53,043 bases of DNA from an uncultured Eubacteriales bacterium (GTDB taxonomy: Bacteria > Bacillota > Clostridia > Lachnospirales > CAG-274), in NCBI GenBank assembly GCA_949738935.1, contig CATJCJ010000568.1, positions 1 to 53,043 of the forward strand, written 5' to 3'. Positions within the stretch are counted from its first letter, which is position 1. Each line of letters opens with the position of its first letter. Of this stretch, positions 1-53,043 are shown piece by piece. The notes beneath the pieces are model-generated. The model had not been told where the DNA came from and ran no database searches. It saw nothing but the letters and a program-made list of their open reading frames with translations. Both the position numbers and the translations under genes were made by a program.

Positions 1-521
1 AGATTATAAGTTATCTTGATGCTTGAATAATATTTGAAAAGCTGTTATATTAGTACGTATGAAACAGCAATGAAACATATTGGTATAAAATGTTTCCTCC
101 AATGAATAGGTGGAAAACAAACCTAATAAATGTATCTTTTAATAGCAAGAATAAAGAGAAATATCAAAGAGAGCTATATGTGAACCGCCACCCTGATAAG
201 ACTATATAAATATTGATTATTATTTTTGAATATATTCTCCGGTAATTATTGATGATACTTTATGCTATCAATTTAAATTTCTTTATTCAATTAAATTTTA
301 GAAAAGGGTCATTTATTTAACTTTGCAAAAATCATTTTATAAGTATTTATTAGGTATAAAGAGTTTGGCAGCTATTTTTTGAAGGGTACTATAGGGGTGT
401 ATGTTTTATAAAAGCACTGGAATAGTTGTTAACAGATTTAATAAACAAGGAAAAGTCTAATATTATTATGATATTTTACTGGTGTGAGTGATTTGAAATT
501 GGAAATCAGGATTACAAAATA
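1..521. other. AT-rich non-coding leader upstream of the glycan locus
   Basis: No convincing coding sequence was found on either strand in these 521 bases. The stretch is very AT-rich and ends at the first gene of the + strand locus, so it is probably the promoter and 5' leader of the operon or the end of an unseen upstream unit. The start of the upstream neighbour is not visible. A possible promoter lies at 365-392; nothing else with a clear signature was seen. Confidence 0.5.
365..392 (+). promoter_or_regulatory. Candidate sigma-A promoter for the locus
   Basis: TTGGCA (365-370, five of six matches to TTGACA) is followed after 16 bases by TACTAT (387-392, four of six matches to TATAAT). 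It lies 130 bases before the first start codon, which would leave a long leader. In DNA this AT-rich, such matches occur by chance, so this is only a candidate. Confidence 0.3.
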
Positions 522-1370
522 ATGAATGCTTATATTTATCAAAAATCGGAACAATATTTTGCTTTTAATATTTGGAATATTGAATCAGCAAAAGCTGTGA
601 TTGATGCAGCAGCGCAGATGAAAAAAAATGTGATTTTACAAACCTCAACAGAAGCATTTGTCCAAATAAATAAAGAAGAAATGCGTTTGTTTGTGTCGAA
701 TTATGCTAAAAATAAAGGAATACAGGTTTATTTACATTTAGACCATTGCAAAAAGATAGACTTAATCAAAGAAGCGATAAATTATAAATGGGATTCGGTT
801 ATGATTGACGGATCGGAATTACCTCTTGAAGAAAATATCAGAATTACAAATAAAGTGTGTGATATTACGAGAGAATATGAGATTCCGGTAGAGGCAGAGA
901 TAGGACGGATACCCAGAGCTGAAGAGGGTATTCAGGCGATGAAAACCGGAGTAGCACGGCTTAAGGATGTGCAGACTTTTATAAATGCGACAAACGTTAA
1001 TATGCTTGCTGTGGCAATTGGAACATCACATGGGATTTATCAGGGGATACCCGACTTACACTATGATCTGCTTGAAAGAGTAATGCAAATTGTAGAAGTT
1101 CCCCTTGTTATTCATGGTGGTTCAGGGATTACGGATGACATGCTTCGCCGACTTTTATCCTACAAAAATGTTAAAAAGATCAATATATCTACGGATGTTA
1201 AACAGGCATATCGTAATGGAATATATAAAAGTTTGCAAAATGGATATTTGGAAAAAGATGGATTTGATCCGCTAAAGGTAACGCATATAATTGATGACTC
1301 TATTGAGCATATGGTGAAAGAGAAATTGAGAATACTTGATAAAGATAAAAATAGGAGAGTGATAGAATGA
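522..1370 (+). CDS. Class II (zinc) DHAP-type aldolase, GatY/KbaY/FbaA family
   Basis: A zinc-dependent aldolase that joins or cleaves dihydroxyacetone phosphate and an aldehyde. The 282-residue length is normal. Family landmarks are present: HLDHC (His72, His75), MIDGSELPLEENI, VEAEIGRI (about residue 126), AIGTSHGIY (His170) and VIHGGSGI (His198), followed by KINISTDV. These supply the zinc ligands and the phosphate-binding loop. The ribosome binding site before the ATG is weak (ATCAGG). It is the first gene of a five-gene module and overlaps the next start by 4 bases. In a catabolic operon it would cleave a ketose 1-phosphate. Here, beside a cytidylyltransferase-like gene and a TagF-like gene, it more likely builds a phosphorylated ketose for export into a glycan. 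The real substrate is unknown. Confidence 0.85.
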   Translation: MNAYIYQKSEQYFAFNIWNIESAKAVIDAAAQMKKNVILQTSTEAFVQINKEEMRLFVSNYAKNKGIQVYLHLDHCKKIDLIKEAINYKWDSVMIDGSELPLEENIRITNKVCDITREYEIPVEAEIGRIPRAEEGIQAMKTGVARLKDVQTFINATNVNMLAVAIGTSHGIYQGIPDLHYDLLERVMQIVEVPLVIHGGSGITDDMLRRLLSYKNVKKINISTDVKQAYRNGIYKSLQNGYLEKDGFDPLKVTHIIDDSIEHMVKEKLRILDKDKNRRVIE

Positions 1371-2899
1371 AAACGATCCTGGTTTTGAATATGGGGATGA
1401 AAAGCATTCGAAGTATTATTTTCGATAGCGATGGAAATAAGCTTTCATCTGCATCGCTTCCAATTGAAACTTCCTTGTCAGATGAATGTGTAACACAGAA
1501 TCCCTATGAATGGTGGGAAAAAGGTAAGAATGTGATCAGAGAAACTGTTACAGATATAGGGGGGATAAAGATAGATTATTTGACGGTTACTACTTCTTCT
1601 TCCTGTCTGGTATATGTTGACAAAAAAGGAGATGCGTTAGGCCCGTGTATCATGGTGTCTGATAAAAGAGCAATCTATGAAAGTAATTTATTAAAAAACA
1701 ATTCTTTTTTCGAAAAAATCAAGAAAAATGTAGGTTTAGACGCTGATCCTTACCTTATGCTTCCTAAGGCGATCTGGGTAAAGAATCATCAAAAGGAATT
1801 ATTTAATAAAATATATAAATTTTTGGCGCCTAACGATTATCTGATTGCAAAGTTTACAAATTGTTATGTAACAGATTATATAAATGCACAAAAGTGGCAT
1901 TATGATGTGGAAAAGAAAAAATATCCTGAGGATTTGCTGAAGGATATTGGAATTTCTGTTGAATTATTTCCAGAAGTTGTGTCTCCGGGTGACTATGTGG
2001 GAACTATTAGTGAGAAAGTGGCAGAGGAGACGGGACTGCATCAAAGTGTAAAAGTGATTGCGTCTACGTATGATGCGATCTGCTCTTTTGTTGGCAGTGG
2101 GGTTTTAAAAGAGGGAGAGGCCAGTGACGTTTCAGGCACCGTAACTGTTTTTAGGACAGTGGCTAACCGAAAGATAGAGGCAGGGATTACTAAAATACAG
2201 CAGATTCCATATTTTGAAGGAAATATGAATATTGTAGGTGGGTCAAATAATCTTGGCGGCGGGTTAATTGAATGGGTAAAACAATGTTATTACCAGAATG
2301 AAGCTTTCCCATATGAATTGATGGTAAAAGATGCGGGAGAAGCATCTTTAGGCGCGGGAGGCATTATTTTTTTACCATATTTATTGGGTGAGCGGGCACC
2401 ACTGTGGGATTACAGTGCCAGGGGGGTCTTCTTTGGGCTGGAGCGTATGCATACCCGTAAGGAAATGACGAGGGCGGTTTTTGAAAGCACAGGTTTTATT
2501 GATCTTGATATGATAGCGGCCATTGGAGAAGCGGGAATAGAGGTAAATTCTATACGGTTGTCAGGAGGGCTGGCCAGACTGAATTTGATTTCACAAATTA
2601 AAGCGGACATAACAGGGCGCGAAATATCGGTTTTGTCTGAATTTGAAACTACGGCAACCGGAGCAGCAATGATTGCACTGTTCGGACAAAAGGTATATTC
2701 GTCTTTAGAAGAGGCCGTAGAACAATTTGTGAAAGTGAGGATGATTATTTGTCCTGAATATAAAAATTACTTGCAGTACCAGGAATTATATAAATTGTAC
2801 AAGGAAACTTATCAGACTTTAAGACCTTTATTTCCCAGAAGAATGAAAGTAACTGAGAAACTTTATAGAAAAAAGAGAATTAAAATCGAGAATTTGTAG
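1367..2899 (+). CDS. FGGY-family carbohydrate kinase
   Basis: An ATP-dependent sugar or polyol kinase of the xylulokinase/rhamnulokinase/glycerol kinase superfamily, 510 residues. The N-terminal FGGY_N fold runs to about residue 240. The likely catalytic base is Asp236 in STYDAICSF. The C-terminal domain carries the ATP-binding signature SGGLARLNL and a closing TATGAAMIAL motif. The phosphate loop at the N-terminus reads LNMGMKSIRS, whereas most kinases have a DxGT-like motif (MGMKS here), so the substrate may be unusual. The start codon overlaps the aldolase stop (ATGA), which implies translational coupling and a shared pathway. The aldolase, kinase and iron-ADH trio recalls fucose or rhamnose catabolism, but the downstream genes argue for a biosynthetic role. 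Confidence 0.8.
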   Translation: MKTILVLNMGMKSIRSIIFDSDGNKLSSASLPIETSLSDECVTQNPYEWWEKGKNVIRETVTDIGGIKIDYLTVTTSSSCLVYVDKKGDALGPCIMVSDKRAIYESNLLKNNSFFEKIKKNVGLDADPYLMLPKAIWVKNHQKELFNKIYKFLAPNDYLIAKFTNCYVTDYINAQKWHYDVEKKKYPEDLLKDIGISVELFPEVVSPGDYVGTISEKVAEETGLHQSVKVIASTYDAICSFVGSGVLKEGEASDVSGTVTVFRTVANRKIEAGITKIQQIPYFEGNMNIVGGSNNLGGGLIEWVKQCYYQNEAFPYELMVKDAGEASLGAGGIIFLPYLLGERAPLWDYSARGVFFGLERMHTRKEMTRAVFESTGFIDLDMIAAIGEAGIEVNSIRLSGGLARLNLISQIKADITGREISVLSEFETTATGAAMIALFGQKVYSSLEEAVEQFVKVRMIICPEYKNYLQYQELYKLYKETYQTLRPLFPRRMKVTEKLYRKKRIKIENL

Positions 2900-2910
2900 A
2901 GGGATACTAT

Positions 2911-4053
2911 ATGAAAGCGTATAGGCTAAATATTCCAACTAAAATTTATTTCGGCCGAAATATTTTAGAAGAAGCTTTGAAAGAACAACAGGAATTTGTG
3001 AGGGGAACAGTTTTAATTGTTACCAGTGGCCGCTCTCTGATTCGGCTGGGATATCTTAATGGGATTCAAAGTATACTTCAGGGAATGATGCATGTTAAGA
3101 AAGTAGTTGTTTTTAGTGAAGTAAGTGCTAATCCAAGGCTGTCGGAAGTCAAAATCGGAATCAATATCGGAAAAAAAGCGCATGCAGATATTATTATTGG
3201 ATTAGGAGGAGGAAGCGCTTTAGACGCGGCGAAAGCAATTGCAGCTGGTATAGGACATGATGAAAATATAGAAGATTTTTTTTACGGACATAAGGAAGCA
3301 ACTGAGAAAACTCTGCCTATTGTGGCGATCCCGACTACGGCGGGAACCGGAAGTGAGTTGAGTAAAGCAGCAATTCTGACAGATGATAAAAGAAAAGTAA
3401 AAGGTGGGATTAGAGGTGCGGCGCTTTATCCGGCAATTGCGATTGTGGATTCAGCTTTCACAGAAACTGTTCCAAAAAAAATTACTATGGAAACTGGATT
3501 CGATGTATTAGCACATGCAGTGGAAAGTTATATTTCAAAGGCATCTACTCCCTATACGGAAATGCAGTCGGAATATGTAATACATACTGTAGGAACATAT
3601 CTTCCAAGATTAGCGCTAAATCTTGGAGATATAGAAGCAAGAGAAAAAATGAGTTTTGCCAGTATGATTATGGGAATTAACCTTGGAAATGCGAGTACAT
3701 GTTTGCCGCATCGATTGCAATATCCGATAGGTGCGCATACAGATACAAGTCATGGATTAGGATTAGCGGCACTATTTTCCACATGGATGACTTATGAATA
3801 TAAATATTCGAGGGATAAATTAAATAAGGTTATAAAGCTCCTTAAAAATGTCGATTGTCGAGGATATGTTGAAGCGATGGAGCTAATGAGTGAATTTATT
3901 AGAAGCTTGGGTTTGCCTGTTTCACTTCGTGAGATAGGCGTTACGGAATCTTTAATTGACAGGATAGTAAATGAGGTGACCGGAAACATACAAAATGATC
4001 CGGCAGCGCAAGAGAAAGATATTATAGATAAAATTTATCGAACAGCATTTTAA
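2911..4053 (+). CDS. Iron-containing alcohol dehydrogenase
   Basis: A group III metal-dependent NAD(P)H alcohol/aldehyde oxidoreductase, 380 residues. The nucleotide-binding motif GLGGGSALDAAKA and the TTAGTGSE motif are clear. The metal ligands can be placed at Asp198, His202, His267 and His281 (FDVLAHAVESY, LPHRLQ and TSHGLG), matching the FucO pattern. A ribosome binding site (GAGGG) precedes the ATG by a short spacer, 11 bases after the kinase stop. By context it probably reduces a carbonyl group made by the aldolase or kinase steps to give an alditol. Reduction of an aldehyde by-product is the alternative. It lacks the features of the glycerol-1-phosphate dehydrogenase branch. Confidence 0.85.
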   Translation: MKAYRLNIPTKIYFGRNILEEALKEQQEFVRGTVLIVTSGRSLIRLGYLNGIQSILQGMMHVKKVVVFSEVSANPRLSEVKIGINIGKKAHADIIIGLGGGSALDAAKAIAAGIGHDENIEDFFYGHKEATEKTLPIVAIPTTAGTGSELSKAAILTDDKRKVKGGIRGAALYPAIAIVDSAFTETVPKKITMETGFDVLAHAVESYISKASTPYTEMQSEYVIHTVGTYLPRLALNLGDIEAREKMSFASMIMGINLGNASTCLPHRLQYPIGAHTDTSHGLGLAALFSTWMTYEYKYSRDKLNKVIKLLKNVDCRGYVEAMELMSEFIRSLGLPVSLREIGVTESLIDRIVNEVTGNIQNDPAAQEKDIIDKIYRTAF

Positions 4054-4068
4054 AGGAGAGGACATAAG

Positions 4069-4803
4069 ATGCAGGCAATCATTATGGCAGCTGGTAAGGG
4101 AAGTCGGTTAGGGAGCCTGACAGATGGGAAACCGAAATCTTTTGTAGAAATAAAAAAGAAAAAGTTAATTGACTATAATCTGGATTTATTGCGGCATTAT
4201 GGTGTAGATGAAATTATTATTGTTACGGGGTACCAATGTGAAGCCTTTGAAGAATTAACCAAAGGAATGAAAGATGTGTGTTTAATATATAATCCGTTTT
4301 ACGAAATGGTGAATGTGCTCGGTTCATTTTATATGGGAATGGAAAAATTACATGATGATTTTGTTTATCTTCATGCGGATACCTTATGTGAACCGGTAAT
4401 TTTTGAAAAATTGATTTGTCTTGAGGCGGAGGTAGATGCAATACTCCCAGTAGAATATGGGCCGTGTAACGAAGAGGCTATGAAATTTAGAACTGAGAAT
4501 GGTAAGCTTGTTGAGCTTACAAAGCAGATGCATGTAGACCAGGCCGAGGGTGAGTTTATTGGTATAGCTTCCTTTCGTAAGCGTATTATACCGGCTCTGC
4601 GTGCGAAAACAAAACAGTTGATGAAGGAGAAAGAGTTTGCTGCTTATTTTGAGAGCGCAATTCAGAGGTTAATTGATGAAGAGGACTTTAGAATTGAAAC
4701 AGTTCCTACAGCAGGCGCTTTCTGGGCTGAAATAGACTTCGTGGAGGATTATAAAGCGGCAGCAGCGGCAATACCGGAAAGCTTAATAAATTTAAAGGTA
4801 TAA
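4069..4803 (+). CDS. LicC/PntC-like sugar or alcohol-phosphate nucleotidyltransferase
   Basis: A nucleotidyltransferase of the RmlA/LicC fold, 244 residues. The pyrophosphorylase loop MAAGKGSRLGSLTDGKPKS (residues 6-24) binds the nucleoside triphosphate. HADTL near residue 103 and the C-terminal FWAEIDFVEDY are typical of small cytidylyltransferases such as LicC (phosphocholine) and the phosphonate-tailoring PntC. The ribosome binding site AAGGAGAGG is strong. The next gene begins at the base after its stop codon. Inference: it activates the alcohol phosphate made by the three upstream genes, probably with CTP because the next enzyme belongs to a CDP-alcohol-using family. Nucleotide choice cannot be read from sequence. 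Confidence 0.8.
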   Translation: MQAIIMAAGKGSRLGSLTDGKPKSFVEIKKKKLIDYNLDLLRHYGVDEIIIVTGYQCEAFEELTKGMKDVCLIYNPFYEMVNVLGSFYMGMEKLHDDFVYLHADTLCEPVIFEKLICLEAEVDAILPVEYGPCNEEAMKFRTENGKLVELTKQMHVDQAEGEFIGIASFRKRIIPALRAKTKQLMKEKEFAAYFESAIQRLIDEEDFRIETVPTAGAFWAEIDFVEDYKAAAAAIPESLINLKV

Positions 4804-6072
4804 ATGAAAAGGAAGAAGTATAGCAGTATGGGTTGCGAACAAAGAAGTGATATATCAGAGACACTATATATTGCAAAACGTAAAATGAAAGCTTTCATAC
4901 ATGGACTTGTATATTATGCCTGTCGTATATTCCCAATTGATCAGCAAAAGGTTGTTATGTGGACATTTGAAGGTGGCGGAGGGTATGGATGCAGCCCTAA
5001 ATATATAGCGGAAGAAATTTTAAAGAATAATCGCGCAGGGAAAACAAATTATAAAATAGTTTGGCTCTTAAATGATATAGATAAAGAGTTCCCAAGGGAA
5101 ATTAAGAAAGTAAAGAATACCGCTTGGAGCAGGGCATATCAGTTGTCCACTGCAGGCGTTTGGATTAGTAATACCAGGACCTTTTATGGAGCTCGGAAAA
5201 GAAAAAAACAATGTTATATTCAGACTTGGCATGCGACAATATGTATTAAGCCGATTGGAAAATATCGTGGCGATTTATTTCCTAAGATGGCCTATTTGGT
5301 CAGCGCATACGATTCAAAGCTGATTGATTATGTTTTGTCAGGCTCTACTTGGTGTGATTATATGTATCGGGAAGGACTGATTTATGACGGAACAATTATT
5401 AAAACAGGAACCCCAAGATGTGATGTTTTATTTAATCAAAGAGATGAAAAATATCAACAAATGCGGAGGGAGTATGGACTTCCAAATGATGTAAAAATCA
5501 TGCTGTATGCGCCGACATTTCGTGGTGGAAGTCAGAATAAAAATCGTAGCGTGAATACAGAGGAAACCACTGTAGATTTTGCAGCCCTTATTAATGCGTT
5601 GGAAAAACGATTCGGCGGCCGATGGTATATTTTTTTAAGGCTACATCCACAACTGGCGGCAAAAATGCAGGGAGTTAGAGTACGGCAGATTTCAGAACGG
5701 TTGATTGATGTAAGTCAGCGGCCGGATATGAATGAGATTATCGCAGGTGCGGATGCATTTCTGACGGACTATTCCAGTGCCATTTTTGAAAGCGCTATGA
5801 TAGAACTGCCTGGTTTTATTTATGCAGATGACTTGGAGGAATATGTGGCGGACAGAGGCGATTTGTTTTTTGATATGTATAAGTTGCCATTTCCAGTAGC
5901 TCTTAATAACGATGAGTTAATAGGTAATATTATAAATTTTGATGCTGAAAAGTATAAAGAGGCTCTTTCATCGTTTATGGATGAAGTCGGTATATTTGAA
6001 GATGGAAAAGCGAGTGAGAGAGTGATGGAGTTGATAATGAAAGAGAATATAGATTATTCAGAAAATTTTTAG
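4804..6072 (+). CDS. TagF-like CDP-polyol phosphotransferase
   Basis: A GT-B enzyme of the CDP-glycerol glycerophosphotransferase family, 422 residues, which moves a polyol phosphate from its CDP donor onto a glycan or lipid acceptor at the inner face of the membrane. The C-terminal domain shows the family landmarks YAPTFRGG, RLHPQL, DVSQRPDMNEII, FLTDYSSAIFES and YADDLEEYVADRG. An N-terminal basic and aromatic stretch (FIHGLVYYACRIFPI, about residues 31-45) may touch the membrane. The ATG directly abuts the previous stop (TAAATG), a sign of close coupling. Family members make or prime teichoic acids. Its donor here may be the product of the upstream module or of the TagD-like domain encoded at 35-37 kb. 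Confidence 0.85.
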   Translation: MKRKKYSSMGCEQRSDISETLYIAKRKMKAFIHGLVYYACRIFPIDQQKVVMWTFEGGGGYGCSPKYIAEEILKNNRAGKTNYKIVWLLNDIDKEFPREIKKVKNTAWSRAYQLSTAGVWISNTRTFYGARKRKKQCYIQTWHATICIKPIGKYRGDLFPKMAYLVSAYDSKLIDYVLSGSTWCDYMYREGLIYDGTIIKTGTPRCDVLFNQRDEKYQQMRREYGLPNDVKIMLYAPTFRGGSQNKNRSVNTEETTVDFAALINALEKRFGGRWYIFLRLHPQLAAKMQGVRVRQISERLIDVSQRPDMNEIIAGADAFLTDYSSAIFESAMIELPGFIYADDLEEYVADRGDLFFDMYKLPFPVALNNDELIGNIINFDAEKYKEALSSFMDEVGIFEDGKASERVMELIMKENIDYSENF

Positions 6073-6099
6073 TTTGGTATAGATGAGGGGAATATTTAA

Positions 6100-7119
6100 A
6101 TGTATATATTAACGAAACGTAAAATTATGGAAAACGCATGTAACAATAAAAAGTATTGTTTTGATATTGTGTTTGATTGGGAAGATATCTTGGCTGAAGG
6201 ATTAAATATCGACATAGTGGCAAGGACAGATGCAGAATTTAGATTTGACGAAAGATGTAGAAAAATTTATCAAAAGGTACATATTCCTTTTTATAGGGTA
6301 TTTAACTTGTTTGATAATAAAAAAAAAGGTACAGCCATTATGTTTGATGTAAGTACGAAAAGACAGGATGGAATCTATAATAGTAAAAAATATATACCAT
6401 GCCTTATAGACTATTTTCTGGATGAGAGAGAATATTATTTGTTTTTAAAGGCATATTCACATAATAAAGTAATTTTGGTATCCAGTAAAGAGGTATATAA
6501 TTATTTGCTAACAAAAAATTGTCCATTGAATATTTATCATTTCCCATTGTCATTACCAGATGATTTTAAGATTCCAGATAGAGTAGAGAAGAAATACGAT
6601 TTAGTAATGTTTGCAAGACAAAATCCGCTATTGACAGAATATATTGATCAATATGAAAAAGAACATCCAGACTTTATATTAGTTCGAAGAAAATATGAAA
6701 ATGGCCATTATGTATATTATATGTCATCTACAGGAGAAATTATTAGTATAGGAGATACGAGAGAAGAATATTTTAAGCTGGTTATGAGTTCTAAAATAGC
6801 CGTTTATACTACGCCAGGGATGGATGGCACACGTACAGATGCTAACGGTTGGAATCAAGTCACGCCGCATTTTTTGGAAGAGATAGCAGGAAGGTGTCAT
6901 ATTATAGCAAGATACCCTAAAAATGCGGATACAGACTGGTATGAGATGAATAAGATTTGTAAATGTGTAGAGTCATATGATGAATTTAAGTATCTTATGG
7001 ATAAGTATAGAAAAGAAGAAGTTGATTATAAGAAATATACAGAATTCTTAGAAAAACATTATACGAGTCATCGGGTTGAGCTGTTAAAAAAAATATTAAC
7101 TGAAAACAATATTTTATAA
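6100..7119 (+). CDS. Probable GT-B glycosyltransferase, CgeB-like C-terminal domain
   Basis: A 339-residue soluble protein without a strong signature. The C-terminal third (SSKIAVYTTPGMDGTR, then HFLEEIAGRCHIIARYP, then a region like the spacing-helix end of GT-B folds) resembles the Glyco_trans_1_2/CgeB type of nucleotide-sugar-binding domain. No membrane segment is visible. The start is ATG after TGAGGGGAA. It sits between the TagF-like gene and a FAD enzyme, so a sugar-transfer role in the same glycan is likely. Donor and acceptor are unknown. Confidence 0.55.
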   Translation: MYILTKRKIMENACNNKKYCFDIVFDWEDILAEGLNIDIVARTDAEFRFDERCRKIYQKVHIPFYRVFNLFDNKKKGTAIMFDVSTKRQDGIYNSKKYIPCLIDYFLDEREYYLFLKAYSHNKVILVSSKEVYNYLLTKNCPLNIYHFPLSLPDDFKIPDRVEKKYDLVMFARQNPLLTEYIDQYEKEHPDFILVRRKYENGHYVYYMSSTGEIISIGDTREEYFKLVMSSKIAVYTTPGMDGTRTDANGWNQVTPHFLEEIAGRCHIIARYPKNADTDWYEMNKICKCVESYDEFKYLMDKYRKEEVDYKKYTEFLEKHYTSHRVELLKKILTENNIL

Positions 7120-7133
7120 AGAGGAATGTTAAA

Positions 7134-8375
7134 GTGAAGTACTTGATCTTAGGAGCAGGACCTGCCGGGTTATCTTTTGCATATCGATTATTCCAAATGG
7201 GTGAAATGGATTTTTTAATCTTAGAAAAAGAAAATGAGGCTGGAGGATTGTGTAGGAGTAAGGAGATTGATAATGGCCCCTTGGATGTGGGGGGAGGGCA
7301 TTTTATTGATGTAAAAGATCAAGAAGTACTTGAATTTTTGTTTGATGTAATGCCAAGAGAAGAGTGGAATTTATATAATCGTAATTCTCAAATATCAATA
7401 CATGGTCAATTTATTAATAGTCCTATTGAGGCAAATATTTGGCAGCTTTCCATAGAAAAACAAATAGAGTATTTAAAAGAAATTGCAATTGCCGGGTGTA
7501 ATTTGGGTGTACCAAAACCAGATAAATTTATAGAGTGGATTTATTGGAAATTAGGGAAAAAAATAGCTGAGGACTATATGGTTCCTTACAATCAAAAAAT
7601 ATTTTCAGAGAATTTGAATAGTTTAGGAACATATTGGCTTGAAAAACTACCAAATGTTTCATTTGAAGAAACATTAAGAAGCTGTTTAGAGAAAAAGGCA
7701 TACGGAACCCAACCGGGACATGCACAATTTTTATATCCTAAAAAATATGGAAGTGGAGAAGTATGGCGGCGGATAGCAGATAGGATATCTGGTCATATTA
7801 ATTATAATACGATAGTGAAGCATTTAGATATTCAAAAACATAGTGTAAATGGAGAATATGTAGCAGAAAAAATAATTTGTACGATTCCATGGAAAGAATT
7901 TAGGGAAATAAAGGGAATTAAATCAGAGTATTTAAATATGATTGAGAATTTAAAGTATAGTTCAGTGGTTGTAGAGTATAATCCAGAATGTTTATGTTCG
8001 AAAGCACATTGGATTTATTTTCCGGATTTAAATATACATTATCACAGAATTTTAAACCGAAGAGTATTTAGTAAAGGTAAAGGTTTTTGGACAGAAACAA
8101 ATTTAAACAGGTATAAATATAGGAGCGATAAAAGAAGCTTTTTTAATAAGTATGCTTATCCATTGAATACTATTGATAAACCAATGATTATGAAAAAACT
8201 TTTAGATAAAATGGAGGAAAATAATATCATGGGATTGGGAAGATGGGGTGAATGGCAACATTATAATTCAGATGTAGTTGTTCATCGTGCAATTAATTTG
8301 GCAGATAAATGTGTGAGGGGGGGGGTAATACGATATAACTTTGCTGCTCCTGTAGAAATTGGGGTATGTGCGTGA
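7134..8375 (+). CDS. FAD-dependent amine-oxidase-like protein with a G9 tract near its C-terminus
   Basis: A 413-residue FAD protein of the protoporphyrinogen oxidase/UDP-galactopyranose mutase-like group. The dinucleotide fold ILGAGPAGLSFAYRL (residues 4-18), then EKENEAGGLCRS and DVGGGHFID, are classical. It starts at GTG, preceded by AGAGGAA. Such proteins are common in polysaccharide loci but few have a known reaction; ring contraction or oxidation of a sugar nucleotide is possible. A run of nine Gs at 8317-8325 encodes part of VRGGV, 18 residues from the end. The frame is open at this length and the stop overlaps the next start (TGATG). One G fewer would put TAA right after the tract, and one more would end translation four codons later. 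Confidence 0.75.
   Translation: MKYLILGAGPAGLSFAYRLFQMGEMDFLILEKENEAGGLCRSKEIDNGPLDVGGGHFIDVKDQEVLEFLFDVMPREEWNLYNRNSQISIHGQFINSPIEANIWQLSIEKQIEYLKEIAIAGCNLGVPKPDKFIEWIYWKLGKKIAEDYMVPYNQKIFSENLNSLGTYWLEKLPNVSFEETLRSCLEKKAYGTQPGHAQFLYPKKYGSGEVWRRIADRISGHINYNTIVKHLDIQKHSVNGEYVAEKIICTIPWKEFREIKGIKSEYLNMIENLKYSSVVVEYNPECLCSKAHWIYFPDLNIHYHRILNRRVFSKGKGFWTETNLNRYKYRSDKRSFFNKYAYPLNTIDKPMIMKKLLDKMEENNIMGLGRWGEWQHYNSDVVVHRAINLADKCVRGGVIRYNFAAPVEIGVCA
8317..8325 (+). repeat. Poly-G tract, 9 G (tract A)
   Basis: Nine consecutive Gs in a reading frame of an AT-rich gene. The current length keeps the FAD protein open to its TGATG joint with the next glycosyltransferase. Lengths of 8 or 10 would stop translation within four codons and separate the stop from the downstream start by roughly 30-50 bases. 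Confidence 0.8.
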
Positions 8376-9373
8376 TGAAACAAGCATATTCTAATCCATT
8401 AATTTCAATAATTTTACCAATTTACAATACGGAATCATATTTAAAAAAATGTATTGAAAGTGTTCTAAATCAAAAATATGATAATTTGGAAATCATTTGT
8501 ATTGATGATGGCTCTACAGACAATTCAGGATTAATTCTTGATGAATATGCAAGGAAGGACTTTAGGATTAAAGCATTACACAAGAAAAATGGTGGTGAAA
8601 GCAATGCTCGTAATACAGGGTTACAGATTATGTCAGGTCAATATATAGGATTTATAGATTGTGATGACTGGATTGAGCCGGATATGTATGAAACTCTTCT
8701 TACTAATATGATTGAAAAAAAAGTCGACATAGTTGCTTCAGCATGGTTTCGTGATATTGGAAGTGTAAGTGAAAAAATTTCTAATCGTTTGCCCGCCTCA
8801 AGCGAAGTTTTCGAGAGAGAAACGCTGCTCAATTACTTATATAAAAGAGACGATTATAGAGGGTTTGCTTATATGTGGGACAAGTTATATAAGCGGGAAC
8901 TTTTTTACGATATTAATGGTAAATTAATATTATTTGATGAGGATTTAGCACTTGGAGGTGATGTTCTTTATCTTGCTAAGCTGGTTTTGAATGCTAAAAG
9001 AGCAATTTATATTGATAAGGCTTTTTACCATTATAACCAAAGAGATGCCTCAGGTTGTCATACACGAGATTTAAATAAACTTGAAGATTGGTTGGAAGCC
9101 TATAAAAGAGTGATTGCTTATATTCAAGAAAGGAATATAAAAACAGAAGCTATGCCATGGATAAAACGGTTTATGGCATATCATAGCAGTAATGTTGCAG
9201 AAAGCGCATATATGCAAGAATGTAGGGAAGTATTAATACGCTGTCAGAAAATTATGGAACAATATGAATCAGAGTATATATCTACAAACCAACAATATCC
9301 AGATAGAATTATTAGGTATAATAAGATATTAAAATATAAATTGTCAGGAGGGTTGGTTAATGAAGTGGAATAA
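8375..9373 (+). CDS. GT2 family glycosyltransferase
   Basis: An inverting GT-A glycosyltransferase. The N-terminus has SIILPIYNTESYLKKCIESV, then ICIDDGSTDNS, NGGESNARNTGL and the DxD-like metal site FIDCDDW. The C-terminal part is variable, as usual. A start at 8375 uses the TGATG overlap with the FAD enzyme and fits the GGGG ribosome binding site at about 8361; a slightly longer start at 8366 is also open. Its stop lies inside the next gene, whose start is 14 bases upstream. Translation may depend on the G tract in the gene before it. The sugar donor is unknown. Confidence 0.85.
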   Translation: MKQAYSNPLISIILPIYNTESYLKKCIESVLNQKYDNLEIICIDDGSTDNSGLILDEYARKDFRIKALHKKNGGESNARNTGLQIMSGQYIGFIDCDDWIEPDMYETLLTNMIEKKVDIVASAWFRDIGSVSEKISNRLPASSEVFERETLLNYLYKRDDYRGFAYMWDKLYKRELFYDINGKLILFDEDLALGGDVLYLAKLVLNAKRAIYIDKAFYHYNQRDASGCHTRDLNKLEDWLEAYKRVIAYIQERNIKTEAMPWIKRFMAYHSSNVAESAYMQECREVLIRCQKIMEQYESEYISTNQQYPDRIIRYNKILKYKLSGGLVNEVE

Positions 9374-10511
9374 CAAAGGACATGAGTATGACGAAATGTA
9401 CCAAAAAATGAAAGAAAAGAAAAATTTCTTTTTGTTTGGTGCAGGTGATTATGGAGAACAATTTTTAAGGTTATTTGAATCAGAGATTCAAATAACAGGG
9501 TATATAGATAATAGCCCTGATAAGCAGGGGACAAGGATTTTGGGAAAATACTGCTATTCTTTAAATGAGATTGAACTTAATTCTAATGAAGGAATTATTC
9601 TAACAATGTCTCAGCTTGCCAGGGTGAAGCCTATAGAGCAGTTAAATCAGATTGGGTACAAGAGAAACGTAGATTATTTCATTATAGAAGAATTTCTTTC
9701 TGTGTATCACGTATACAAAAATAATCTGGTATATTTTTCGAGCATATCCTTTTTGCCAAGCACAGCCTGTAATTTAAATTGCAAAAATTGTCTTAACTTT
9801 AATCCTTTTGCAAAATATTTTTATGTTCGAAATTGGCAAGATTTAGTTCATGATGTGGATTTGTTTTTTTCATGTGTGGATCATATAATGCTGTTTCATG
9901 TTAGCGGTGGGGAGCCTATGCTCTATGAGCATATAGGAGACTTAATTGAATACATTGATACGAATTATGGAGATAGAATTGATACATTAAGGACTGTGAC
10001 AAATGGAACAGTTATACCTGATGAAAAGATTTTAGAAAAGTTGTCTAAATGTAATGTAGAGGTTACTGTGGATGACTATCGCAGTGCAGTGCCAAGGTTT
10101 AATGAATGTTTTGATAAATTGATTCGTAAACTTGAGGAATATCATATTAGATATTATATTAACAAAGTGGAGAAATGGATTGATTTAGCCCCAGAAAGAA
10201 CAGATTACTCGAATAAAACTGAAGAACAGTTACAAAAACATAGAGAGAACTGTAATCAATCGTGGCAGGAATTGAGAGATGGTAAACTGTATAGCTGTAA
10301 TTATGCTGCATATGCTACAGTTGCAGGGATTGCTGGAGAACAGGATTTAGAAGAGGTATATAACCTTGAAAATTTTACGTCAAGCAAGAAAAAGGAATTG
10401 GTAGAATTTCGGTTAGGATATATGACTAAAGGATATACGAATTTTTGTAAGAAGTGCAAGGGATTTACACAGGAGAATATGGAAGAAGTGGAGCCCGCTA
10501 TTCAGATGTAA
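9360..10511 (+). CDS. Radical SAM protein with N-terminal Rossmann-type domain (copy 1)
   Basis: A 383-residue two-part protein. Residues about 23-100 form a small Rossmann-like domain (FLFGAGDYG, then YIDNSPDKQGTRILG). Residues about 128-383 are a radical SAM domain with the iron-sulfur motif CNLNCKNC (Cys137, Cys141, Cys144), the SGGEP motif, TNGT, and C-terminal cysteines (CNQSW, YSCNY, CKKC) that may bind a second cluster. AGGAGGG precedes the ATG, which overlaps the GT2 stop by 14 bases. A paralogue lies at 17913-19094 and shares the opening MKW..(K/R)GHE(Y/F)D. Radical SAM enzymes in glycan loci epimerise, dehydrate or otherwise modify sugars; the reaction here is unknown. Confidence 0.8.
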   Translation: MKWNNKGHEYDEMYQKMKEKKNFFLFGAGDYGEQFLRLFESEIQITGYIDNSPDKQGTRILGKYCYSLNEIELNSNEGIILTMSQLARVKPIEQLNQIGYKRNVDYFIIEEFLSVYHVYKNNLVYFSSISFLPSTACNLNCKNCLNFNPFAKYFYVRNWQDLVHDVDLFFSCVDHIMLFHVSGGEPMLYEHIGDLIEYIDTNYGDRIDTLRTVTNGTVIPDEKILEKLSKCNVEVTVDDYRSAVPRFNECFDKLIRKLEEYHIRYYINKVEKWIDLAPERTDYSNKTEEQLQKHRENCNQSWQELRDGKLYSCNYAAYATVAGIAGEQDLEEVYNLENFTSSKKKELVEFRLGYMTKGYTNFCKKCKGFTQENMEEVEPAIQM

Positions 10512-10601
10512 GAAGACCTGATATAAACAAAAACATCCATGAAGGGAATATAATATAGTTAGCAAATGTTTTAATATTTGTAGACACACGAGGGGAAAAA
10601 T

Positions 10602-12581
10602 ATGCAAAGCTTAAACGTAGAGAATATAGATAGCATAAGGGGGGATGAAAATAAAGGAATTTTTTTAACAAATAAAGAATGCAAGTTATTGTTTAGTCAT
10701 AAAGATATTTTTATATTTGGAGCGGGTGTAGAGGGAGAAAATTTTTGGAAAGACTTATCTGAATGTATTAATATATTAGCATATATAGACAATAACAGAT
10801 CGGGGGAAAGCTTTTTCTTTCATGGTAAGCCTATAATAAGTTTGGAACAATGTATGGATATGAGAAATAATAAACAGCCAATTGTTATTACAAGCTTTAG
10901 GTATGCTATAGATATTTATAAGCAATTGGAAAAAATGGGATTGCTGCCGGGGCATGATTTTTATATATGGGATGAAATATGCATATTTCATTATGATGAT
11001 TTGACAAAAAAATATATTAAGTTTTTAAAGGAGGTATGGGGAAAATATAAAATAAAGAATGCTAAAGGTAAAATTATTATGCCTTTCTTCCATAACCATG
11101 AAGTATTGTGGACAACTATTTTGGCATATTGCTCTAACTATTTTGCAGATAAATATAATGCCGAAATAAATGCTTATTTTTGGTACAATTTGGATAATTC
11201 TAAAGCTTCAAAAGTGATCTGGGATATATATAAAGCCTTTAATGTAGAGTCTTTAATAGACAGTACAAAGTTAAATAAGATCCAGCAAGAAGAAGCAGAT
11301 GGACTATGTGATTCAGTTTGGAACACCTTGTCGACATGGGAGGACTGGAAAAATATCACAATTTTTGGAATTAATTTTGGAACCAGCATTATAAGAGATT
11401 TGCTCCGTTTCCATGTGCCATGTTTTGAGCCTAAAGCAAAAAAAATGTATAAATTTTTAAAAGAAACAATACAAAATATTGTTTTTTGGTATCACTATAT
11501 ATCAGAAAATGATATTAAGGTTGTTTTATTGCTGGATGGGGTTTCAAGAGACGGCTATATTAGAGATATAGCAATTACTAAAGGGATTCCAGCATATATA
11601 TTGTGTGCTGGTAGAATGGCCAAGGCAACATTAAATTATTGTGAGAGACCGAGTTATCCTTTCTTTAAAAAAATGTGGAGTGAATTAACACAAGAAGAAC
11701 AGGAATACGGTATCAAATGGGCTAAGGACCGTATAAAAAAAAGGTTAGACGGTAAGCTGGAAGATGTGAATATTATTGACAGACCTAATTTTTCATTTGG
11801 AGAAGGAAAGAATGGCACACGTGTATTAAGTGACAGTGATAAAATTAAGATAATTATATGTCCGCATAGGTTTGAAGAGGATTGTTATCCATATGGGGAA
11901 CAAATATTTGATAACAATTATTTTGAGTGGTTATGCCATCTTGGAGAGCTTTCTGAAAAAACTCCAGATTACGAATGGTATATAAAGCTACATCCTACTG
12001 CACAAGGAAGAGATACAATAATTATAGATATGCTGTTAGAGAGATTCCCTAAAATTACAAAACTTCCTATCCATGTATCCCCGGTTCAATTAAAAGAAGA
12101 AGGCGCTGGGTTTGCTCTTACTGTACACGGTACTATTGGGCATGAATATCCTGAAATTGGAATACAGGTAATTAATGCAGGCATTAATCCACATTGTGCA
12201 TTTGATTTTAACTGGAATCCAAAGACAAAAGAGGAATATGACAACCTGATATTTAATCTGGACAAATTGGATAAGAAAGTAAATCAAGAAGAATTATATC
12301 AATTTTATAGTTTAAATTATTTGTTTTATGATTGGGAATATATACCCCATCATAAGTTGTTTGTTAATAATCCGCTATTAACTTTGAATAGACTTCAACT
12401 TGAAGCTAGTGGTAAGAAGGTGGGAACATGGCAGTACGAAGAATACATGAAAGAATGGACAATAGAAAAACATAAAAAAATTTTTATGCAGTTGGAAGAA
12501 ATTTTTCGGAAACTAGATGAATGGAAACCTGACTTATTATATAAAAGGGAGAATTGTATGGGGAGTAAGCTAGATGAATAA
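10602..12581 (+). CDS. Large GT-B-like capsule transferase with N-terminal Rossmann-type domain
   Basis: A 659-residue protein. Residues about 30-125 carry the recurring Rossmann domain (IFIFGAGVEGENF, AYIDNNRSGESF). The remainder resembles GT-B enzymes of surface carbohydrate synthesis: a helical N-lobe, then IIICPHRFEEDCY, WYIKLHPTAQGRD and TVHGTIGHEYPEIGIQVINA. The last two correspond to the nucleotide-binding lobe of capsule/teichoic-type transferases. The ribosome binding site ACGAGGGG is good. A 90-base gap separates it from the radical SAM gene. The family match is by motif and general shape only, so the exact class is uncertain. Confidence 0.65.
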   Translation: MQSLNVENIDSIRGDENKGIFLTNKECKLLFSHKDIFIFGAGVEGENFWKDLSECINILAYIDNNRSGESFFFHGKPIISLEQCMDMRNNKQPIVITSFRYAIDIYKQLEKMGLLPGHDFYIWDEICIFHYDDLTKKYIKFLKEVWGKYKIKNAKGKIIMPFFHNHEVLWTTILAYCSNYFADKYNAEINAYFWYNLDNSKASKVIWDIYKAFNVESLIDSTKLNKIQQEEADGLCDSVWNTLSTWEDWKNITIFGINFGTSIIRDLLRFHVPCFEPKAKKMYKFLKETIQNIVFWYHYISENDIKVVLLLDGVSRDGYIRDIAITKGIPAYILCAGRMAKATLNYCERPSYPFFKKMWSELTQEEQEYGIKWAKDRIKKRLDGKLEDVNIIDRPNFSFGEGKNGTRVLSDSDKIKIIICPHRFEEDCYPYGEQIFDNNYFEWLCHLGELSEKTPDYEWYIKLHPTAQGRDTIIIDMLLERFPKITKLPIHVSPVQLKEEGAGFALTVHGTIGHEYPEIGIQVINAGINPHCAFDFNWNPKTKEEYDNLIFNLDKLDKKVNQEELYQFYSLNYLFYDWEYIPHHKLFVNNPLLTLNRLQLEASGKKVGTWQYEEYMKEWTIEKHKKIFMQLEEIFRKLDEWKPDLLYKRENCMGSKLDE

Positions 12582-12647
12582 TGTAATTAAAATGGTTGTG
12601 TTAGACTTATAAAAAATACAAATGGGTAACATAGAAAGGTTTAATAA

Positions 12648-13313
12648 ATGATTGGAAAATTTGACAAAGAAAAAAGCTTTGATTACGAGAACGGCTTTTA
12701 TTTAACGACAGAGCCATATAGACTCGGAAATATTTTAGCTCATTATGAATTATATAAAAAAATATTAAATTTACCTGGCGATATAATAGAGCTTGGGGTG
12801 TTTAAAGGAGGATCATTAATACAATTTTCTACATTTAGAGAGCTACTAGAAAATGAGAGATCAAGAAAAATAGTAGGATTTGATATTTTTGGAGAATTTC
12901 CACTGGCGGAACAAGTAGAAAGCGACAGACTATTTGTCGATAAGTGGAATAAGCAGCATAAAGGTGAATTTTTATCCAAAGAAGATATATATATGAGTTT
13001 GGAGATTAAAGGCATACAAAATGTAGAATTAGTAGAAGGAGATATTTGTGAAACAATTGATGAGTATCTTGGGAATAATCCATATACAAGAATTGCTCTT
13101 CTACATATTGATACGGATATATACGAGCCGGCTAAAGTTGGGATGGAAAAATTATTTGACAGAGTAGTAAGAGGAGGAGTAATAATATTTGACGATTATG
13201 CAACGGTTGAAGGAGAAACAATAGCGATAGATGAATTTTTATTTGGTAAGGGATATATTATTCAAAAGTTCCCCTTTTCTCATAGGAAACCGTCATACGT
13301 TATAAAGAAATAG
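12648..13313 (+). CDS. TylF/MycF-like sugar O-methyltransferase
   Basis: A 221-residue S-adenosylmethionine-dependent methyltransferase of the TylF/MycF (macrocin O-methyltransferase) group. The SAM loop is IIELGVFKGGSL, the acidic motif FDIFGEFP follows, and the metal-binding and catalytic region reads LLHIDTDIYEPAKVG and GGVIIFDDYATVEG. Family enzymes methylate a sugar hydroxyl on a finished or growing glycan using a divalent metal. A second TylF-like domain, under poly-G control, lies two genes downstream, so the glycan may carry more than one methyl mark. Confidence 0.8.
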   Translation: MIGKFDKEKSFDYENGFYLTTEPYRLGNILAHYELYKKILNLPGDIIELGVFKGGSLIQFSTFRELLENERSRKIVGFDIFGEFPLAEQVESDRLFVDKWNKQHKGEFLSKEDIYMSLEIKGIQNVELVEGDICETIDEYLGNNPYTRIALLHIDTDIYEPAKVGMEKLFDRVVRGGVIIFDDYATVEGETIAIDEFLFGKGYIIQKFPFSHRKPSYVIKK

Positions 13314-13353
13314 TTTGAGATAAAATGCCGCGTTGCTTGGGAGAGAAGGAGAA

Positions 13354-14259
13354 ATGGAATATTTAAAACCTTGCTTAATTGCAGAAATTGGGTGTAATCA
13401 TAAAGGAGACATGGAAATTGCTAAGGAACTTATTAAAGTAGCATCTATATATTGTAAAGCAGATGTGGTTAAGTTCCAAAAAAGATGTAATCATGAGTTA
13501 TTAACAGTAGATCAATATAATGCGCCACATCCAAATCCAATTAATTCTTATGGAAAAACATATGGAGAGCATAGAGAATTTTTAGAATTTACAGTAGAAC
13601 AACATAAGGAATTGAAAGAATATTGTGAACAGATGAACATTATTTACAGCACTTCTGTGTGGGACATTACATCTGCAAAAGAAATTACCAAATTGAACCC
13701 CCAATTTATTAAGATACCTTCAGCAAGTAATAACGAATACTTAATGTTAGAGTGGCTGTGTGATAATTATGGTGGGGAAATTCATGTCTCCTTGGGGATG
13801 ACAACACATGAGGAGGAAGAAAGAATAGTACAATTATTTGAGAGAAAGAGACGAAATAAGGATGTGGTGTTATACATATGTACTTCTGGTTATCCGGTAT
13901 CTTTTGAAGATGTTTGCCTATTAGAAATTAAGCGAATTGAAAATATGTATGGAAAAAGAGTTAAAAAGATTGGGTTTTCTGGTCATCATCTTGGCATCGC
14001 AATAGACATTGCGGCTTATACGTTAGGCGCTTCGGTTATAGAGCGGCATTATACATTAGATCGAACTTGGAAAGGAACAGATCATGCTGCTTCTTTGGAG
14101 CCGGAGGGAATTCGAAAGTTAAAACGAAATTTAGATGCAACGTATTCCGCTCTGCAGTATAAGGAGAAAGAAATTCTAGATATTGAAATTGCTCAGAGAG
14201 AAAAATTAAAATATAAAGAACATTCGAGGGAGGAATTATACAGTGAGAAAGTTAAATAA
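13354..14259 (+). CDS. neuB: NeuB-type nonulosonic acid synthase lacking the SAF domain
   Basis: A sialic-acid-synthase family enzyme that condenses phosphoenolpyruvate with a six-carbon sugar to give a nine-carbon 2-keto acid. IAEIGCNHKGDMEIAKELI, VVKFQKR, STSVWD, KIPSASNNEYLML and GFSGHHLGIA match the TIM-barrel family. The chosen ATG follows AGAAGGAG; the upstream TTG at 13333 lacks a comparable site. At 301 residues it ends soon after the barrel and lacks the C-terminal antifreeze-like (SAF) domain found in most NeuB proteins of about 340 residues. No NeuC epimerase gene is present in the window. Together with the NeuA-HAD fusion two genes later this suggests a 9-phosphate route, perhaps to KDN. 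Confidence 0.8.
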   Translation: MEYLKPCLIAEIGCNHKGDMEIAKELIKVASIYCKADVVKFQKRCNHELLTVDQYNAPHPNPINSYGKTYGEHREFLEFTVEQHKELKEYCEQMNIIYSTSVWDITSAKEITKLNPQFIKIPSASNNEYLMLEWLCDNYGGEIHVSLGMTTHEEEERIVQLFERKRRNKDVVLYICTSGYPVSFEDVCLLEIKRIENMYGKRVKKIGFSGHHLGIAIDIAAYTLGASVIERHYTLDRTWKGTDHAASLEPEGIRKLKRNLDATYSALQYKEKEILDIEIAQREKLKYKEHSREELYSEKVK

Positions 14260-15144
14260 GATATTAATTTGGGGGGGGGGCAGTGGGGACGAAAAATTTA
14301 TTACCCATTGATTATGCATGCTGAGGCAGAACCAATCGCTTACATTGATATTAATAGCGTTAATATGGGGGAAACAATATATGGAAAGAAATTAATTTTG
14401 CCTAATCAAATATTTGAGTATGAGTTTGACAATGTTGTAATAGCAGTAGCTTCTTCAATATTGCAAAAAGAGATACTTTTAACATTAAAAGAATTAGGAA
14501 TTTCAGAAGACAAGATAATTAATATTGCCACGGATTGTGAATTTATGGATCTGTTTTCTGATCAAAGGACAAATTTTATTGAAGGATTTGCAAAATGGTT
14601 ACATGATAATAATTTGGCAAATGGAAGCGTGGCGGAATGTGGAGTAAGTAAGGGAGATTGCGCAAGATTTATAAATAGAAGCTTTCCAGAACATAAATGC
14701 TATTTGTTTGATACATTTGATGGGTTTAATAAGAAAGATCTAGATATAGAAGATTCTTTGAAAAATCCTTTGTGGAAACGCAGTCGTTTTGATTCTGAAG
14801 GTAGTATTAAAACTTATAGAAATATTGATATAAGTTATGTTCTTTCCAGAATGCCATTTAAGGATAAAATTATTGTTAGAAAAGGTTTTTTCCCAGATAC
14901 AGTAGAGGGGATAAAAGATGAATTTTGTTTTGTTAATTTAGACATGGATTTATACCAACCTATGTTAGAAGGACTGAGATTTTTTTATGATCGAGTTATA
15001 AAAGGTGGTGGTATACTGCTACATGATTATTACAATATGGATTTGGGAGTTAGGAAGGCAATTGAAGATTTTGAAACAGAGAGGGGAATAATATTAAAAA
15101 AAATACCTATAGGAGATAAGTGTAGTATATTTATTTTGAAGTAA
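14243..15144 (+). CDS. Phase-variable Rossmann-TylF methyltransferase, frameshifted (OFF) at a G10 tract
   Basis: The natural start is GTG at 14243, 8 bases after AGGGAGGA and inside the end of the neuB-like gene. From there the protein reads LNKILIW and enters a run of ten Gs. With ten, translation stops at TGA 14309 after 22 residues. With eleven (or eight) it would continue as WGGGQWGRKIYYP, completing the glycine loop of the recurring Rossmann domain, then through a TylF-like methyltransferase (AECGVSKGDCARF, FVNLDMDLYQPMLEG, GGILLHDYYNMDLG) to 15144. The open part from 14269 is intact, with no other lesion. It is therefore a single 300-residue gene switched off by one G. Internal initiation at TTG 14269 is possible but would destroy the nucleotide-binding strand. 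Confidence 0.75.
14271..14280 (+). repeat. Poly-G tract, 10 G (tract B)
   Basis: Ten Gs inside the glycine-rich loop of a Rossmann fold. The current length is out of frame. Eleven or eight Gs join GTG 14243 to the methyltransferase frame. Confidence 0.85.
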
Positions 15145-15193
15145 AGTAAAGATATATTAGTTAGATTTGGAATAAGCTTTAAGAGGAAAAATA

Positions 15194-16348
15194 ATGAATG
15201 TAGCTTTTATACCGGTTCGTGGGGGAAGTAAGTCCATACCATTAAAAAATATTCGTGAAATTGCAGGAAAACCGTTAGTATACTGGGTGGTTAAGGCAGC
15301 CAGTGATTGCCAGGATATAAATGTAATTTATGTGGCGACTGACAGTGATATGATTAAGGAAGTTGTAGAAAGTTTTGGCTTGAATAAAGTAGAAGTTATT
15401 GGAAGAAGTGCTTATACTGCATCAGATACTGCGTCTACGGAATTGGCTATGCTTGAATTTGCTGAACAATATCAATTTGATAATATTATTTTGATTCAGG
15501 CAACATCTCCATTGCTCACAGCTGACGATCTGTCTGGTGGGTTTATGGAATTTAAACGACAGAATACAGATAGTGTATTATCTGTTGTTAAGCAAAAACG
15601 TTTTTGCTGGGTAATGGATCAAGAAGGATTTGCTAAGCCTGATAACTATGATATTTTTCATAGACCGAGAAGACAGGAGTTTGACGGCTATTTGGTGGAA
15701 AATGGGGCATTTTATATAACAAGAAGAAGAAATCTTTTATCTTCCGGAAATCGTATATCGGGTAATATCCGTGTTTATGAAATGGAAGAAAGTACGTATT
15801 TCGAAATTGACGAGTTGAGTGACTGGACCATTATTGAAAGGCAATTGGAAGCTAGAATGAAAAGAGAGCGGTGTATTGTTCCAAAGATAAAGATGTTTTT
15901 GACAGATTGTGATGGGTGTTTGACAGACGGAGGAATGTATTATTCGGAAACCGGAGATGAATTGAAAAAATTTAGTACTTTGGATGGATTGGGATTCCGC
16001 ATATTAAAAGAAAAAGGGATACTGACAGGTATAATTACAGGCGAAAAAAGAGTATTAAATAAACGAAGAGCTGAAAAGCTCAAATTAGATATTTATGAAG
16101 AAGGCATATCAGATAAACTTGCTACAGTAAAAATATTATGCGAGAAGGCTGGTGTAGAGTTGAGGAATGTAGCTTATGTTGGTGATGATATAAATGATCT
16201 TGAATTAATAAGAACTGTAGGTTTTGGCTGTAGCGTGGCTAATGGTATAGAAGAAGTAAAAAAGGCGGCAACATATGTGTCTCAAAAGAAAGGAGGACAA
16301 GGTGCCGTGAGGGAAATAATAGATATGATAGTTAATTGTGGGAGTTAA
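15194..16348 (+). CDS. neuA: Bifunctional CMP-nonulosonate synthetase and HAD phosphatase
   Basis: A 384-residue fusion. Residues 1-225 are a CMP-sialate/CMP-KDO-type cytidylyltransferase: FIPVRGGSKSIPLKNIREI, YVATDSD, QATSPLL and the EIDELSDW end motif. Residues about 230-384 are a KdsC-like HAD phosphatase: FLTDCDGCLTDGG with the nucleophile Asp, then KKFSTLDGLG, GIITGE and VAYVGDDINDLELI. The pair would remove phosphate from a 9-phosphorylated nonulosonate and then activate it with CMP. This resembles the animal and Bacteroides KDN/Neu5Ac 9-phosphate route rather than the usual bacterial free-acid route. The ribosome binding site is AAGAGGAA. The sialyltransferase-like user of the product was not identified. 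Confidence 0.85.
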   Translation: MNVAFIPVRGGSKSIPLKNIREIAGKPLVYWVVKAASDCQDINVIYVATDSDMIKEVVESFGLNKVEVIGRSAYTASDTASTELAMLEFAEQYQFDNIILIQATSPLLTADDLSGGFMEFKRQNTDSVLSVVKQKRFCWVMDQEGFAKPDNYDIFHRPRRQEFDGYLVENGAFYITRRRNLLSSGNRISGNIRVYEMEESTYFEIDELSDWTIIERQLEARMKRERCIVPKIKMFLTDCDGCLTDGGMYYSETGDELKKFSTLDGLGFRILKEKGILTGIITGEKRVLNKRRAEKLKLDIYEEGISDKLATVKILCEKAGVELRNVAYVGDDINDLELIRTVGFGCSVANGIEEVKKAATYVSQKKGGQGAVREIIDMIVNCGS

Positions 16349-16426
16349 AGACAGAGTATAAAAAATTTGTTATAAGATGTCTTTAATTTATAGAAATATA
16401 GATTATAAATAAAGGTTTGGGAGAAA

Positions 16427-17695
16427 ATGATAAAAGTTAGTGTTATAATACCAGTGTATAATGCGGAACGTTACTTAAAAGAATGCTTGGATAGTGTAAT
16501 AAATCAAACATTAAGAGAACTTGAAGTAATATGCATTAACGATGGCTCAACAGATAATTCTTTAGATATAATTATGTTATATCAAAGAAACTATAATAAT
16601 ATAAAAATAATTTCACAGAATAATTATGGTGCAGCTGTTGCACGCAATAAAGGTATCGAAGAAGCACAAGGTGAATTTGTTACATTTATGGATTCAGATG
16701 ATTTCTATCCCTCAAATGATATTTTGGAAGTATTATATAATAAAACTAAAGAGAGTCAGGTCGATATAGGAGGAGGGTCAATTTGCTATTTTGCAGAAGG
16801 GGCAGTTCATAATAGAGTATCAGAGGCAGATGCAGGAAGTATATTTGTAAAGGAACAAATACTGGAATATAAAGAGTACCAATATGCATATGGATTTACA
16901 CGATTTATCTACAAAATAGATACGTTAAAGAGATATAATATAAGATTTCCGTTATATAAGTGTTTTGAAGATCCACCATTTATGGTGCACGCAATGATTG
17001 CAGCGAAAAAACTTTATTCAACTCCTAAAGAAGTATATTGTATAAGGAGAGGAGATAGAGAGAATAAATATATTAATGAAGCAGCATTGCTTGAGATTGC
17101 AAAAGGACTGCAGCACTTGCTTTGTATTTCATTAGAAAATAACTTGGTTCAGTTATATAGGCATACGACAAATATTATTTTTAAAAGTTATGCGATGCGT
17201 TTTTATGGACAAATTTTAAAAGGAAGTAACAAAATTGAAAATGAAATAGAAAAGATAAATAAATTGTTGGATAAAGGTGCAGAAAAGTTTAATGAACCTC
17301 TATGCAAATTGCTTCAAGATTACGATCTGGATAAATTAGTTGAAAAGAAGAATAAGGTATTACATGAATTTATAATGCAGATAGATAAATATGAATATAT
17401 TATTATTTATGGTGCTGGTATAATAGGAAGGGAAACATACGATTATATTTGTAAAAATATAAAAAAGGATAGCTCTAAAATTAAATTTGCGGTTACGAAT
17501 TTGAAAGATAATATGTCAACGGCAAGAGGGAAAAAAATTAGTGAGATAGACGATTTATTGGAATTAAGAAATTGCTCTTTTGTGGTTATAGCAGTACAGG
17601 ACAAATATTATAATGAAATTTATTATAATCTGGAATTGAAAGGGTTCAAAAAAATTATAAAAATAGATCTCGAGGCATTGCGGTTATTGTCATAA
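16427..17695 (+). CDS. GT2 glycosyltransferase with C-terminal Rossmann-type domain
   Basis: A 422-residue fusion. The N-terminal GT-A domain has SVIIPVYNAERYLKECLDSV, ICINDGSTDNS and FMDSDDF. The C-terminal domain from about residue 322 repeats the locus theme in a reversed order (YIIIYGAGIIGRETYDYI, KIKFAVTN, then CSFVVIAVQ). Most neighbours carry this domain at the N-terminus, so it appears to be a movable module. The ribosome binding site GGGAG precedes the ATG. It is the last gene before the 17.8-kb hairpin. Confidence 0.8.
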   Translation: MIKVSVIIPVYNAERYLKECLDSVINQTLRELEVICINDGSTDNSLDIIMLYQRNYNNIKIISQNNYGAAVARNKGIEEAQGEFVTFMDSDDFYPSNDILEVLYNKTKESQVDIGGGSICYFAEGAVHNRVSEADAGSIFVKEQILEYKEYQYAYGFTRFIYKIDTLKRYNIRFPLYKCFEDPPFMVHAMIAAKKLYSTPKEVYCIRRGDRENKYINEAALLEIAKGLQHLLCISLENNLVQLYRHTTNIIFKSYAMRFYGQILKGSNKIENEIEKINKLLDKGAEKFNEPLCKLLQDYDLDKLVEKKNKVLHEFIMQIDKYEYIIIYGAGIIGRETYDYICKNIKKDSSKIKFAVTNLKDNMSTARGKKISEIDDLLELRNCSFVVIAVQDKYYNEIYYNLELKGFKKIIKIDLEALRLLS

Positions 17696-17912
17696 AGGAT
17701 TAGTTTTCTGCAAAGACACAAGTATATCCCAGAGGTAAATTTCCAATATCCCTTGACAGGGATACAAGGCATAGATATAGTTAAAGGGTAGGCGGGCTTA
17801 ACACGCTTACCTTTTCTATTAATTTATTACAGAAAATCTAAATTTATATAAATTATTTTGCACACTCATATTTGAGAATGCGTTAGAAAGAATAATCGGT
17901 GAGGTACTTTAA
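17696..17912. other. Intergenic gap splitting the + strand locus
   Basis: The longest gap within the + strand gene run (217 bases). It has no coding sequence. It holds the hairpin at 17787-17815, and downstream of it an AT-rich stretch in which a weak TTGCAC (17858-17863) is the only -35-like word seen. A GTGAGG ribosome binding site serves the next gene. Confidence 0.5.
17787..17815 (+). terminator. Rho-independent terminator or attenuator
   Basis: GGTAGGCG (17787-17794) pairs with CGCTTACC (17804-17811), with one G-T pair, around a nine-base loop. TTTTCTATTAATTT follows. The GC-rich stem stands out against its AT-rich surroundings. It may end the first transcript or act as a partial attenuator within one long operon. 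Confidence 0.65.
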
Positions 17913-19094
17913 ATGAAATGGCAAAAAAGAGGACATGAATTTGATAAAGAAGCAAAAAAAATATTATCTGTTCCTAATATTATAGAAAAATGTTATATTT
18001 TCGGGGCAGGACTATTAGGGAAGACGCTACTAGTTCTTTTAAAGGCTTATAATTATGAAGTGAGTTTTATTGATAATAGTATAGATAAACAAGGGACAAA
18101 AGTAAAGGGAACGGATATCATTTCATTAGATAAGTATTTACAAAAGAAAGACGGTTTAATTGTAATTGCAGCATCAGCTGATAATACTGTGAGAATCGGT
18201 AAACAATTAGAGAGACATGTACTAAAACATGGAAAAGATTTTTTATTGTATGAAGAATTTATCAATTATATATTTCCGATTATTTCAGTATATGGTTTTA
18301 ATAAGACATATGTGAGTCTTTCACAAATTTCTTTGACAGAACGTTGCTCTTTGAAATGTAAAAAATGTGCTCATGGATGTTATGCGGTAGATAATAAGAC
18401 CTCTATAGATTTGACTTTAAATCAAGTGTATAAAAGCGCAGATTCATTTTTTTCTAAAGTAGATTTTGCGAGAGAATTTGTTTTGATAGGAGGGGAACCC
18501 TTACTATATAGGAATTTGGCACAGGCAATATCTTATGTTGGTGAAAGATATAGGGGACAAATCGGCATTTATAGTATTACAACAAACGGAACAATTGTGC
18601 CTGACGAGATAGTTATGGATGCTTGTAAAAAATATAATGTTTTAATTCGTATATCTAACTACTCGAGACAAATTTCGCGATTAAGGGAAAGGCATAAAGA
18701 GCTAATATCGGCATTAGAAAAAAATGGAGTTTCATATATTCTAGGTAAAGAAGAAACTCAATGGATGGATTATGGTTTTGAGTTTGTGAACAGGAGTGAA
18801 AACGAAGAAGAGCTTATAAAAGTGTTTGATGCATGTAAAACCCCATGTAGAGAAGTAAGAGAAAATAAATTTTATTATTGTGTTATGGCTCGAAGTGTAT
18901 CGGATAATTTGGGCTATTACGTTGGGGAGAAGGATTATTTAGATTTAGAAAGGTTAGATTCATTAGAATATAAAAAGGAGCTATTGGAGTTTACATTGGG
19001 ATATTCAGAAAAAGGTTATTTGGATATGTGTCACCACTGTAATGGACTAGAAGCAAAAAATTATCCGATTCCGGCAGCAGAGCAGATAAAATAA
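17913..19094 (+). CDS. Radical SAM protein with N-terminal Rossmann-type domain (copy 2)
   Basis: A 393-residue paralogue of the protein at 9360-10511. It shares the opening MKWQKRGHEFD, the Rossmann domain (CYIFGAGLLGKT, FIDNSIDKQGTKVKG), the iron-sulfur motif CSLKCKKC (Cys145, Cys149, Cys152), GGEPLLY, TTNGT and C-terminal cysteines (CKTPCREV, YYCVM, CHHC). The ribosome binding site is GTGAGG. The two copies differ enough in sequence to act on different substrates. It leads the second transcript if the hairpin upstream is a real terminator. The next gene begins 10 bases after its stop. Confidence 0.8.
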   Translation: MKWQKRGHEFDKEAKKILSVPNIIEKCYIFGAGLLGKTLLVLLKAYNYEVSFIDNSIDKQGTKVKGTDIISLDKYLQKKDGLIVIAASADNTVRIGKQLERHVLKHGKDFLLYEEFINYIFPIISVYGFNKTYVSLSQISLTERCSLKCKKCAHGCYAVDNKTSIDLTLNQVYKSADSFFSKVDFAREFVLIGGEPLLYRNLAQAISYVGERYRGQIGIYSITTNGTIVPDEIVMDACKKYNVLIRISNYSRQISRLRERHKELISALEKNGVSYILGKEETQWMDYGFEFVNRSENEEELIKVFDACKTPCREVRENKFYYCVMARSVSDNLGYYVGEKDYLDLERLDSLEYKKELLEFTLGYSEKGYLDMCHHCNGLEAKNYPIPAAEQIK

Positions 19095-19104
19095 GAGGTA
19101 ATTC

Positions 19105-20550
19105 ATGAATAAGATAATTTTATATGGGGCTGGAAAACGTTGCAAAAATTTATGTAAAATATTGGTATCATTAAAGGCCAAGATTCCCGTTATTATTGAT
19201 AGAAACTCTGATAAATGGGGTAAGGAAATAGAGGGATATAAAATTGAATCACCTGAGAAACTGAGGGAATTACAAGGCATAAACTGGTGCATTACTGTTG
19301 CGGATATTAATGAGGCACAAATTGTGCGAAAGGAGATGCAGAACATATATAATTATGAGCCTGAGAAAGAAGTACATTATAATAAACTTATTATTGAGAT
19401 TTATCGTGAGAACTTAGAAATACAGCAGAGGATTTGGAAAAGAAATATAACAGAAAGTATTAAGAAAAACATAATATTTGCTTGTGGCAATGGACTTGGT
19501 TTAGGAGGTGTTGAGAGTTGGGTTATTGATATATGCCAGATATTAGTGAAAAATGATAAACAAAATATTTATATTCTGTCTAGGAAGGGAAGTCATGATA
19601 TACCGGACATATTAGAACGATCCATTATATATGTTGATTTTGATTACAAAAATAAATTTTCTAAAAGAACAATTTTAGATTTAATTGAAGTTATTTTGAA
19701 AAAAATGCCTTGTAAAATCATTACAACTAATACAGATGAGATAATGCTGGCGGCGTATTTGGTGAAGCACTATTATCCAGAGATGATTGATATCATAGCA
19801 ACAATTCATAATAGTAATGATGTAGTGTATCAAAATTATATGGATTTTAAAGAATGCCCGGATATGTTTATTGGGGTTAGCCAGGATATAAGGGTAAATA
19901 TGCTTAAAACAGGGATAGCACCAGAAAAAATCTGCACAATGTGCATTCCATTTCCATGTGAAAAACAACTAGTTCGTACGTATACGGAAGATAATTTATT
20001 ACCTATATGTATAGGCTATGCTGGTCGTATGGATGGATGGGAGCATTCCCAGAAACGAATGGATTTAATCTTAAAGCTTATTATTTTACTAGAAAAAAAG
20101 AAAATCTCATTTAAGGTGGAATTGGCAGGAGACGGACCAGCAAGGGAAAAAATGGAACAATTTATATATTCTAACAATTTGAATAGAAAGGTAAAGTTTT
20201 TAGGACGTTTAAAGCGTATAGAAATTCCTGCTTTTTGGAGACGTCAGGATATATGTATTAATCTTGCAGATTATGAGGGGAGAAGTATTAGCATTACGGA
20301 AGCAATGGGAAACGGAGCAGTTCCTATTGTAACAGCAACATCGGGCGTCAATGATGATGTTATAGATGGGCAAAATGGTTTTATTGTTTCTTTAGGTGAT
20401 TACTGTACTATGGCAGAGAAAATAGAATATTTATCAAAACATCGGGAACAGCTATATGTAATGGGGAAGCAAGCCCATGCATCAATTTATCCAAAAAGCT
20501 CTATGGAATCGCATATAAATTTCTGGAACAAAGTTTTTAATAATAAATGA
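19105..20550 (+). CDS. GT4 glycosyltransferase with N-terminal Rossmann-type domain
   Basis: A 481-residue fusion. Residues 1-90 carry the Rossmann module (IILYGAGKRCKNL, VIIDRNSDKWGKEIEGYKI). From residue about 120 follows a retaining GT-B glycosyltransferase of family 4: NGLGLGGVESWVIDI (acceptor-side loop), GYAGRMDGWEHSQKRMDLIL, VELAGDGPARE, FLGRL and the donor-binding SISITEAMGNGAVPIVT. RBS AAGAGGT precedes the ATG. The connecting stretch (residues 90-120) is polar and helical. No membrane segment is visible; it probably works at the inner membrane face. Confidence 0.8.
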   Translation: MNKIILYGAGKRCKNLCKILVSLKAKIPVIIDRNSDKWGKEIEGYKIESPEKLRELQGINWCITVADINEAQIVRKEMQNIYNYEPEKEVHYNKLIIEIYRENLEIQQRIWKRNITESIKKNIIFACGNGLGLGGVESWVIDICQILVKNDKQNIYILSRKGSHDIPDILERSIIYVDFDYKNKFSKRTILDLIEVILKKMPCKIITTNTDEIMLAAYLVKHYYPEMIDIIATIHNSNDVVYQNYMDFKECPDMFIGVSQDIRVNMLKTGIAPEKICTMCIPFPCEKQLVRTYTEDNLLPICIGYAGRMDGWEHSQKRMDLILKLIILLEKKKISFKVELAGDGPAREKMEQFIYSNNLNRKVKFLGRLKRIEIPAFWRRQDICINLADYEGRSISITEAMGNGAVPIVTATSGVNDDVIDGQNGFIVSLGDYCTMAEKIEYLSKHREQLYVMGKQAHASIYPKSSMESHINFWNKVFNNK

Positions 20551-20579
20551 GTGTATAGAAGAAGGGAGTTTGCTAAGAG

Positions 20580-21721
20580 ATGAAGAATAAGGTATATATT
20601 TTTGGCGCAGGGGAGAATGGCAAAGAGTTGGCGGCTCAACTGAATGTAAATGGAAAGGTAGAAATTGTTGCATATATTGATAACGATAAAAATAAGTGGG
20701 GGGAAAAATGGGGGGGGTAGAAATTATTAGTATAGATGAAGCTGTTTTAAGGGGAGCTCAAAATTGTGCAGTATTAGTATCGGTAGCTCAGAACAATCAG
20801 ATAGTGGAACAGCTAAAAGAGAAAAAGTTTGAAAAGATATTTTTACTTGACAACTGGTTAAGGAAACGAAGATATTTCAGGCCAATTGTAATGGTTGAAT
20901 CTGACTATAAAGATGCTTGCCCATTTAATCATTATACTTCACCATATCCAGATATAATAGAGATACATAAAAAGGAGAATGAGATATTTAACAAAGATAA
21001 AGAAATCTTGGACATTGATTTTAATATATGCAGACAGTTGGAATTAATAAAAAAGATGGAAGAATTTGAGTTGCCCGACTGGTCAGCGAGTAAAGGAAAA
21101 AATTTAGAATACAGATACAATTATGATAATAATTGGTTTTGTGAGAATAGTGCGAAAGCACTTTATTATATGGCTAGGATTTTAACCCCCAAAACTATTA
21201 TTGAAGTGGGCTCAGGATATTCGACAGCGGCGATGTTGGATATCAATGAAAAATATTTCTCAAATAAAATTAAGATAATTTCTATTGAACCTAATGCAGA
21301 ACGTTTGAAAAGCTTATTGCGACCTACAGATAATATAAAAATATATGAAAAGCCTTTACAGGAGATTGAAGTAAGTCTTTTTGAAGCATTAAATGAAAAC
21401 GATATATTATTTATTGACTCTTCCCATATATCAAAGATTGATTCGGATGTCAATTATATATTTTTTGAAATTTTACCCAGATTAAAAAATGGAGTTTATA
21501 TTCATTTTCATGATATATTTTATCCATTTATGTATTATAAAGAGTGGATTTATAAGGGATTAGCATATAATGAGATGTATATTTTAAGGGCATTTTTAAT
21601 GAACAATAAGCAATATTCGATACAATTATTTGGCGAAATGTTATCTTTAAAATATAAAGATCTAATCCCGAAAACGCTATTGGAATGTGGAAACGGAAGT
21701 TTATGGATAAAAAAAAATTAG
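20580..21721 (+). CDS. Phase-variable Rossmann-methyltransferase fusion, frameshifted (OFF) at a G8 tract
   Basis: Translation from ATG 20580 gives YIFGAGENGKELA, YIDNDKNKWGEKWGG and then TAG at 20718, a 46-residue product. The tract of eight Gs at 20710-20717 immediately precedes that stop. With nine Gs the frame becomes KWGGVEIISIDEAVL, which continues the Rossmann domain as in its relatives (KWGEELYGVPI in the 35-kb protein). It then runs into a class I methyltransferase-like domain (TIIEVGSGYSTAAML, ISIEPNAER, ILFIDSSHI, HFHDIFYP; the Methyltransf_24 type) to 21721, about 380 residues in all. A second, six-G run at 20698-20703 is close by. No other lesion was seen. RBS AAGGGAG precedes the ATG at a longish spacing. 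Confidence 0.75.
20710..20717 (+). repeat. Poly-G tract, 8 G (tract C)
   Basis: Eight Gs directly followed by TAG. Nine (or six) would open the methyltransferase frame. A companion run of six Gs lies seven bases upstream. Confidence 0.8.
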
Positions 21722-21778
21722 AACTAGGCAATTTATAAGATATAATTAGCAAGCATTAAGCTTAGGAGACATGGGAAT

Positions 21779-23023
21779 ATGCATATTTTATTTGTTACAT
21801 ATGAATTTGTAACTGAAAAAGGATTATGTGGAGGGTTAGCGCACTATTTAGCGAATATTTCTGAAATTATGGCAGCTCATGGTCATAAGATTACAATATT
21901 AGTAATGAATAATCATAATGATATCAAAGAATGGAAAAAAAACATTACGGTTGTATCTTTTGTGTATAATCATATTGAAAATGGGAAAAAATTAGGAGCT
22001 TACATTGAATATTTTACTAAAGTTAATATTTCAGAATGGTTAAATAAAAGTACTGCTATAAATCAGAAAATAAGAGAAATAGATAAAAAAGAAAAAATAG
22101 ATATTGTTCAATATTGTGGTGATAATATGTCTGTTTGGTATCGAATTAAAAATATTCCTAGTGTAGTACGTTTGTCTAGCTTTGGACCATGGTTAAAGCA
22201 CGCTTGTTTGCCAGATTCTAACATGAATAGTATGCAATGGCTAAATAGCTGGGAAAGCAGGCTACTTCTTTATTCTTTTTTAAAGGCAGATGCAGTATAT
22301 AGCCCAAGCACATGTGTTGCTCAGATTGTTAATTCTAAATTATGCAAAAAGATTGATGTTATTGAATCGCCTTGTGTTATTGATGAAAGTACAGTATATA
22401 TAATGGATCATACAAATAAGCTGTATCAACAAAAATATTTACTTTTTTTTGGTTCATTAAGTATTTTAAAGGGGATAAATGTTATTAGAGATTCTATACA
22501 TGCTATTTTAAAAAAGTATCCACAAGTATTATTTGTTTTTGCCGGACATGAGGTAAATAAAGGGGTAGTGCAAAAAATAATGGATAGAGCAGGCAAATAT
22601 AGGGAGAGAGTGATATATTTAGGGGAAATAAGGGAGCCCAATGAGCTATATATGATCATAAAAAATGCCTATGCTTGCGTGTTACCTTCACGGGCTGATA
22701 ATTTGCCAAATACTTGTATTGAGGCTATGGGATTGGGGAAAATAGTAATAGGAACGTATGGAGCCAGTTTTGAACAATTGATAAAAAATAAGGAAAGTGG
22801 TTTATTAATAAAAAGAGATTCTCCTAAAGCACTAATAAAAGCAGTTGACTATTTAATGGGTATGACAGAGGGGGAATGGAGCGAAATGGGTAAAAAAGCA
22901 AAAGAAAGTGTTGTACGGATGAGCCCAGATAAAATTTATGAGCAATTAATTTTGTTTTATAAAAAAGTAATTAACCAAAAAAACTTTAAGAAAGGAAGAA
23001 ATAAGGATGAAAAAAATAAGTAG
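21779..23023 (+). CDS. GT4 glycosyltransferase (paralogue of the gene at 27620)
   Basis: A 414-residue GT-B enzyme. The N-terminus HILFVTYEFVTEKGLCGGL holds the acceptor loop. The donor-binding end reads VLPSRADNLPNTCIEAMGLG, then VIGTYGASFEQLI. The same sentences recur with small changes in the poly-G gene at 27620-28859, showing a duplication, but this copy lacks the G tract (NNHNDIKEW at that point). It may therefore be the constant member of the pair. RBS TAGGAG. Its 3' end overlaps the next start by 17 bases. Confidence 0.85.
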   Translation: MHILFVTYEFVTEKGLCGGLAHYLANISEIMAAHGHKITILVMNNHNDIKEWKKNITVVSFVYNHIENGKKLGAYIEYFTKVNISEWLNKSTAINQKIREIDKKEKIDIVQYCGDNMSVWYRIKNIPSVVRLSSFGPWLKHACLPDSNMNSMQWLNSWESRLLLYSFLKADAVYSPSTCVAQIVNSKLCKKIDVIESPCVIDESTVYIMDHTNKLYQQKYLLFFGSLSILKGINVIRDSIHAILKKYPQVLFVFAGHEVNKGVVQKIMDRAGKYRERVIYLGEIREPNELYMIIKNAYACVLPSRADNLPNTCIEAMGLGKIVIGTYGASFEQLIKNKESGLLIKRDSPKALIKAVDYLMGMTEGEWSEMGKKAKESVVRMSPDKIYEQLILFYKKVINQKNFKKGRNKDEKNK

Positions 23024-23495
23024 TTTATTAATTACCATAGCAGGTGTTATAACAGGTGGGGTAGCAGGTTTTCTAGCATCTTCCAAATTTTCTAATAAGA
23101 TAATTGAAAAAAAGGATGCCAGAATAGATAAATTTGTTGGTTATTTTAATTTATTAGAGCAATGGATGAGTATAAAGGAGGAAGGAAAAGCAATAGCATC
23201 TTATTTTGAAAAAAATGGTTATTATAAAATTGGTTTATATGGGTTAGGAAAGATAGCAAACCATTTATTAAAAGAACTGGATGGTACTGATATTCAAATT
23301 TTATTTGCAATTGATGCTAGAGGGGAGCGGTTAAATTCAGATATTGTAGTGTATACACCGGATGATGAAATTCCAAAAGCAGACGTGATAGTGGTAACTG
23401 CAACGTTTGATTATGATAATATTAAGAAGACATTAGAGGAAAAAACAGATACACAAGTAATTTCAATGGATGATGTTATTTATGACTTATTATAA
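23007..23495 (+). CDS. Membrane-anchored stand-alone Rossmann-type domain protein
   Basis: A 162-residue protein with one N-terminal membrane segment (about residues 5-26: SLLITIAGVITGGVAGFLAS), a short helical linker and the recurring Rossmann domain alone (IGLYGLGKIANHLLKEL, ILFAIDARGERLNS, VIVVTATFDYDNIKKTL). It has no catalytic partner domain. It could be a scaffold or sensor that brings the many enzymes bearing the same domain to the membrane; this is inference. Its ATG overlaps the preceding gene, and the next gene overlaps its end, so it is firmly in the operon. Confidence 0.7.
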   Translation: MKKISSLLITIAGVITGGVAGFLASSKFSNKIIEKKDARIDKFVGYFNLLEQWMSIKEEGKAIASYFEKNGYYKIGLYGLGKIANHLLKELDGTDIQILFAIDARGERLNSDIVVYTPDDEIPKADVIVVTATFDYDNIKKTLEEKTDTQVISMDDVIYDLL

Positions 23496-24615
23496 ATCAG
23501 ATATTTTAATATCAAATAAAAACCAATCAAGGGAGAACGCTATACAGTATAAGAAATATAATCAAATATGGCTGTCATGTTTCTTAATGGGGCTATTTTT
23601 GATTATGCTGATAGTGGTTTATTTGGATCCTTGTTTCCATTATCATTCTCCACTAAAAAAAATCAGCTATCTTTTAAATGACGAAAGATATCAAAATAAC
23701 GGGATTGTCCGAAATTTTGAATATAATGCACTTATAACAGGAACAAGTATGACGGAGAATTTTAAAACTTCAGAGATGGATGATGTTTTCCAAGTAAATT
23801 CTATTAAAGTGGCTTTTGCAGGAGGTTCTAATAAAGAAATCAATGATAACCTTATGGTTGCTTTAGAGAATAATTCAGATATTCAAATGGTATTGAGGTG
23901 TTTGGACATAGGGAGTATTCTGGAAGATAAAGACGCTCCTTTTCACGGAATAGCAGATCAGGGATATAACTATCCATATTTTATGAATGATAGTAATTTA
24001 TTTAATGATGTATTTTATGTTCTAAATAAAGATATGCTGATTAAAGGACTAGACAACATTCGTTATACGAGGCGGGGGGGGGTAAAAACATCATTCGATG
24101 AATACTGTTATTGGAATGATTATTACCAATTTGGTGCTGATGCAATATTGGAATTATATCAACGTGGAGAGAGAACAGAAATTATTAGAGAACTGACTAC
24201 AGAAGAGAGAAGAGTAATATTAGGCAACATTAATCAAAATATGATGGCTGCACCGCAAAATTATCCCAATGTAGATTTTTACTTTTTTTACTCGCCATAT
24301 AGTATTGTATGGTGGGATAATATAAAAAATTGTGGAATGGTTGATTTTTATATTGAGATAATGGAAATGCTTGCAAAAGAATCTTTTAAGTATGATAATA
24401 TAAAATTATTTGATTTTTGTAGTAATTATGAGATGGTATGCAATTTAAATAATTACAAAGATTATGTACATTATAGTGCAGAAATAAATTCTAAAATATT
24501 AGATTGGATGGAGGAAGAAAAATACCTCGTAACGGAAGGTAACTATAAAAGGCATTTTGGAGAATTAAGGCAATTTTATCAGAATTATAATTATGATAAG
24601 ATTTTCGATAATTAG
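23470..24615 (+). CDS. SGNH-like acyl-transfer partner of the MBOAT protein, with an in-frame G9 tract (ON)
   Basis: A 381-residue protein with one membrane segment (about residues 33-53) and an outer domain resembling DltD/AlgJ-type SGNH proteins: ALITGTSMTENF (serine motif) and DYVHYSAEIN near the C-terminus (Asp-x-x-His). Such proteins finish O-acylation of extracellular glycans after an MBOAT channel protein, which is the next gene. A run of nine Gs at 24074-24082 encodes RGGVK about halfway. The frame is open. One G fewer gives TAA at once, one more gives a stop about six codons later. ATG 23470 and ATG 23482 are both possible starts; neither has a strong ribosome binding site. Confidence 0.7.
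   Translation: MMLFMTYYKSDILISNKNQSRENAIQYKKYNQIWLSCFLMGLFLIMLIVVYLDPCFHYHSPLKKISYLLNDERYQNNGIVRNFEYNALITGTSMTENFKTSEMDDVFQVNSIKVAFAGGSNKEINDNLMVALENNSDIQMVLRCLDIGSILEDKDAPFHGIADQGYNYPYFMNDSNLFNDVFYVLNKDMLIKGLDNIRYTRRGGVKTSFDEYCYWNDYYQFGADAILELYQRGERTEIIRELTTEERRVILGNINQNMMAAPQNYPNVDFYFFYSPYSIVWWDNIKNCGMVDFYIEIMEMLAKESFKYDNIKLFDFCSNYEMVCNLNNYKDYVHYSAEINSKILDWMEEEKYLVTEGNYKRHFGELRQFYQNYNYDKIFDN
24074..24082 (+). repeat. Poly-G tract, 9 G (tract D)
   Basis: Nine Gs in the middle of the SGNH-like gene. In frame now. Lengths of 8 or 10 would remove the C-terminal half, including the DxxH end motif, and probably abolish acylation. Confidence 0.8.
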
Positions 24616-24638
24616 AGTGTTACTTTGGAGGTAAGGCA

Positions 24639-26087
24639 ATGTTATATAATTCGTACATTTTTTGTTTTTTATTTTTGCCGATTGTATTATGTGCATATTA
24701 TCTTTTAAATAAATATGAAAAATATAATTTGAGTTTAGCTTTATTATTTTTTGCTTCGATTATATTTTACTCTTATGATAATATAAGGTATGTTGTTCTT
24801 TTGATGGGGAGCATTATTATAAACTGGTTTATAAGTTGTTTATTGAGCCAAAGTAGAAATATATTTTATTTGATTATAGGTATAGGTATTAATATTGCAA
24901 TTATTTTTCACTTTAAATATTTCAATTTTTTTATAGATAATTTAAATAAACTATTTCAATTTGAGTTTAGTTTTCGGAAGATTTTATTACCTTTAGGAAT
25001 AAGTTTTATTACTTTCCAGCAAATATCCTATATTGTAGATTCTTATAGAGGAGAGACTAAAGAATATAGTTTTTTAGAATATGCAGCGTTTATTTCATTT
25101 TTCCCACAGTTAATAGCCGGACCGATTGTTTTACATAAAGAGATTATTCCTCAATTTAAAGATTATAGGAAAAAATTATTTTGTCATGAGAGTTTTGCCA
25201 AAGGTGTTTATTTCTTTAGTATAGGGTTATTTAAAAAGGTAATTATTGCCGATACCCTTAACAAAGCAGTAGCATGGGGATGGGGTAATTTTGAACAGAT
25301 AACTTCACTTGAAATTATTATTATTATGCTATCATATACATTTCAGATTTATTTTGATTTCAGCGGTTATTCAGAGATGGCATTAGGAATAGGAAAAATG
25401 TTTAATTTTGATATTCCTATGAATTTTGATTGCCCATACAAATCTTGTTCTATTATAGAATTTTGGAAGAAATGGCATATCACATTAACAAGATTTCTAA
25501 GGGAATATGTCTACTTTCCATTGGGAGGAAGCTTAAAAGGAAAAGTATGGACATGCTTAAATGTTATGATAGTTTTCTTTTTAAGTGGCTTGTGGCATGG
25601 CGCTAATTGGACATTTGTGTTATGGGGAGTTATGCATGGAATTGCACAAATATTTAATAGATTTTTTGACGTAAAGTGGGAAAAATGTAATCAGGTTTTT
25701 CGATGGCTGGTTACATTTTCTTTTATTAATATAATGTGGTTGTTTTTTAGAGCAGACAGTATAGGGCAAGCTTGGGAATTATTAATCCGGGTTATAAAAA
25801 TGGAAACATTAACTATATCAGAAGATTTATATAAGTGTTTTGTATTGCCAGAGATAAAATGGTTAGTGGGATGTGTTACACCAATGGAAAAACTTATAGA
25901 AAAAATAAATGGATTTTACATGTGGGTTACATTATTGATGGTATTTGGAATATGTTTGAATGAAACAAATATAAAAGAAAAGAAGTTTTATCCAAATATA
26001 CTTACAGCTATAAAGTGCAGCTGGTTGTTAATATGGAGTATTATTTCTTTTTCAGGAGTATCTGTATTTTTATATTTCAATTTTTGA
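24639..26087 (+). CDS. MBOAT O-acyltransferase (AlgI/PatA/DltB family)
   Basis: A 482-residue polytopic membrane protein with about ten hydrophobic segments. The family core is clear: LLPLGISFITFQQISYIVDS, FFPQLIAGPI, FDFSGYSEMALG, FWKKWHITLTRFLREYVYFP and the catalytic histidine in LSGLWHGANWTFVLWG. It passes acyl groups across the membrane to a surface glycan, together with the SGNH-like protein encoded just upstream. RBS TTTGGAGG gives a firm start. Acetyl is the commonest group moved by this family in glycan loci, but the group cannot be read from sequence. Confidence 0.9.
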   Translation: MLYNSYIFCFLFLPIVLCAYYLLNKYEKYNLSLALLFFASIIFYSYDNIRYVVLLMGSIIINWFISCLLSQSRNIFYLIIGIGINIAIIFHFKYFNFFIDNLNKLFQFEFSFRKILLPLGISFITFQQISYIVDSYRGETKEYSFLEYAAFISFFPQLIAGPIVLHKEIIPQFKDYRKKLFCHESFAKGVYFFSIGLFKKVIIADTLNKAVAWGWGNFEQITSLEIIIIMLSYTFQIYFDFSGYSEMALGIGKMFNFDIPMNFDCPYKSCSIIEFWKKWHITLTRFLREYVYFPLGGSLKGKVWTCLNVMIVFFLSGLWHGANWTFVLWGVMHGIAQIFNRFFDVKWEKCNQVFRWLVTFSFINIMWLFFRADSIGQAWELLIRVIKMETLTISEDLYKCFVLPEIKWLVGCVTPMEKLIEKINGFYMWVTLLMVFGICLNETNIKEKKFYPNILTAIKCSWLLIWSIISFSGVSVFLYFNF

Positions 26088-26097
26088 AGAGAGAAGG

Positions 26098-26463
26098 ATG
26101 GACATAATGAGAAAAATATTTTTGCTATTTTTCATATTTAATATATTTTTTTGTTTGGGGGGATGCGGTAAGTATAAAAAGATAGATATTGTTTTAGATA
26201 TGTTAGGGCATAAAGACTATATTATTCAGGAAAACTTGGGTAGAGCTGATATGCTATATGATTTTGCTAATTACTGTTATCAGAAAGTGGGGTATGGAGG
26301 ACATAATATAAAGTTTGATTATTTCATGGGGAGGGCTTTAGAGGACAATATTATATCTGATAATGAGTTTTGCGAAGCAATAGATATATTAGTAGATACA
26401 GAAAAGTACATTGCTAGTTTTGATGTGAAAGAATATATACAAACCGGTATTGACTATCAATAA
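26098..26463 (+). CDS. Lipoprotein N-terminal part of a transglutaminase-like protein (possibly frameshifted)
   Basis: A 121-residue reading frame with a lipoprotein signal peptide: positively charged start, hydrophobic core (IFLLFFIFNIFF) and lipobox LGGC, which would anchor it outside the cell. The mature part (LYDFANYCYQKVGYGG and a run of acidic helices) shows no known domain. It stops at TAA 26461. The next frame opens just before and carries a transglutaminase-like domain without any signal peptide, so the two are probably one 490-residue secreted protein interrupted by a one-base shift between 26429 and 26463. No long G tract is present at the junction. Confidence 0.6.
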   Translation: MDIMRKIFLLFFIFNIFFCLGGCGKYKKIDIVLDMLGHKDYIIQENLGRADMLYDFANYCYQKVGYGGHNIKFDYFMGRALEDNIISDNEFCEAIDILVDTEKYIASFDVKEYIQTGIDYQ

Positions 26464-27571
26464 TGAAATTTTTATAGTTAGCCTTGCAGAAGAAGAAGGT
26501 GATGCATATAATATAGATGTTATAGAATCATTATTTGAAAAGTATAAAAATGTAGATAGGAAACGGGCACTTGCATGTATTTTTTATAAAATCATTGGGG
26601 AGGAAACAGATAATACGAAAAGGCATGAAAAGGTGTTGGGTTTTTTGGCAAAGGGTATTTTACATAATCCCAAGAGGCAGCCGTTAAGTAGAGATGGGAA
26701 TATGATGTTTGATCCAATTGTTTTGCTTGAGCTACAAGATATGAGGTGTGGCAATACAAATAGAATAGGTTGTGATTTGTTTTCCAGCGTAGGATATGAA
26801 ACCAGAATAGTCCAATTGTATCATCATCAGATAGGCGAAATATATTATGATGGACAGTGGCATTATTTTGATGCGGATACAATTTTGAATAGTAATGATA
26901 TAGTTAAAATAAATGGAATTATACCTTCTATAAATGAATTGTCTAGTCAACCATATTTAATTGATAAAGTGAATTTCTGCTTTGATGAAATTATTTATAA
27001 TACGAAATCGGGATGGGAAGGGCAATGGATTTATCCATCTTATGTTTTTGCTGATACTACGGGAGATGTTCCTGTCTATTATTATAAAGACGCTACAGAT
27101 ATGGAATCGTTAAACGATTTTTACGGATGGAATTATTATGATACTATCTATAATAATGGATTAAATGTACTGGATAGTTATTTTTGCCAACCAGGAATAC
27201 CATATATAAATGCAGTATCTGTAAAGGATAACATATGCCATATAGAATATACAGTTGAAGATTTTGATAATTATCTTATGGGATATACAATATATGTAAG
27301 TAACAAAAGTAGAGAATGGGAATATCTTTATCAATATTGTTCCAATGATGTAAAAAAATATATTATAAATCAGTATACTCCGGAACAATATGATAATATA
27401 AACAAATTACCGCCCTCAGAAGTTTTATTAGATTCTACTGTTAGTAATTGCTATGATTTATATTTATCAAGCGGTACATATTATATCTCTGTAATGGGAT
27501 ATGACCAGCATGGGATTGACATAGGTAAGCACTGGTATAAACCCTCAAATGAATTAGCAATAGCAATATAG
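26450..27571 (+). CDS. Transglutaminase-like domain protein (C-terminal part)
   Basis: A frame of up to 373 residues, opened by TTG 26450 without a good ribosome binding site. The central part shows a transglutaminase/protease-like core: MRCGNTNRIGCDLFSSVGYE (catalytic-type Cys), then HHQIGEIYYDGQWHYFDADT with His and Asp in the expected order. The rest, from about residue 190, is probably beta-rich and lacks a recognisable domain. No signal peptide is present in this frame, which fits its being the continuation of the lipoprotein at 26098. In glycan loci such domains are found on surface proteins; the target is unknown. Confidence 0.6.
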   Translation: MTINNEIFIVSLAEEEGDAYNIDVIESLFEKYKNVDRKRALACIFYKIIGEETDNTKRHEKVLGFLAKGILHNPKRQPLSRDGNMMFDPIVLLELQDMRCGNTNRIGCDLFSSVGYETRIVQLYHHQIGEIYYDGQWHYFDADTILNSNDIVKINGIIPSINELSSQPYLIDKVNFCFDEIIYNTKSGWEGQWIYPSYVFADTTGDVPVYYYKDATDMESLNDFYGWNYYDTIYNNGLNVLDSYFCQPGIPYINAVSVKDNICHIEYTVEDFDNYLMGYTIYVSNKSREWEYLYQYCSNDVKKYIINQYTPEQYDNINKLPPSEVLLDSTVSNCYDLYLSSGTYYISVMGYDQHGIDIGKHWYKPSNELAIAI

Positions 27572-27619
27572 TGAAAAACATATATATTTGGAAATGATTT
27601 TTTATAGGAAGGTATAAAT

Positions 27620-28859
27620 ATGCATATAGTATATATAACAGTTGAATTTGTATCAGAAAGAAAACCATGCGGAGGATTGGGACATTATTTAGCTAATATA
27701 GCAACAATAATGGCAGAGAGAGGACATCAGGTTACAATATTAGTTCAGACTGATCATGGGGGGGGGGTATTTTTGGAAACCCAATGTAGAAGTCATTACG
27801 TACACGATAAAAGATTTTGAACTGGCAAGTGTCTTGGAAAAGATAACAAGAAAATTTATTTTAAAAGATAATTTATATTTTTTATATACTGGAAGTATAA
27901 CTACTAGAGAAGTTCTCAAAAGACTAGATAAAAAAAAGAAGATAGATATAGTGCAATATTGCGGAAATGATTTGTCAATACTATTTAGACATAAAAAAAT
28001 TCCAAGCGTTGTCAGATTATCTTCTTTTACTCCACAGTATGAAGAAGCAATTAGAGCAGATTATGATCCTGAAAATGAAAAATGGATTGAGGAAAAATAT
28101 AGCAAGCTTTTTTATATTGCTTATCATAGGGCAGATGCAATATTTGGACCGAGCAAAGTAGTGGCTGATATTATCAAAAAAAATACAAAATTAAAAGTGA
28201 AAATCATAGAATCTCCATGTATAATAGAAAAAAATAAATTTATAGAATTAAAGATGGATAAATTAATAAATAAAAAATATCTTTTGTTTTTTGGAACTTT
28301 AAATCGGCTGAAAGGAGTTGAAGTAATTAGAGATAGTATATACAAAATACTCAGTATACACAAAGATATTTTATTTGTATTGGCAGGTCGTCAAGAAAAT
28401 TCCAAAACTGTAATGGGAATTTTAGAAGCAGCTGCAGAATATAAGGACAGGGTAATTTATTTAGGTGAAATTAAAAATTCAGATAGCTTATATGGCATAA
28501 TAAAAAATGCATATGCTTGCATATTACCGTCATTAATAGATAATTTGCCCAATACCTGTATTGAGGCAATGGGAAATGAAAAGATAGTAATAGGTACATA
28601 TGGAGCAAGCTTTGAGCAACTGATAAAACATAAAAAAAGTGGATTGTTAATTAAACGAAATTCTCCATCTGCGTTAATAATGGCTGTTAATTATTTGATG
28701 AATATGTCAGACGAGCAAAGATATGAAATGGAAAAGAAAGCCGGTAAACGGGTAGAACGAATGAACCCGGAGAGTATATATAATCAGCTTATTACTTTCT
28801 ATCAGGATATTATAAATAAAAAAGCTAAAAAGAATTTGAATAGAGGCGAAAGGAGATAA
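27620..28859 (+). CDS. Phase-variable GT4 glycosyltransferase, frameshifted (OFF) at a G10 tract
   Basis: ATG 27620, with AGGAAGG upstream, opens HIVYITVEFVSERKPCGGL, close to the paralogue at 21779. The frame meets ten Gs at 27758-27767 and then ends at 27820 after 66 residues. With nine Gs it reads TDHGGGYFWKPNVEV and continues in the frame that runs to 28859, giving an intact GT-B enzyme of about 413 residues with NLPNTCIEAMG and VIGTYGASFEQLI. No other defect is visible. A start at ATG 27756 would lack the N-terminal nucleotide-fold strand and is not credible as a full enzyme. Confidence 0.8.
27758..27767 (+). repeat. Poly-G tract, 10 G (tract E)
   Basis: Ten Gs in the first domain of a glycosyltransferase. 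Nine (or twelve) restore the reading frame. The paralogue at 21779 lacks the tract at the equivalent place. Confidence 0.85.
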
Positions 28860-28863
28860 TATT

Positions 28864-30600
28864 ATGTGTGGTATTCTGGGGGGAAATAATCCGAATTGGG
28901 ATTATTCGGAAGGTATTGCTTCAATGCTTCATAGAGGACCAGATAAACAAAAGGTAAGCAGATATAGAGATTTTACGTTGGCTTTTACAAGACTGTCTAT
29001 AATGGATTTATCCCAACGAGCAATGCAACCTATGGATTCTGAGGATCAGAAGGTTCATATTGTTTTTAATGGTGAGATTTATGGTTTCACTAAATTAAAA
29101 AAGAAGTTGGAAAAAAAATATAAGTTTAGAACAACATCTGATACAGAGGTAATTTTAAAAGCATATATAGAGTACGGGGATAAATTTATTGAATATGTAG
29201 ATGGAATGTTTAGTATTGTCATATATGATGAAAGAGATGGAAGAATAAAATTATATCGGGATAGAGCAGGGATTAAGCCACTTTATTATTTTTTTGATGG
29301 AAAAAATTTTGCGTTTTCATCAGAATTAAAAGGTATTGTGGAGTTGTGCAAAGATATTAAATTCGAGATAGACTATACAGCTATTTATGACTTTTTGATG
29401 TACCAATATATTCCAGAGCCGAAGAGTATGTTTAAAAATGTTTATAAGTTGCGTCCGGCCAATACTTTGGTATTTGATATAAAAGAGAATACTATAATAA
29501 AGGACGAGAGATATTGGAAATTGCATGTTAATAGTAAAGTGGCAAGGCAGCATTCTAAAGAAGATGTTCAGGAACACTTAAAGTATTTAATTAAAGAATC
29601 CATAAAGGAACAACTAGTAGCAGATGTACCGGTAGGAACTTTTTTAAGTGGAGGTGTTGATTCAAGTATTATTACTTATGAGGCGAGCAGGTTAAAGAAA
29701 GATATTGAAGCATTCTCCATAGGATTTTTGGATAAAGAATATGATGAATCTCGGTATGCAAAAATATTGGCAGATGAATACAATTTGAATGTTGAAACAA
29801 ATATATTGGGTAAAGATGAAATTCAGAATATAAAAGGGGATCTTAAACATTGGTATGATGAACCTTTTGCTGATACCTCTGCTTATCCTACGTATAAGGT
29901 GTCTAAATTTGCCAGGAATAAGGTCACGGTTGTGTTAACTGGCGATGGCGGAGATGAATTATTTGGTGGCTATACAAGATATTCTAATTTTTTGAGCCAA
30001 CGAAAAAACTATAGGAAAAATTATTTTGGAGTGTGTGATTTATTGCAACGTCTTGAGAGGCATATAGGTATTAAAGATATAAAAATACGTGAAATGCTAA
30101 AAACGCAATTTGATTTTTATGCAGAGATGATGGGAATGCAGTATAATGATACTATTATAAAACTGGCAGAGCATTGGAAAATAGATAAGGATTATGATCC
30201 TAAGTGGCATTTAAAAAGATACTATGTGGAAGAGCTTCCACCCTTAACAAGAGTAAGATATTTAGATTTTAAAACATATTTGCCAGGAGATATATTGACG
30301 AAGGTAGATCGAGCCAGCATGCAGGTATCTTTAGAATCAAGAGTCCCTTTTTTGAGCAGAAAATTAATTGAATTTGCTTTTTCCCTTACTGAAGAAGAAT
30401 GTTGTCCTGATAATAAATTAAAAGGTTGCTTAAAAGAGGCATATGGTGGTATTATACCAAATGAAATTTTATATCGGCAAAAAAAAGGGTTTGCTGTTCC
30501 GGCAGATTACCTTCGTAAAGAAAGATATTTTGGTTCCGCCTATGCTGGTGTTTTACAAAATGAGTGGCCGAATATATACTATGCGTGCAAAGGAAAATAG
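28864..30600 (+). CDS. asnB: Glutamine-hydrolysing asparagine synthase-like amidotransferase
   Basis: A 578-residue AsnB-type enzyme. The N-terminal class II glutaminase begins with Cys2 (MCGILGG) and continues with LHRGPD, RLSIMD and VFNGEIYG. The synthetase half has the PP-loop SGGVDSSII, then DEPFADTSAYP, VVLTGDGGDELFGGY and SLESRVPF. In a glycan locus such enzymes usually amidate a sugar acid or an acidic substituent rather than make free asparagine; that role is inference. RBS GAAAGGAG. It is a little shorter at the C-terminus than the roughly 610-residue housekeeping form. Confidence 0.85.
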   Translation: MCGILGGNNPNWDYSEGIASMLHRGPDKQKVSRYRDFTLAFTRLSIMDLSQRAMQPMDSEDQKVHIVFNGEIYGFTKLKKKLEKKYKFRTTSDTEVILKAYIEYGDKFIEYVDGMFSIVIYDERDGRIKLYRDRAGIKPLYYFFDGKNFAFSSELKGIVELCKDIKFEIDYTAIYDFLMYQYIPEPKSMFKNVYKLRPANTLVFDIKENTIIKDERYWKLHVNSKVARQHSKEDVQEHLKYLIKESIKEQLVADVPVGTFLSGGVDSSIITYEASRLKKDIEAFSIGFLDKEYDESRYAKILADEYNLNVETNILGKDEIQNIKGDLKHWYDEPFADTSAYPTYKVSKFARNKVTVVLTGDGGDELFGGYTRYSNFLSQRKNYRKNYFGVCDLLQRLERHIGIKDIKIREMLKTQFDFYAEMMGMQYNDTIIKLAEHWKIDKDYDPKWHLKRYYVEELPPLTRVRYLDFKTYLPGDILTKVDRASMQVSLESRVPFLSRKLIEFAFSLTEEECCPDNKLKGCLKEAYGGIIPNEILYRQKKGFAVPADYLRKERYFGSAYAGVLQNEWPNIYYACKGK

Positions 30601-30602
30601 GT

Positions 30603-31559
30603 ATGAAAAAAAGAAAACCCAAAAAACAGTTTATATTTTTGTGGGGAAACGGAAGAAAGTATCAGGATTACATGTGCGAAGAGCTGAAAAAATACAAAAA
30701 TGTTTTTATAATAAACAATAGTACAAATCAAACTTGGCAGGAAAAACATACTGAAATTATAGAAAAATATAACAATGAAATAGTAGGCGAGTGGAGATTC
30801 CGAAGATGGTGTATCAAAGAATTGAATTTAAAAAAGGATAGAATTAATTATTTGATATTTTCTGAAGACTATTTTTTACGAATAGATAGAGAAGTTTTTA
30901 GGAAATTATGTGAGGAGTTTAAGATTAAATCTGTTTTATATGTAAATGATCCGATTAGATGCAGAATGAATTTGAAGTGGGATAAATTAACTTCCAATAA
31001 GAAGAAAGTTGATTTGATTATTACAACTGATAGAGAAGATGCGCGTAGATATGGCATTGTTTTTTCACCGCTATTCTATTCTAAAGTATTTGATAATAAA
31101 ACCAATAAGGTTGAATATGATATATGCTTTATCGGAAGGGATAAAGGCAGAGGGAAACTTATTAATAAGATTAAAAATGAAGCTGAAAAGAATGGGTTAA
31201 TAACAAAATTTTTTTTGAAAGATGCAGATGTAGAATCAATGCATGATATATGGGTAAGATATGAGGATGTTTTAAATATTGTCCGTAAAAGTAATTGTTT
31301 GCTTGAGGTGTTACAAGAAAACCAAAGTGGAATTTCCTTAAGGACAATGGAAGCTGTTATGTTTAATAAAAAACTTATAACAAATAATAAAGATATTGTT
31401 AATTACCCATTTTACGATAAAAGATATATACAAGTATTTACTAAGATAGAGGATTTAGATTTCAACTTTATAAAAGAGAGAATTGAAGTATCTTATAATT
31501 ACAACGGAGAATGTTCTCCGATACATTTTTTGAAAAAAGTGGTTAAATTGTTACAATAA
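30603..31559 (+). CDS. Probable glycosyltransferase, CgeB-like
   Basis: A soluble 318-residue protein. ATG 30603, just after the asnB-like stop, is preferred to an upstream in-frame ATG at 30564 because it gives a start MKKRKPKKQFIFLWGNG without overlap. The C-terminal domain has CLLEVLQENQSGISLRTMEAV and KKLITNNKDI, the usual donor-binding arrangement of CgeB-like GT-B enzymes. The N-terminal half lacks a clear motif. Donor and acceptor are unknown. Confidence 0.6.
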   Translation: MKKRKPKKQFIFLWGNGRKYQDYMCEELKKYKNVFIINNSTNQTWQEKHTEIIEKYNNEIVGEWRFRRWCIKELNLKKDRINYLIFSEDYFLRIDREVFRKLCEEFKIKSVLYVNDPIRCRMNLKWDKLTSNKKKVDLIITTDREDARRYGIVFSPLFYSKVFDNKTNKVEYDICFIGRDKGRGKLINKIKNEAEKNGLITKFFLKDADVESMHDIWVRYEDVLNIVRKSNCLLEVLQENQSGISLRTMEAVMFNKKLITNNKDIVNYPFYDKRYIQVFTKIEDLDFNFIKERIEVSYNYNGECSPIHFLKKVVKLLQ

Positions 31560-31594
31560 AGGTAAAATGGAATAAGAAAACAAAGGAGAAGAAG

Positions 31595-33850
31595 ATGGAA
31601 CCAAAGGTAAGTGTAATTATGCCTATTTATAATGCACAAAAATATGTAAAAGAAACAATTGATGGGATATTAAATCAGACTTTTGAAGACTTTGAGCTTT
31701 TGCTTATTAACGATCATCCAACAGATAGAACAATGGAGATCGTAAAAAGTATTAAGGATAATAGAATTAAAATTATTGAAAACGATAGAAATCGTGGGAT
31801 AGCCTTTAGCAGGAATAGAGGATTAGAGGAAGCAAGGGGCCAGTACATTGCTCTAATGGACGATGATGATTTGACTGATAGAGAAAGACTCAAACTGGAG
31901 GTGGATTTTCTGGATAGTCATTTGGATATAGGTGTTATAGGAGGCAGTAGTGTAAATATTGACGAGAATAATCAACAACAATCTGAACCTGCTTTTATAC
32001 TTACCAATCCAGATTATATAAGAGCGCAGATGATGTTTTTCTGCCCAATGGCCAATAGCTCCACCATGTTTAGAAGAAGTCTTATAGATCAGTATGGGCT
32101 CAAATACCAGGAAAACTGTTTGGGAATGGAAGACTATCGTTTCTGGATAGAAATGTCATTGCATACAAAAATAACAAATTTTCAAAAAACTTTTTTATAT
32201 TGGAGAAGTTCCGTAACTGGGGAAACCAGTAGAATAATTGAGAATAGGCGTGAAGAAAGAAAAAAATTATTTGCAGAATTTCAAATATATGGTTTAGAAT
32301 CTAACGGATTTAGACTTTCAGAGCAGGAAAAGAAAGTTTTTACAGAAGCTTTTGAAGAAAGTAAAAGCATCATCTATAGAGATCTGGAACAATTATATCG
32401 TGTACTCAGAAAATTAGTGAATCAAGCGTATGAATTGGGTTTGACTTTTGCAGATGAAATGAGATATACATGTAGAAATTATTATTTAGAAATGGTTAGA
32501 AGAAATCATGTCATTTGTAAAGAAGGAATGAAAAAAGATGGATTTAGCTGTCAAAAAGAGAATCCCCAAGTAAAAGTTTCAGTTATAATACCAACACATA
32601 ACCGCGCAAATAAACTTTTTTATTCTGTGAATAGTGTATTATTGCAGAGTTATAATAATTATGAAGTTTTGATTATTGATGATTGCTCTACAGACAATAC
32701 AAAGGATGTTGTGAAACAGTTACAAGACGAATATCCAGGAAAGATAATATATTATAAATTGGAAAAGAATAGTGGACCTGCAAAGGCACGAAACTTTGGA
32801 GTAGGGAAGGCGATTGGAGAGTATATAGCATTTCATGATGATGATGATGAATGGTACCCTGATAAGCTTGAAATACAAATGAAAAAAATGTTGCAAGACA
32901 ATTCAATTGATTTGACTTTTGGCCAAATGACTCGTTACCTAGGAGGGAAGTTCGTTAATATAGTTTGTGACAGATTTGATTGGTATCATATTCAAGATAG
33001 GTTTTTCCAACAACTTTTGATGGAAAATTACATTGGGGCTCCGACAATTGTTATGAAAAAAGAGGCCTTTATTCGTTTGGGAGGGTTTTGCGAAGAAATA
33101 CCAAGTTTGGAGGACTGGGATCTTGCGATACGTGCAGCTCGAGAATTACACATAGAATTTATAAATACTCCGTTAATGGATGTTCATATTACAAGGAAAT
33201 CTGTTACACATAATATTGAAAATTATGTTTATTCGTGGGCTTATCTAATGCAAGCATATATATCTGAGGCAGAAAATAGAGATACATTTATTATACAGAT
33301 GTTCAGACATCTAGAGGGAGCGATGTACGAGACAGATAATGCTTTAAAGCAAAAATATGTGGAGTTAGCTAGCCAGTTAATTGTACCGAGTGTTATTTTA
33401 CCAAATACAGTTGAAGAAAAATTACTGGAATTATACTTTGTAAAGAAGGATGAAAGTGTGCTGCTTAGCCAGGCACAGCAAAATGTTGAAAGATTACGGC
33501 GCTACAGAAGTGTATGTGCAAAACTTCTTGACCCTGAAGATACAATTGCAAGATGGCTACTCAAAAAGGGCATAATAAAGGTAGCTATATATGGAATGGG
33601 AAATTTTGGAAAGTGTTTAGCTGATAGATTGCAAAATGGAGGTATAGAAGTGGTATGTGGTATCGACAAGAAGCAACTGGTTTTTAGGAACGTACCAGTA
33701 GTATCTTTGAGGCAATTTCGAGGAGAATATTCTGAAGTTGATGCAATTATTGTTACACCATTGTATGAGTTTAATATAATAGCGGAACAAATCAATAGTG
33801 TTAAGGAGAAGGCATACATGTGTATTTCCATAGAAGAGCTTTTGCAATAA
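31595..33850 (+). CDS. Double GT2 glycosyltransferase with C-terminal Rossmann-type domain
   Basis: A 751-residue three-part protein. First GT-A domain, residues 1-250: SVIMPIYNAQKYVKETIDGI, INDHPTDRT, LMDDDDL. Second GT-A domain from about residue 325: SVIIPTHNRANKLFYSVNSV, IDDCSTDNT, HDDDDEWYP. The Rossmann module follows from about residue 662 (VAIYGMGNFGKCLADRL, GIDKKQLVFRNVPVV, VDAIIVTPLYEFN). Two catalytic domains suggest alternate addition of two sugars, as in polysaccharide-repeat synthases. RBS AAAGGAGAAG is strong. Confidence 0.85.
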   Translation: MEPKVSVIMPIYNAQKYVKETIDGILNQTFEDFELLLINDHPTDRTMEIVKSIKDNRIKIIENDRNRGIAFSRNRGLEEARGQYIALMDDDDLTDRERLKLEVDFLDSHLDIGVIGGSSVNIDENNQQQSEPAFILTNPDYIRAQMMFFCPMANSSTMFRRSLIDQYGLKYQENCLGMEDYRFWIEMSLHTKITNFQKTFLYWRSSVTGETSRIIENRREERKKLFAEFQIYGLESNGFRLSEQEKKVFTEAFEESKSIIYRDLEQLYRVLRKLVNQAYELGLTFADEMRYTCRNYYLEMVRRNHVICKEGMKKDGFSCQKENPQVKVSVIIPTHNRANKLFYSVNSVLLQSYNNYEVLIIDDCSTDNTKDVVKQLQDEYPGKIIYYKLEKNSGPAKARNFGVGKAIGEYIAFHDDDDEWYPDKLEIQMKKMLQDNSIDLTFGQMTRYLGGKFVNIVCDRFDWYHIQDRFFQQLLMENYIGAPTIVMKKEAFIRLGGFCEEIPSLEDWDLAIRAARELHIEFINTPLMDVHITRKSVTHNIENYVYSWAYLMQAYISEAENRDTFIIQMFRHLEGAMYETDNALKQKYVELASQLIVPSVILPNTVEEKLLELYFVKKDESVLLSQAQQNVERLRRYRSVCAKLLDPEDTIARWLLKKGIIKVAIYGMGNFGKCLADRLQNGGIEVVCGIDKKQLVFRNVPVVSLRQFRGEYSEVDAIIVTPLYEFNIIAEQINSVKEKAYMCISIEELLQ

Positions 33851-33888
33851 GAGGAAGGATAAGTATTTTTTGAGGGAGATTTTGTATT

Positions 33889-35157
33889 ATGGAGAAAATG
33901 CTATCTGTAATTATTCCTATTTTTAACGCGGAAAAATATTTAGAGCAGTGTTTAAATAGTATTTTGACTCAGCCTATTAAAAATATGGAAGTAATTTGTA
34001 TAAATGATGGTTCAACGGATGATTCATTAAAAATTCTGGAGAAAAAACAAGCAGCGGACAAAAGAATTCGAATTATAAATAAGCCTAATTCAGGATATGG
34101 AGATTCTATGAATTGGGGAATTTCAGTGGCTTGTGGCGATTATATTAGTATTGTTGAAAGTGATGATATGGTGGTGGAAGGAAAGCTAGCACTGCTTGCA
34201 AGTTATGCGGAACAAGTAGATGCTGATGTGGTAAAGGGGAATTATTATTTATTTGAAGAAAAATGGAATATTACTTTATATGAAAACCTTCAGGGATGTG
34301 TATACGGGCAAGTTATTAATTCGTCAAAGGAAGAGAAGCTTTTTCTGACAGCACCTGCTATTTGGAGTGGTGTGTATAGGCGGGAATTTCTCCTAGAAAA
34401 TGAAATATATTTTTTACAATCACCAGGTTCAGCTTATCAGGATACTTCGTTTGCTTTTAAAGTATGGGCATGTGCAAGAAGAGTTTATTTGGTAAATGAG
34501 CCAATCATATATTATCGTCAGGATAATATTGAATCCTCTAGTAATAATGATAAAAAAGTATTTGAAATCTTTAATGAAACTGCCGAAATGAGTGCATTCC
34601 TGCGAAGAAAAGGAATAACAGAGCTTTTGCCGATATGCATGAGGACAAAATTTCAGGGATATGCGTGGACATTGGATCGCCTGTCAACTGAAAATAAACT
34701 GAAATTTCTTTTAAAGCTTTATTATGATATAAGAGTAGATTTTTATGAGGGAAACTTGGTACGTAGATATTGGGAGGAGGAAAATTGGAATATAGTTTTT
34801 AATATCATTTTTAATTTGACAAAAGTCTGTGAAAATATATTAGGTGGTCAAGCAAAAGACTCAGAGCAGGTATATAGTTTGCTCAAAAAGATAGAAAAAG
34901 TTTATACTTGGGAAGTGCATAATCAGGAAGATTCCCTTTACCTGATATTAAAGGAGAAGAACGTAAAAGTAATCGCTCAAATCAATGTGGATTTAGAAGG
35001 AAATCTGATTAAAATAGAAAACGGAAAAACAGGTAAATTGCTTGCAGCAGATAGAGATATTTTGATTGTACTAAAAAGAGGAGGACAAGATGAAGAAGAG
35101 ATTATAAAAAAATTAAGCGAGAATTTTATGCGAAATTACATCGAAATAGAATGTTAA
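33889..35157 (+). CDS. GT2 family glycosyltransferase
   Basis: A 422-residue GT-A enzyme: SVIIPIFNAEKYLEQCLNSI, ICINDGSTDDS, NSGYGDSMNWGI and the VESDDM metal site. The C-terminal 150 residues are helical and have no recognised domain. RBS TGAGGGAG lies upstream of ATG 33889 at a fairly long spacing; the nearby ATG 33898 is an alternative. Its product would act in the same cytoplasmic assembly line as its neighbours. Confidence 0.8.
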   Translation: MEKMLSVIIPIFNAEKYLEQCLNSILTQPIKNMEVICINDGSTDDSLKILEKKQAADKRIRIINKPNSGYGDSMNWGISVACGDYISIVESDDMVVEGKLALLASYAEQVDADVVKGNYYLFEEKWNITLYENLQGCVYGQVINSSKEEKLFLTAPAIWSGVYRREFLLENEIYFLQSPGSAYQDTSFAFKVWACARRVYLVNEPIIYYRQDNIESSSNNDKKVFEIFNETAEMSAFLRRKGITELLPICMRTKFQGYAWTLDRLSTENKLKFLLKLYYDIRVDFYEGNLVRRYWEEENWNIVFNIIFNLTKVCENILGGQAKDSEQVYSLLKKIEKVYTWEVHNQEDSLYLILKEKNVKVIAQINVDLEGNLIKIENGKTGKLLAADRDILIVLKRGGQDEEEIIKKLSENFMRNYIEIEC

Positions 35158-35180
35158 ATTGTCCACGGATGAAATAGCAT

Positions 35181-37460
35181 ATGAGAGGAGTAACAGATAC
35201 TTTGAGTGAAAATAAATTACTATTTGATATGCAAAAAGGAATTTTGCAATGGTACGAATTTGATGCTGGTTCTAATATTCTTATTGTAGGGGGAAATGCC
35301 AGCTTGATAAATTTCCTTGTGGATTTACAGCTAGAGGTTTGTTGTCTTACTCCATATGAATTAGTCAAACATGAAACTATAAATAGAAGGTATGATTATA
35401 TTGTAGCAATACAAGTTTTAGAGAAAACAGATGATCCTTTAAAACTATTAAAAATAATGAGCGATTTGCTGAAGGCAGAAGGAAAATTACTTTTAGGGGT
35501 AGATAACCGATTAGGGATTCGTTATTTTTGTGGAGAGCAGGATCCATATACTAAAGGATATTTTGACGGTATTGAGGGATACCCGGCTTCACATATATGT
35601 ACTGCACATATGCAGGGAAAATCATATGCACGATATGAAATTGAAGAATTATTGGAAACTTCGGGATTACCTCATAGAAAGTTTTATTCCGTACTTCCCA
35701 ATTTAGAAATAGCGCAGCAGTTATATGCAGATGGAATATATCCTGCTGAAGAACTTGCGGCAAGTTATGCACCTTTTTATAAGAAGAATAATGAAATATT
35801 TATGCATGAAGAATTAATTTATACAAGTCTTATAAAAAATAATATGTTTCATCAAATGGCTAATTCCTATTTTATTGAGGCTAGTAGAAAGGAAAATTTT
35901 ATTGATGTAAATCAAGTCACAATGTCAAATGACAGAGGGGCTGAGTGCGCAATGACAACAATAGTACGCTCTAAAATTGTTGAAAAGAAAGTAGTATACA
36001 AGGAAGGGTATGAGAGATTAAACAATTTGAAAAAAAATCAGGAATATCTAGCAATGCGAGGGATTCCTGTAGTTGATGGCAGGTTGAAAGGTAATAAATA
36101 TGAAATGCCATTTATAAATGCTATGTTAGGAAATGTATATTTAAGTGAACTATTATGTTACGACTTAAATATATTTATTAAGAAAATGGATCTTTTCCGT
36201 GATTTAATTATCGCCTCATCAGATATATATGAAGAGAATGAGTATGGTTTAATTTTAGAGAAGGGGCTTATTGACCTTGTTCCCTTAAATTCATTTTATT
36301 TGAAAGGCGAATTTGTATTTTTTGATCAGGAATATAGTATAAATAAACTTCCTATGAATGTAATCTTATTTCGCTCCTTAGTAATTATATATAGTTCTTT
36401 GAAAGGGAAAGCCTTGGCATCAATTGATTTTTTCTTTGATAGATATCATATGAGAGAACATTTGCAGAGGTATAGTGACATATCCTCGGAGTTTTTAGCA
36501 AAATTAAAAAATCAAAAAATATTAAAAGAGTTTAATTTTAAACATCGAGCATCGTTACAGGTAGTGAATAGAAATCGAAAGAAATTTGGGGGTAGTATGA
36601 CGGATATAGATGTAATCAAAGAAAGCTTATTGGAAACTTGCTTTGACAATATAGGCGGTAGGAAGTTATTTATTTTCGGTTCAGGTAGATATGCAGATGA
36701 ATTTTTAGCAATGTATCGCTATGATTATAAAATCGCAGGAATCTTGGATAACAATAGTGAAAAATGGGGGGAAGAATTATACGGCGTACCTATTACTTCA
36801 ACGGAAATTTTGAGTAAATATGATGCAGAGGATTATAAAGTGATCATCTGTATAAAAAATTTTGAGCCTATTTTTTATCAATTACATGAGTTAAAAGTAA
36901 AATATATTGGCCTTTATCATATTAATTATATGTACCCTGGAAGGCAAAAATACCTACCAGGAAAAGATGGATTAGCCGAAAAGCAAAATTTTATAAATGA
37001 ATTTGAGAAGCAAATAAGTGAAAAGGGTCGAAAACATTATCACATAGGATATATTGCAGGGGTATTTGATTTGTATCATTTAGGTCATCTTAATATGTTT
37101 CGCAGAGCTAAAAACTTATGTGATTATTTAATTGTAGGAGTGGTAAGCGATGAAGGAGTTCGAAGTAATAAAAGGACAGAACCTTTTGTGCCTTTTTCAG
37201 AAAGGATTGAAATAATTCGATCTTGCCGATATGTAGATGAAGCAGTTGAAATTCCTTTAATTTACTGTAGAACACCAGAAGCATATCGCAAATATCACTT
37301 TGATGTTCAATTTTCTGGAAGTGATTATGAAAATGATCCAGGGTGGCTGGCTATGAAAGATTTTTTAAATTCTAATGGGGCAGATTTGATTTTTTTTCCA
37401 TACACGCAGCAAACAAGCTCTACTAAGATAAAGACTTTAATTGAACAGAGGCTGTTATAA
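35181..37460 (+). CDS. Three-part protein: methyltransferase-like, Rossmann module, TagD-like cytidylyltransferase
   Basis: A 759-residue protein with an unusual build. Residues about 25-150 resemble a class I methyltransferase (ILIVGGNASLINFL, YIVAIQVLEKTDDP), followed by a long region of no known type that includes VVYKEGYERL. Residues about 494-590 are the recurring Rossmann module (LFIFGSGRYADEF, ILDNNSEKWGEELYGVPI). Residues about 620-759 are a glycerol-3-phosphate cytidylyltransferase (TagD) type nucleotidyltransferase with GVFDLYHLGHL (HxGH at 633-636), FVPFSERIEIIRS and SSTKI near the end. It would make a CDP-alcohol, probably CDP-glycerol, for the TagF-like enzyme at 4804. A frameshift-free frame runs throughout. 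The start ATG 35181 has only a weak ribosome binding site. Confidence 0.8.
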   Translation: MRGVTDTLSENKLLFDMQKGILQWYEFDAGSNILIVGGNASLINFLVDLQLEVCCLTPYELVKHETINRRYDYIVAIQVLEKTDDPLKLLKIMSDLLKAEGKLLLGVDNRLGIRYFCGEQDPYTKGYFDGIEGYPASHICTAHMQGKSYARYEIEELLETSGLPHRKFYSVLPNLEIAQQLYADGIYPAEELAASYAPFYKKNNEIFMHEELIYTSLIKNNMFHQMANSYFIEASRKENFIDVNQVTMSNDRGAECAMTTIVRSKIVEKKVVYKEGYERLNNLKKNQEYLAMRGIPVVDGRLKGNKYEMPFINAMLGNVYLSELLCYDLNIFIKKMDLFRDLIIASSDIYEENEYGLILEKGLIDLVPLNSFYLKGEFVFFDQEYSINKLPMNVILFRSLVIIYSSLKGKALASIDFFFDRYHMREHLQRYSDISSEFLAKLKNQKILKEFNFKHRASLQVVNRNRKKFGGSMTDIDVIKESLLETCFDNIGGRKLFIFGSGRYADEFLAMYRYDYKIAGILDNNSEKWGEELYGVPITSTEILSKYDAEDYKVIICIKNFEPIFYQLHELKVKYIGLYHINYMYPGRQKYLPGKDGLAEKQNFINEFEKQISEKGRKHYHIGYIAGVFDLYHLGHLNMFRRAKNLCDYLIVGVVSDEGVRSNKRTEPFVPFSERIEIIRSCRYVDEAVEIPLIYCRTPEAYRKYHFDVQFSGSDYENDPGWLAMKDFLNSNGADLIFFPYTQQTSSTKIKTLIEQRLL

Positions 37461-37473
37461 GAAAGGTATTAAC

Positions 37474-38802
37474 ATGAAAAAAACATATTTTAAATTAGCC
37501 AAAATTATAAGTAGTATAGTATTTGTATTGTTTGTTTTGCTTATTGGTTTTTATCATTTTCCTAATAGAGAATTAAATTTATTAGTCGAAACTAATGACG
37601 GGATTTATAGATTAAAGCTTTCAGTAAATGAGATTTATAGTAACGATAAACTAGTATTAAATTTTGCAGATACAAAGGGAATAATTATAAGAGAAATCAA
37701 TATTTATAGAAACTTAAAGTCTGTTTGTGTTAAAAGTCTACCATATGGAGAATTTGCAGCATTTATAGATTCAGTGCCGGAAGGAGAGCAAGTGTGGCTA
37801 GAAGATGGAATAGAATTTTCAGGAAATGATGGCGTACAAATTGTTTTAAATGAAAATGGAAAGAAAATGATAACGAATCTTTCTAAATCATTTTTGCTAG
37901 AAAGACTTTGCATAGCAGAGGGTATGCTTATTATTTTTATGTTGATTTTTGTGGGTATTACTGCAGCAGAAGAGAAGTATAACCCTAAAAATCGTAATAA
38001 TCATGGACCAATTTATGAGGCAAAGAGATTTTTTTATGATATAAAGAAATATAGTACATATATGGTATATGCAGCAAAAACTGATTTGAAAGCTGAAGTG
38101 GCAAATTCCTATTTGAATAGGTTATGGTGGTTGCTAGAGCCATTTTTTAATATGTTAGTGTATGTTATTGTATTTGGTGGAATGATGGGGCGGTCAATTG
38201 AAAATTACGCAACTTTTGTTTTTTCAGCTTTACTTATGTGGAATTTTTTTAGTAAGACCATTAATTACAGTGTTAAACTTGTAAGAAATAATAAAGATAT
38301 AGTAACTAAAGTATATGTGCCTAAGTTTGTACTTCTTTTATCGAATATGTTTCTTAATTTGTTCAAACTGTTATTTTCTATGATAGTATTAGTAATTATG
38401 CTTATTATATTTAGAATACCTATTGGGCTAAATACTTTTATGGTGTTGCCACCATTTGCAATTTTAATCATGCTTGCCTTTGGACTGGGAATGATTTTTT
38501 TACATTATGGTGTCTACGTTGATGATTTGTCTTATGCAGTTGGAATATTGCTAAGTATGCTTATGCTTTTATCTGGAATTTTTTATGAAGTAGTTTCAAC
38601 ATTGTCAGAGCCTTTAAACGTTATGATGATAACGCTAAATCCAGTAGCAATGGTAGTTGATACAATGCGTCATGCTTTGCTATATCAAGAGATTGTAAAT
38701 ATACCAATGCTCATCTTATGGTTTTTTATTTCATTAATTTTATGTTGTATAGGCATTCATGTTGTTTATAAAAATGAAAATGGTTATGTAAAGGTGGTAT
38801 AG
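37474..38802 (+). CDS. ABC-2 polysaccharide/teichoic acid exporter permease with N-terminal extra domain
   Basis: A 442-residue membrane protein. From about residue 190 it is a TagG/Wzm-type ABC-2 permease (YLNRLWWLLEPFFNMLVYVI, VVDTMRHALL and about six membrane segments). Before that lies an extra part: a membrane segment (residues 7-27), an outside domain of roughly 100 residues rich in beta pattern, and a second membrane segment near 140-160. Ordinary TagG/Wzm proteins (about 260-280 residues) lack this. ATG 37474 is chosen for its AGAAAGG site; the upstream TTG overlaps the previous gene. It works with the ATPase encoded next. Confidence 0.8.
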   Translation: MKKTYFKLAKIISSIVFVLFVLLIGFYHFPNRELNLLVETNDGIYRLKLSVNEIYSNDKLVLNFADTKGIIIREINIYRNLKSVCVKSLPYGEFAAFIDSVPEGEQVWLEDGIEFSGNDGVQIVLNENGKKMITNLSKSFLLERLCIAEGMLIIFMLIFVGITAAEEKYNPKNRNNHGPIYEAKRFFYDIKKYSTYMVYAAKTDLKAEVANSYLNRLWWLLEPFFNMLVYVIVFGGMMGRSIENYATFVFSALLMWNFFSKTINYSVKLVRNNKDIVTKVYVPKFVLLLSNMFLNLFKLLFSMIVLVIMLIIFRIPIGLNTFMVLPPFAILIMLAFGLGMIFLHYGVYVDDLSYAVGILLSMLMLLSGIFYEVVSTLSEPLNVMMITLNPVAMVVDTMRHALLYQEIVNIPMLILWFFISLILCCIGIHVVYKNENGYVKVV

Positions 38803-38804
38803 AA

Positions 38805-39536
38805 ATGAAGGAAATAGCGTTAGAAGTAAGCCATGTAAGCATTGATTATCGTAATTTGATGCACATGTCATTGCATCAGAGTTTTGCAAAGGATAAAGTT
38901 AAAAAAATTGATATTATACGAGCAGTGAATGATGTTTCCTTTTCCGTAAATAGAGGTGAAATTTTAGGAATTGTAGGAAGAAACGGTTCGGGAAAAACAA
39001 CTCTTTTGCGTTCGGTTGCTGGAATATTTCAACCAGATGAAGGTGTAATAGATACGAAGGGAAATAGAGTGTCCCTTATGGCTATTGGAATTGGATTTAA
39101 TGGGAATAATACAGGACGTGAAAATATATTAAAATCGGGAATGCTATTGGGGTGCGAGTTAGATTATGTTAAGGAACATATGGAAAGGATTATAGAATTT
39201 TCTGAATTGGGAGATTTTATAGATAGACCTGTTAGAACATATTCGAGTGGTATGTATTCCAAATTATCGTTTGCAGTAACAGCAATTTTAGATACCGATA
39301 TAATGTTAGTAGACGAAGTTTTATCTGTGGGAGATGAAAGATTTCGTAAAAAAAGCTATAAAAAGATGGAGGAGCTTATGCTAAGTGATAGAACAGTATT
39401 AATTGTTTCCCACGCAACTGATACGTTAAAGAAATTTTGTGATAAAGTTTTGTGGATTAATGATGGTCGATTTATGAAATTGGGTGATACAGAAGAGGTA
39501 TTAAAAGAATATGATGCATTCATGCAATTGGAGTAA
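38805..39536 (+). CDS. ABC exporter ATPase, TagH/Wzt type
   Basis: A 243-residue ATP-binding subunit that powers export of the finished glycan. Walker A GRNGSGKTT, signature YSSGMYSKLSFA, Walker B DIMLVDEVLSVGD and the switch histidine in IVSHATDTL are all present. The insertion GIGFNGNNTGRENILKSG is typical of Wzt/TagH. It has no C-terminal carbohydrate-binding domain of the Wzt-C type, so recognition of a modified glycan end is not indicated. It is the last gene of the + strand locus and starts 2 bases after the permease stop. Confidence 0.9.
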   Translation: MKEIALEVSHVSIDYRNLMHMSLHQSFAKDKVKKIDIIRAVNDVSFSVNRGEILGIVGRNGSGKTTLLRSVAGIFQPDEGVIDTKGNRVSLMAIGIGFNGNNTGRENILKSGMLLGCELDYVKEHMERIIEFSELGDFIDRPVRTYSSGMYSKLSFAVTAILDTDIMLVDEVLSVGDERFRKKSYKKMEELMLSDRTVLIVSHATDTLKKFCDKVLWINDGRFMKLGDTEEVLKEYDAFMQLE

Positions 39537-39556
39537 TAAGCAAATAACAATTTTAT

Positions 39557-39587
39557 ATTTATAGACATTTTATAAATCGACTTTTTT
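39557..39587. terminator. Weak AT-rich hairpin between convergent genes
   Basis: ATTTATA (39557-39563) pairs with TATAAAT (39571-39577), and CGACTTTTTT follows on the + strand. The stem holds no GC pairs, so it is a poor terminator, but its place between two convergent genes only 33 bases apart fits. The stop codon of the - strand gene lies within it. Confidence 0.3.
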
Positions 39588-40571
39588 GTATATATAAGTA
39601 TAGAATCTCTGAATCGGTTCGCAGATTAATAAATCTATTATAATAGTAAAAGCTAGGCTTATTACAAATATAATTAGGCACTTTAAGGGTAATATCCAAA
39701 TATTTGAATAAGAATTTTCTTTTAAAGGCATTATATTATTAGCTGTAAAATATTGAAAAACTAGCATATGTATCAAATATATGCCGTAGGTTCTTAAAGA
39801 AATAAATGTTGTTATCTTAGAGAACTTATCTATTCTGTTAGTAAATATATTTGTAAATAAAAAATAATAGATGATACAACCGCATACCATACTTAAAGCC
39901 AAGTCAGCAGCACCATTAACTAAAATTGGATTAGAAAAAGTAAATGAGCTATAAAGTATATTTATGATTCCGCAAAGAATTAAAATTTTGGTACTAATAT
40001 ATATTTTTACACGTGATAGCCGGTATCCTAATATAAAGTAGAACAGTGCATAGCTACCAACTATTTCGGTTGGAATTCCAATAGAGAGTCCCAATCCGAC
40101 CATAACATTTGTGATACGACCAAAGAAAAACATCAGAATTAGTAGATTAGTTAATTGTTTATTGGTCAAATGTATTAATAAAATTTGTAAATAGGGAGCT
40201 ATTATATAAAGCATTATTAGAGTATAGACAAACCATAGATGCCCAATAGAATTTCCGGCTATTACCTTTATTAGAGATAAACTTTTGTCATAATAATACT
40301 GATAAATGAAAGTATAAATAATTAATGGTACTATTAGATGAAGTAAATGGAAAAAATAAAATTTCTTCCAATTTTTTAGGGGAGCAGAAAGTATAAAATA
40401 GCCTGAAAGTACTAAAAAGCACCATAATGTAGGGCGAACTACACCTTGTACTAGCCTCCAAAAAGTTCCATTCAAATTTAAGTGTCCACTTACATGAAGC
40501 ATAATAATGCAATAGCAACAAAAAATCCTTAATATATCAAGGGTGCTATTCCGTTTTTTCTGAGTATCCAT
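39570..40571 (-). CDS. Acyltransferase-3 family membrane protein
   Basis: A 333-residue protein with about ten membrane segments. RNSTLDILRIFCCYCIIMLH near the start matches the conserved R...D..R......V...H signature of OafA/WecH-type O-acyltransferases. These acylate surface sugars, usually with acetyl. The start at 40571 follows ACGGAGAA by a normal spacing and overlaps the upstream gene by 26 bases; in-frame ATGs further upstream (to 40622) lie inside that gene and lack such a site. It converges with the ABC exporter gene. Confidence 0.85.
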   Translation of the reverse strand: MDTQKKRNSTLDILRIFCCYCIIMLHVSGHLNLNGTFWRLVQGVVRPTLWCFLVLSGYFILSAPLKNWKKFYFFHLLHLIVPLIIYTFIYQYYYDKSLSLIKVIAGNSIGHLWFVYTLIMLYIIAPYLQILLIHLTNKQLTNLLILMFFFGRITNVMVGLGLSIGIPTEIVGSYALFYFILGYRLSRVKIYISTKILILCGIINILYSSFTFSNPILVNGAADLALSMVCGCIIYYFLFTNIFTNRIDKFSKITTFISLRTYGIYLIHMLVFQYFTANNIMPLKENSYSNIWILPLKCLIIFVISLAFTIIIDLLICEPIQRFYTYIYKKVDL

Positions 40572-42366
40572 TTGCATTTCTCCGTATAATAATTCCATGC
40601 TTGTTTTCATAAAGAATTTCACAATTCTGAATTAATGGATAACATTCATCAAGAGACTCTTCACCCTTAGCAACAACTAAGTAATCTCCATACATTCCAT
40701 CCACAAAATTTTGGGTAAATCCAACTGGATCATGAATACTATAAAAGCCCTGACGCTGATTTGTCAATGCTTCATACCAATACGTATTTAACCAATAACC
40801 TAAATACATGACTAATTGGTCGTCACCTTTATATTGCGCATCTATTTCTTTACACAGTTGAATTAATTCAGAAGAAACAATTCTTTTTTGTTCCTGGGTC
40901 ACCCTATTAGTATTATATATTGTAAAATAATTTGTTGATTGCGGAGAAGGGTTAAACATGGCATTTCTTTTATATAAGTTTAAATCCCAATTTGTAAACC
41001 AAAGCGTAAAAATCATACCCCAGCATCCACAATAAAATGCAGCAAATTCTTTTGCAGTTTTACAGATATGGTATATTCCTTCTACAAATAAAGTAAATAT
41101 CAACATCCAAACAACATAATTTAGTTTGTAATAGTAATAACTAGATATTTTTTCATAGTACATGCTTATAAAGCCAAGAACTAAATATATAGTTAAAGAA
41201 AGAAAAATAAAAGTGTTAATAGTATATTTCTTATTTTTTCGGAATTGGGTATAAATAGTGTAAAATACAAATGGCATACATATTATAAAATCTGAGTATA
41301 AATTTCTATAAATAGCTCCTTCCATTTTTAGAACAGTATCATAGGCACCATTTAGTGTAAGTTCACTGCCTACAACAAAGTGGGGATAAACTATGGTAAA
41401 TAAGATAGTTAATATTGTTGGTATAAGAAATACCTTCAATTCACAAACATAAAATTGTATAGAATGTATTAAAGAGCCATACTCACATTTATTTTTATAA
41501 GCTATACAAATAAATACTCCAATAAAGACAAAAGGAGCAAAGAGAGTGTATCCTTCGGCAACGCCCAAACATCCAAGACTCATTAACATAAGAAGAATGC
41601 AGTTGTTTTTCTTTGAATCTAAATAAACATCTGTAATAAACATCAGATAAGTAATTAAAGTTACCGTAAATCCCAAATAGCTAAATCCAAAAAGAAGATT
41701 AGAATATGGATATCCAAAAATGAAAAATATTGTGATTCCCATACCAAATAATTTGAGCCAGAAGGTTTTTAGATTCTTATAAATATAACTATAAAAAACA
41801 AGGCCACTTAATCCCCAATTGATTATTTCTTTTATTATAAAAGATTTATAAACATCTACGCCTTTAAAAACTGGTAGCATAACACGAATAAAAATACCAT
41901 TTGTAAAAGGATTTACAAATAATGCTGTCGACAGCGATGTTATTACCGACTGATTATTTACGGTATCCATTGCCAGTTTTAGATGTGTTCCAGGATCGCT
42001 TGTTTCAAAACAAAGTTGAAAGTCTTTACCATATCTTTCAAAGCCAAAAAAAATAACAGTGATTGATAAAATGATAAAAAATAACATATTTCCAATATTT
42101 ATATAATATTTTTGAATATTACCTGTTTTTTTTATCCAAATTCCTCCTATAAGACTTATTATTGTATTGGCAATACCAAGTGTAATTAAATTAGCTGGTA
42201 TATGAAGTATGGTCAAAATACTTGCAACTAAAACAATAAAACACTCATATGCAATATAACATATTGGAATCCAGATTATGAGTTCTTGGGTATCTTCATT
42301 TTTGTTAATTAGTAACAAGAAACTGATAGCGCTCACAGCAGTTAAAATATATATTATTGATAACAT
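40546..42366 (-). CDS. Large polytopic membrane protein, GT-C-like
   Basis: A 606-residue protein with about 12-13 hydrophobic segments and a soluble tail of about 130 residues at the C-terminus (from NTNRVTQEQKR). The first outer loop holds ETSDPGTHLKLA, an acidic and histidine cluster at the place where GT-C enzymes carry their catalytic Asp/Glu. The family is not recognised with certainty. Beside a polyprenyl-phosphate GT2, a DUF2304 protein and a small flippase, it is likely the transferase that uses a lipid-linked sugar outside the cell. RBS AAAAG is weak. Confidence 0.55.
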   Translation of the reverse strand: MLSIIYILTAVSAISFLLLINKNEDTQELIIWIPICYIAYECFIVLVASILTILHIPANLITLGIANTIISLIGGIWIKKTGNIQKYYINIGNMLFFIILSITVIFFGFERYGKDFQLCFETSDPGTHLKLAMDTVNNQSVITSLSTALFVNPFTNGIFIRVMLPVFKGVDVYKSFIIKEIINWGLSGLVFYSYIYKNLKTFWLKLFGMGITIFFIFGYPYSNLLFGFSYLGFTVTLITYLMFITDVYLDSKKNNCILLMLMSLGCLGVAEGYTLFAPFVFIGVFICIAYKNKCEYGSLIHSIQFYVCELKVFLIPTILTILFTIVYPHFVVGSELTLNGAYDTVLKMEGAIYRNLYSDFIICMPFVFYTIYTQFRKNKKYTINTFIFLSLTIYLVLGFISMYYEKISSYYYYKLNYVVWMLIFTLFVEGIYHICKTAKEFAAFYCGCWGMIFTLWFTNWDLNLYKRNAMFNPSPQSTNYFTIYNTNRVTQEQKRIVSSELIQLCKEIDAQYKGDDQLVMYLGYWLNTYWYEALTNQRQGFYSIHDPVGFTQNFVDGMYGDYLVVAKGEESLDECYPLIQNCEILYENKHGIIIRRNANGYSEKTE

Positions 42367-42435
42367 CTTTTCTCCCGTTTTGGTTAGATAGTTTTAAATT
42401 TTATAGGTAATTTAGTAAAGAATACATAAAAATGT

Positions 42436-42777
42436 TTATATATTTACAATAATTACCCCAATTATTATTATTCCGACCCCAATACACTTTATGAAAGTAA
42501 GCCTTTCTCCAAATATTAGAACCGAGAATAAGATTGTCATAGTATTAAAGGTGGCCATTACAAATGGGAGCAGCTTAGTCAGTTCAAATTTTTGTACTAA
42601 GAACATCCATAGCAAAAACCCCACTCCATATAGAAATATCCCCGTTAAAGTAAATACATTTAATTTGATCCCTGCTATAAAAAAACTTGTAGTGTTTTCT
42701 ACAATGCCGCCATATTTCATAAATAGAACGCCCGATACACTGCATATAATATAAATAATAAATAAGATATTTTTCAT
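42436..42777 (-). CDS. Small EamA/SMR-type four-helix membrane protein, probable lipid-sugar flippase part
   Basis: From ATG 42777 this encodes 113 residues with four membrane helices, the size of ArnE/ArnF-type and other half-size EamA proteins. The end helix with ERLTFIKCIGVGIIIIGVII is typical. A longer frame begins at 42843 inside the end of the methyltransferase gene, adding a basic 22-residue stretch that looks non-native. No strong ribosome binding site precedes either. By context it flips a polyprenyl-phosphate sugar for the GT-C-like protein. Confidence 0.65.
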   Translation of the reverse strand: MKNILFIIYIICSVSGVLFMKYGGIVENTTSFFIAGIKLNVFTLTGIFLYGVGFLLWMFLVQKFELTKLLPFVMATFNTMTILFSVLIFGERLTFIKCIGVGIIIIGVIIVNI

Positions 42778-42817
42778 TAATGAATAAAGTGCGGTATACG
42801 CTATCCTCCATTTCCTT

Positions 42818-43579
42818 TTAAACCAATGCTTTTTTCTTCGCAATTAATACGATGTAAGGCGAGAAAAATTTTGTTCTTATGTTATCAAAATGCAGAAATT
42901 GCGCCAATTTGTTAATTGATTTAAATATTTTTTTTAATAAATTATGTCGGTCAAAGAATTCACTCGAACTATTAAAAAAGAAAAAACTAGTTAAATAATA
43001 GTCACAATATAATATTTCAAATTCATTATTTGTAGAAACTTCTTCCTGGATAAATGATAAATCCATAATGTCCAAATTATGGATTTTTAATAATTCATTA
43101 TTACAAATTCGATAAATTAGCCAATTAAACTTTCTTATATTGGGAAGTTCTATAAGCAAATAACCATTATTTTCTACTAATTCTTTTTGCTTTTGAATTA
43201 TTCTTTTGCATACACTTTTATCAAAATGCTCAATAAAACCCCATGATGCAACTAATCCATATTTATGCTTATGTCGAGATGGATTAAAGTTAATAAAATC
43301 TTCTTCATAAATACAATAATTGGTAACATTATTTTCTTTTAATATATTTTCAGTATATTTTTTGTCAACATAATCTATTATCGAACATTTTAATTTATAT
43401 TTATTATGTATATATGTCACGATAGCACCTGGTGCTCCGCCAATTTCCATATAAGAACTAATAGTATTAAAATTTATATATTTTTCTACTATCTTTGAGA
43501 AAGTAAATTCTGTAGTTGTGGGTTTTTCCTTTTCCCAATATTTGCTCCAAAATTCTTTATTACTCCATTCTTTGCTCAT
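42818..43579 (-). CDS. Class I SAM-dependent methyltransferase
   Basis: A 253-residue protein. The SAM loop YMEIGGAPGAIVTYI, the acidic strand CSIIDYVDK and the YGLVASWGFIEHF motif fit a class I methyltransferase, and LLIELPNIRKFNW follows the fourth strand. It overlaps the upstream DUF2304 gene by 20 bases, showing an operon. Its substrate is likely a sugar or lipid-linked sugar, unknown. Confidence 0.75.
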   Translation of the reverse strand: MSKEWSNKEFWSKYWEKEKPTTTEFTFSKIVEKYINFNTISSYMEIGGAPGAIVTYIHNKYKLKCSIIDYVDKKYTENILKENNVTNYCIYEEDFINFNPSRHKHKYGLVASWGFIEHFDKSVCKRIIQKQKELVENNGYLLIELPNIRKFNWLIYRICNNELLKIHNLDIMDLSFIQEEVSTNNEFEILYCDYYLTSFFFFNSSSEFFDRHNLLKKIFKSINKLAQFLHFDNIRTKFFSPYIVLIAKKKALV

Positions 43580-43958
43580 TTATATAACTCCTGCATATTT
43601 CATATTTATTTTGGGCCTCTTTTGCATAGTCTTCATAAGTTTTAATTGCAATTTCTTGTACCAAACTATTAATTTTATATTCCATTTGAGAGATTTTAAC
43701 GGATTGTAAGAAGCTTTTGACTAACAACATAAAAATAATGACTAAAAAAACTAAATTTACTGTTGATTCAATTCCCATCCATTTCCCAATTACAATTGCA
43801 ATATTAGGAAATATACTTAAAATCAAGAAACATAACGAAAGAAAAATCCAATAAATAGAGTCCTCTATTTTCATTTGTGACTTCTTAATTTTATGAATTA
43901 AATAAATAAATAATGAAAAGGAAGCTATTACTAATAAAAATCTAAGTTGTAATGCCAT
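43560..43958 (-). CDS. DUF2304 membrane protein
   Basis: A 132-residue protein with three membrane segments and a cytoplasmic coil ending in VQEIAIKTYEDYAKEA. The size, the IYWIFLSLCFLILSIFP stretch and the position directly after a dolichyl-phosphate-mannose-synthase-like GT2 are characteristic of DUF2304 proteins. They accompany polyprenyl-phosphate sugar synthases and may help their membrane association. The function is not established. Confidence 0.8.
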   Translation of the reverse strand: MALQLRFLLVIASFSLFIYLIHKIKKSQMKIEDSIYWIFLSLCFLILSIFPNIAIVIGKWMGIESTVNLVFLVIIFMLLVKSFLQSVKISQMEYKINSLVQEIAIKTYEDYAKEAQNKYEICRSYINEQRME

Positions 43959-43961
43959 TTT

Positions 43962-44651
43962 TTATCCCCTTTTTCTAAATTGCTGAATAAATATAATGGA
44001 TAAACACATCAAAAACATATATTTAATGGATTGCTTCAAGTTTAAGTAACTTTCCCCCGCAATACGTTTGCTCATGACAACGGGTACTTCTTTAATAATA
44101 GATCCACTTTTAATAAGATATGAGATAGTATCTGGTTCTGGTCCGTAATTCATATTATTAGCAAATTCTTTAAGAACATTTCTTGAAAATAATCGCATAC
44201 CTGATGTTGGATCTGTAATCATTGAACCTGTAGTAAGTTTTATTATTGTAGTTAGGACTCTTGCACCTAGCATTCTCATAGAATGACTTTTGGGACAATT
44301 GATAAATCTTGATCCAATTACAATATCTGCTTTTTCAGTCACCATACAATTCATCATTTCGGCTATATATTTTGGATCATGCTGTCCATCACCATCCAGT
44401 TGAATTGCAGCGTCATACCCATTTCGAAATGCGTATTTTATTCCTGATTGAAAAGCACCAGCTAATCCTAAATTAATTGATAAATCAATTAATTTATATT
44501 TTTTTCTGTGGCAAATTTCCGCGGTTTCATCTTTGGAACCATCATTTACAACTATATAATCATATTGTGGATAATTTGATATTATATTGTTTACAACTCT
44601 TTCTATGTTAAGACTTTCATTATAAGCTGGGATGATGATTAGAATTTTCAT
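43962..44651 (-). CDS. Polyprenyl-phosphate glycosyltransferase (DPM1-like GT2)
   Basis: A 229-residue GT2 enzyme: ILIIIPAYNESLNIERVV, VVNDGSKDET, LDLSINLGLAGAFQ-like spacing (IDLSINLGL), IQLDGDGQHDP and DPTSGMRLFSRN. This set is typical of enzymes that load a sugar onto undecaprenyl phosphate. It has no C-terminal membrane segments of its own, apart from a short hydrophobic end (YMFLMCLSIIFIQQF), and is followed by the DUF2304 gene 4 bases later. It starts the left - strand operon. Confidence 0.85.
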   Translation of the reverse strand: MKILIIIPAYNESLNIERVVNNIISNYPQYDYIVVNDGSKDETAEICHRKKYKLIDLSINLGLAGAFQSGIKYAFRNGYDAAIQLDGDGQHDPKYIAEMMNCMVTEKADIVIGSRFINCPKSHSMRMLGARVLTTIIKLTTGSMITDPTSGMRLFSRNVLKEFANNMNYGPEPDTISYLIKSGSIIKEVPVVMSKRIAGESYLNLKQSIKYMFLMCLSIIFIQQFRKRG

Positions 44652-44873
44652 ATTATTACTACCATTCGTTATAAATTGATTTGCTATGCGTTTTTAATTT
44701 AAATATATAGTGGTTATGAAATAGGTTTTATAATAATGCTAGGTAAATTATATATTTTTGAAAATAGAAATTATTTGTATAAAGATACATATTACTTTAT
44801 TAAAACCAAAAGGTATACTTTTTGGTATTGAATTAAAAAGCACTTAAAACAAATAGATTTTAACACATAATAA
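44652..44873. other. Intergenic region left of the broken GT2
   Basis: No gene was seen. It should contain the promoter of the - strand operon starting at 44651, but no clear box pair was found. It contains the near-palindrome described at 44806-44826. Confidence 0.4.
44806..44826 (-). terminator. Palindrome, possible terminator for the - strand
   Basis: ACCAAAA (44806-44812) pairs with TTTTGGT (44820-44826). On the - strand the stem is followed by TTTTAAT, so it could end transcripts running leftwards from the broken GT2. Its centre is the self-complementary GTATAC, so a protein-binding site is an alternative. Confidence 0.35.
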
Positions 44874-45299
44874 TCAAAAATTCAAGGCTTTATGATTTCT
44901 AGAATGTGCAATTTGACAGCAGACAAAAATTGTCCCAAAAACTATAACATCTGCATTTTCTTCCTCGACCAAAACCCTGATCATATCATCAGGTGCTAAT
45001 GGCAAATCACATGCATTATAAACAATATAATCATAATTAGCCATCAATAATCCTCTCAAAACCGATGTCCCAAAATTCAAATTAATATAATTAGGTAGTA
45101 CACGTACATTTATATGTTCTTCAGCAAATTTGTACATTTTCTCCAAAGTACAATCTTTAGAAGCATCATCTATAAGTATTAACTCATAATTATAAAAAGC
45201 TTTTTCAAGTGCTTTATAAGATAATTCCATACTCCGTTCAATATTACTTTCTTCATTATATCCTGCCAAAACTAATGTCACACTTTTTTGAGATTTCAT
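44874..45299 (-). pseudogene. N-terminal half of a GT2 glycosyltransferase, cut by an inversion
   Basis: A frame of 141 residues holding only the first half of a GT2 domain: SVTLVLAGYNEESNIERSM, LILIDDASKDCT, LNFGTSVLRGL and ACDLPLAPDDM. Authentic sequence runs to DVIV, encoded at about 44940; after that the reading (FGTIFVCCQ) looks like chance. The matching second half lies on the + strand from 49608. RBS and start at 45299 look normal (GAGCAAAGG). The gene is thus broken in this arrangement and would be rebuilt in frame by reversing the segment between 44942 and 49608. Confidence 0.8.
44938..44946 (-). repeat. Left inversion breakpoint word AAAACTATA
   Basis: AAAACTATA here is the reverse complement of TATAGTTTT at 49604-49612. 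Both lie at the point where the two halves of the GT2 gene lose their match to a normal enzyme. The flanking bases differ on both sides, so the homology is nine bases. Confidence 0.6.
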
Positions 45300-46443
45300 C
45301 CTTTGCTCCTATCCATATCTGCTCTCTATACCTGATTTTTGCTAAAATCTTGCTACTTAAAACAGATGTTTCTCCCTGACGTATAAATTTCATAATTTAC
45401 CAGAACTTTGTATTGGCTATTGTAATTAGTTAGGGCATCCATAATTTTATTTAATTGCACCACTATTGTGTTAATAACCACAATATCAATATATATATAT
45501 TCTAAACTTAGTTCAAAAGTTATATTATCCGAAAATGATAAATATTTTTATAAGGAATCTATTTTATATATTGAAATTTTTTCAATTTGTATCTAATTAT
45601 CTTTTGACAGATTTAAATTCTTCACTCCATTCATAATATCCTCCTCTTTGTCTACAACAATTGTATATTCTCAGTATATTTACAATAAAAATACATCTAG
45701 GGAAATATATAGATTAATCCATAAAGGTAATACGTTATGATAGCAAGACACAGAGCGCATTAGATAAAAATGCATCTAATAACAATCGAGGAGTAAATCC
45801 CAATGGACCATCTGCTTCGGAAGGTAAATAATATTATTAGTTTTGAGTTATAAATGATGAAGTAAATAAACTGTACTGCATTAATAAAGGTCTTCTCCCC
45901 TTGCCCCAGTAGTCTTAATTAAGTTTCTCCTTATCGTTTTTCTTTATGGTATCAATTCCGAAAGAAAAATATCAGAAGAACTTCAGGTGAACATATCATG
46001 CCGCTGGTTACTTGACCTTGATATTATGGACAAAGTGCCCGGCTATTCTACCATTTCGCAAAACAGATGTCACCATTTTAACGGCAACAGTCTCTTTCGG
46101 AATCTCTTTTATTGCATCTGCCCCTTAGGATAAATCAATAAGCAAAAAACAACCTATAACTAACACAAATATAAATATGCATACTTTTTCAAAATTTATT
46201 TTCTTGTTTTTCTAATGCATTAATTTATCCTACCTCTTACCTATAAGAATTTCTTTTCAATAATAAATACACATATTCCTTTTTCAAATTGTGGAAAAAA
46301 TGGGGTAAAACATTTTTTAATTTCGCATAACTTCATTATATTTTTATATAACCCATACTAATCCATATATCGTTTCAGCATCAGGAATTTATAATTTTCT
46401 AATTATGCTTTCCTTACTAATCGTCCAATTTTCTAATACATAC
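45300..46443. other. Gene-poor region with transposon debris
   Basis: A gap of 1.1 kb between - strand genes. It holds the IS1182-like remnant at 45891-46133 and a short + strand reading frame end at about 45720-45831 (SALDKNASNNN, then PSASEGK and TAA) that looks like the tail of a lost gene. The rest is AT-rich with no other signal seen. Confidence 0.5.
45891..46133 (+). pseudogene. Fragment of an IS1182/IS5-type transposase (DUF772 region)
   Basis: On the + strand, the frame of CCA 45906 encodes VVLIKFLLIVFLYGINSERK, then ISEELQVNISCRWLLDLDI and KVPGYSTISQNR, ending at TAA 46131. This is the N-terminal DUF772 block of IS1182-family transposases. Start, catalytic domain and ends are all missing, so it is an old relic. 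It lies inside the segment thought to be inverted. Confidence 0.75.
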
Positions 46444-47004
46444 TTAATTTATATTTACCGCACTAATTTTTACCAGTTTTCCACAATCTCTGCTGCAGAA
46501 TGTGCACATGTAATTGCTATCTAATTTATGACCACATTCACATACCCATCCAATTTGCCTAGCAGGATTACCTACCACAAAAGCATACGCAGGTACATTT
46601 TTAGTCACAACACTTCCAGCGCCAACCATTGCATATTCACCTATAATGTTTCCGCAAACTATCGTTGTATTTGCTCCAATAGAGGCTCCTTTTTTTACAT
46701 ATGTTTTAGTTATTTCCCAATCTGCACTAAATGCTCTAGGATAGAAATCGTTTGTAAATGTCATAGATGGACCTAAAAAAACATCATCTTCTATAATTAC
46801 ACCGGAGTACACATTCACATTATTTTGTATTTTCACTCCATTGCCAACTACAGCTTTTGTATCAATGTATACATTTTTACTAATAGTACAATTTTTACCA
46901 ATCTCACAATTTTCTCTTATCTGTGCAAGATTCCATATTTTTGTACCATCTCCAATTTTTGCTTGTTTTGATACTTCTGCTGACGGATGAATAAATATTG
47001 ACAC
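46444..47004 (-). CDS. WlbB-like hexapeptide-repeat N-acyltransferase with C-terminal zinc-ribbon-like end
   Basis: A left-handed beta-helix acyltransferase, 186 residues: [19 protein letters not shown] and repeated hexads ([36 protein letters not shown]). It matches WlbB/WbpD enzymes, which acetylate the 3-amino group of a UDP-2-acetamido-3-amino sugar acid with acetyl-CoA. The last 40 residues hold six cysteines in CxC and CxxC spacing ([14 protein letters not shown]), likely a zinc site. A Gfo/Idh fragment of WlbA type lies at 49352, so a diacetamido-sugar pathway may have existed here. RBS GGAGGT. Confidence 0.85.
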
Positions 47005-47049
47005 AACTAGTACCTCCTTTAAAATTACACTTCTACTATTATATCAATT

Positions 47050-48426
47050 CTAATAAGAAATTCCTTTGTTCTGCAGTGTTCCCATTAAAACTGAAAAAAC
47101 TAACATAGTGCATAATGCAACGCAAGAAAATATTCTTTCCCCAGACTTCGGAATATTTATATTCATTATAGTTATTCTCCCTAAAGTAGCAGCAACTATG
47201 AAAAAAAGAATATCTGAAGCAAAAAAAACTCTATGACCGCTAACAAAAATCGATGGCGCAAAACTCATCATTATTCCTGTGGTAAAAGCAGCCAAACAAA
47301 AAAATAAGATTGCATATCTTTGATAATTTGTCTGTAAAACATAAAGCAAGAGGATAATCAAAAGAATAAGATTAAATGTAGCGAAGAAAAAAGGCAAAAA
47401 AGAATCTTTTCCTATCCCCCAATAATATAGTTTCACCGAAAAATCATATATATAACCATCTATATCCAATGTTGTTATTAATTTTACTATTGTTATTGGT
47501 GCTACCAGAGCGTACAAAAAATAAAGCAACGGTAATATTGCCATGACATGAAAAATTATACTTTGTGTGTTTCTAAATACCAGAATAGCAGTAAATAATG
47601 CAATCAGAAAAAATACTAAAGATAATTCATTTACCAAGTGGTTATAATAATGCATAGTCCCTTGATAAATTTTATCAAGAAAAGTAAGCATCCCAAAATT
47701 AGGGAAGTATGCTGTTTGCTCGCCTATAGAACGATAAGAGCTAAAAGGGAGAAATACTATTGGCATACACTCCAAAATAAGTACTATTCCATACATAAAC
47801 AAATTTTTTCTTATCTTTTTATGATTAAAAAAACAATAGGCCAAATATATGATACCGCCAATACAAATAATAACCATTGGCTGTTCTACATCGCAAGCAT
47901 ATATACCTAAAATCAACCCTGCTATCAGTTCCTCTTTTTTTACCTCTAATTCAAACATGTCTTTAATAAAAACCAAACATATAAAGAGGCTTCCACATAA
48001 TCCCCAAAAATAATTAAACGCCCCTGTGGCCCAGAATATTCCCGATGACAATATATTAAATGGAAGTAAAAAAAACAAAAAACATACTCCCCAATTTAGA
48101 ATCACATTATTATTTTTAACTGAATCCTTACTTATAATTATCGCACATTTAGATATCCCAATAATAAAGAAAAGAAGTATAGCTATATTAAATATCTTCC
48201 ATATAATAAGTGGAAATGACATAATAAAAGAACCTAAAAAGTTTAATACAATTCTATTATTCGCATATAATTGTGTCAGATTCCCATTTTTTATTGATGT
48301 CGACATAAAATCATCATCACTTCCTGTTATCAAATGGATTTTACTATGTATAATAACCATACATAAAGCAAATATTAAAAATGGTATGTTTTCTCTTTTT
48401 CTAAATTTTACAAAAAAAGCATCCAT
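47050..48426 (-). CDS. DUF6056-like polytopic membrane protein
   Basis: A 458-residue protein with about 12 hydrophobic segments. The first outer loop carries TGSDDDFMS, an acidic cluster typical of DUF6056 and similar GT-C-type proteins in surface-glycan loci, and WATGAFNYFWGLCGSLF follows. By position, beside a small flippase and a split GT2, it could be the sugar transferase of a second three-component decoration system. Start ATG 48426 lies just after the upstream stop, with GGAGGTG in front. Confidence 0.65.
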   Translation of the reverse strand: MDAFFVKFRKRENIPFLIFALCMVIIHSKIHLITGSDDDFMSTSIKNGNLTQLYANNRIVLNFLGSFIMSFPLIIWKIFNIAILLFFIIGISKCAIIISKDSVKNNNVILNWGVCFLFFLLPFNILSSGIFWATGAFNYFWGLCGSLFICLVFIKDMFELEVKKEELIAGLILGIYACDVEQPMVIICIGGIIYLAYCFFNHKKIRKNLFMYGIVLILECMPIVFLPFSSYRSIGEQTAYFPNFGMLTFLDKIYQGTMHYYNHLVNELSLVFFLIALFTAILVFRNTQSIIFHVMAILPLLYFLYALVAPITIVKLITTLDIDGYIYDFSVKLYYWGIGKDSFLPFFFATFNLILLIILLLYVLQTNYQRYAILFFCLAAFTTGIMMSFAPSIFVSGHRVFFASDILFFIVAATLGRITIMNINIPKSGERIFSCVALCTMLVFSVLMGTLQNKGISY

Positions 48427-48428
48427 TT

Positions 48429-48935
48429 TTAATTCACCTCCAAATACTCATCTGTTAAATAATAACGCTCATATTGTTTATCATCATTCCAAAAACCAAT
48501 CTGATAAGGGAAATTATCATTAATCAAAAAACCAATACGATAATATCCTTTATCTAGATATTTAATTAAACCATTACATACTAAACCGCAAATATCATAA
48601 TTATTGCCATTATTCCATCGTTCTGTAATGTCATCTCGTTTTTGCATTATTGTATTTAATTTATAGGTATTATTACCATCTGTTAATATAAAACTTCTAT
48701 CTACTCTTAGCATTGTATTCGGTGTTTCTATTAGCCAACCCGACAAACATATATTCCCATCGCTTAAGTCCACATTTTCAATACCATACTCTGTAACATT
48801 ACTAATTTCCGGTATTTCATTCAAATCTATTTTTCCTATTTTTTCATTATCATATAAAAAGGCAATGATAAACAAAAGAGGAAATGTAATTGATATTCCC
48901 AAAGTAGATATTATTTTTCTATTTTCGACTTTCAT
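48429..48935 (-). CDS. Hypothetical membrane-anchored protein
   Basis: A 168-residue protein with one N-terminal membrane segment (about residues 11-28) and an outside domain of about 135 residues (NVDLSDGNICLSGWLIETPN, RIGFLINDNFPYQIGF), probably beta-rich. The family was not recognised. It lies in an operon with the EamA-type gene upstream and the DUF6056-like gene 2 bases downstream, so a role in the same surface-sugar modification is likely. Confidence 0.6.
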   Translation of the reverse strand: MKVENRKIISTLGISITFPLLFIIAFLYDNEKIGKIDLNEIPEISNVTEYGIENVDLSDGNICLSGWLIETPNTMLRVDRSFILTDGNNTYKLNTIMQKRDDITERWNNGNNYDICGLVCNGLIKYLDKGYYRIGFLINDNFPYQIGFWNDDKQYERYYLTDEYLEVN

Positions 48936-48944
48936 TTTTTATTA

Positions 48945-49304
48945 CTACTTTCCTATATTCATAATAATAATTCCTACTAAAATTGCCCCCATTCCAATAA
49001 TCTGAATATTATTTATACTTTCTTTTAGCAACAAAACACTTAATATTGAAATTAAAATATAAATGAGGCCAGAGGAAATAGGATATATAAAATTCAGATT
49101 AAATCTGGAAATAACTAACATATTCAATAAAAAACTGAAAATATATAATAACGCACCTATAAGTAATAACATTGGGATTCTCATTTCTATACAAGATGAA
49201 ACATACGAAATTATTGCCTTATTACTTAGCCCCATTTTCAATAATATAAGTCCCAGCGCAGAACAAATTACATAAATTAACATCATTAAAATGGACATAA
49301 TCAT
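48945..49304 (-). CDS. Small EamA/SMR-type four-helix membrane protein (second copy)
   Basis: A 119-residue, four-helix protein from ATG 49304, which follows GGAAGGA at good spacing; an upstream frame to 49322 is less likely. LVISRFNLNFIYPISSGLIY and the ending GMGAILVGIIIMNIG match half-size EamA transporters such as ArnE/ArnF. It is similar in plan to the protein at 42436 and probably flips a lipid-linked sugar for the DUF6056-like protein. Confidence 0.7.
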   Translation of the reverse strand: MIMSILMMLIYVICSALGLILLKMGLSNKAIISYVSSCIEMRIPMLLLIGALLYIFSFLLNMLVISRFNLNFIYPISSGLIYILISILSVLLLKESINNIQIIGMGAILVGIIIMNIGK

Positions 49305-49351
49305 AATATTTCCTTCCAACATAATTTCTTTATATCTTAGATCTTTCTTTT

Positions 49352-49603
49352 TTAATAAACAAGCTCCCTAATTTTATCTAATACTTGTAAATCAAAGCAT
49401 GCTGTCTTTCCATTATTAACATCATTTTTCCCGGTCCGAATACATTCTGCAAAGTATACAAGTTCATGCCTCAAAGGTTCTACATTAGGAATAAAAACGC
49501 GTTCTAAAATATTTTCTTGCTTATAAACAGGATTATATCCTGTATCAAGGCGATAATGTGTTCTTCTAGAAATTGTAATTGATTTATGGAGCAAATCACA
49601 ATC
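49352..49603 (-). pseudogene. C-terminal fragment of a Gfo/Idh/MocA oxidoreductase, cut at the inversion breakpoint
   Basis: The frame encodes only the last 80-85 residues of an NAD-dependent sugar oxidoreductase: TIDCDLLHKSITI, THYRLDTGYNP, NVEPLRHELVYFAECIRTG and the ending LDKIRELVY. The Rossmann half is missing. The break coincides with the right inversion breakpoint at 49604-49612. Together with the WlbB-like gene in the same segment it may be the remains of a WlbA-type dehydrogenase. On the other side of the left breakpoint the frame reads QQTKIVPK before joining, but a stop codon precedes it, so the missing half is not clearly present. Confidence 0.65.
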
Positions 49604-49612
49604 TATAGTTTT
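49604..49612 (+). repeat. Right inversion breakpoint word TATAGTTTT
   Basis: TATAGTTTT matches the reverse complement of 44938-44946. It lies exactly where the + strand GT2 C-terminal half starts to make sense and where the - strand Gfo/Idh fragment stops. Confidence 0.6.
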
Positions 49613-49967
49613 AGAAAGAATTGGATATAAGACTACAAAATGGCGAAAGATTACTTCTGATTTAAATAAACTTCTTTTGACAATTTTATTTCCTGCACTT
49701 GTAAAAGGAACACCAGTATTAAATTTTGTACAGATTTATAAAAGGGATAAAATAAGAAGTATAATCCCTTTAGCGAGAAGCCCGATATTTGTTTGGCCAG
49801 AATTAATTTTCCGCGCAAAATTGTCTGGATTATATGTAAAGAATGTCCCAGTAAAATGTAATATAGAAAATTTAAGAAAAGGTGCCTTTGGGCATCCACA
49901 TGACATTATTTGGGGAATATATGATATGTTACGATTTCGTATAAGGGTATGGAAAAAAGATTATTAG
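49608..49967 (+). pseudogene. C-terminal half of a GT2 glycosyltransferase, cut by an inversion
   Basis: The + frame from 49608 reads VLERIGYKTTKWRKITSDLN, then LFPALVKGTPVLNFVQIYKR and ARSPIFVWPELIFRAK, ending at TAG 49965. This is the second half of a DPM1-like GT2 domain, without start codon or catalytic half. Joining it to the N-terminal half on the - strand at the nine-base word gives DVIVLERIGY in frame, with an expected total of about 240 residues. A fragment start at TTG 49677 has no ribosome binding site and is not considered real. Confidence 0.8.
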
Positions 49968-49984
49968 GTAAAGAAAAATTATAG

Positions 49985-50104
49985 TCTCCAGAACTAAAAG
50001 CGGAAATTATCTAATGTTATTTGAAAAATGGGGAGAGTGTTACCCTGTTAGCTCGGGAGTATCGTATCAGATCCAGAGTTGATATTCAGAAATGGAGATT
50101 CTAG
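49985..50104 (+). pseudogene. Remnant of IS3-type OrfA (helix-turn-helix)
   Basis: The + frame reads SPELKAEII, a TAA stop, CYLKNGESVTLLAREYRIRS, then RVDIQKW and TAG. This is the helix-turn-helix segment of IS3-family OrfA proteins (IS150-like). It lies just left of the IS66 remains, while IS3 OrfB remains lie to their right, so one element was probably split by another. Confidence 0.55.
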
Positions 50105-50294
50105 TATAGGGAGAATGGTATCTCTGGACTATCTGTTACCCATGCAGACTGCCCGAAAACCACAGATATTCAGTAAACGGTGGATAGTGCGTACCTCGAC
50201 TGCGAGGGAAAAATGTGTGATAGTAGACTATATTTCTATCACGGTATGGAAAGTTAAGTCTCGACTTTTGATACTGACATCAGGAGGTAAGTCT
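50105..50294. other. Left flank of the IS66 remains
   Basis: No gene. The terminal inverted repeat of the IS66 element was not found with confidence. The only useful signal is the CAGGAGG ribosome binding site at 50281-50287 for the tnpA frame. Confidence 0.4.
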
Positions 50295-50657
50295 ATGAGT
50301 TCAGAAACAACCATGGCGGATGGGCAGTGCCGTCTCCGGGAATGGGTCGCACAGAGCCGGGACTGCCAAGGCCGCCCAGCCGACATGAGCGTTGTCGAAT
50401 GGTGCGCCTGCCGCGGCATCACAAAAGCGAATTATTATTACCGGCTCCGCCGTGTCAGAAAAGCCTGCCTGGAATCCATTTAGGAGAAAAGGCCTGTACA
50501 GCAGATGGTTCCTGTGAGGTCTGAACTTTTACAACATCAGGAGCAGGAAGGTGAAAATCCGCAGTTAGGACTGGATATTTCCATAAAAGGATTCTCCATC
50601 CGTGTAACGGAATCTACGTCCATGCTCCTTCTGGAATCGGTCCTTAAGGCGGTGTGA
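50295..50657 (+). pseudogene. tnpA: IS66 TnpA (OrfA) with an internal stop
   Basis: ATG 50295 follows CAGGAGG. The frame encodes an IS66 accessory protein: WVAQSRDCQ, VVEWCACRGITKANYYYRLR (helix-turn-helix), then a TAG at 50481. After it the same frame continues sensibly (KRPVQQMVP, DISIKGFSIRVTEST, LLLESVLKAV) to TGA 50655, so a single nonsense change broke a 120-residue protein. GC content is visibly higher than in the glycan locus. Confidence 0.8.
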
Positions 50658-50658
50658 C

Positions 50659-50996
50659 ATGCTTAATGACACCACTTGTTTTAAAGCCGTGTATATCGTC
50701 TTCGGATATACGGATCTGCGCTCCGGGATGGGCCGGCTTGCGGTGCTGGTAGAATCACAGACTGGGAACAGGCCATATGTCCCTGATACGCTTTATCTTT
50801 TCTGCGGCAGGCGTCAGAGCGCATCAAGGGAGTTGGATGGATCCTGTTATATAAAAGACTCTCCGAAAGCCGTTTTCAGTGGCCGCACAGCATGGAGGAA
50901 GTACGTCTGCTGACGCAGCAGTTCCGCTGGCTGACGGAAGGGCTGACGGTCACACCGAAAAAATCCGTCAGGCCGGTGAAGCAGCGGAATATATGA
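50659..50996 (+). pseudogene. tnpB: IS66 TnpB (OrfB) with a frameshift
   Basis: The first part encodes FKAVYIVFGYTDLRSGMGRL and TLYLFCGRRQ, typical of the short IS66 TnpB protein. The frame then slips near 50815, and the other frame carries the rest (ILLYKRLSESRFQWPHS, LLTQQFRWLTEGL) to TGA 50994. The element cannot make an intact TnpB. Confidence 0.8.
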
Positions 50997-50997
50997 G

Positions 50998-52333
50998 ATG
51001 ATTTTGTACAAAACAGAGAATCTTTCAGGCAGTCAGGAGCAGTTAGAAAATATCGACCATAACCTCCAGCTGGTATTGGAACAGCTGGCAGACTTAAAAA
51101 GACACCGTTTCAGCAGGTCATCGGAGAAACATGAGCCGGATTAACAGCTTTCCTTGATGGAGGTGGATGGGAAGATTGTATTCTTTAACAAATCAGAAGC
51201 CGTTGCCGCAGAAGGATCTGAGGAAGAACCGGAAGCCGTTCCCCGCCGGTATGGTTTTACCCCGGCAAAGGTCGAAGCGGGGGAACACCATGTGAAAGTA
51301 TATGCTGGGAAGAAGACGGATGAGATCGTAAAGGCACTGCATCCGGAGTGCCTGTTAAGGGGAGGCCTCGTCTCTCCCCGTTGGAGGCAGCCGTGATGAA
51401 CGCTAAATATGTCAATGTGGTGCGCTCTACCGCCAGGAGCAGGAGTTTGAACGCTATGGCCTGCACATTTCCAGGCAGAATATGGCGAACCGGACGATCC
51501 GGTGTGCGGACCGTTACCTTGCGGTCCTGTATGATTACCTGCATAAAAAATGTTCGGCTACCATGTGTTGCAGGCAGATGAAACGCCCGTGCCGGTAAAT
51601 AAGGATGGCCGTCCCGCCGGGAGCAGAAGCTGCATGCGGGTATACCGTACCGAGCGGATGTATACAGAGCGTTGTGCATGAATACCAGCGGTCGCGCAAT
51701 GCCAGCTATCCACGGGAATTTCTGAAAAAATTCAGAGGTATATGCCTCACAGACGGGTATCAGGTCTGCCACACGATCGAAGGCGGGCGGGAAGACCTGA
51801 GAATTGCTGGATGCTGGTCCTATGCGAGACGTAGATTTGATGAGGCGGTAAAGGCGCTGCCAAAGGCAAAGCAGAAGGACAGCCGTGTATACCTTGCACT
51901 GACCATGATCCAGACAATCTGTCGGGAAGAAAAACAGTTAAAAGAACTCTCCCCACAGCAGAGACAGAACCGCCGCAAGTAAAGTGTCAGAGCGCTGATG
52001 GAGGCTTATTTCATATGGGTGCGTGAAAACCTTCTGAAAGTGCCACACAAAAGCAAGCAGCGGGAAGGCTTCAGCTATTCGTTTAACTAGGAGAAATACC
52101 TGAAGGTATTTCTGGATGACGGCGAAGTTCCCATGGATAATAATGCAGCAGAACAGTCAATCAGTGGATTCTGCATCGGGAAAAAGAACTGGGTCATGAT
52201 CGACACGGTTGCCGGTGCGAAATCCGGCGTAATCATTTACAGCATAGCCGAAACAACAAAAGCAAACAATCTCTGCTCCTCTGGTCACCGAATCTTCCAG
52301 CGAACTGCCGCAAGCCCGACAAAGCTGAAGTGA
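50998..52333 (+). pseudogene. tnpC: IS66 TnpC transposase, multiply broken
   Basis: Starts at ATG 50998 (LSGSQEQLENIDHNLQLVLE, LKRHRFSRSSEKHEPD), meets TAA at about 51142, then resumes (YGFTPAKVEAGEHHVKVYAG) and shifts frame several times. Recognisable later pieces are LKKFRGICLTDGYQ-type sequence (FRGICLTDGYQVCHTIEG), CWSYARRRFDEAVKALPKAK and the C-terminal DDE-end block MDNNAAEQSISGFCIGKKNW, IIYSIAETTKANNL. It is a dead copy of a normal 500-residue IS66 transposase. The GC content contrasts with the AT-rich host sequence and points to transfer from another background. Confidence 0.85.
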
Positions 52334-52355
52334 AATAATAAGACATTTTAAACGT

Positions 52356-52863
52356 TGACAAATATCCGACATCTGAAATGTATGGTAAGAGTCAAGAAAT
52401 ACAATTCTTATCAGGGAGAGGTTAGGAAAATCACATCTAAGTTCCTCAAATGTGATTTTCAAACAGAAGATCCGAATCAGAAATGGACAACGAATATCAC
52501 TAAATTTACCTTGTTTGGCAGTAAACTATATTTACCCCCAATCTGGATATGTATATGGGACAAATCATAATTTTTGAGATCAATAACCGACCAGTACTAG
52601 AGCAGGTGATAAAGAGGCTGGATAAGACATTTTCTAAGATTTCCTAATAATACAGCCCTAGTATTTTATTCAAACCAGGGATGACAGTATCGGTATAAAA
52701 CTTATCAAAAACAGCTGAAAGATAAAGACAATCGGTATAGCATGTCAAGAAAAGGAAACCGTCTGGATAATTTTGTGATAGAAAACTTTTTTGACATCTT
52801 AAAATCCAGACTGCTGTATTTGTGGGAATTTAGTTCTATGGAAGAATTCAGGTTGAGTTGGTA
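52356..52863 (+). pseudogene. Remnant of IS3-type OrfB transposase
   Basis: Scattered over shifting frames are KKYNSYQGEVRKI, EDPNQKWTTNITKFTLFGSK, INNRPVLEQVIKRLDKTF, the segment MSRKGNRLDNFVIENFFDIL and LKSRLLYLWEFSSMEEF. These follow the order of an IS150/IS3-family OrfB integrase core. The final Glu region is present (VIENFFDILKS) but several stops and shifts make it dead. It is probably the right-hand part of the element whose OrfA remnant is at 49985. Confidence 0.75.
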
Positions 52864-53012
52864 AATATATTGATTACTCAAACTTCGCACTTGAATAAGT
52901 GCCTATGCACCTTGAAAATCCAATAATAACTGGCGTAAAAATAACATGAAACCGTCTGGTTTTGATATAATTGAGTTGTTCAGAAACAATCATATATCCG
53001 GAGGCCCATGCT
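52864..53012. other. Short intergenic stretch before the last gene
   Basis: No gene was seen. It contains the imperfect palindrome AACCGTCTGGTT around 52950-52962 and the CCGGAGG ribosome binding site for the gene starting at 53013. Confidence 0.4.
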
Positions 53013-53043
53013 ATGAATAAAAGTATAACACAAGACAATCAAA
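53013..53043 (+). CDS. Start of a further gene, possibly a transposase (partial)
   Basis: ATG 53013 lies 10 bases after a strong CCGGAGG site. Only ten residues are visible (MNKSITQDNQ). This opening resembles that of DDE-type integrase/transposase proteins seen in gut clostridia, but ten residues cannot decide it. It continues beyond the window. Confidence 0.45.
   Translation, partial: MNKSITQDNQ

Follow-up and report, generated by a model that had tools for sequence, protein, structure and literature searches.

A run of nine G residues lies inside an open gene of an uncultured Eubacteriales bacterium, next to a gene for a membrane-bound O-acyltransferase (MBOAT). The window, i.e., the whole stretch of DNA that was analyzed, is 53,043 nucleotides long. 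The question raised by this locus is whether the run, called tract D, is a stable stretch of glycine codons or a phase-variation (contingency) tract that sets glycan O-acylation ON or OFF. The second reading is considered probable. The evidence comes from the reading frame of the gene, the predicted fold of its product, the MBOAT neighbor, and the G runs found elsewhere in the window and in related loci.

Tract D and the SGNH gene

The first-pass annotation placed nine Gs halfway along a gene for an SGNH-like partner of an MBOAT protein. The run is found at exactly that place, in codons 202-204, and starts in codon 202 of 381 (53% along the ORF). The features of the gene are as follows.

23470 to 24615, plus strand: SGNH-fold partner of the MBOAT protein, probably membrane-anchored, 381 aa, currently ON (AlphaFold2 pLDDT 93; DltD, PatB, and PAF-AH fold matches; family alignment)
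23740 to 23748, plus strand: predicted catalytic block I, G91-T-S93 (G91 and S93 invariant in 59 sequences)
24074 to 24082, plus strand: tract D, a G9 run coding Gly-Gly, followed by TA
24460 to 24471, plus strand: predicted catalytic D331-Y-V-H334 (DxxH), lost at OFF tract lengths (D331 and H334 invariant in 59 sequences)

ORF 23470-24615 is open in the assembly and reads through at nine Gs, as had been stated. At eight Gs, the translation ends ...RRGG and is followed by TAA, a stop at codon 205. At ten Gs, it ends ...RRGGGKNIIR with a stop at codon 211, six codons on. Translation of the frames bears out the predicted immediate stop after loss of one G and the nearby stop after gain of one. 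The tract sits between the predicted catalytic Ser and D331/H334, and both frameshifts remove the DxxH, also as proposed. Across tract lengths of 5 to 13, the gene is ON at 6, 9, and 12 Gs and OFF at all others. Tract D has the makings of a contingency locus: an over-long G run in a coding frame with ON/OFF frame logic.

The length of tract D is one assembled value from a bin of 885 contigs with 8.6% contamination. No length variants were seen in the collections searched, from which near-identical copies of the gene are absent (the closest has ~51% identity). Among homologous loci, the tract is not kept in the closest relatives of the SGNH gene. No homologue of the SGNH protein was found in 36 further genomes from the family that the window is assigned to, and alleles at tract D therefore could not be compared there.

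Searches of Pfam, NCBIfam, and PDB sequences returned no family for the SGNH protein, so its identification required structure. The AlphaFold2 model has a pLDDT of 93 and a pTM of 0.88, and one of its strands ends at the GTS motif. The top Foldseek match is DltD, and VIA-align gives Z scores of 11-12.6 to PAF-AH, PatB, DltD, and related SGNH enzymes. In an alignment of 59 family members, G91, S93, N97, D331, and H334 are invariant. The fold, the invariant Ser and DxxH, and the adjacent MBOAT gene all agree with an SGNH-like partner of an MBOAT protein. The N-terminal helix probably serves as a membrane anchor. Gly203-Gly204, encoded by tract D, are in a coil of the model and in a gap-rich segment of the alignment; extra glycines should therefore do little harm.

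Relatives of the SGNH gene were found in 431 stretches, many from Lachnospiraceae and related Clostridia, and the best 80 of the 431 were kept. The closest named relatives belong to Lachnospiraceae and allied MAGs. No relative was found on viral contigs, and the sole plasmid match was to the MBOAT, over 153 bases, in a Vibrio plasmid.

The MBOAT partner and its locus

The gene downstream of the SGNH gene encodes the MBOAT protein.

24639 to 26087, plus strand: MBOAT O-acyltransferase of 482 aa; the gene has a GGAGG ribosome site of its own (PF03062, E 6e-30)
26067 to 26084, plus strand: C-terminal FLYFNF, an FxYxxF acyl-shuttle motif

Of 86 loci with a homologue of the SGNH gene, 81 have an MBOAT gene next to it in the same orientation. 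The FxYxxF motif forms the C-terminal end in 82 of 84 homologous MBOATs. In PatA, the acyl group is carried on the Tyr of this motif before it moves to PatB, the SGNH partner (PMC12148441). Published MBOAT-SGNH chemistry requires the two proteins, in line with the earlier claim that both are normally needed (PMC12148441). The window MBOAT has its own GGAGG site and could thus probably be translated even if the SGNH gene were OFF. Cultured commensals, e.g., Butyrivibrio hungatei DSM 14810, have homologues of both genes without tracts.

Neighboring genes encode a CDP-glycerol glycerophosphotransferase-like protein, NeuB, nucleotidyl transferases, glycosyltransferases, and an ABC exporter. This gene set suggests that the product of the locus is a polysaccharide that is exported and has teichoic-like features. 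The window proteins scanned include no Dlt carrier or ligase, and the MBOAT scores 157 bits against the DltB model, far under the 375-bit cut-off. ORF 26450-27571, which has no Pfam match, was considered as a second SGNH partner and rejected, as no GxS/DxxH arrangement is visible by eye. Between it and the MBOAT gene, at 26098-26463, is a small lipoprotein-like ORF with a weak Imm70 match (E 0.011).

The assembly encodes two further MBOAT-SGNH pairs, one of them intact and anchored in the host genus. The second MBOAT is on contig C394 (L036:7121-10187) and is followed by an ALGX-domain partner with a G11 run near its start (L036:8669-8679). At G11, the candidate upstream starts of this partner are out of frame with its body, although an internal restart may be used. 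The third pair, on contig C234, has no tract, and a neighboring gene is 74-85% identical to the host genus. Against its own assembly, the window SGNH protein has no homologue beyond a 56-residue match at E 0.06, and the second intact SGNH partner thus belongs to another SGNH subfamily. The proposal that one tract could control all acylation by the window pair is reasonable, but with two other pairs in the assembly, the whole cell need not become acyl-free. The window contig itself has no anchor to the host genus among the comparisons made (tetranucleotide correlation 0.49). Because the closest named SGNH relatives come from Lachnospiraceae and allied MAGs, the window may have arrived by horizontal transfer or have been misbinned.

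G runs in the window and related loci

The window contains five runs of eight or more Gs (G8+), all on the coding strand, where Markov models expect 0.18-0.38. Synonymous-codon shuffles give an expectation of 0.44 G8+ runs for the 32 listed ORFs together and of 0.02 for the SGNH gene. Counts of G runs drop ~0.22-fold per added G up to length 5, with no further drop beyond. The G9 at tract D is more than chance. The other four tracts, and a paralogue used to phase one of them, are listed below.

8317 to 8325, plus strand: tract A, G9, in frame, ~20 codons before the end of an amine-oxidase/NAD-binding ORF (7134-8375)
14271 to 14280, plus strand: tract B, a G10 run within the Rossmann motif of a gene for a TylF-type methyltransferase; the upstream frame stops after the tract, OFF
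20710 to 20717, plus strand: tract C, G8 separating the N-terminal domain of a Methyltransf_24 gene from its remainder; the upstream frame hits TAG, OFF
21779 to 23023, plus strand: intact glycosyltransferase paralogue, from which tract E was phased
27758 to 27767, plus strand: tract E, a G10 run in the second glycosyltransferase gene, OFF

The paralogue at 21779-23023 aligns to the tract E gene in frame 1 up to 27757 and in frame 2 from 27774.

Related loci in other genomes also have tracts. In L082 and L126, the break in the MBOAT gene coincides exactly with a G8 tract; in L132, one MBOAT gene is broken near a G8 tract and a second has an in-frame G9. The SGNH gene of L091 has an in-frame G8. 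In the broken genes, the sequences on either side of the break can still be aligned well with intact relatives. The MBOATs of L104 and L118 are broken without any tract. The MBOAT break of L064 was rejected as a tract effect, the break not being at its tract. The MBOAT and SGNH genes of homologous loci contain six G8+ runs in 224 kb; the other ORFs have three in 596 kb (P 0.017). This pooled excess is due to the MBOAT genes, the SGNH genes alone having one run against 1.05 expected from codon shuffles.

A natural length variant is found in loci L099 and L100, which are 99.59% identical over 9 kb and differ by 35 mismatches and a single indel. The indel is on the minus strand and is a G7 (L099:4731-4737) in one locus and a G9 (L100:4760-4768) in the other. 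The G7 form is split into 305 and 377 aa, and the G9 form encodes a 668 aa membrane protein. The variable gene adjoins, and is convergent to, an MBOAT-SGNH pair of the same SGNH family.

Switching at tract D is favored by the G8+ excess, the three OFF tracts of the window, the broken MBOATs, the out-of-frame ALGX-domain partner on C394, and the L099/L100 variant. Points against it are the absence of length variants of tract D from the collections searched, the absence of the tract from the closest relatives, the lack of G8+ enrichment in SGNH genes taken alone, and the errors that homopolymer lengths in metagenome assemblies can contain. If tract D were instead a stable stretch of Gly codons in a flexible loop, the gene would always be ON. 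The frame is indeed open, the loop should tolerate Gly, and within Lachnospiraceae solute-binding proteins and various other genes have G9 runs too, some of which may encode linkers. This reading is unlikely, as only ~0.02 such runs are expected in the SGNH gene, and GGG is not the preferred Gly codon of the window (134 of 667 Gly codons). It also has to contend with three sister tracts of the same locus that are OFF and with a length variant in a related locus.

Apparent ON and OFF states could also arise from assembly or polymerase errors in homopolymers, or from normal gene decay. The bin (885 contigs, 8.6% contamination) and the two MBOATs broken without a tract speak for this explanation. 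Yet an error in length cannot create the runs themselves, the halves of broken genes align well to intact relatives, and L099 and L100 agree over 9 kb save for 35 mismatches and the tract; the explanation is judged very unlikely. RNA polymerase or ribosome slippage at the tract would give a mix of full-length and truncated protein in every cell, with no switching. Homopolymers are slippery in principle, but known slippery sites are mostly A or T runs, and the L099/L100 variant points to change at the DNA level. Slippage is thus given very little credence.

In the proposed phase-variation switch, slipped-strand mispairing at the G run would alter the length of tract D. Lengths of 6, 9, and 12 Gs would give the full SGNH protein, and other lengths a stub of ~203-211 residues. 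The stub would keep the membrane helix and Ser93 but lose Asp331 and His334, leaving the active site half complete. In ON cells, the MBOAT would acylate the Tyr of its C-terminal FLYFNF, and Ser93 of the SGNH protein would accept the acyl group and transfer it to the exported polysaccharide of the locus. In OFF cells, the MBOAT could still be made and acyl transfer would stop. We infer the enzyme activity of the SGNH and MBOAT proteins, the acyl-CoA donor, and the acceptor glycan. Such a switch would explain the coexistence of acylated and bare surface glycan in one gut Clostridia clone, and mixed acylation would plausibly matter for phage adsorption, binding by IgA, and neighbors that produce esterases.

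Known systems and G9 tracts in Lachnospiraceae

The best-known examples of poly-G phase variation come from Campylobacter, Helicobacter, and Neisseria. In Haemophilus influenzae, the repeat of oafA is not known to be a G run. oafA likewise gives ON/OFF O-acetylation of a surface glycan (PMC9558356), but it encodes an AT3 enzyme acting on lipooligosaccharide, whereas the window encodes an MBOAT-SGNH pair. Neisseria pglI is a phase-variable O-acetyltransferase of the pilin glycan with a G tract of 9-15 in its coding region (PMC5953494, PMC9558356). It resembles the window gene in having a coding-region G tract in a glycan O-acetyltransferase with an SGNH domain. However, pglI is a single AT3-SGNH fusion of a Gram-negative organism, and here a separate SGNH protein and an MBOAT are encoded in a clostridial, multi-tract polysaccharide locus. 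In cgtB-type contingency genes of Campylobacter jejuni, a poly-G of 8-9 Gs frameshifts a surface-glycan gene ON or OFF, as proposed here (PMC6437147). C. jejuni belongs to another phylum and the enzyme class is different; population heterogeneity is shown there and is predicted here.

PatA-PatB, AlgI-AlgX/AlgJ, and DltB-DltX-DltD share with the window pair an MBOAT and an SGNH partner, the FxYxxF shuttle, and a DltD-like fold (PMC12148441). Unlike in these systems, no model in Pfam or NCBIfam matches the window SGNH family. The literature searched contained no description of phase variation in these three systems. Nor did it describe poly-G switching of an MBOAT-SGNH pair, or in Clostridia, with few subscription papers covered. 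Poly-G switching of a glycan O-acetyltransferase is known from pglI, and its probable occurrence in an MBOAT-SGNH pair and in Clostridia would be new. The analysis yields named, testable loci for poly-G switching of two-protein O-acyltransferases.

G9 runs are present in 45 of 60 Lachnospiraceae genomes. In the first sample, Acyl_transf_3 is the commonest Pfam family among ORFs of at least 100 aa with a G9 run (6 of 56), against a background of 220 genes of this family in the 60 genomes, ~0.15% of coding DNA. In the second sample, it accounts for 2 of 56 tract ORFs, and solute-binding and leucine-rich-repeat proteins are the commonest. Acyl_transf_3 is over-represented among G9-tract genes in both samples, to a smaller extent in the second, and tract genes are mixed; the significance value assumes independent, evenly drawn ORFs, and neither is true. 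The G9 runs in solute-binding and leucine-rich-repeat proteins may be glycine linkers or further switches. The chances are about even that glycan O-acylation is a recurrent target of poly-G tracts in Lachnospirales, with separate origins in MBOATs, two kinds of SGNH partner, and AT3 and with the same output, surface acylation ON or OFF.

Two genomes, G150 (L287-L304) and G121 (L305-L314), contain 12-23 exact G9 runs each. Of 203 G8+ runs, 45% are directly followed by the dinucleotide TA (0.42-0.48 across three samples), versus 6% of runs of 4-5 Gs. Examples are found at 8326, 20718, 24083, and 27768 of the window and in loci L036-L054, L142-L168, L172-L226, and L258-L346. The third base after the TA of G8+ runs is free, so the TA is not simply a stop codon.

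Follow-up and report, generated by a model that had tools for sequence, protein, structure and literature searches.

A four-domain fusion protein with a predicted kinase and a C-terminal cytidylyltransferase-like domain: a candidate CDP-alcohol-forming enzyme of bacterial glycan loci

Several described systems each share a part of the protein analyzed here. In the lic1 pathway (LicA-LicC-LicD), as outlined in the account of PMC4364537, a kinase acts first, followed by a cytidylyltransferase and then by LicD, which transfers onto a surface glycan. WbdD of Escherichia coli O9a has an N-terminal methyltransferase fold followed by a kinase, according to the domain description in PMC3482155. The Type A flagellin pathway of Clostridioides difficile (CD0241-CD0244) comprises a HAD protein, a nucleotidyltransferase, a methyltransferase and a TagF-like protein, and the part of PMC10714395 that deals with it proposes a phospho-substituent on flagellin made via a CDP intermediate. 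In addition, a PF01467 domain is fused to the substrate-making enzyme in PEP mutases such as Fom1, a fusion that the relevant passage of PMC6697681 gives for 23.6% of PEP mutases.

Here, we analyzed a stretch of DNA of 53,043 nucleotides (the window) from an uncultured Eubacteriales bacterium; the source assembly has a contamination of 8.56%, thus the host assignment of the contig is uncertain. One gene of the window encodes a protein of 759 residues in which four domains follow one another:

35181..37460, + strand: the whole gene, 759 aa, methyltransferase-like, kinase, Rossmann and cytidylyltransferase domains (open reading frame, 15 full-length homologues, AF2 model)
35181..35894, + strand: methyltransferase-like domain, residues 1-238, probably non-catalytic (Methyltransf_23 at cut-off; methyltransferase fold; SAM motif absent)
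35274..35315, + strand: eroded SAM motif I site, residues 32-45 (fusion alignment)
35895..36650, + strand: predicted kinase domain, residues 239-490 (fold match of the model and conserved catalytic residues)
35985, 36273, 36288 and 36324, + strand: candidate catalytic residues K269, D365, N370 and D382 (alignment of 42 fusions)
36651..36980, + strand: Rossmann module, PglD_N-like, residues 491-600 (Pfam sub-threshold match and family profile)
37029..37457, + strand: cytidylyltransferase-like domain, residues 617-759, with HLGH at 37077-37088 (PF01467; matches to TagD 1coz/2b7l and to ethanolamine-phosphate cytidylyltransferase 3elb)

The open reading frame starts with ATG and contains no internal stop, and the AlphaFold (AF2) model of the whole protein has a mean pLDDT of 82.5. 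Fifteen full-length homologues, each a single open frame with 39-48% identity to the window protein, were found in other genomes, 11 by a scan of named genomes, where they cover most of the query, and four among 146 genomes related to that of the window; of the 11, most are annotated as Lachnospiraceae, Oscillospiraceae, Treponema or Spirochaetaceae. This means that the arrangement is real, and a frameshift, an assembly artefact or a chance fusion is excluded. We found no description of a methyltransferase-kinase-Rossmann-cytidylyltransferase fusion in the open-access literature.

The N-terminal domain is modelled with a methyltransferase fold (VIA Z up to 14.6), and Pfam Methyltransf_23 matches residues 68-110 with 27.1 bits against a cut-off of 27. 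The methyltransferase-like part named in the first-pass annotation is thus present as a fold; however, the loss of its SAM site had been missed. SAM motif I occurs in none of the 42 fusions, 38 of which have the region complete. The motif is intact in all 15 free relatives of the methyltransferase domain from other genomes and is found in 10 of 11 methyltransferase-kinase proteins lacking the cytidylyltransferase, the exception (L081) being a fragment that is identical to the intact fusion L070 in the motif region. In the fusion family, about 42 residues, instead of about 60, lie between beta1 and beta4; in methyltransferases, this stretch lines the cofactor pocket. Since the SAM motif is missing in every fusion, an active methyltransferase is judged unlikely, with atypical SAM binding being possible, and by its sequence the domain is probably dead and predicted to be a scaffold. 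On the kinase tree, the fusion label needs two changes and is compatible with one, so the fusions may be of single origin; for this reason, the SAM motif was probably lost once and the loss kept since, rather than lost many times independently.

A clade of four free-standing methyltransferase-kinase proteins of about 550 residues (L088, L089, L090, which is the L055 gene, and L091) carries the SAM motif, and its kinase positions have changed, D382 to Asn in all four and D365 to Asn in three. The L088 and L090 genes lie beside sufC, sufB and sufS-like genes (a suf operon, judged by eye). A Pseudomonas asturiensis plasmid protein of 1457 residues (L120:4590-8963), located directly after an ABC transporter pair, also begins with a methyltransferase domain; a kinase-like D-x4-N...D pattern is visible by eye, and the kinase profile gave no match to it.

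The most important addition to the earlier picture of an activating enzyme with attached parts is a kinase domain that had been overlooked, and with it the reading becomes that of a two-step enzyme. The Pfam search of the 759-residue protein gave no plausible family between residues 110 and 490, which includes the stretch (150-490) proposed earlier for a domain search, nor did it give one in any of 16 aligned sequences of the kinase stretch; having no Pfam match, the domain is left unlabelled in many genomes. Modelled alone with the 16 aligned sequences, residues 228-480 reached a mean pLDDT of 86.9. Foldseek placed RIO kinases on top (RioK1, E 9.6e-7, TM ~0.4) and, at lower rank, phosphotransferases of the macrolide and aminoglycoside types and the choline-bound LicA of pneumococcus (4r7b, E 2.4e-3). 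VIA-align gave Z 13.4 with APH(3')-Ia (rmsd 3.9 A over 183 residues), 12.7 with a KEOPS (Bud32-type) chain, 12.6 with PRPK, 12.0 with RIO1 and 10.9 with WaaP (6dfl). In the model, then, residues 239-490 fold as an APH/RIO/LicA-type kinase. D365, N370 and D382 are kept in 42/42 distinct fusions and K269 in 41/42. The spacing of D365-x4-N370...D382 in the window protein (5 and 12 residues) is close to that of Asp176/Asn181/Asp194 in LicA (5 and 13, in the account of PMC4364537) and of the N356/D369 pair in WbdD (13, as described in PMC3482155). In an even sample of the phylum, the kinase domain occurs in 6 of 398 genomes; in one family of that phylum, it occurs in 46 of 189, mostly as the fusion.

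The C-terminal domain certainly belongs to the PF01467 superfamily: CTP_transf_like matches residues 625-752 with 69.2 bits (cut-off 21, E 5e-19), and the HxGH motif is HLGH at residues 633-636. An HxGH cytidylyltransferase-like domain at the end of a large single protein, as noted in the first pass, is therefore well founded, and the loss of its key residues, which was looked for, did not appear. D630, H633, H636 and K664 are kept in 42/42 fusions, R675 and D686 in 41/42, and G713, D715 and T742 in all 40 that cover those positions. The last motif, RTEGIST in TagD, has Tyr at the position of the TagD-type Arg in 40 of the 40 fusions that cover it, so a substrate or nucleotide other than that of TagD is possible. 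Among solved structures, the closest in sequence by phmmer are ethanolamine-phosphate cytidylyltransferase (3elb) at E 8e-21 and TagD at E 5e-12, and the fold search gave Z 15.2 for TagD (2b7l) and 14.9 for the Fom1-type 5x3d. The TagD equivalog model TIGR01518 was not reached (64.8 bits versus a cut-off of 165.4), and the HldE (40.3 of 521 bits) and RfaE (62.6 of 181.5 bits) equivalogs stayed far under theirs. CTP is, by these sequence relationships, the likely nucleotide. A pure TagD with decorative domains is unlikely, given the conserved kinase site. Of 60 matched records from a plasmid collection, seven with stand-alone relatives of the cytidylyltransferase were inspected: four of these genes adjoin TagF or LicD, for two more a CDP-alcohol phosphatidyltransferase is encoded within 5 kb, and the remaining one, in Pantoea, has none of the three as a neighbour.

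Between the two domains lies the Rossmann module, which matches the PglD_N-type family at residues 495-558 with 21.5 bits, under the cut-off of 23.4, and may bind a nucleotide or a partner. Its recurrence through the locus, claimed earlier, is borne out by the fusion-family profile, which finds four further window proteins at E <= 3.2e-7, and nine with a second-round profile.

Separate genes in close relatives, which had been named as a finding that would speak against the fusion, are not the general case and occur only in a sister lineage. L085, L086 and L087 encode a related methyltransferase-kinase-LicD-Rossmann protein, followed immediately by a gene for cytidylyltransferase-HAD-Rossmann; in L093, the methyltransferase-kinase-Rossmann, cytidylyltransferase and LicD-Rossmann proteins each have a gene of their own, all inside 8 kb. 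The separate cytidylyltransferase being adjacent or two genes away supports a shared pathway with the kinase. The catalytic Asp of the kinase is Glu in 4/4 proteins of this split lineage. The cytidylyltransferase-HAD-Rossmann fusions are 510-528 residues long (L085:6058-7590, L087:5681-7216, L093:4279-5865).

We compared 25 fusion loci (the window and 24 others, two of them near-identical). Within the fetched stretch, LicD is a neighbour in 7/25, a TagF-type gene in 6/25 and either in 12/25, counts that have no matched control and concern genes common in polysaccharide loci. Flagellin genes or FlaG-FliD-FliS lie in three fusion loci (L095, L101, L048) and in two of the four split loci. In 14/25 (for example L047:7375-9722), two genes for xylose-isomerase-like TIM-barrel proteins lie beside the fusion or close to it, and one of the two proteins ends in the same Rossmann module; the nearest solved relative of one TIM-barrel protein is MJ1311 (E 0.0047), which points to no particular substrate, no solved relative of the second was found, and the pair is absent from the window. 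An uncharacterised protein of 850 residues with only a weak match to the BFO_1060 glycosyltransferase family lies near the fusion in four loci (L047:11867-14416, L048:6392-8911, L009:11977-14550, L102:11610-13886).

In the window itself, the genes that bear on a transferase and an acceptor are as follows:

4069..4803, + strand: separate LicC-like nucleotidyltransferase, beside the TagF-like gene (PF12804)
4804..6072, + strand: TagF-like phosphotransferase, candidate CDP-alcohol user (PF04464, E 1e-67)
33889..35157, + strand: GT2 glycosyltransferase, directly upstream of the fusion, with relatives upstream in several fusion loci
37441..38802, + strand: Wzm-like permease, directly downstream of the fusion (PF01061; same order in L007, L011 and L012)
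38805..39536, + strand: Wzt/TagH-like ATPase (NCBIfam TagH-type best match; 79-84% identical in L007, L011 and L012)

The permease has an N-terminal extension of about 200 residues, here as in L007, L011 and L012. The locus indeed holds two predicted activating enzymes, as had been stated, namely the LicC-like protein beside the TagF-like one and the fusion, and the window holds a single TagF-like transferase, with three TagF-family matches in the genome as a whole. The two different polyol-phosphate substituents proposed earlier on this ground may exist. Genes for an aldolase, an FGGY kinase, an iron alcohol dehydrogenase and the LicC-like and TagF-like proteins stand in a row at 522-6072, and judged from these assignments this looks like a complete, separate CDP-polyol route. 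A local LicD profile found nothing convincing among the window proteins (best E 0.042), and no LicD match in the window's genome exceeded the family cut-off. An alternative transferase among the unclassified proteins of the window, suggested earlier, is possible and not required. The stretch 13333-16348 encodes a NeuB-like synthase together with a CMP-sugar synthetase that carries a HAD phosphatase in the same chain, which suggests a nonulosonic acid in this locus.

We think it rather probable that the 759-residue protein combines an alcohol kinase and a cytidylyltransferase in one bifunctional enzyme, whose CDP-activated alcohol would serve a transferase of the LicD or TagF type. The APH/LicA-fold domain would transfer phosphate from ATP to a hydroxyl group of an alcohol, a polyol or a sugar, and the C-terminal domain would use CTP to activate the resulting phosphate as a CDP-alcohol. 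The transferase, TagF- or LicD-type, would then move the phospho-alcohol onto a glycan; in the window locus this is probably the glycan that the Wzm/Wzt pair encoded downstream exports, and in some relatives flagellin is the likely acceptor. The methyltransferase domain, its SAM binding gone, would act as a scaffold, and the Rossmann domain may bind a nucleotide or a partner. From fold, conservation and linkage, we infer this mechanism, including both activities, the coupling of the two steps, CTP and the acceptor. The conserved kinase and cytidylyltransferase residues, the kinase fold, the LicD/TagF linkage and, as far as the cited passages go, the precedent of PF01467 fusions with substrate enzymes in PEP mutases and Fom1 favour it. 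Weighing against it are the lack of LicD in the window, the position of the TagF gene beside another nucleotidyltransferase, the Glu that replaces Asp in the split lineage, the Tyr where TagD has Arg, the Pantoea exception and the WaaP match, since the kinase might act on the end of a glycan, as WbdD and WaaP do.

This last point leads to a different reading, in which a WbdD-like glycan kinase would phosphorylate the non-reducing end as an export or length signal and the cytidylyltransferase would separately convert a common phosphate, for instance glycerol 3-phosphate, to a CDP-alcohol. The methyltransferase-then-kinase order is that of WbdD, Wzm/Wzt directly follow the fusion in the window as well as in L007, L011 and L012, and in L092 a methyltransferase-kinase-GT2 protein without cytidylyltransferase comes just before Wzm/Wzt, which together with the WaaP score would fit such a signal. 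However, these four are the only loci of the 25 with Wzm/Wzt as the next two genes, the fusion does not end in a coiled coil, a methylation step like that of WbdD would be lacking with motif I gone, no sequence match to the WbdD entry 4AZS was obtained, and the fusion or adjacency of LicD and cytidylyltransferase points to one small-molecule pathway; we regard this reading as unlikely. The HAD-type domain fused to the split-lineage cytidylyltransferase, the two TIM barrels in 14 of the 25 loci and the HldC and RfaE-type domains among the matches would instead suit an ADP- or GDP-heptose-like route, where a sugar phosphate would receive a 1-phosphate from the kinase, lose its other phosphate to a HAD phosphatase and be turned into an NDP-sugar by the C-terminal domain. 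Such a route appears improbable, given the equivalog scores for HldE and RfaE, the six of seven stand-alone relatives beside LicD or TagF or near CDP-alcohol phosphatidyltransferases, and a window protein that carries no HAD fusion. It is very improbable that the domains share a polypeptide only for co-localisation at the membrane, with a regulatory or dead kinase and a cytidylyltransferase working alone: related proteins do have a dead-looking kinase (D382 to Asn in 4/5 methyltransferase-kinase proteins), but in the fusions the D, N and D are invariant over wide divergence.

Therefore, the observation is real and more interesting than first stated, owing to the unrecognised kinase and the probably dead methyltransferase. 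Going further, we tentatively suggest that the methyltransferase-kinase scaffold might have been rewired by losing different sites in different lineages, giving a live kinase and dead methyltransferase with the cytidylyltransferase, and an intact methyltransferase motif with a dead kinase in some free relatives; the fused form could then be a one-protein factory for a CDP-linked substituent new to bacteria, carried by the flagellin of some gut bacteria and by the ABC-exported glycans of others. If true, this would provide a sequence handle on uncharacterised phospho-substituents of surface glycans and flagellins in gut Clostridia and treponemes, and the fusion would be the first enzyme of that class to examine. 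The two catalytic sites of a glycan-modifying scaffold would have been lost independently, in which case a methyltransferase annotation would be wrong for the fusion group.

Compared with the known systems, the window protein shares the methyltransferase-then-kinase order of WbdD and a gene position beside an ABC glycan exporter; unlike WbdD, it has no SAM motif, and Rossmann and cytidylyltransferase domains stand where WbdD has its coiled coil. No WbdD entry was among the matches listed when the PDB was searched by sequence with the fusion, with its kinase profile and with the L092 relative, and WbdD was not among the fold matches listed, which excludes nothing. With the SAM site and coiled coil absent and no sequence match found, the fusion is, by its sequence, probably not a WbdD. 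Its C-terminal domain resembles TagD (1coz, 2b7l) and ethanolamine-phosphate cytidylyltransferase (3elb) in fold, HxGH and the conserved Lys, Arg and Asp, and departs from TagD in ending a 759-residue protein, in missing the equivalog cut-off and in the Tyr of the last motif. As in HldE, a kinase and a nucleotidyltransferase of the same superfamily share one chain; unlike HldE, whose kinase is ribokinase-like, the kinase fold is unrelated, and the equivalog score is far below cut-off. Fusions of PF01467 as such have precedent in HldE and, on the cited part of PMC6697681, in PEP mutases, where the partner is a mutase and not a kinase. CD0241-CD0244 is alike by description, as some fusion loci adjoin flagellin genes, but it consists of separate genes with a LicC-like nucleotidyltransferase, and the pathway description in PMC10714395 includes no kinase domain. 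The pathway logic is that of LicA-LicC-LicD, with a kinase of the same fold class followed by a cytidylyltransferase; unlike lic1, both steps lie in one chain, the cytidylyltransferase is of PF01467 rather than the LicC family (NTP_transf_3), eroded methyltransferase and Rossmann domains are attached, and the window has no LicD. The fusion would thus condense a pathway of the lic1 or Kennedy type into a single chain, on a scaffold whose domains are ordered as in WbdD.
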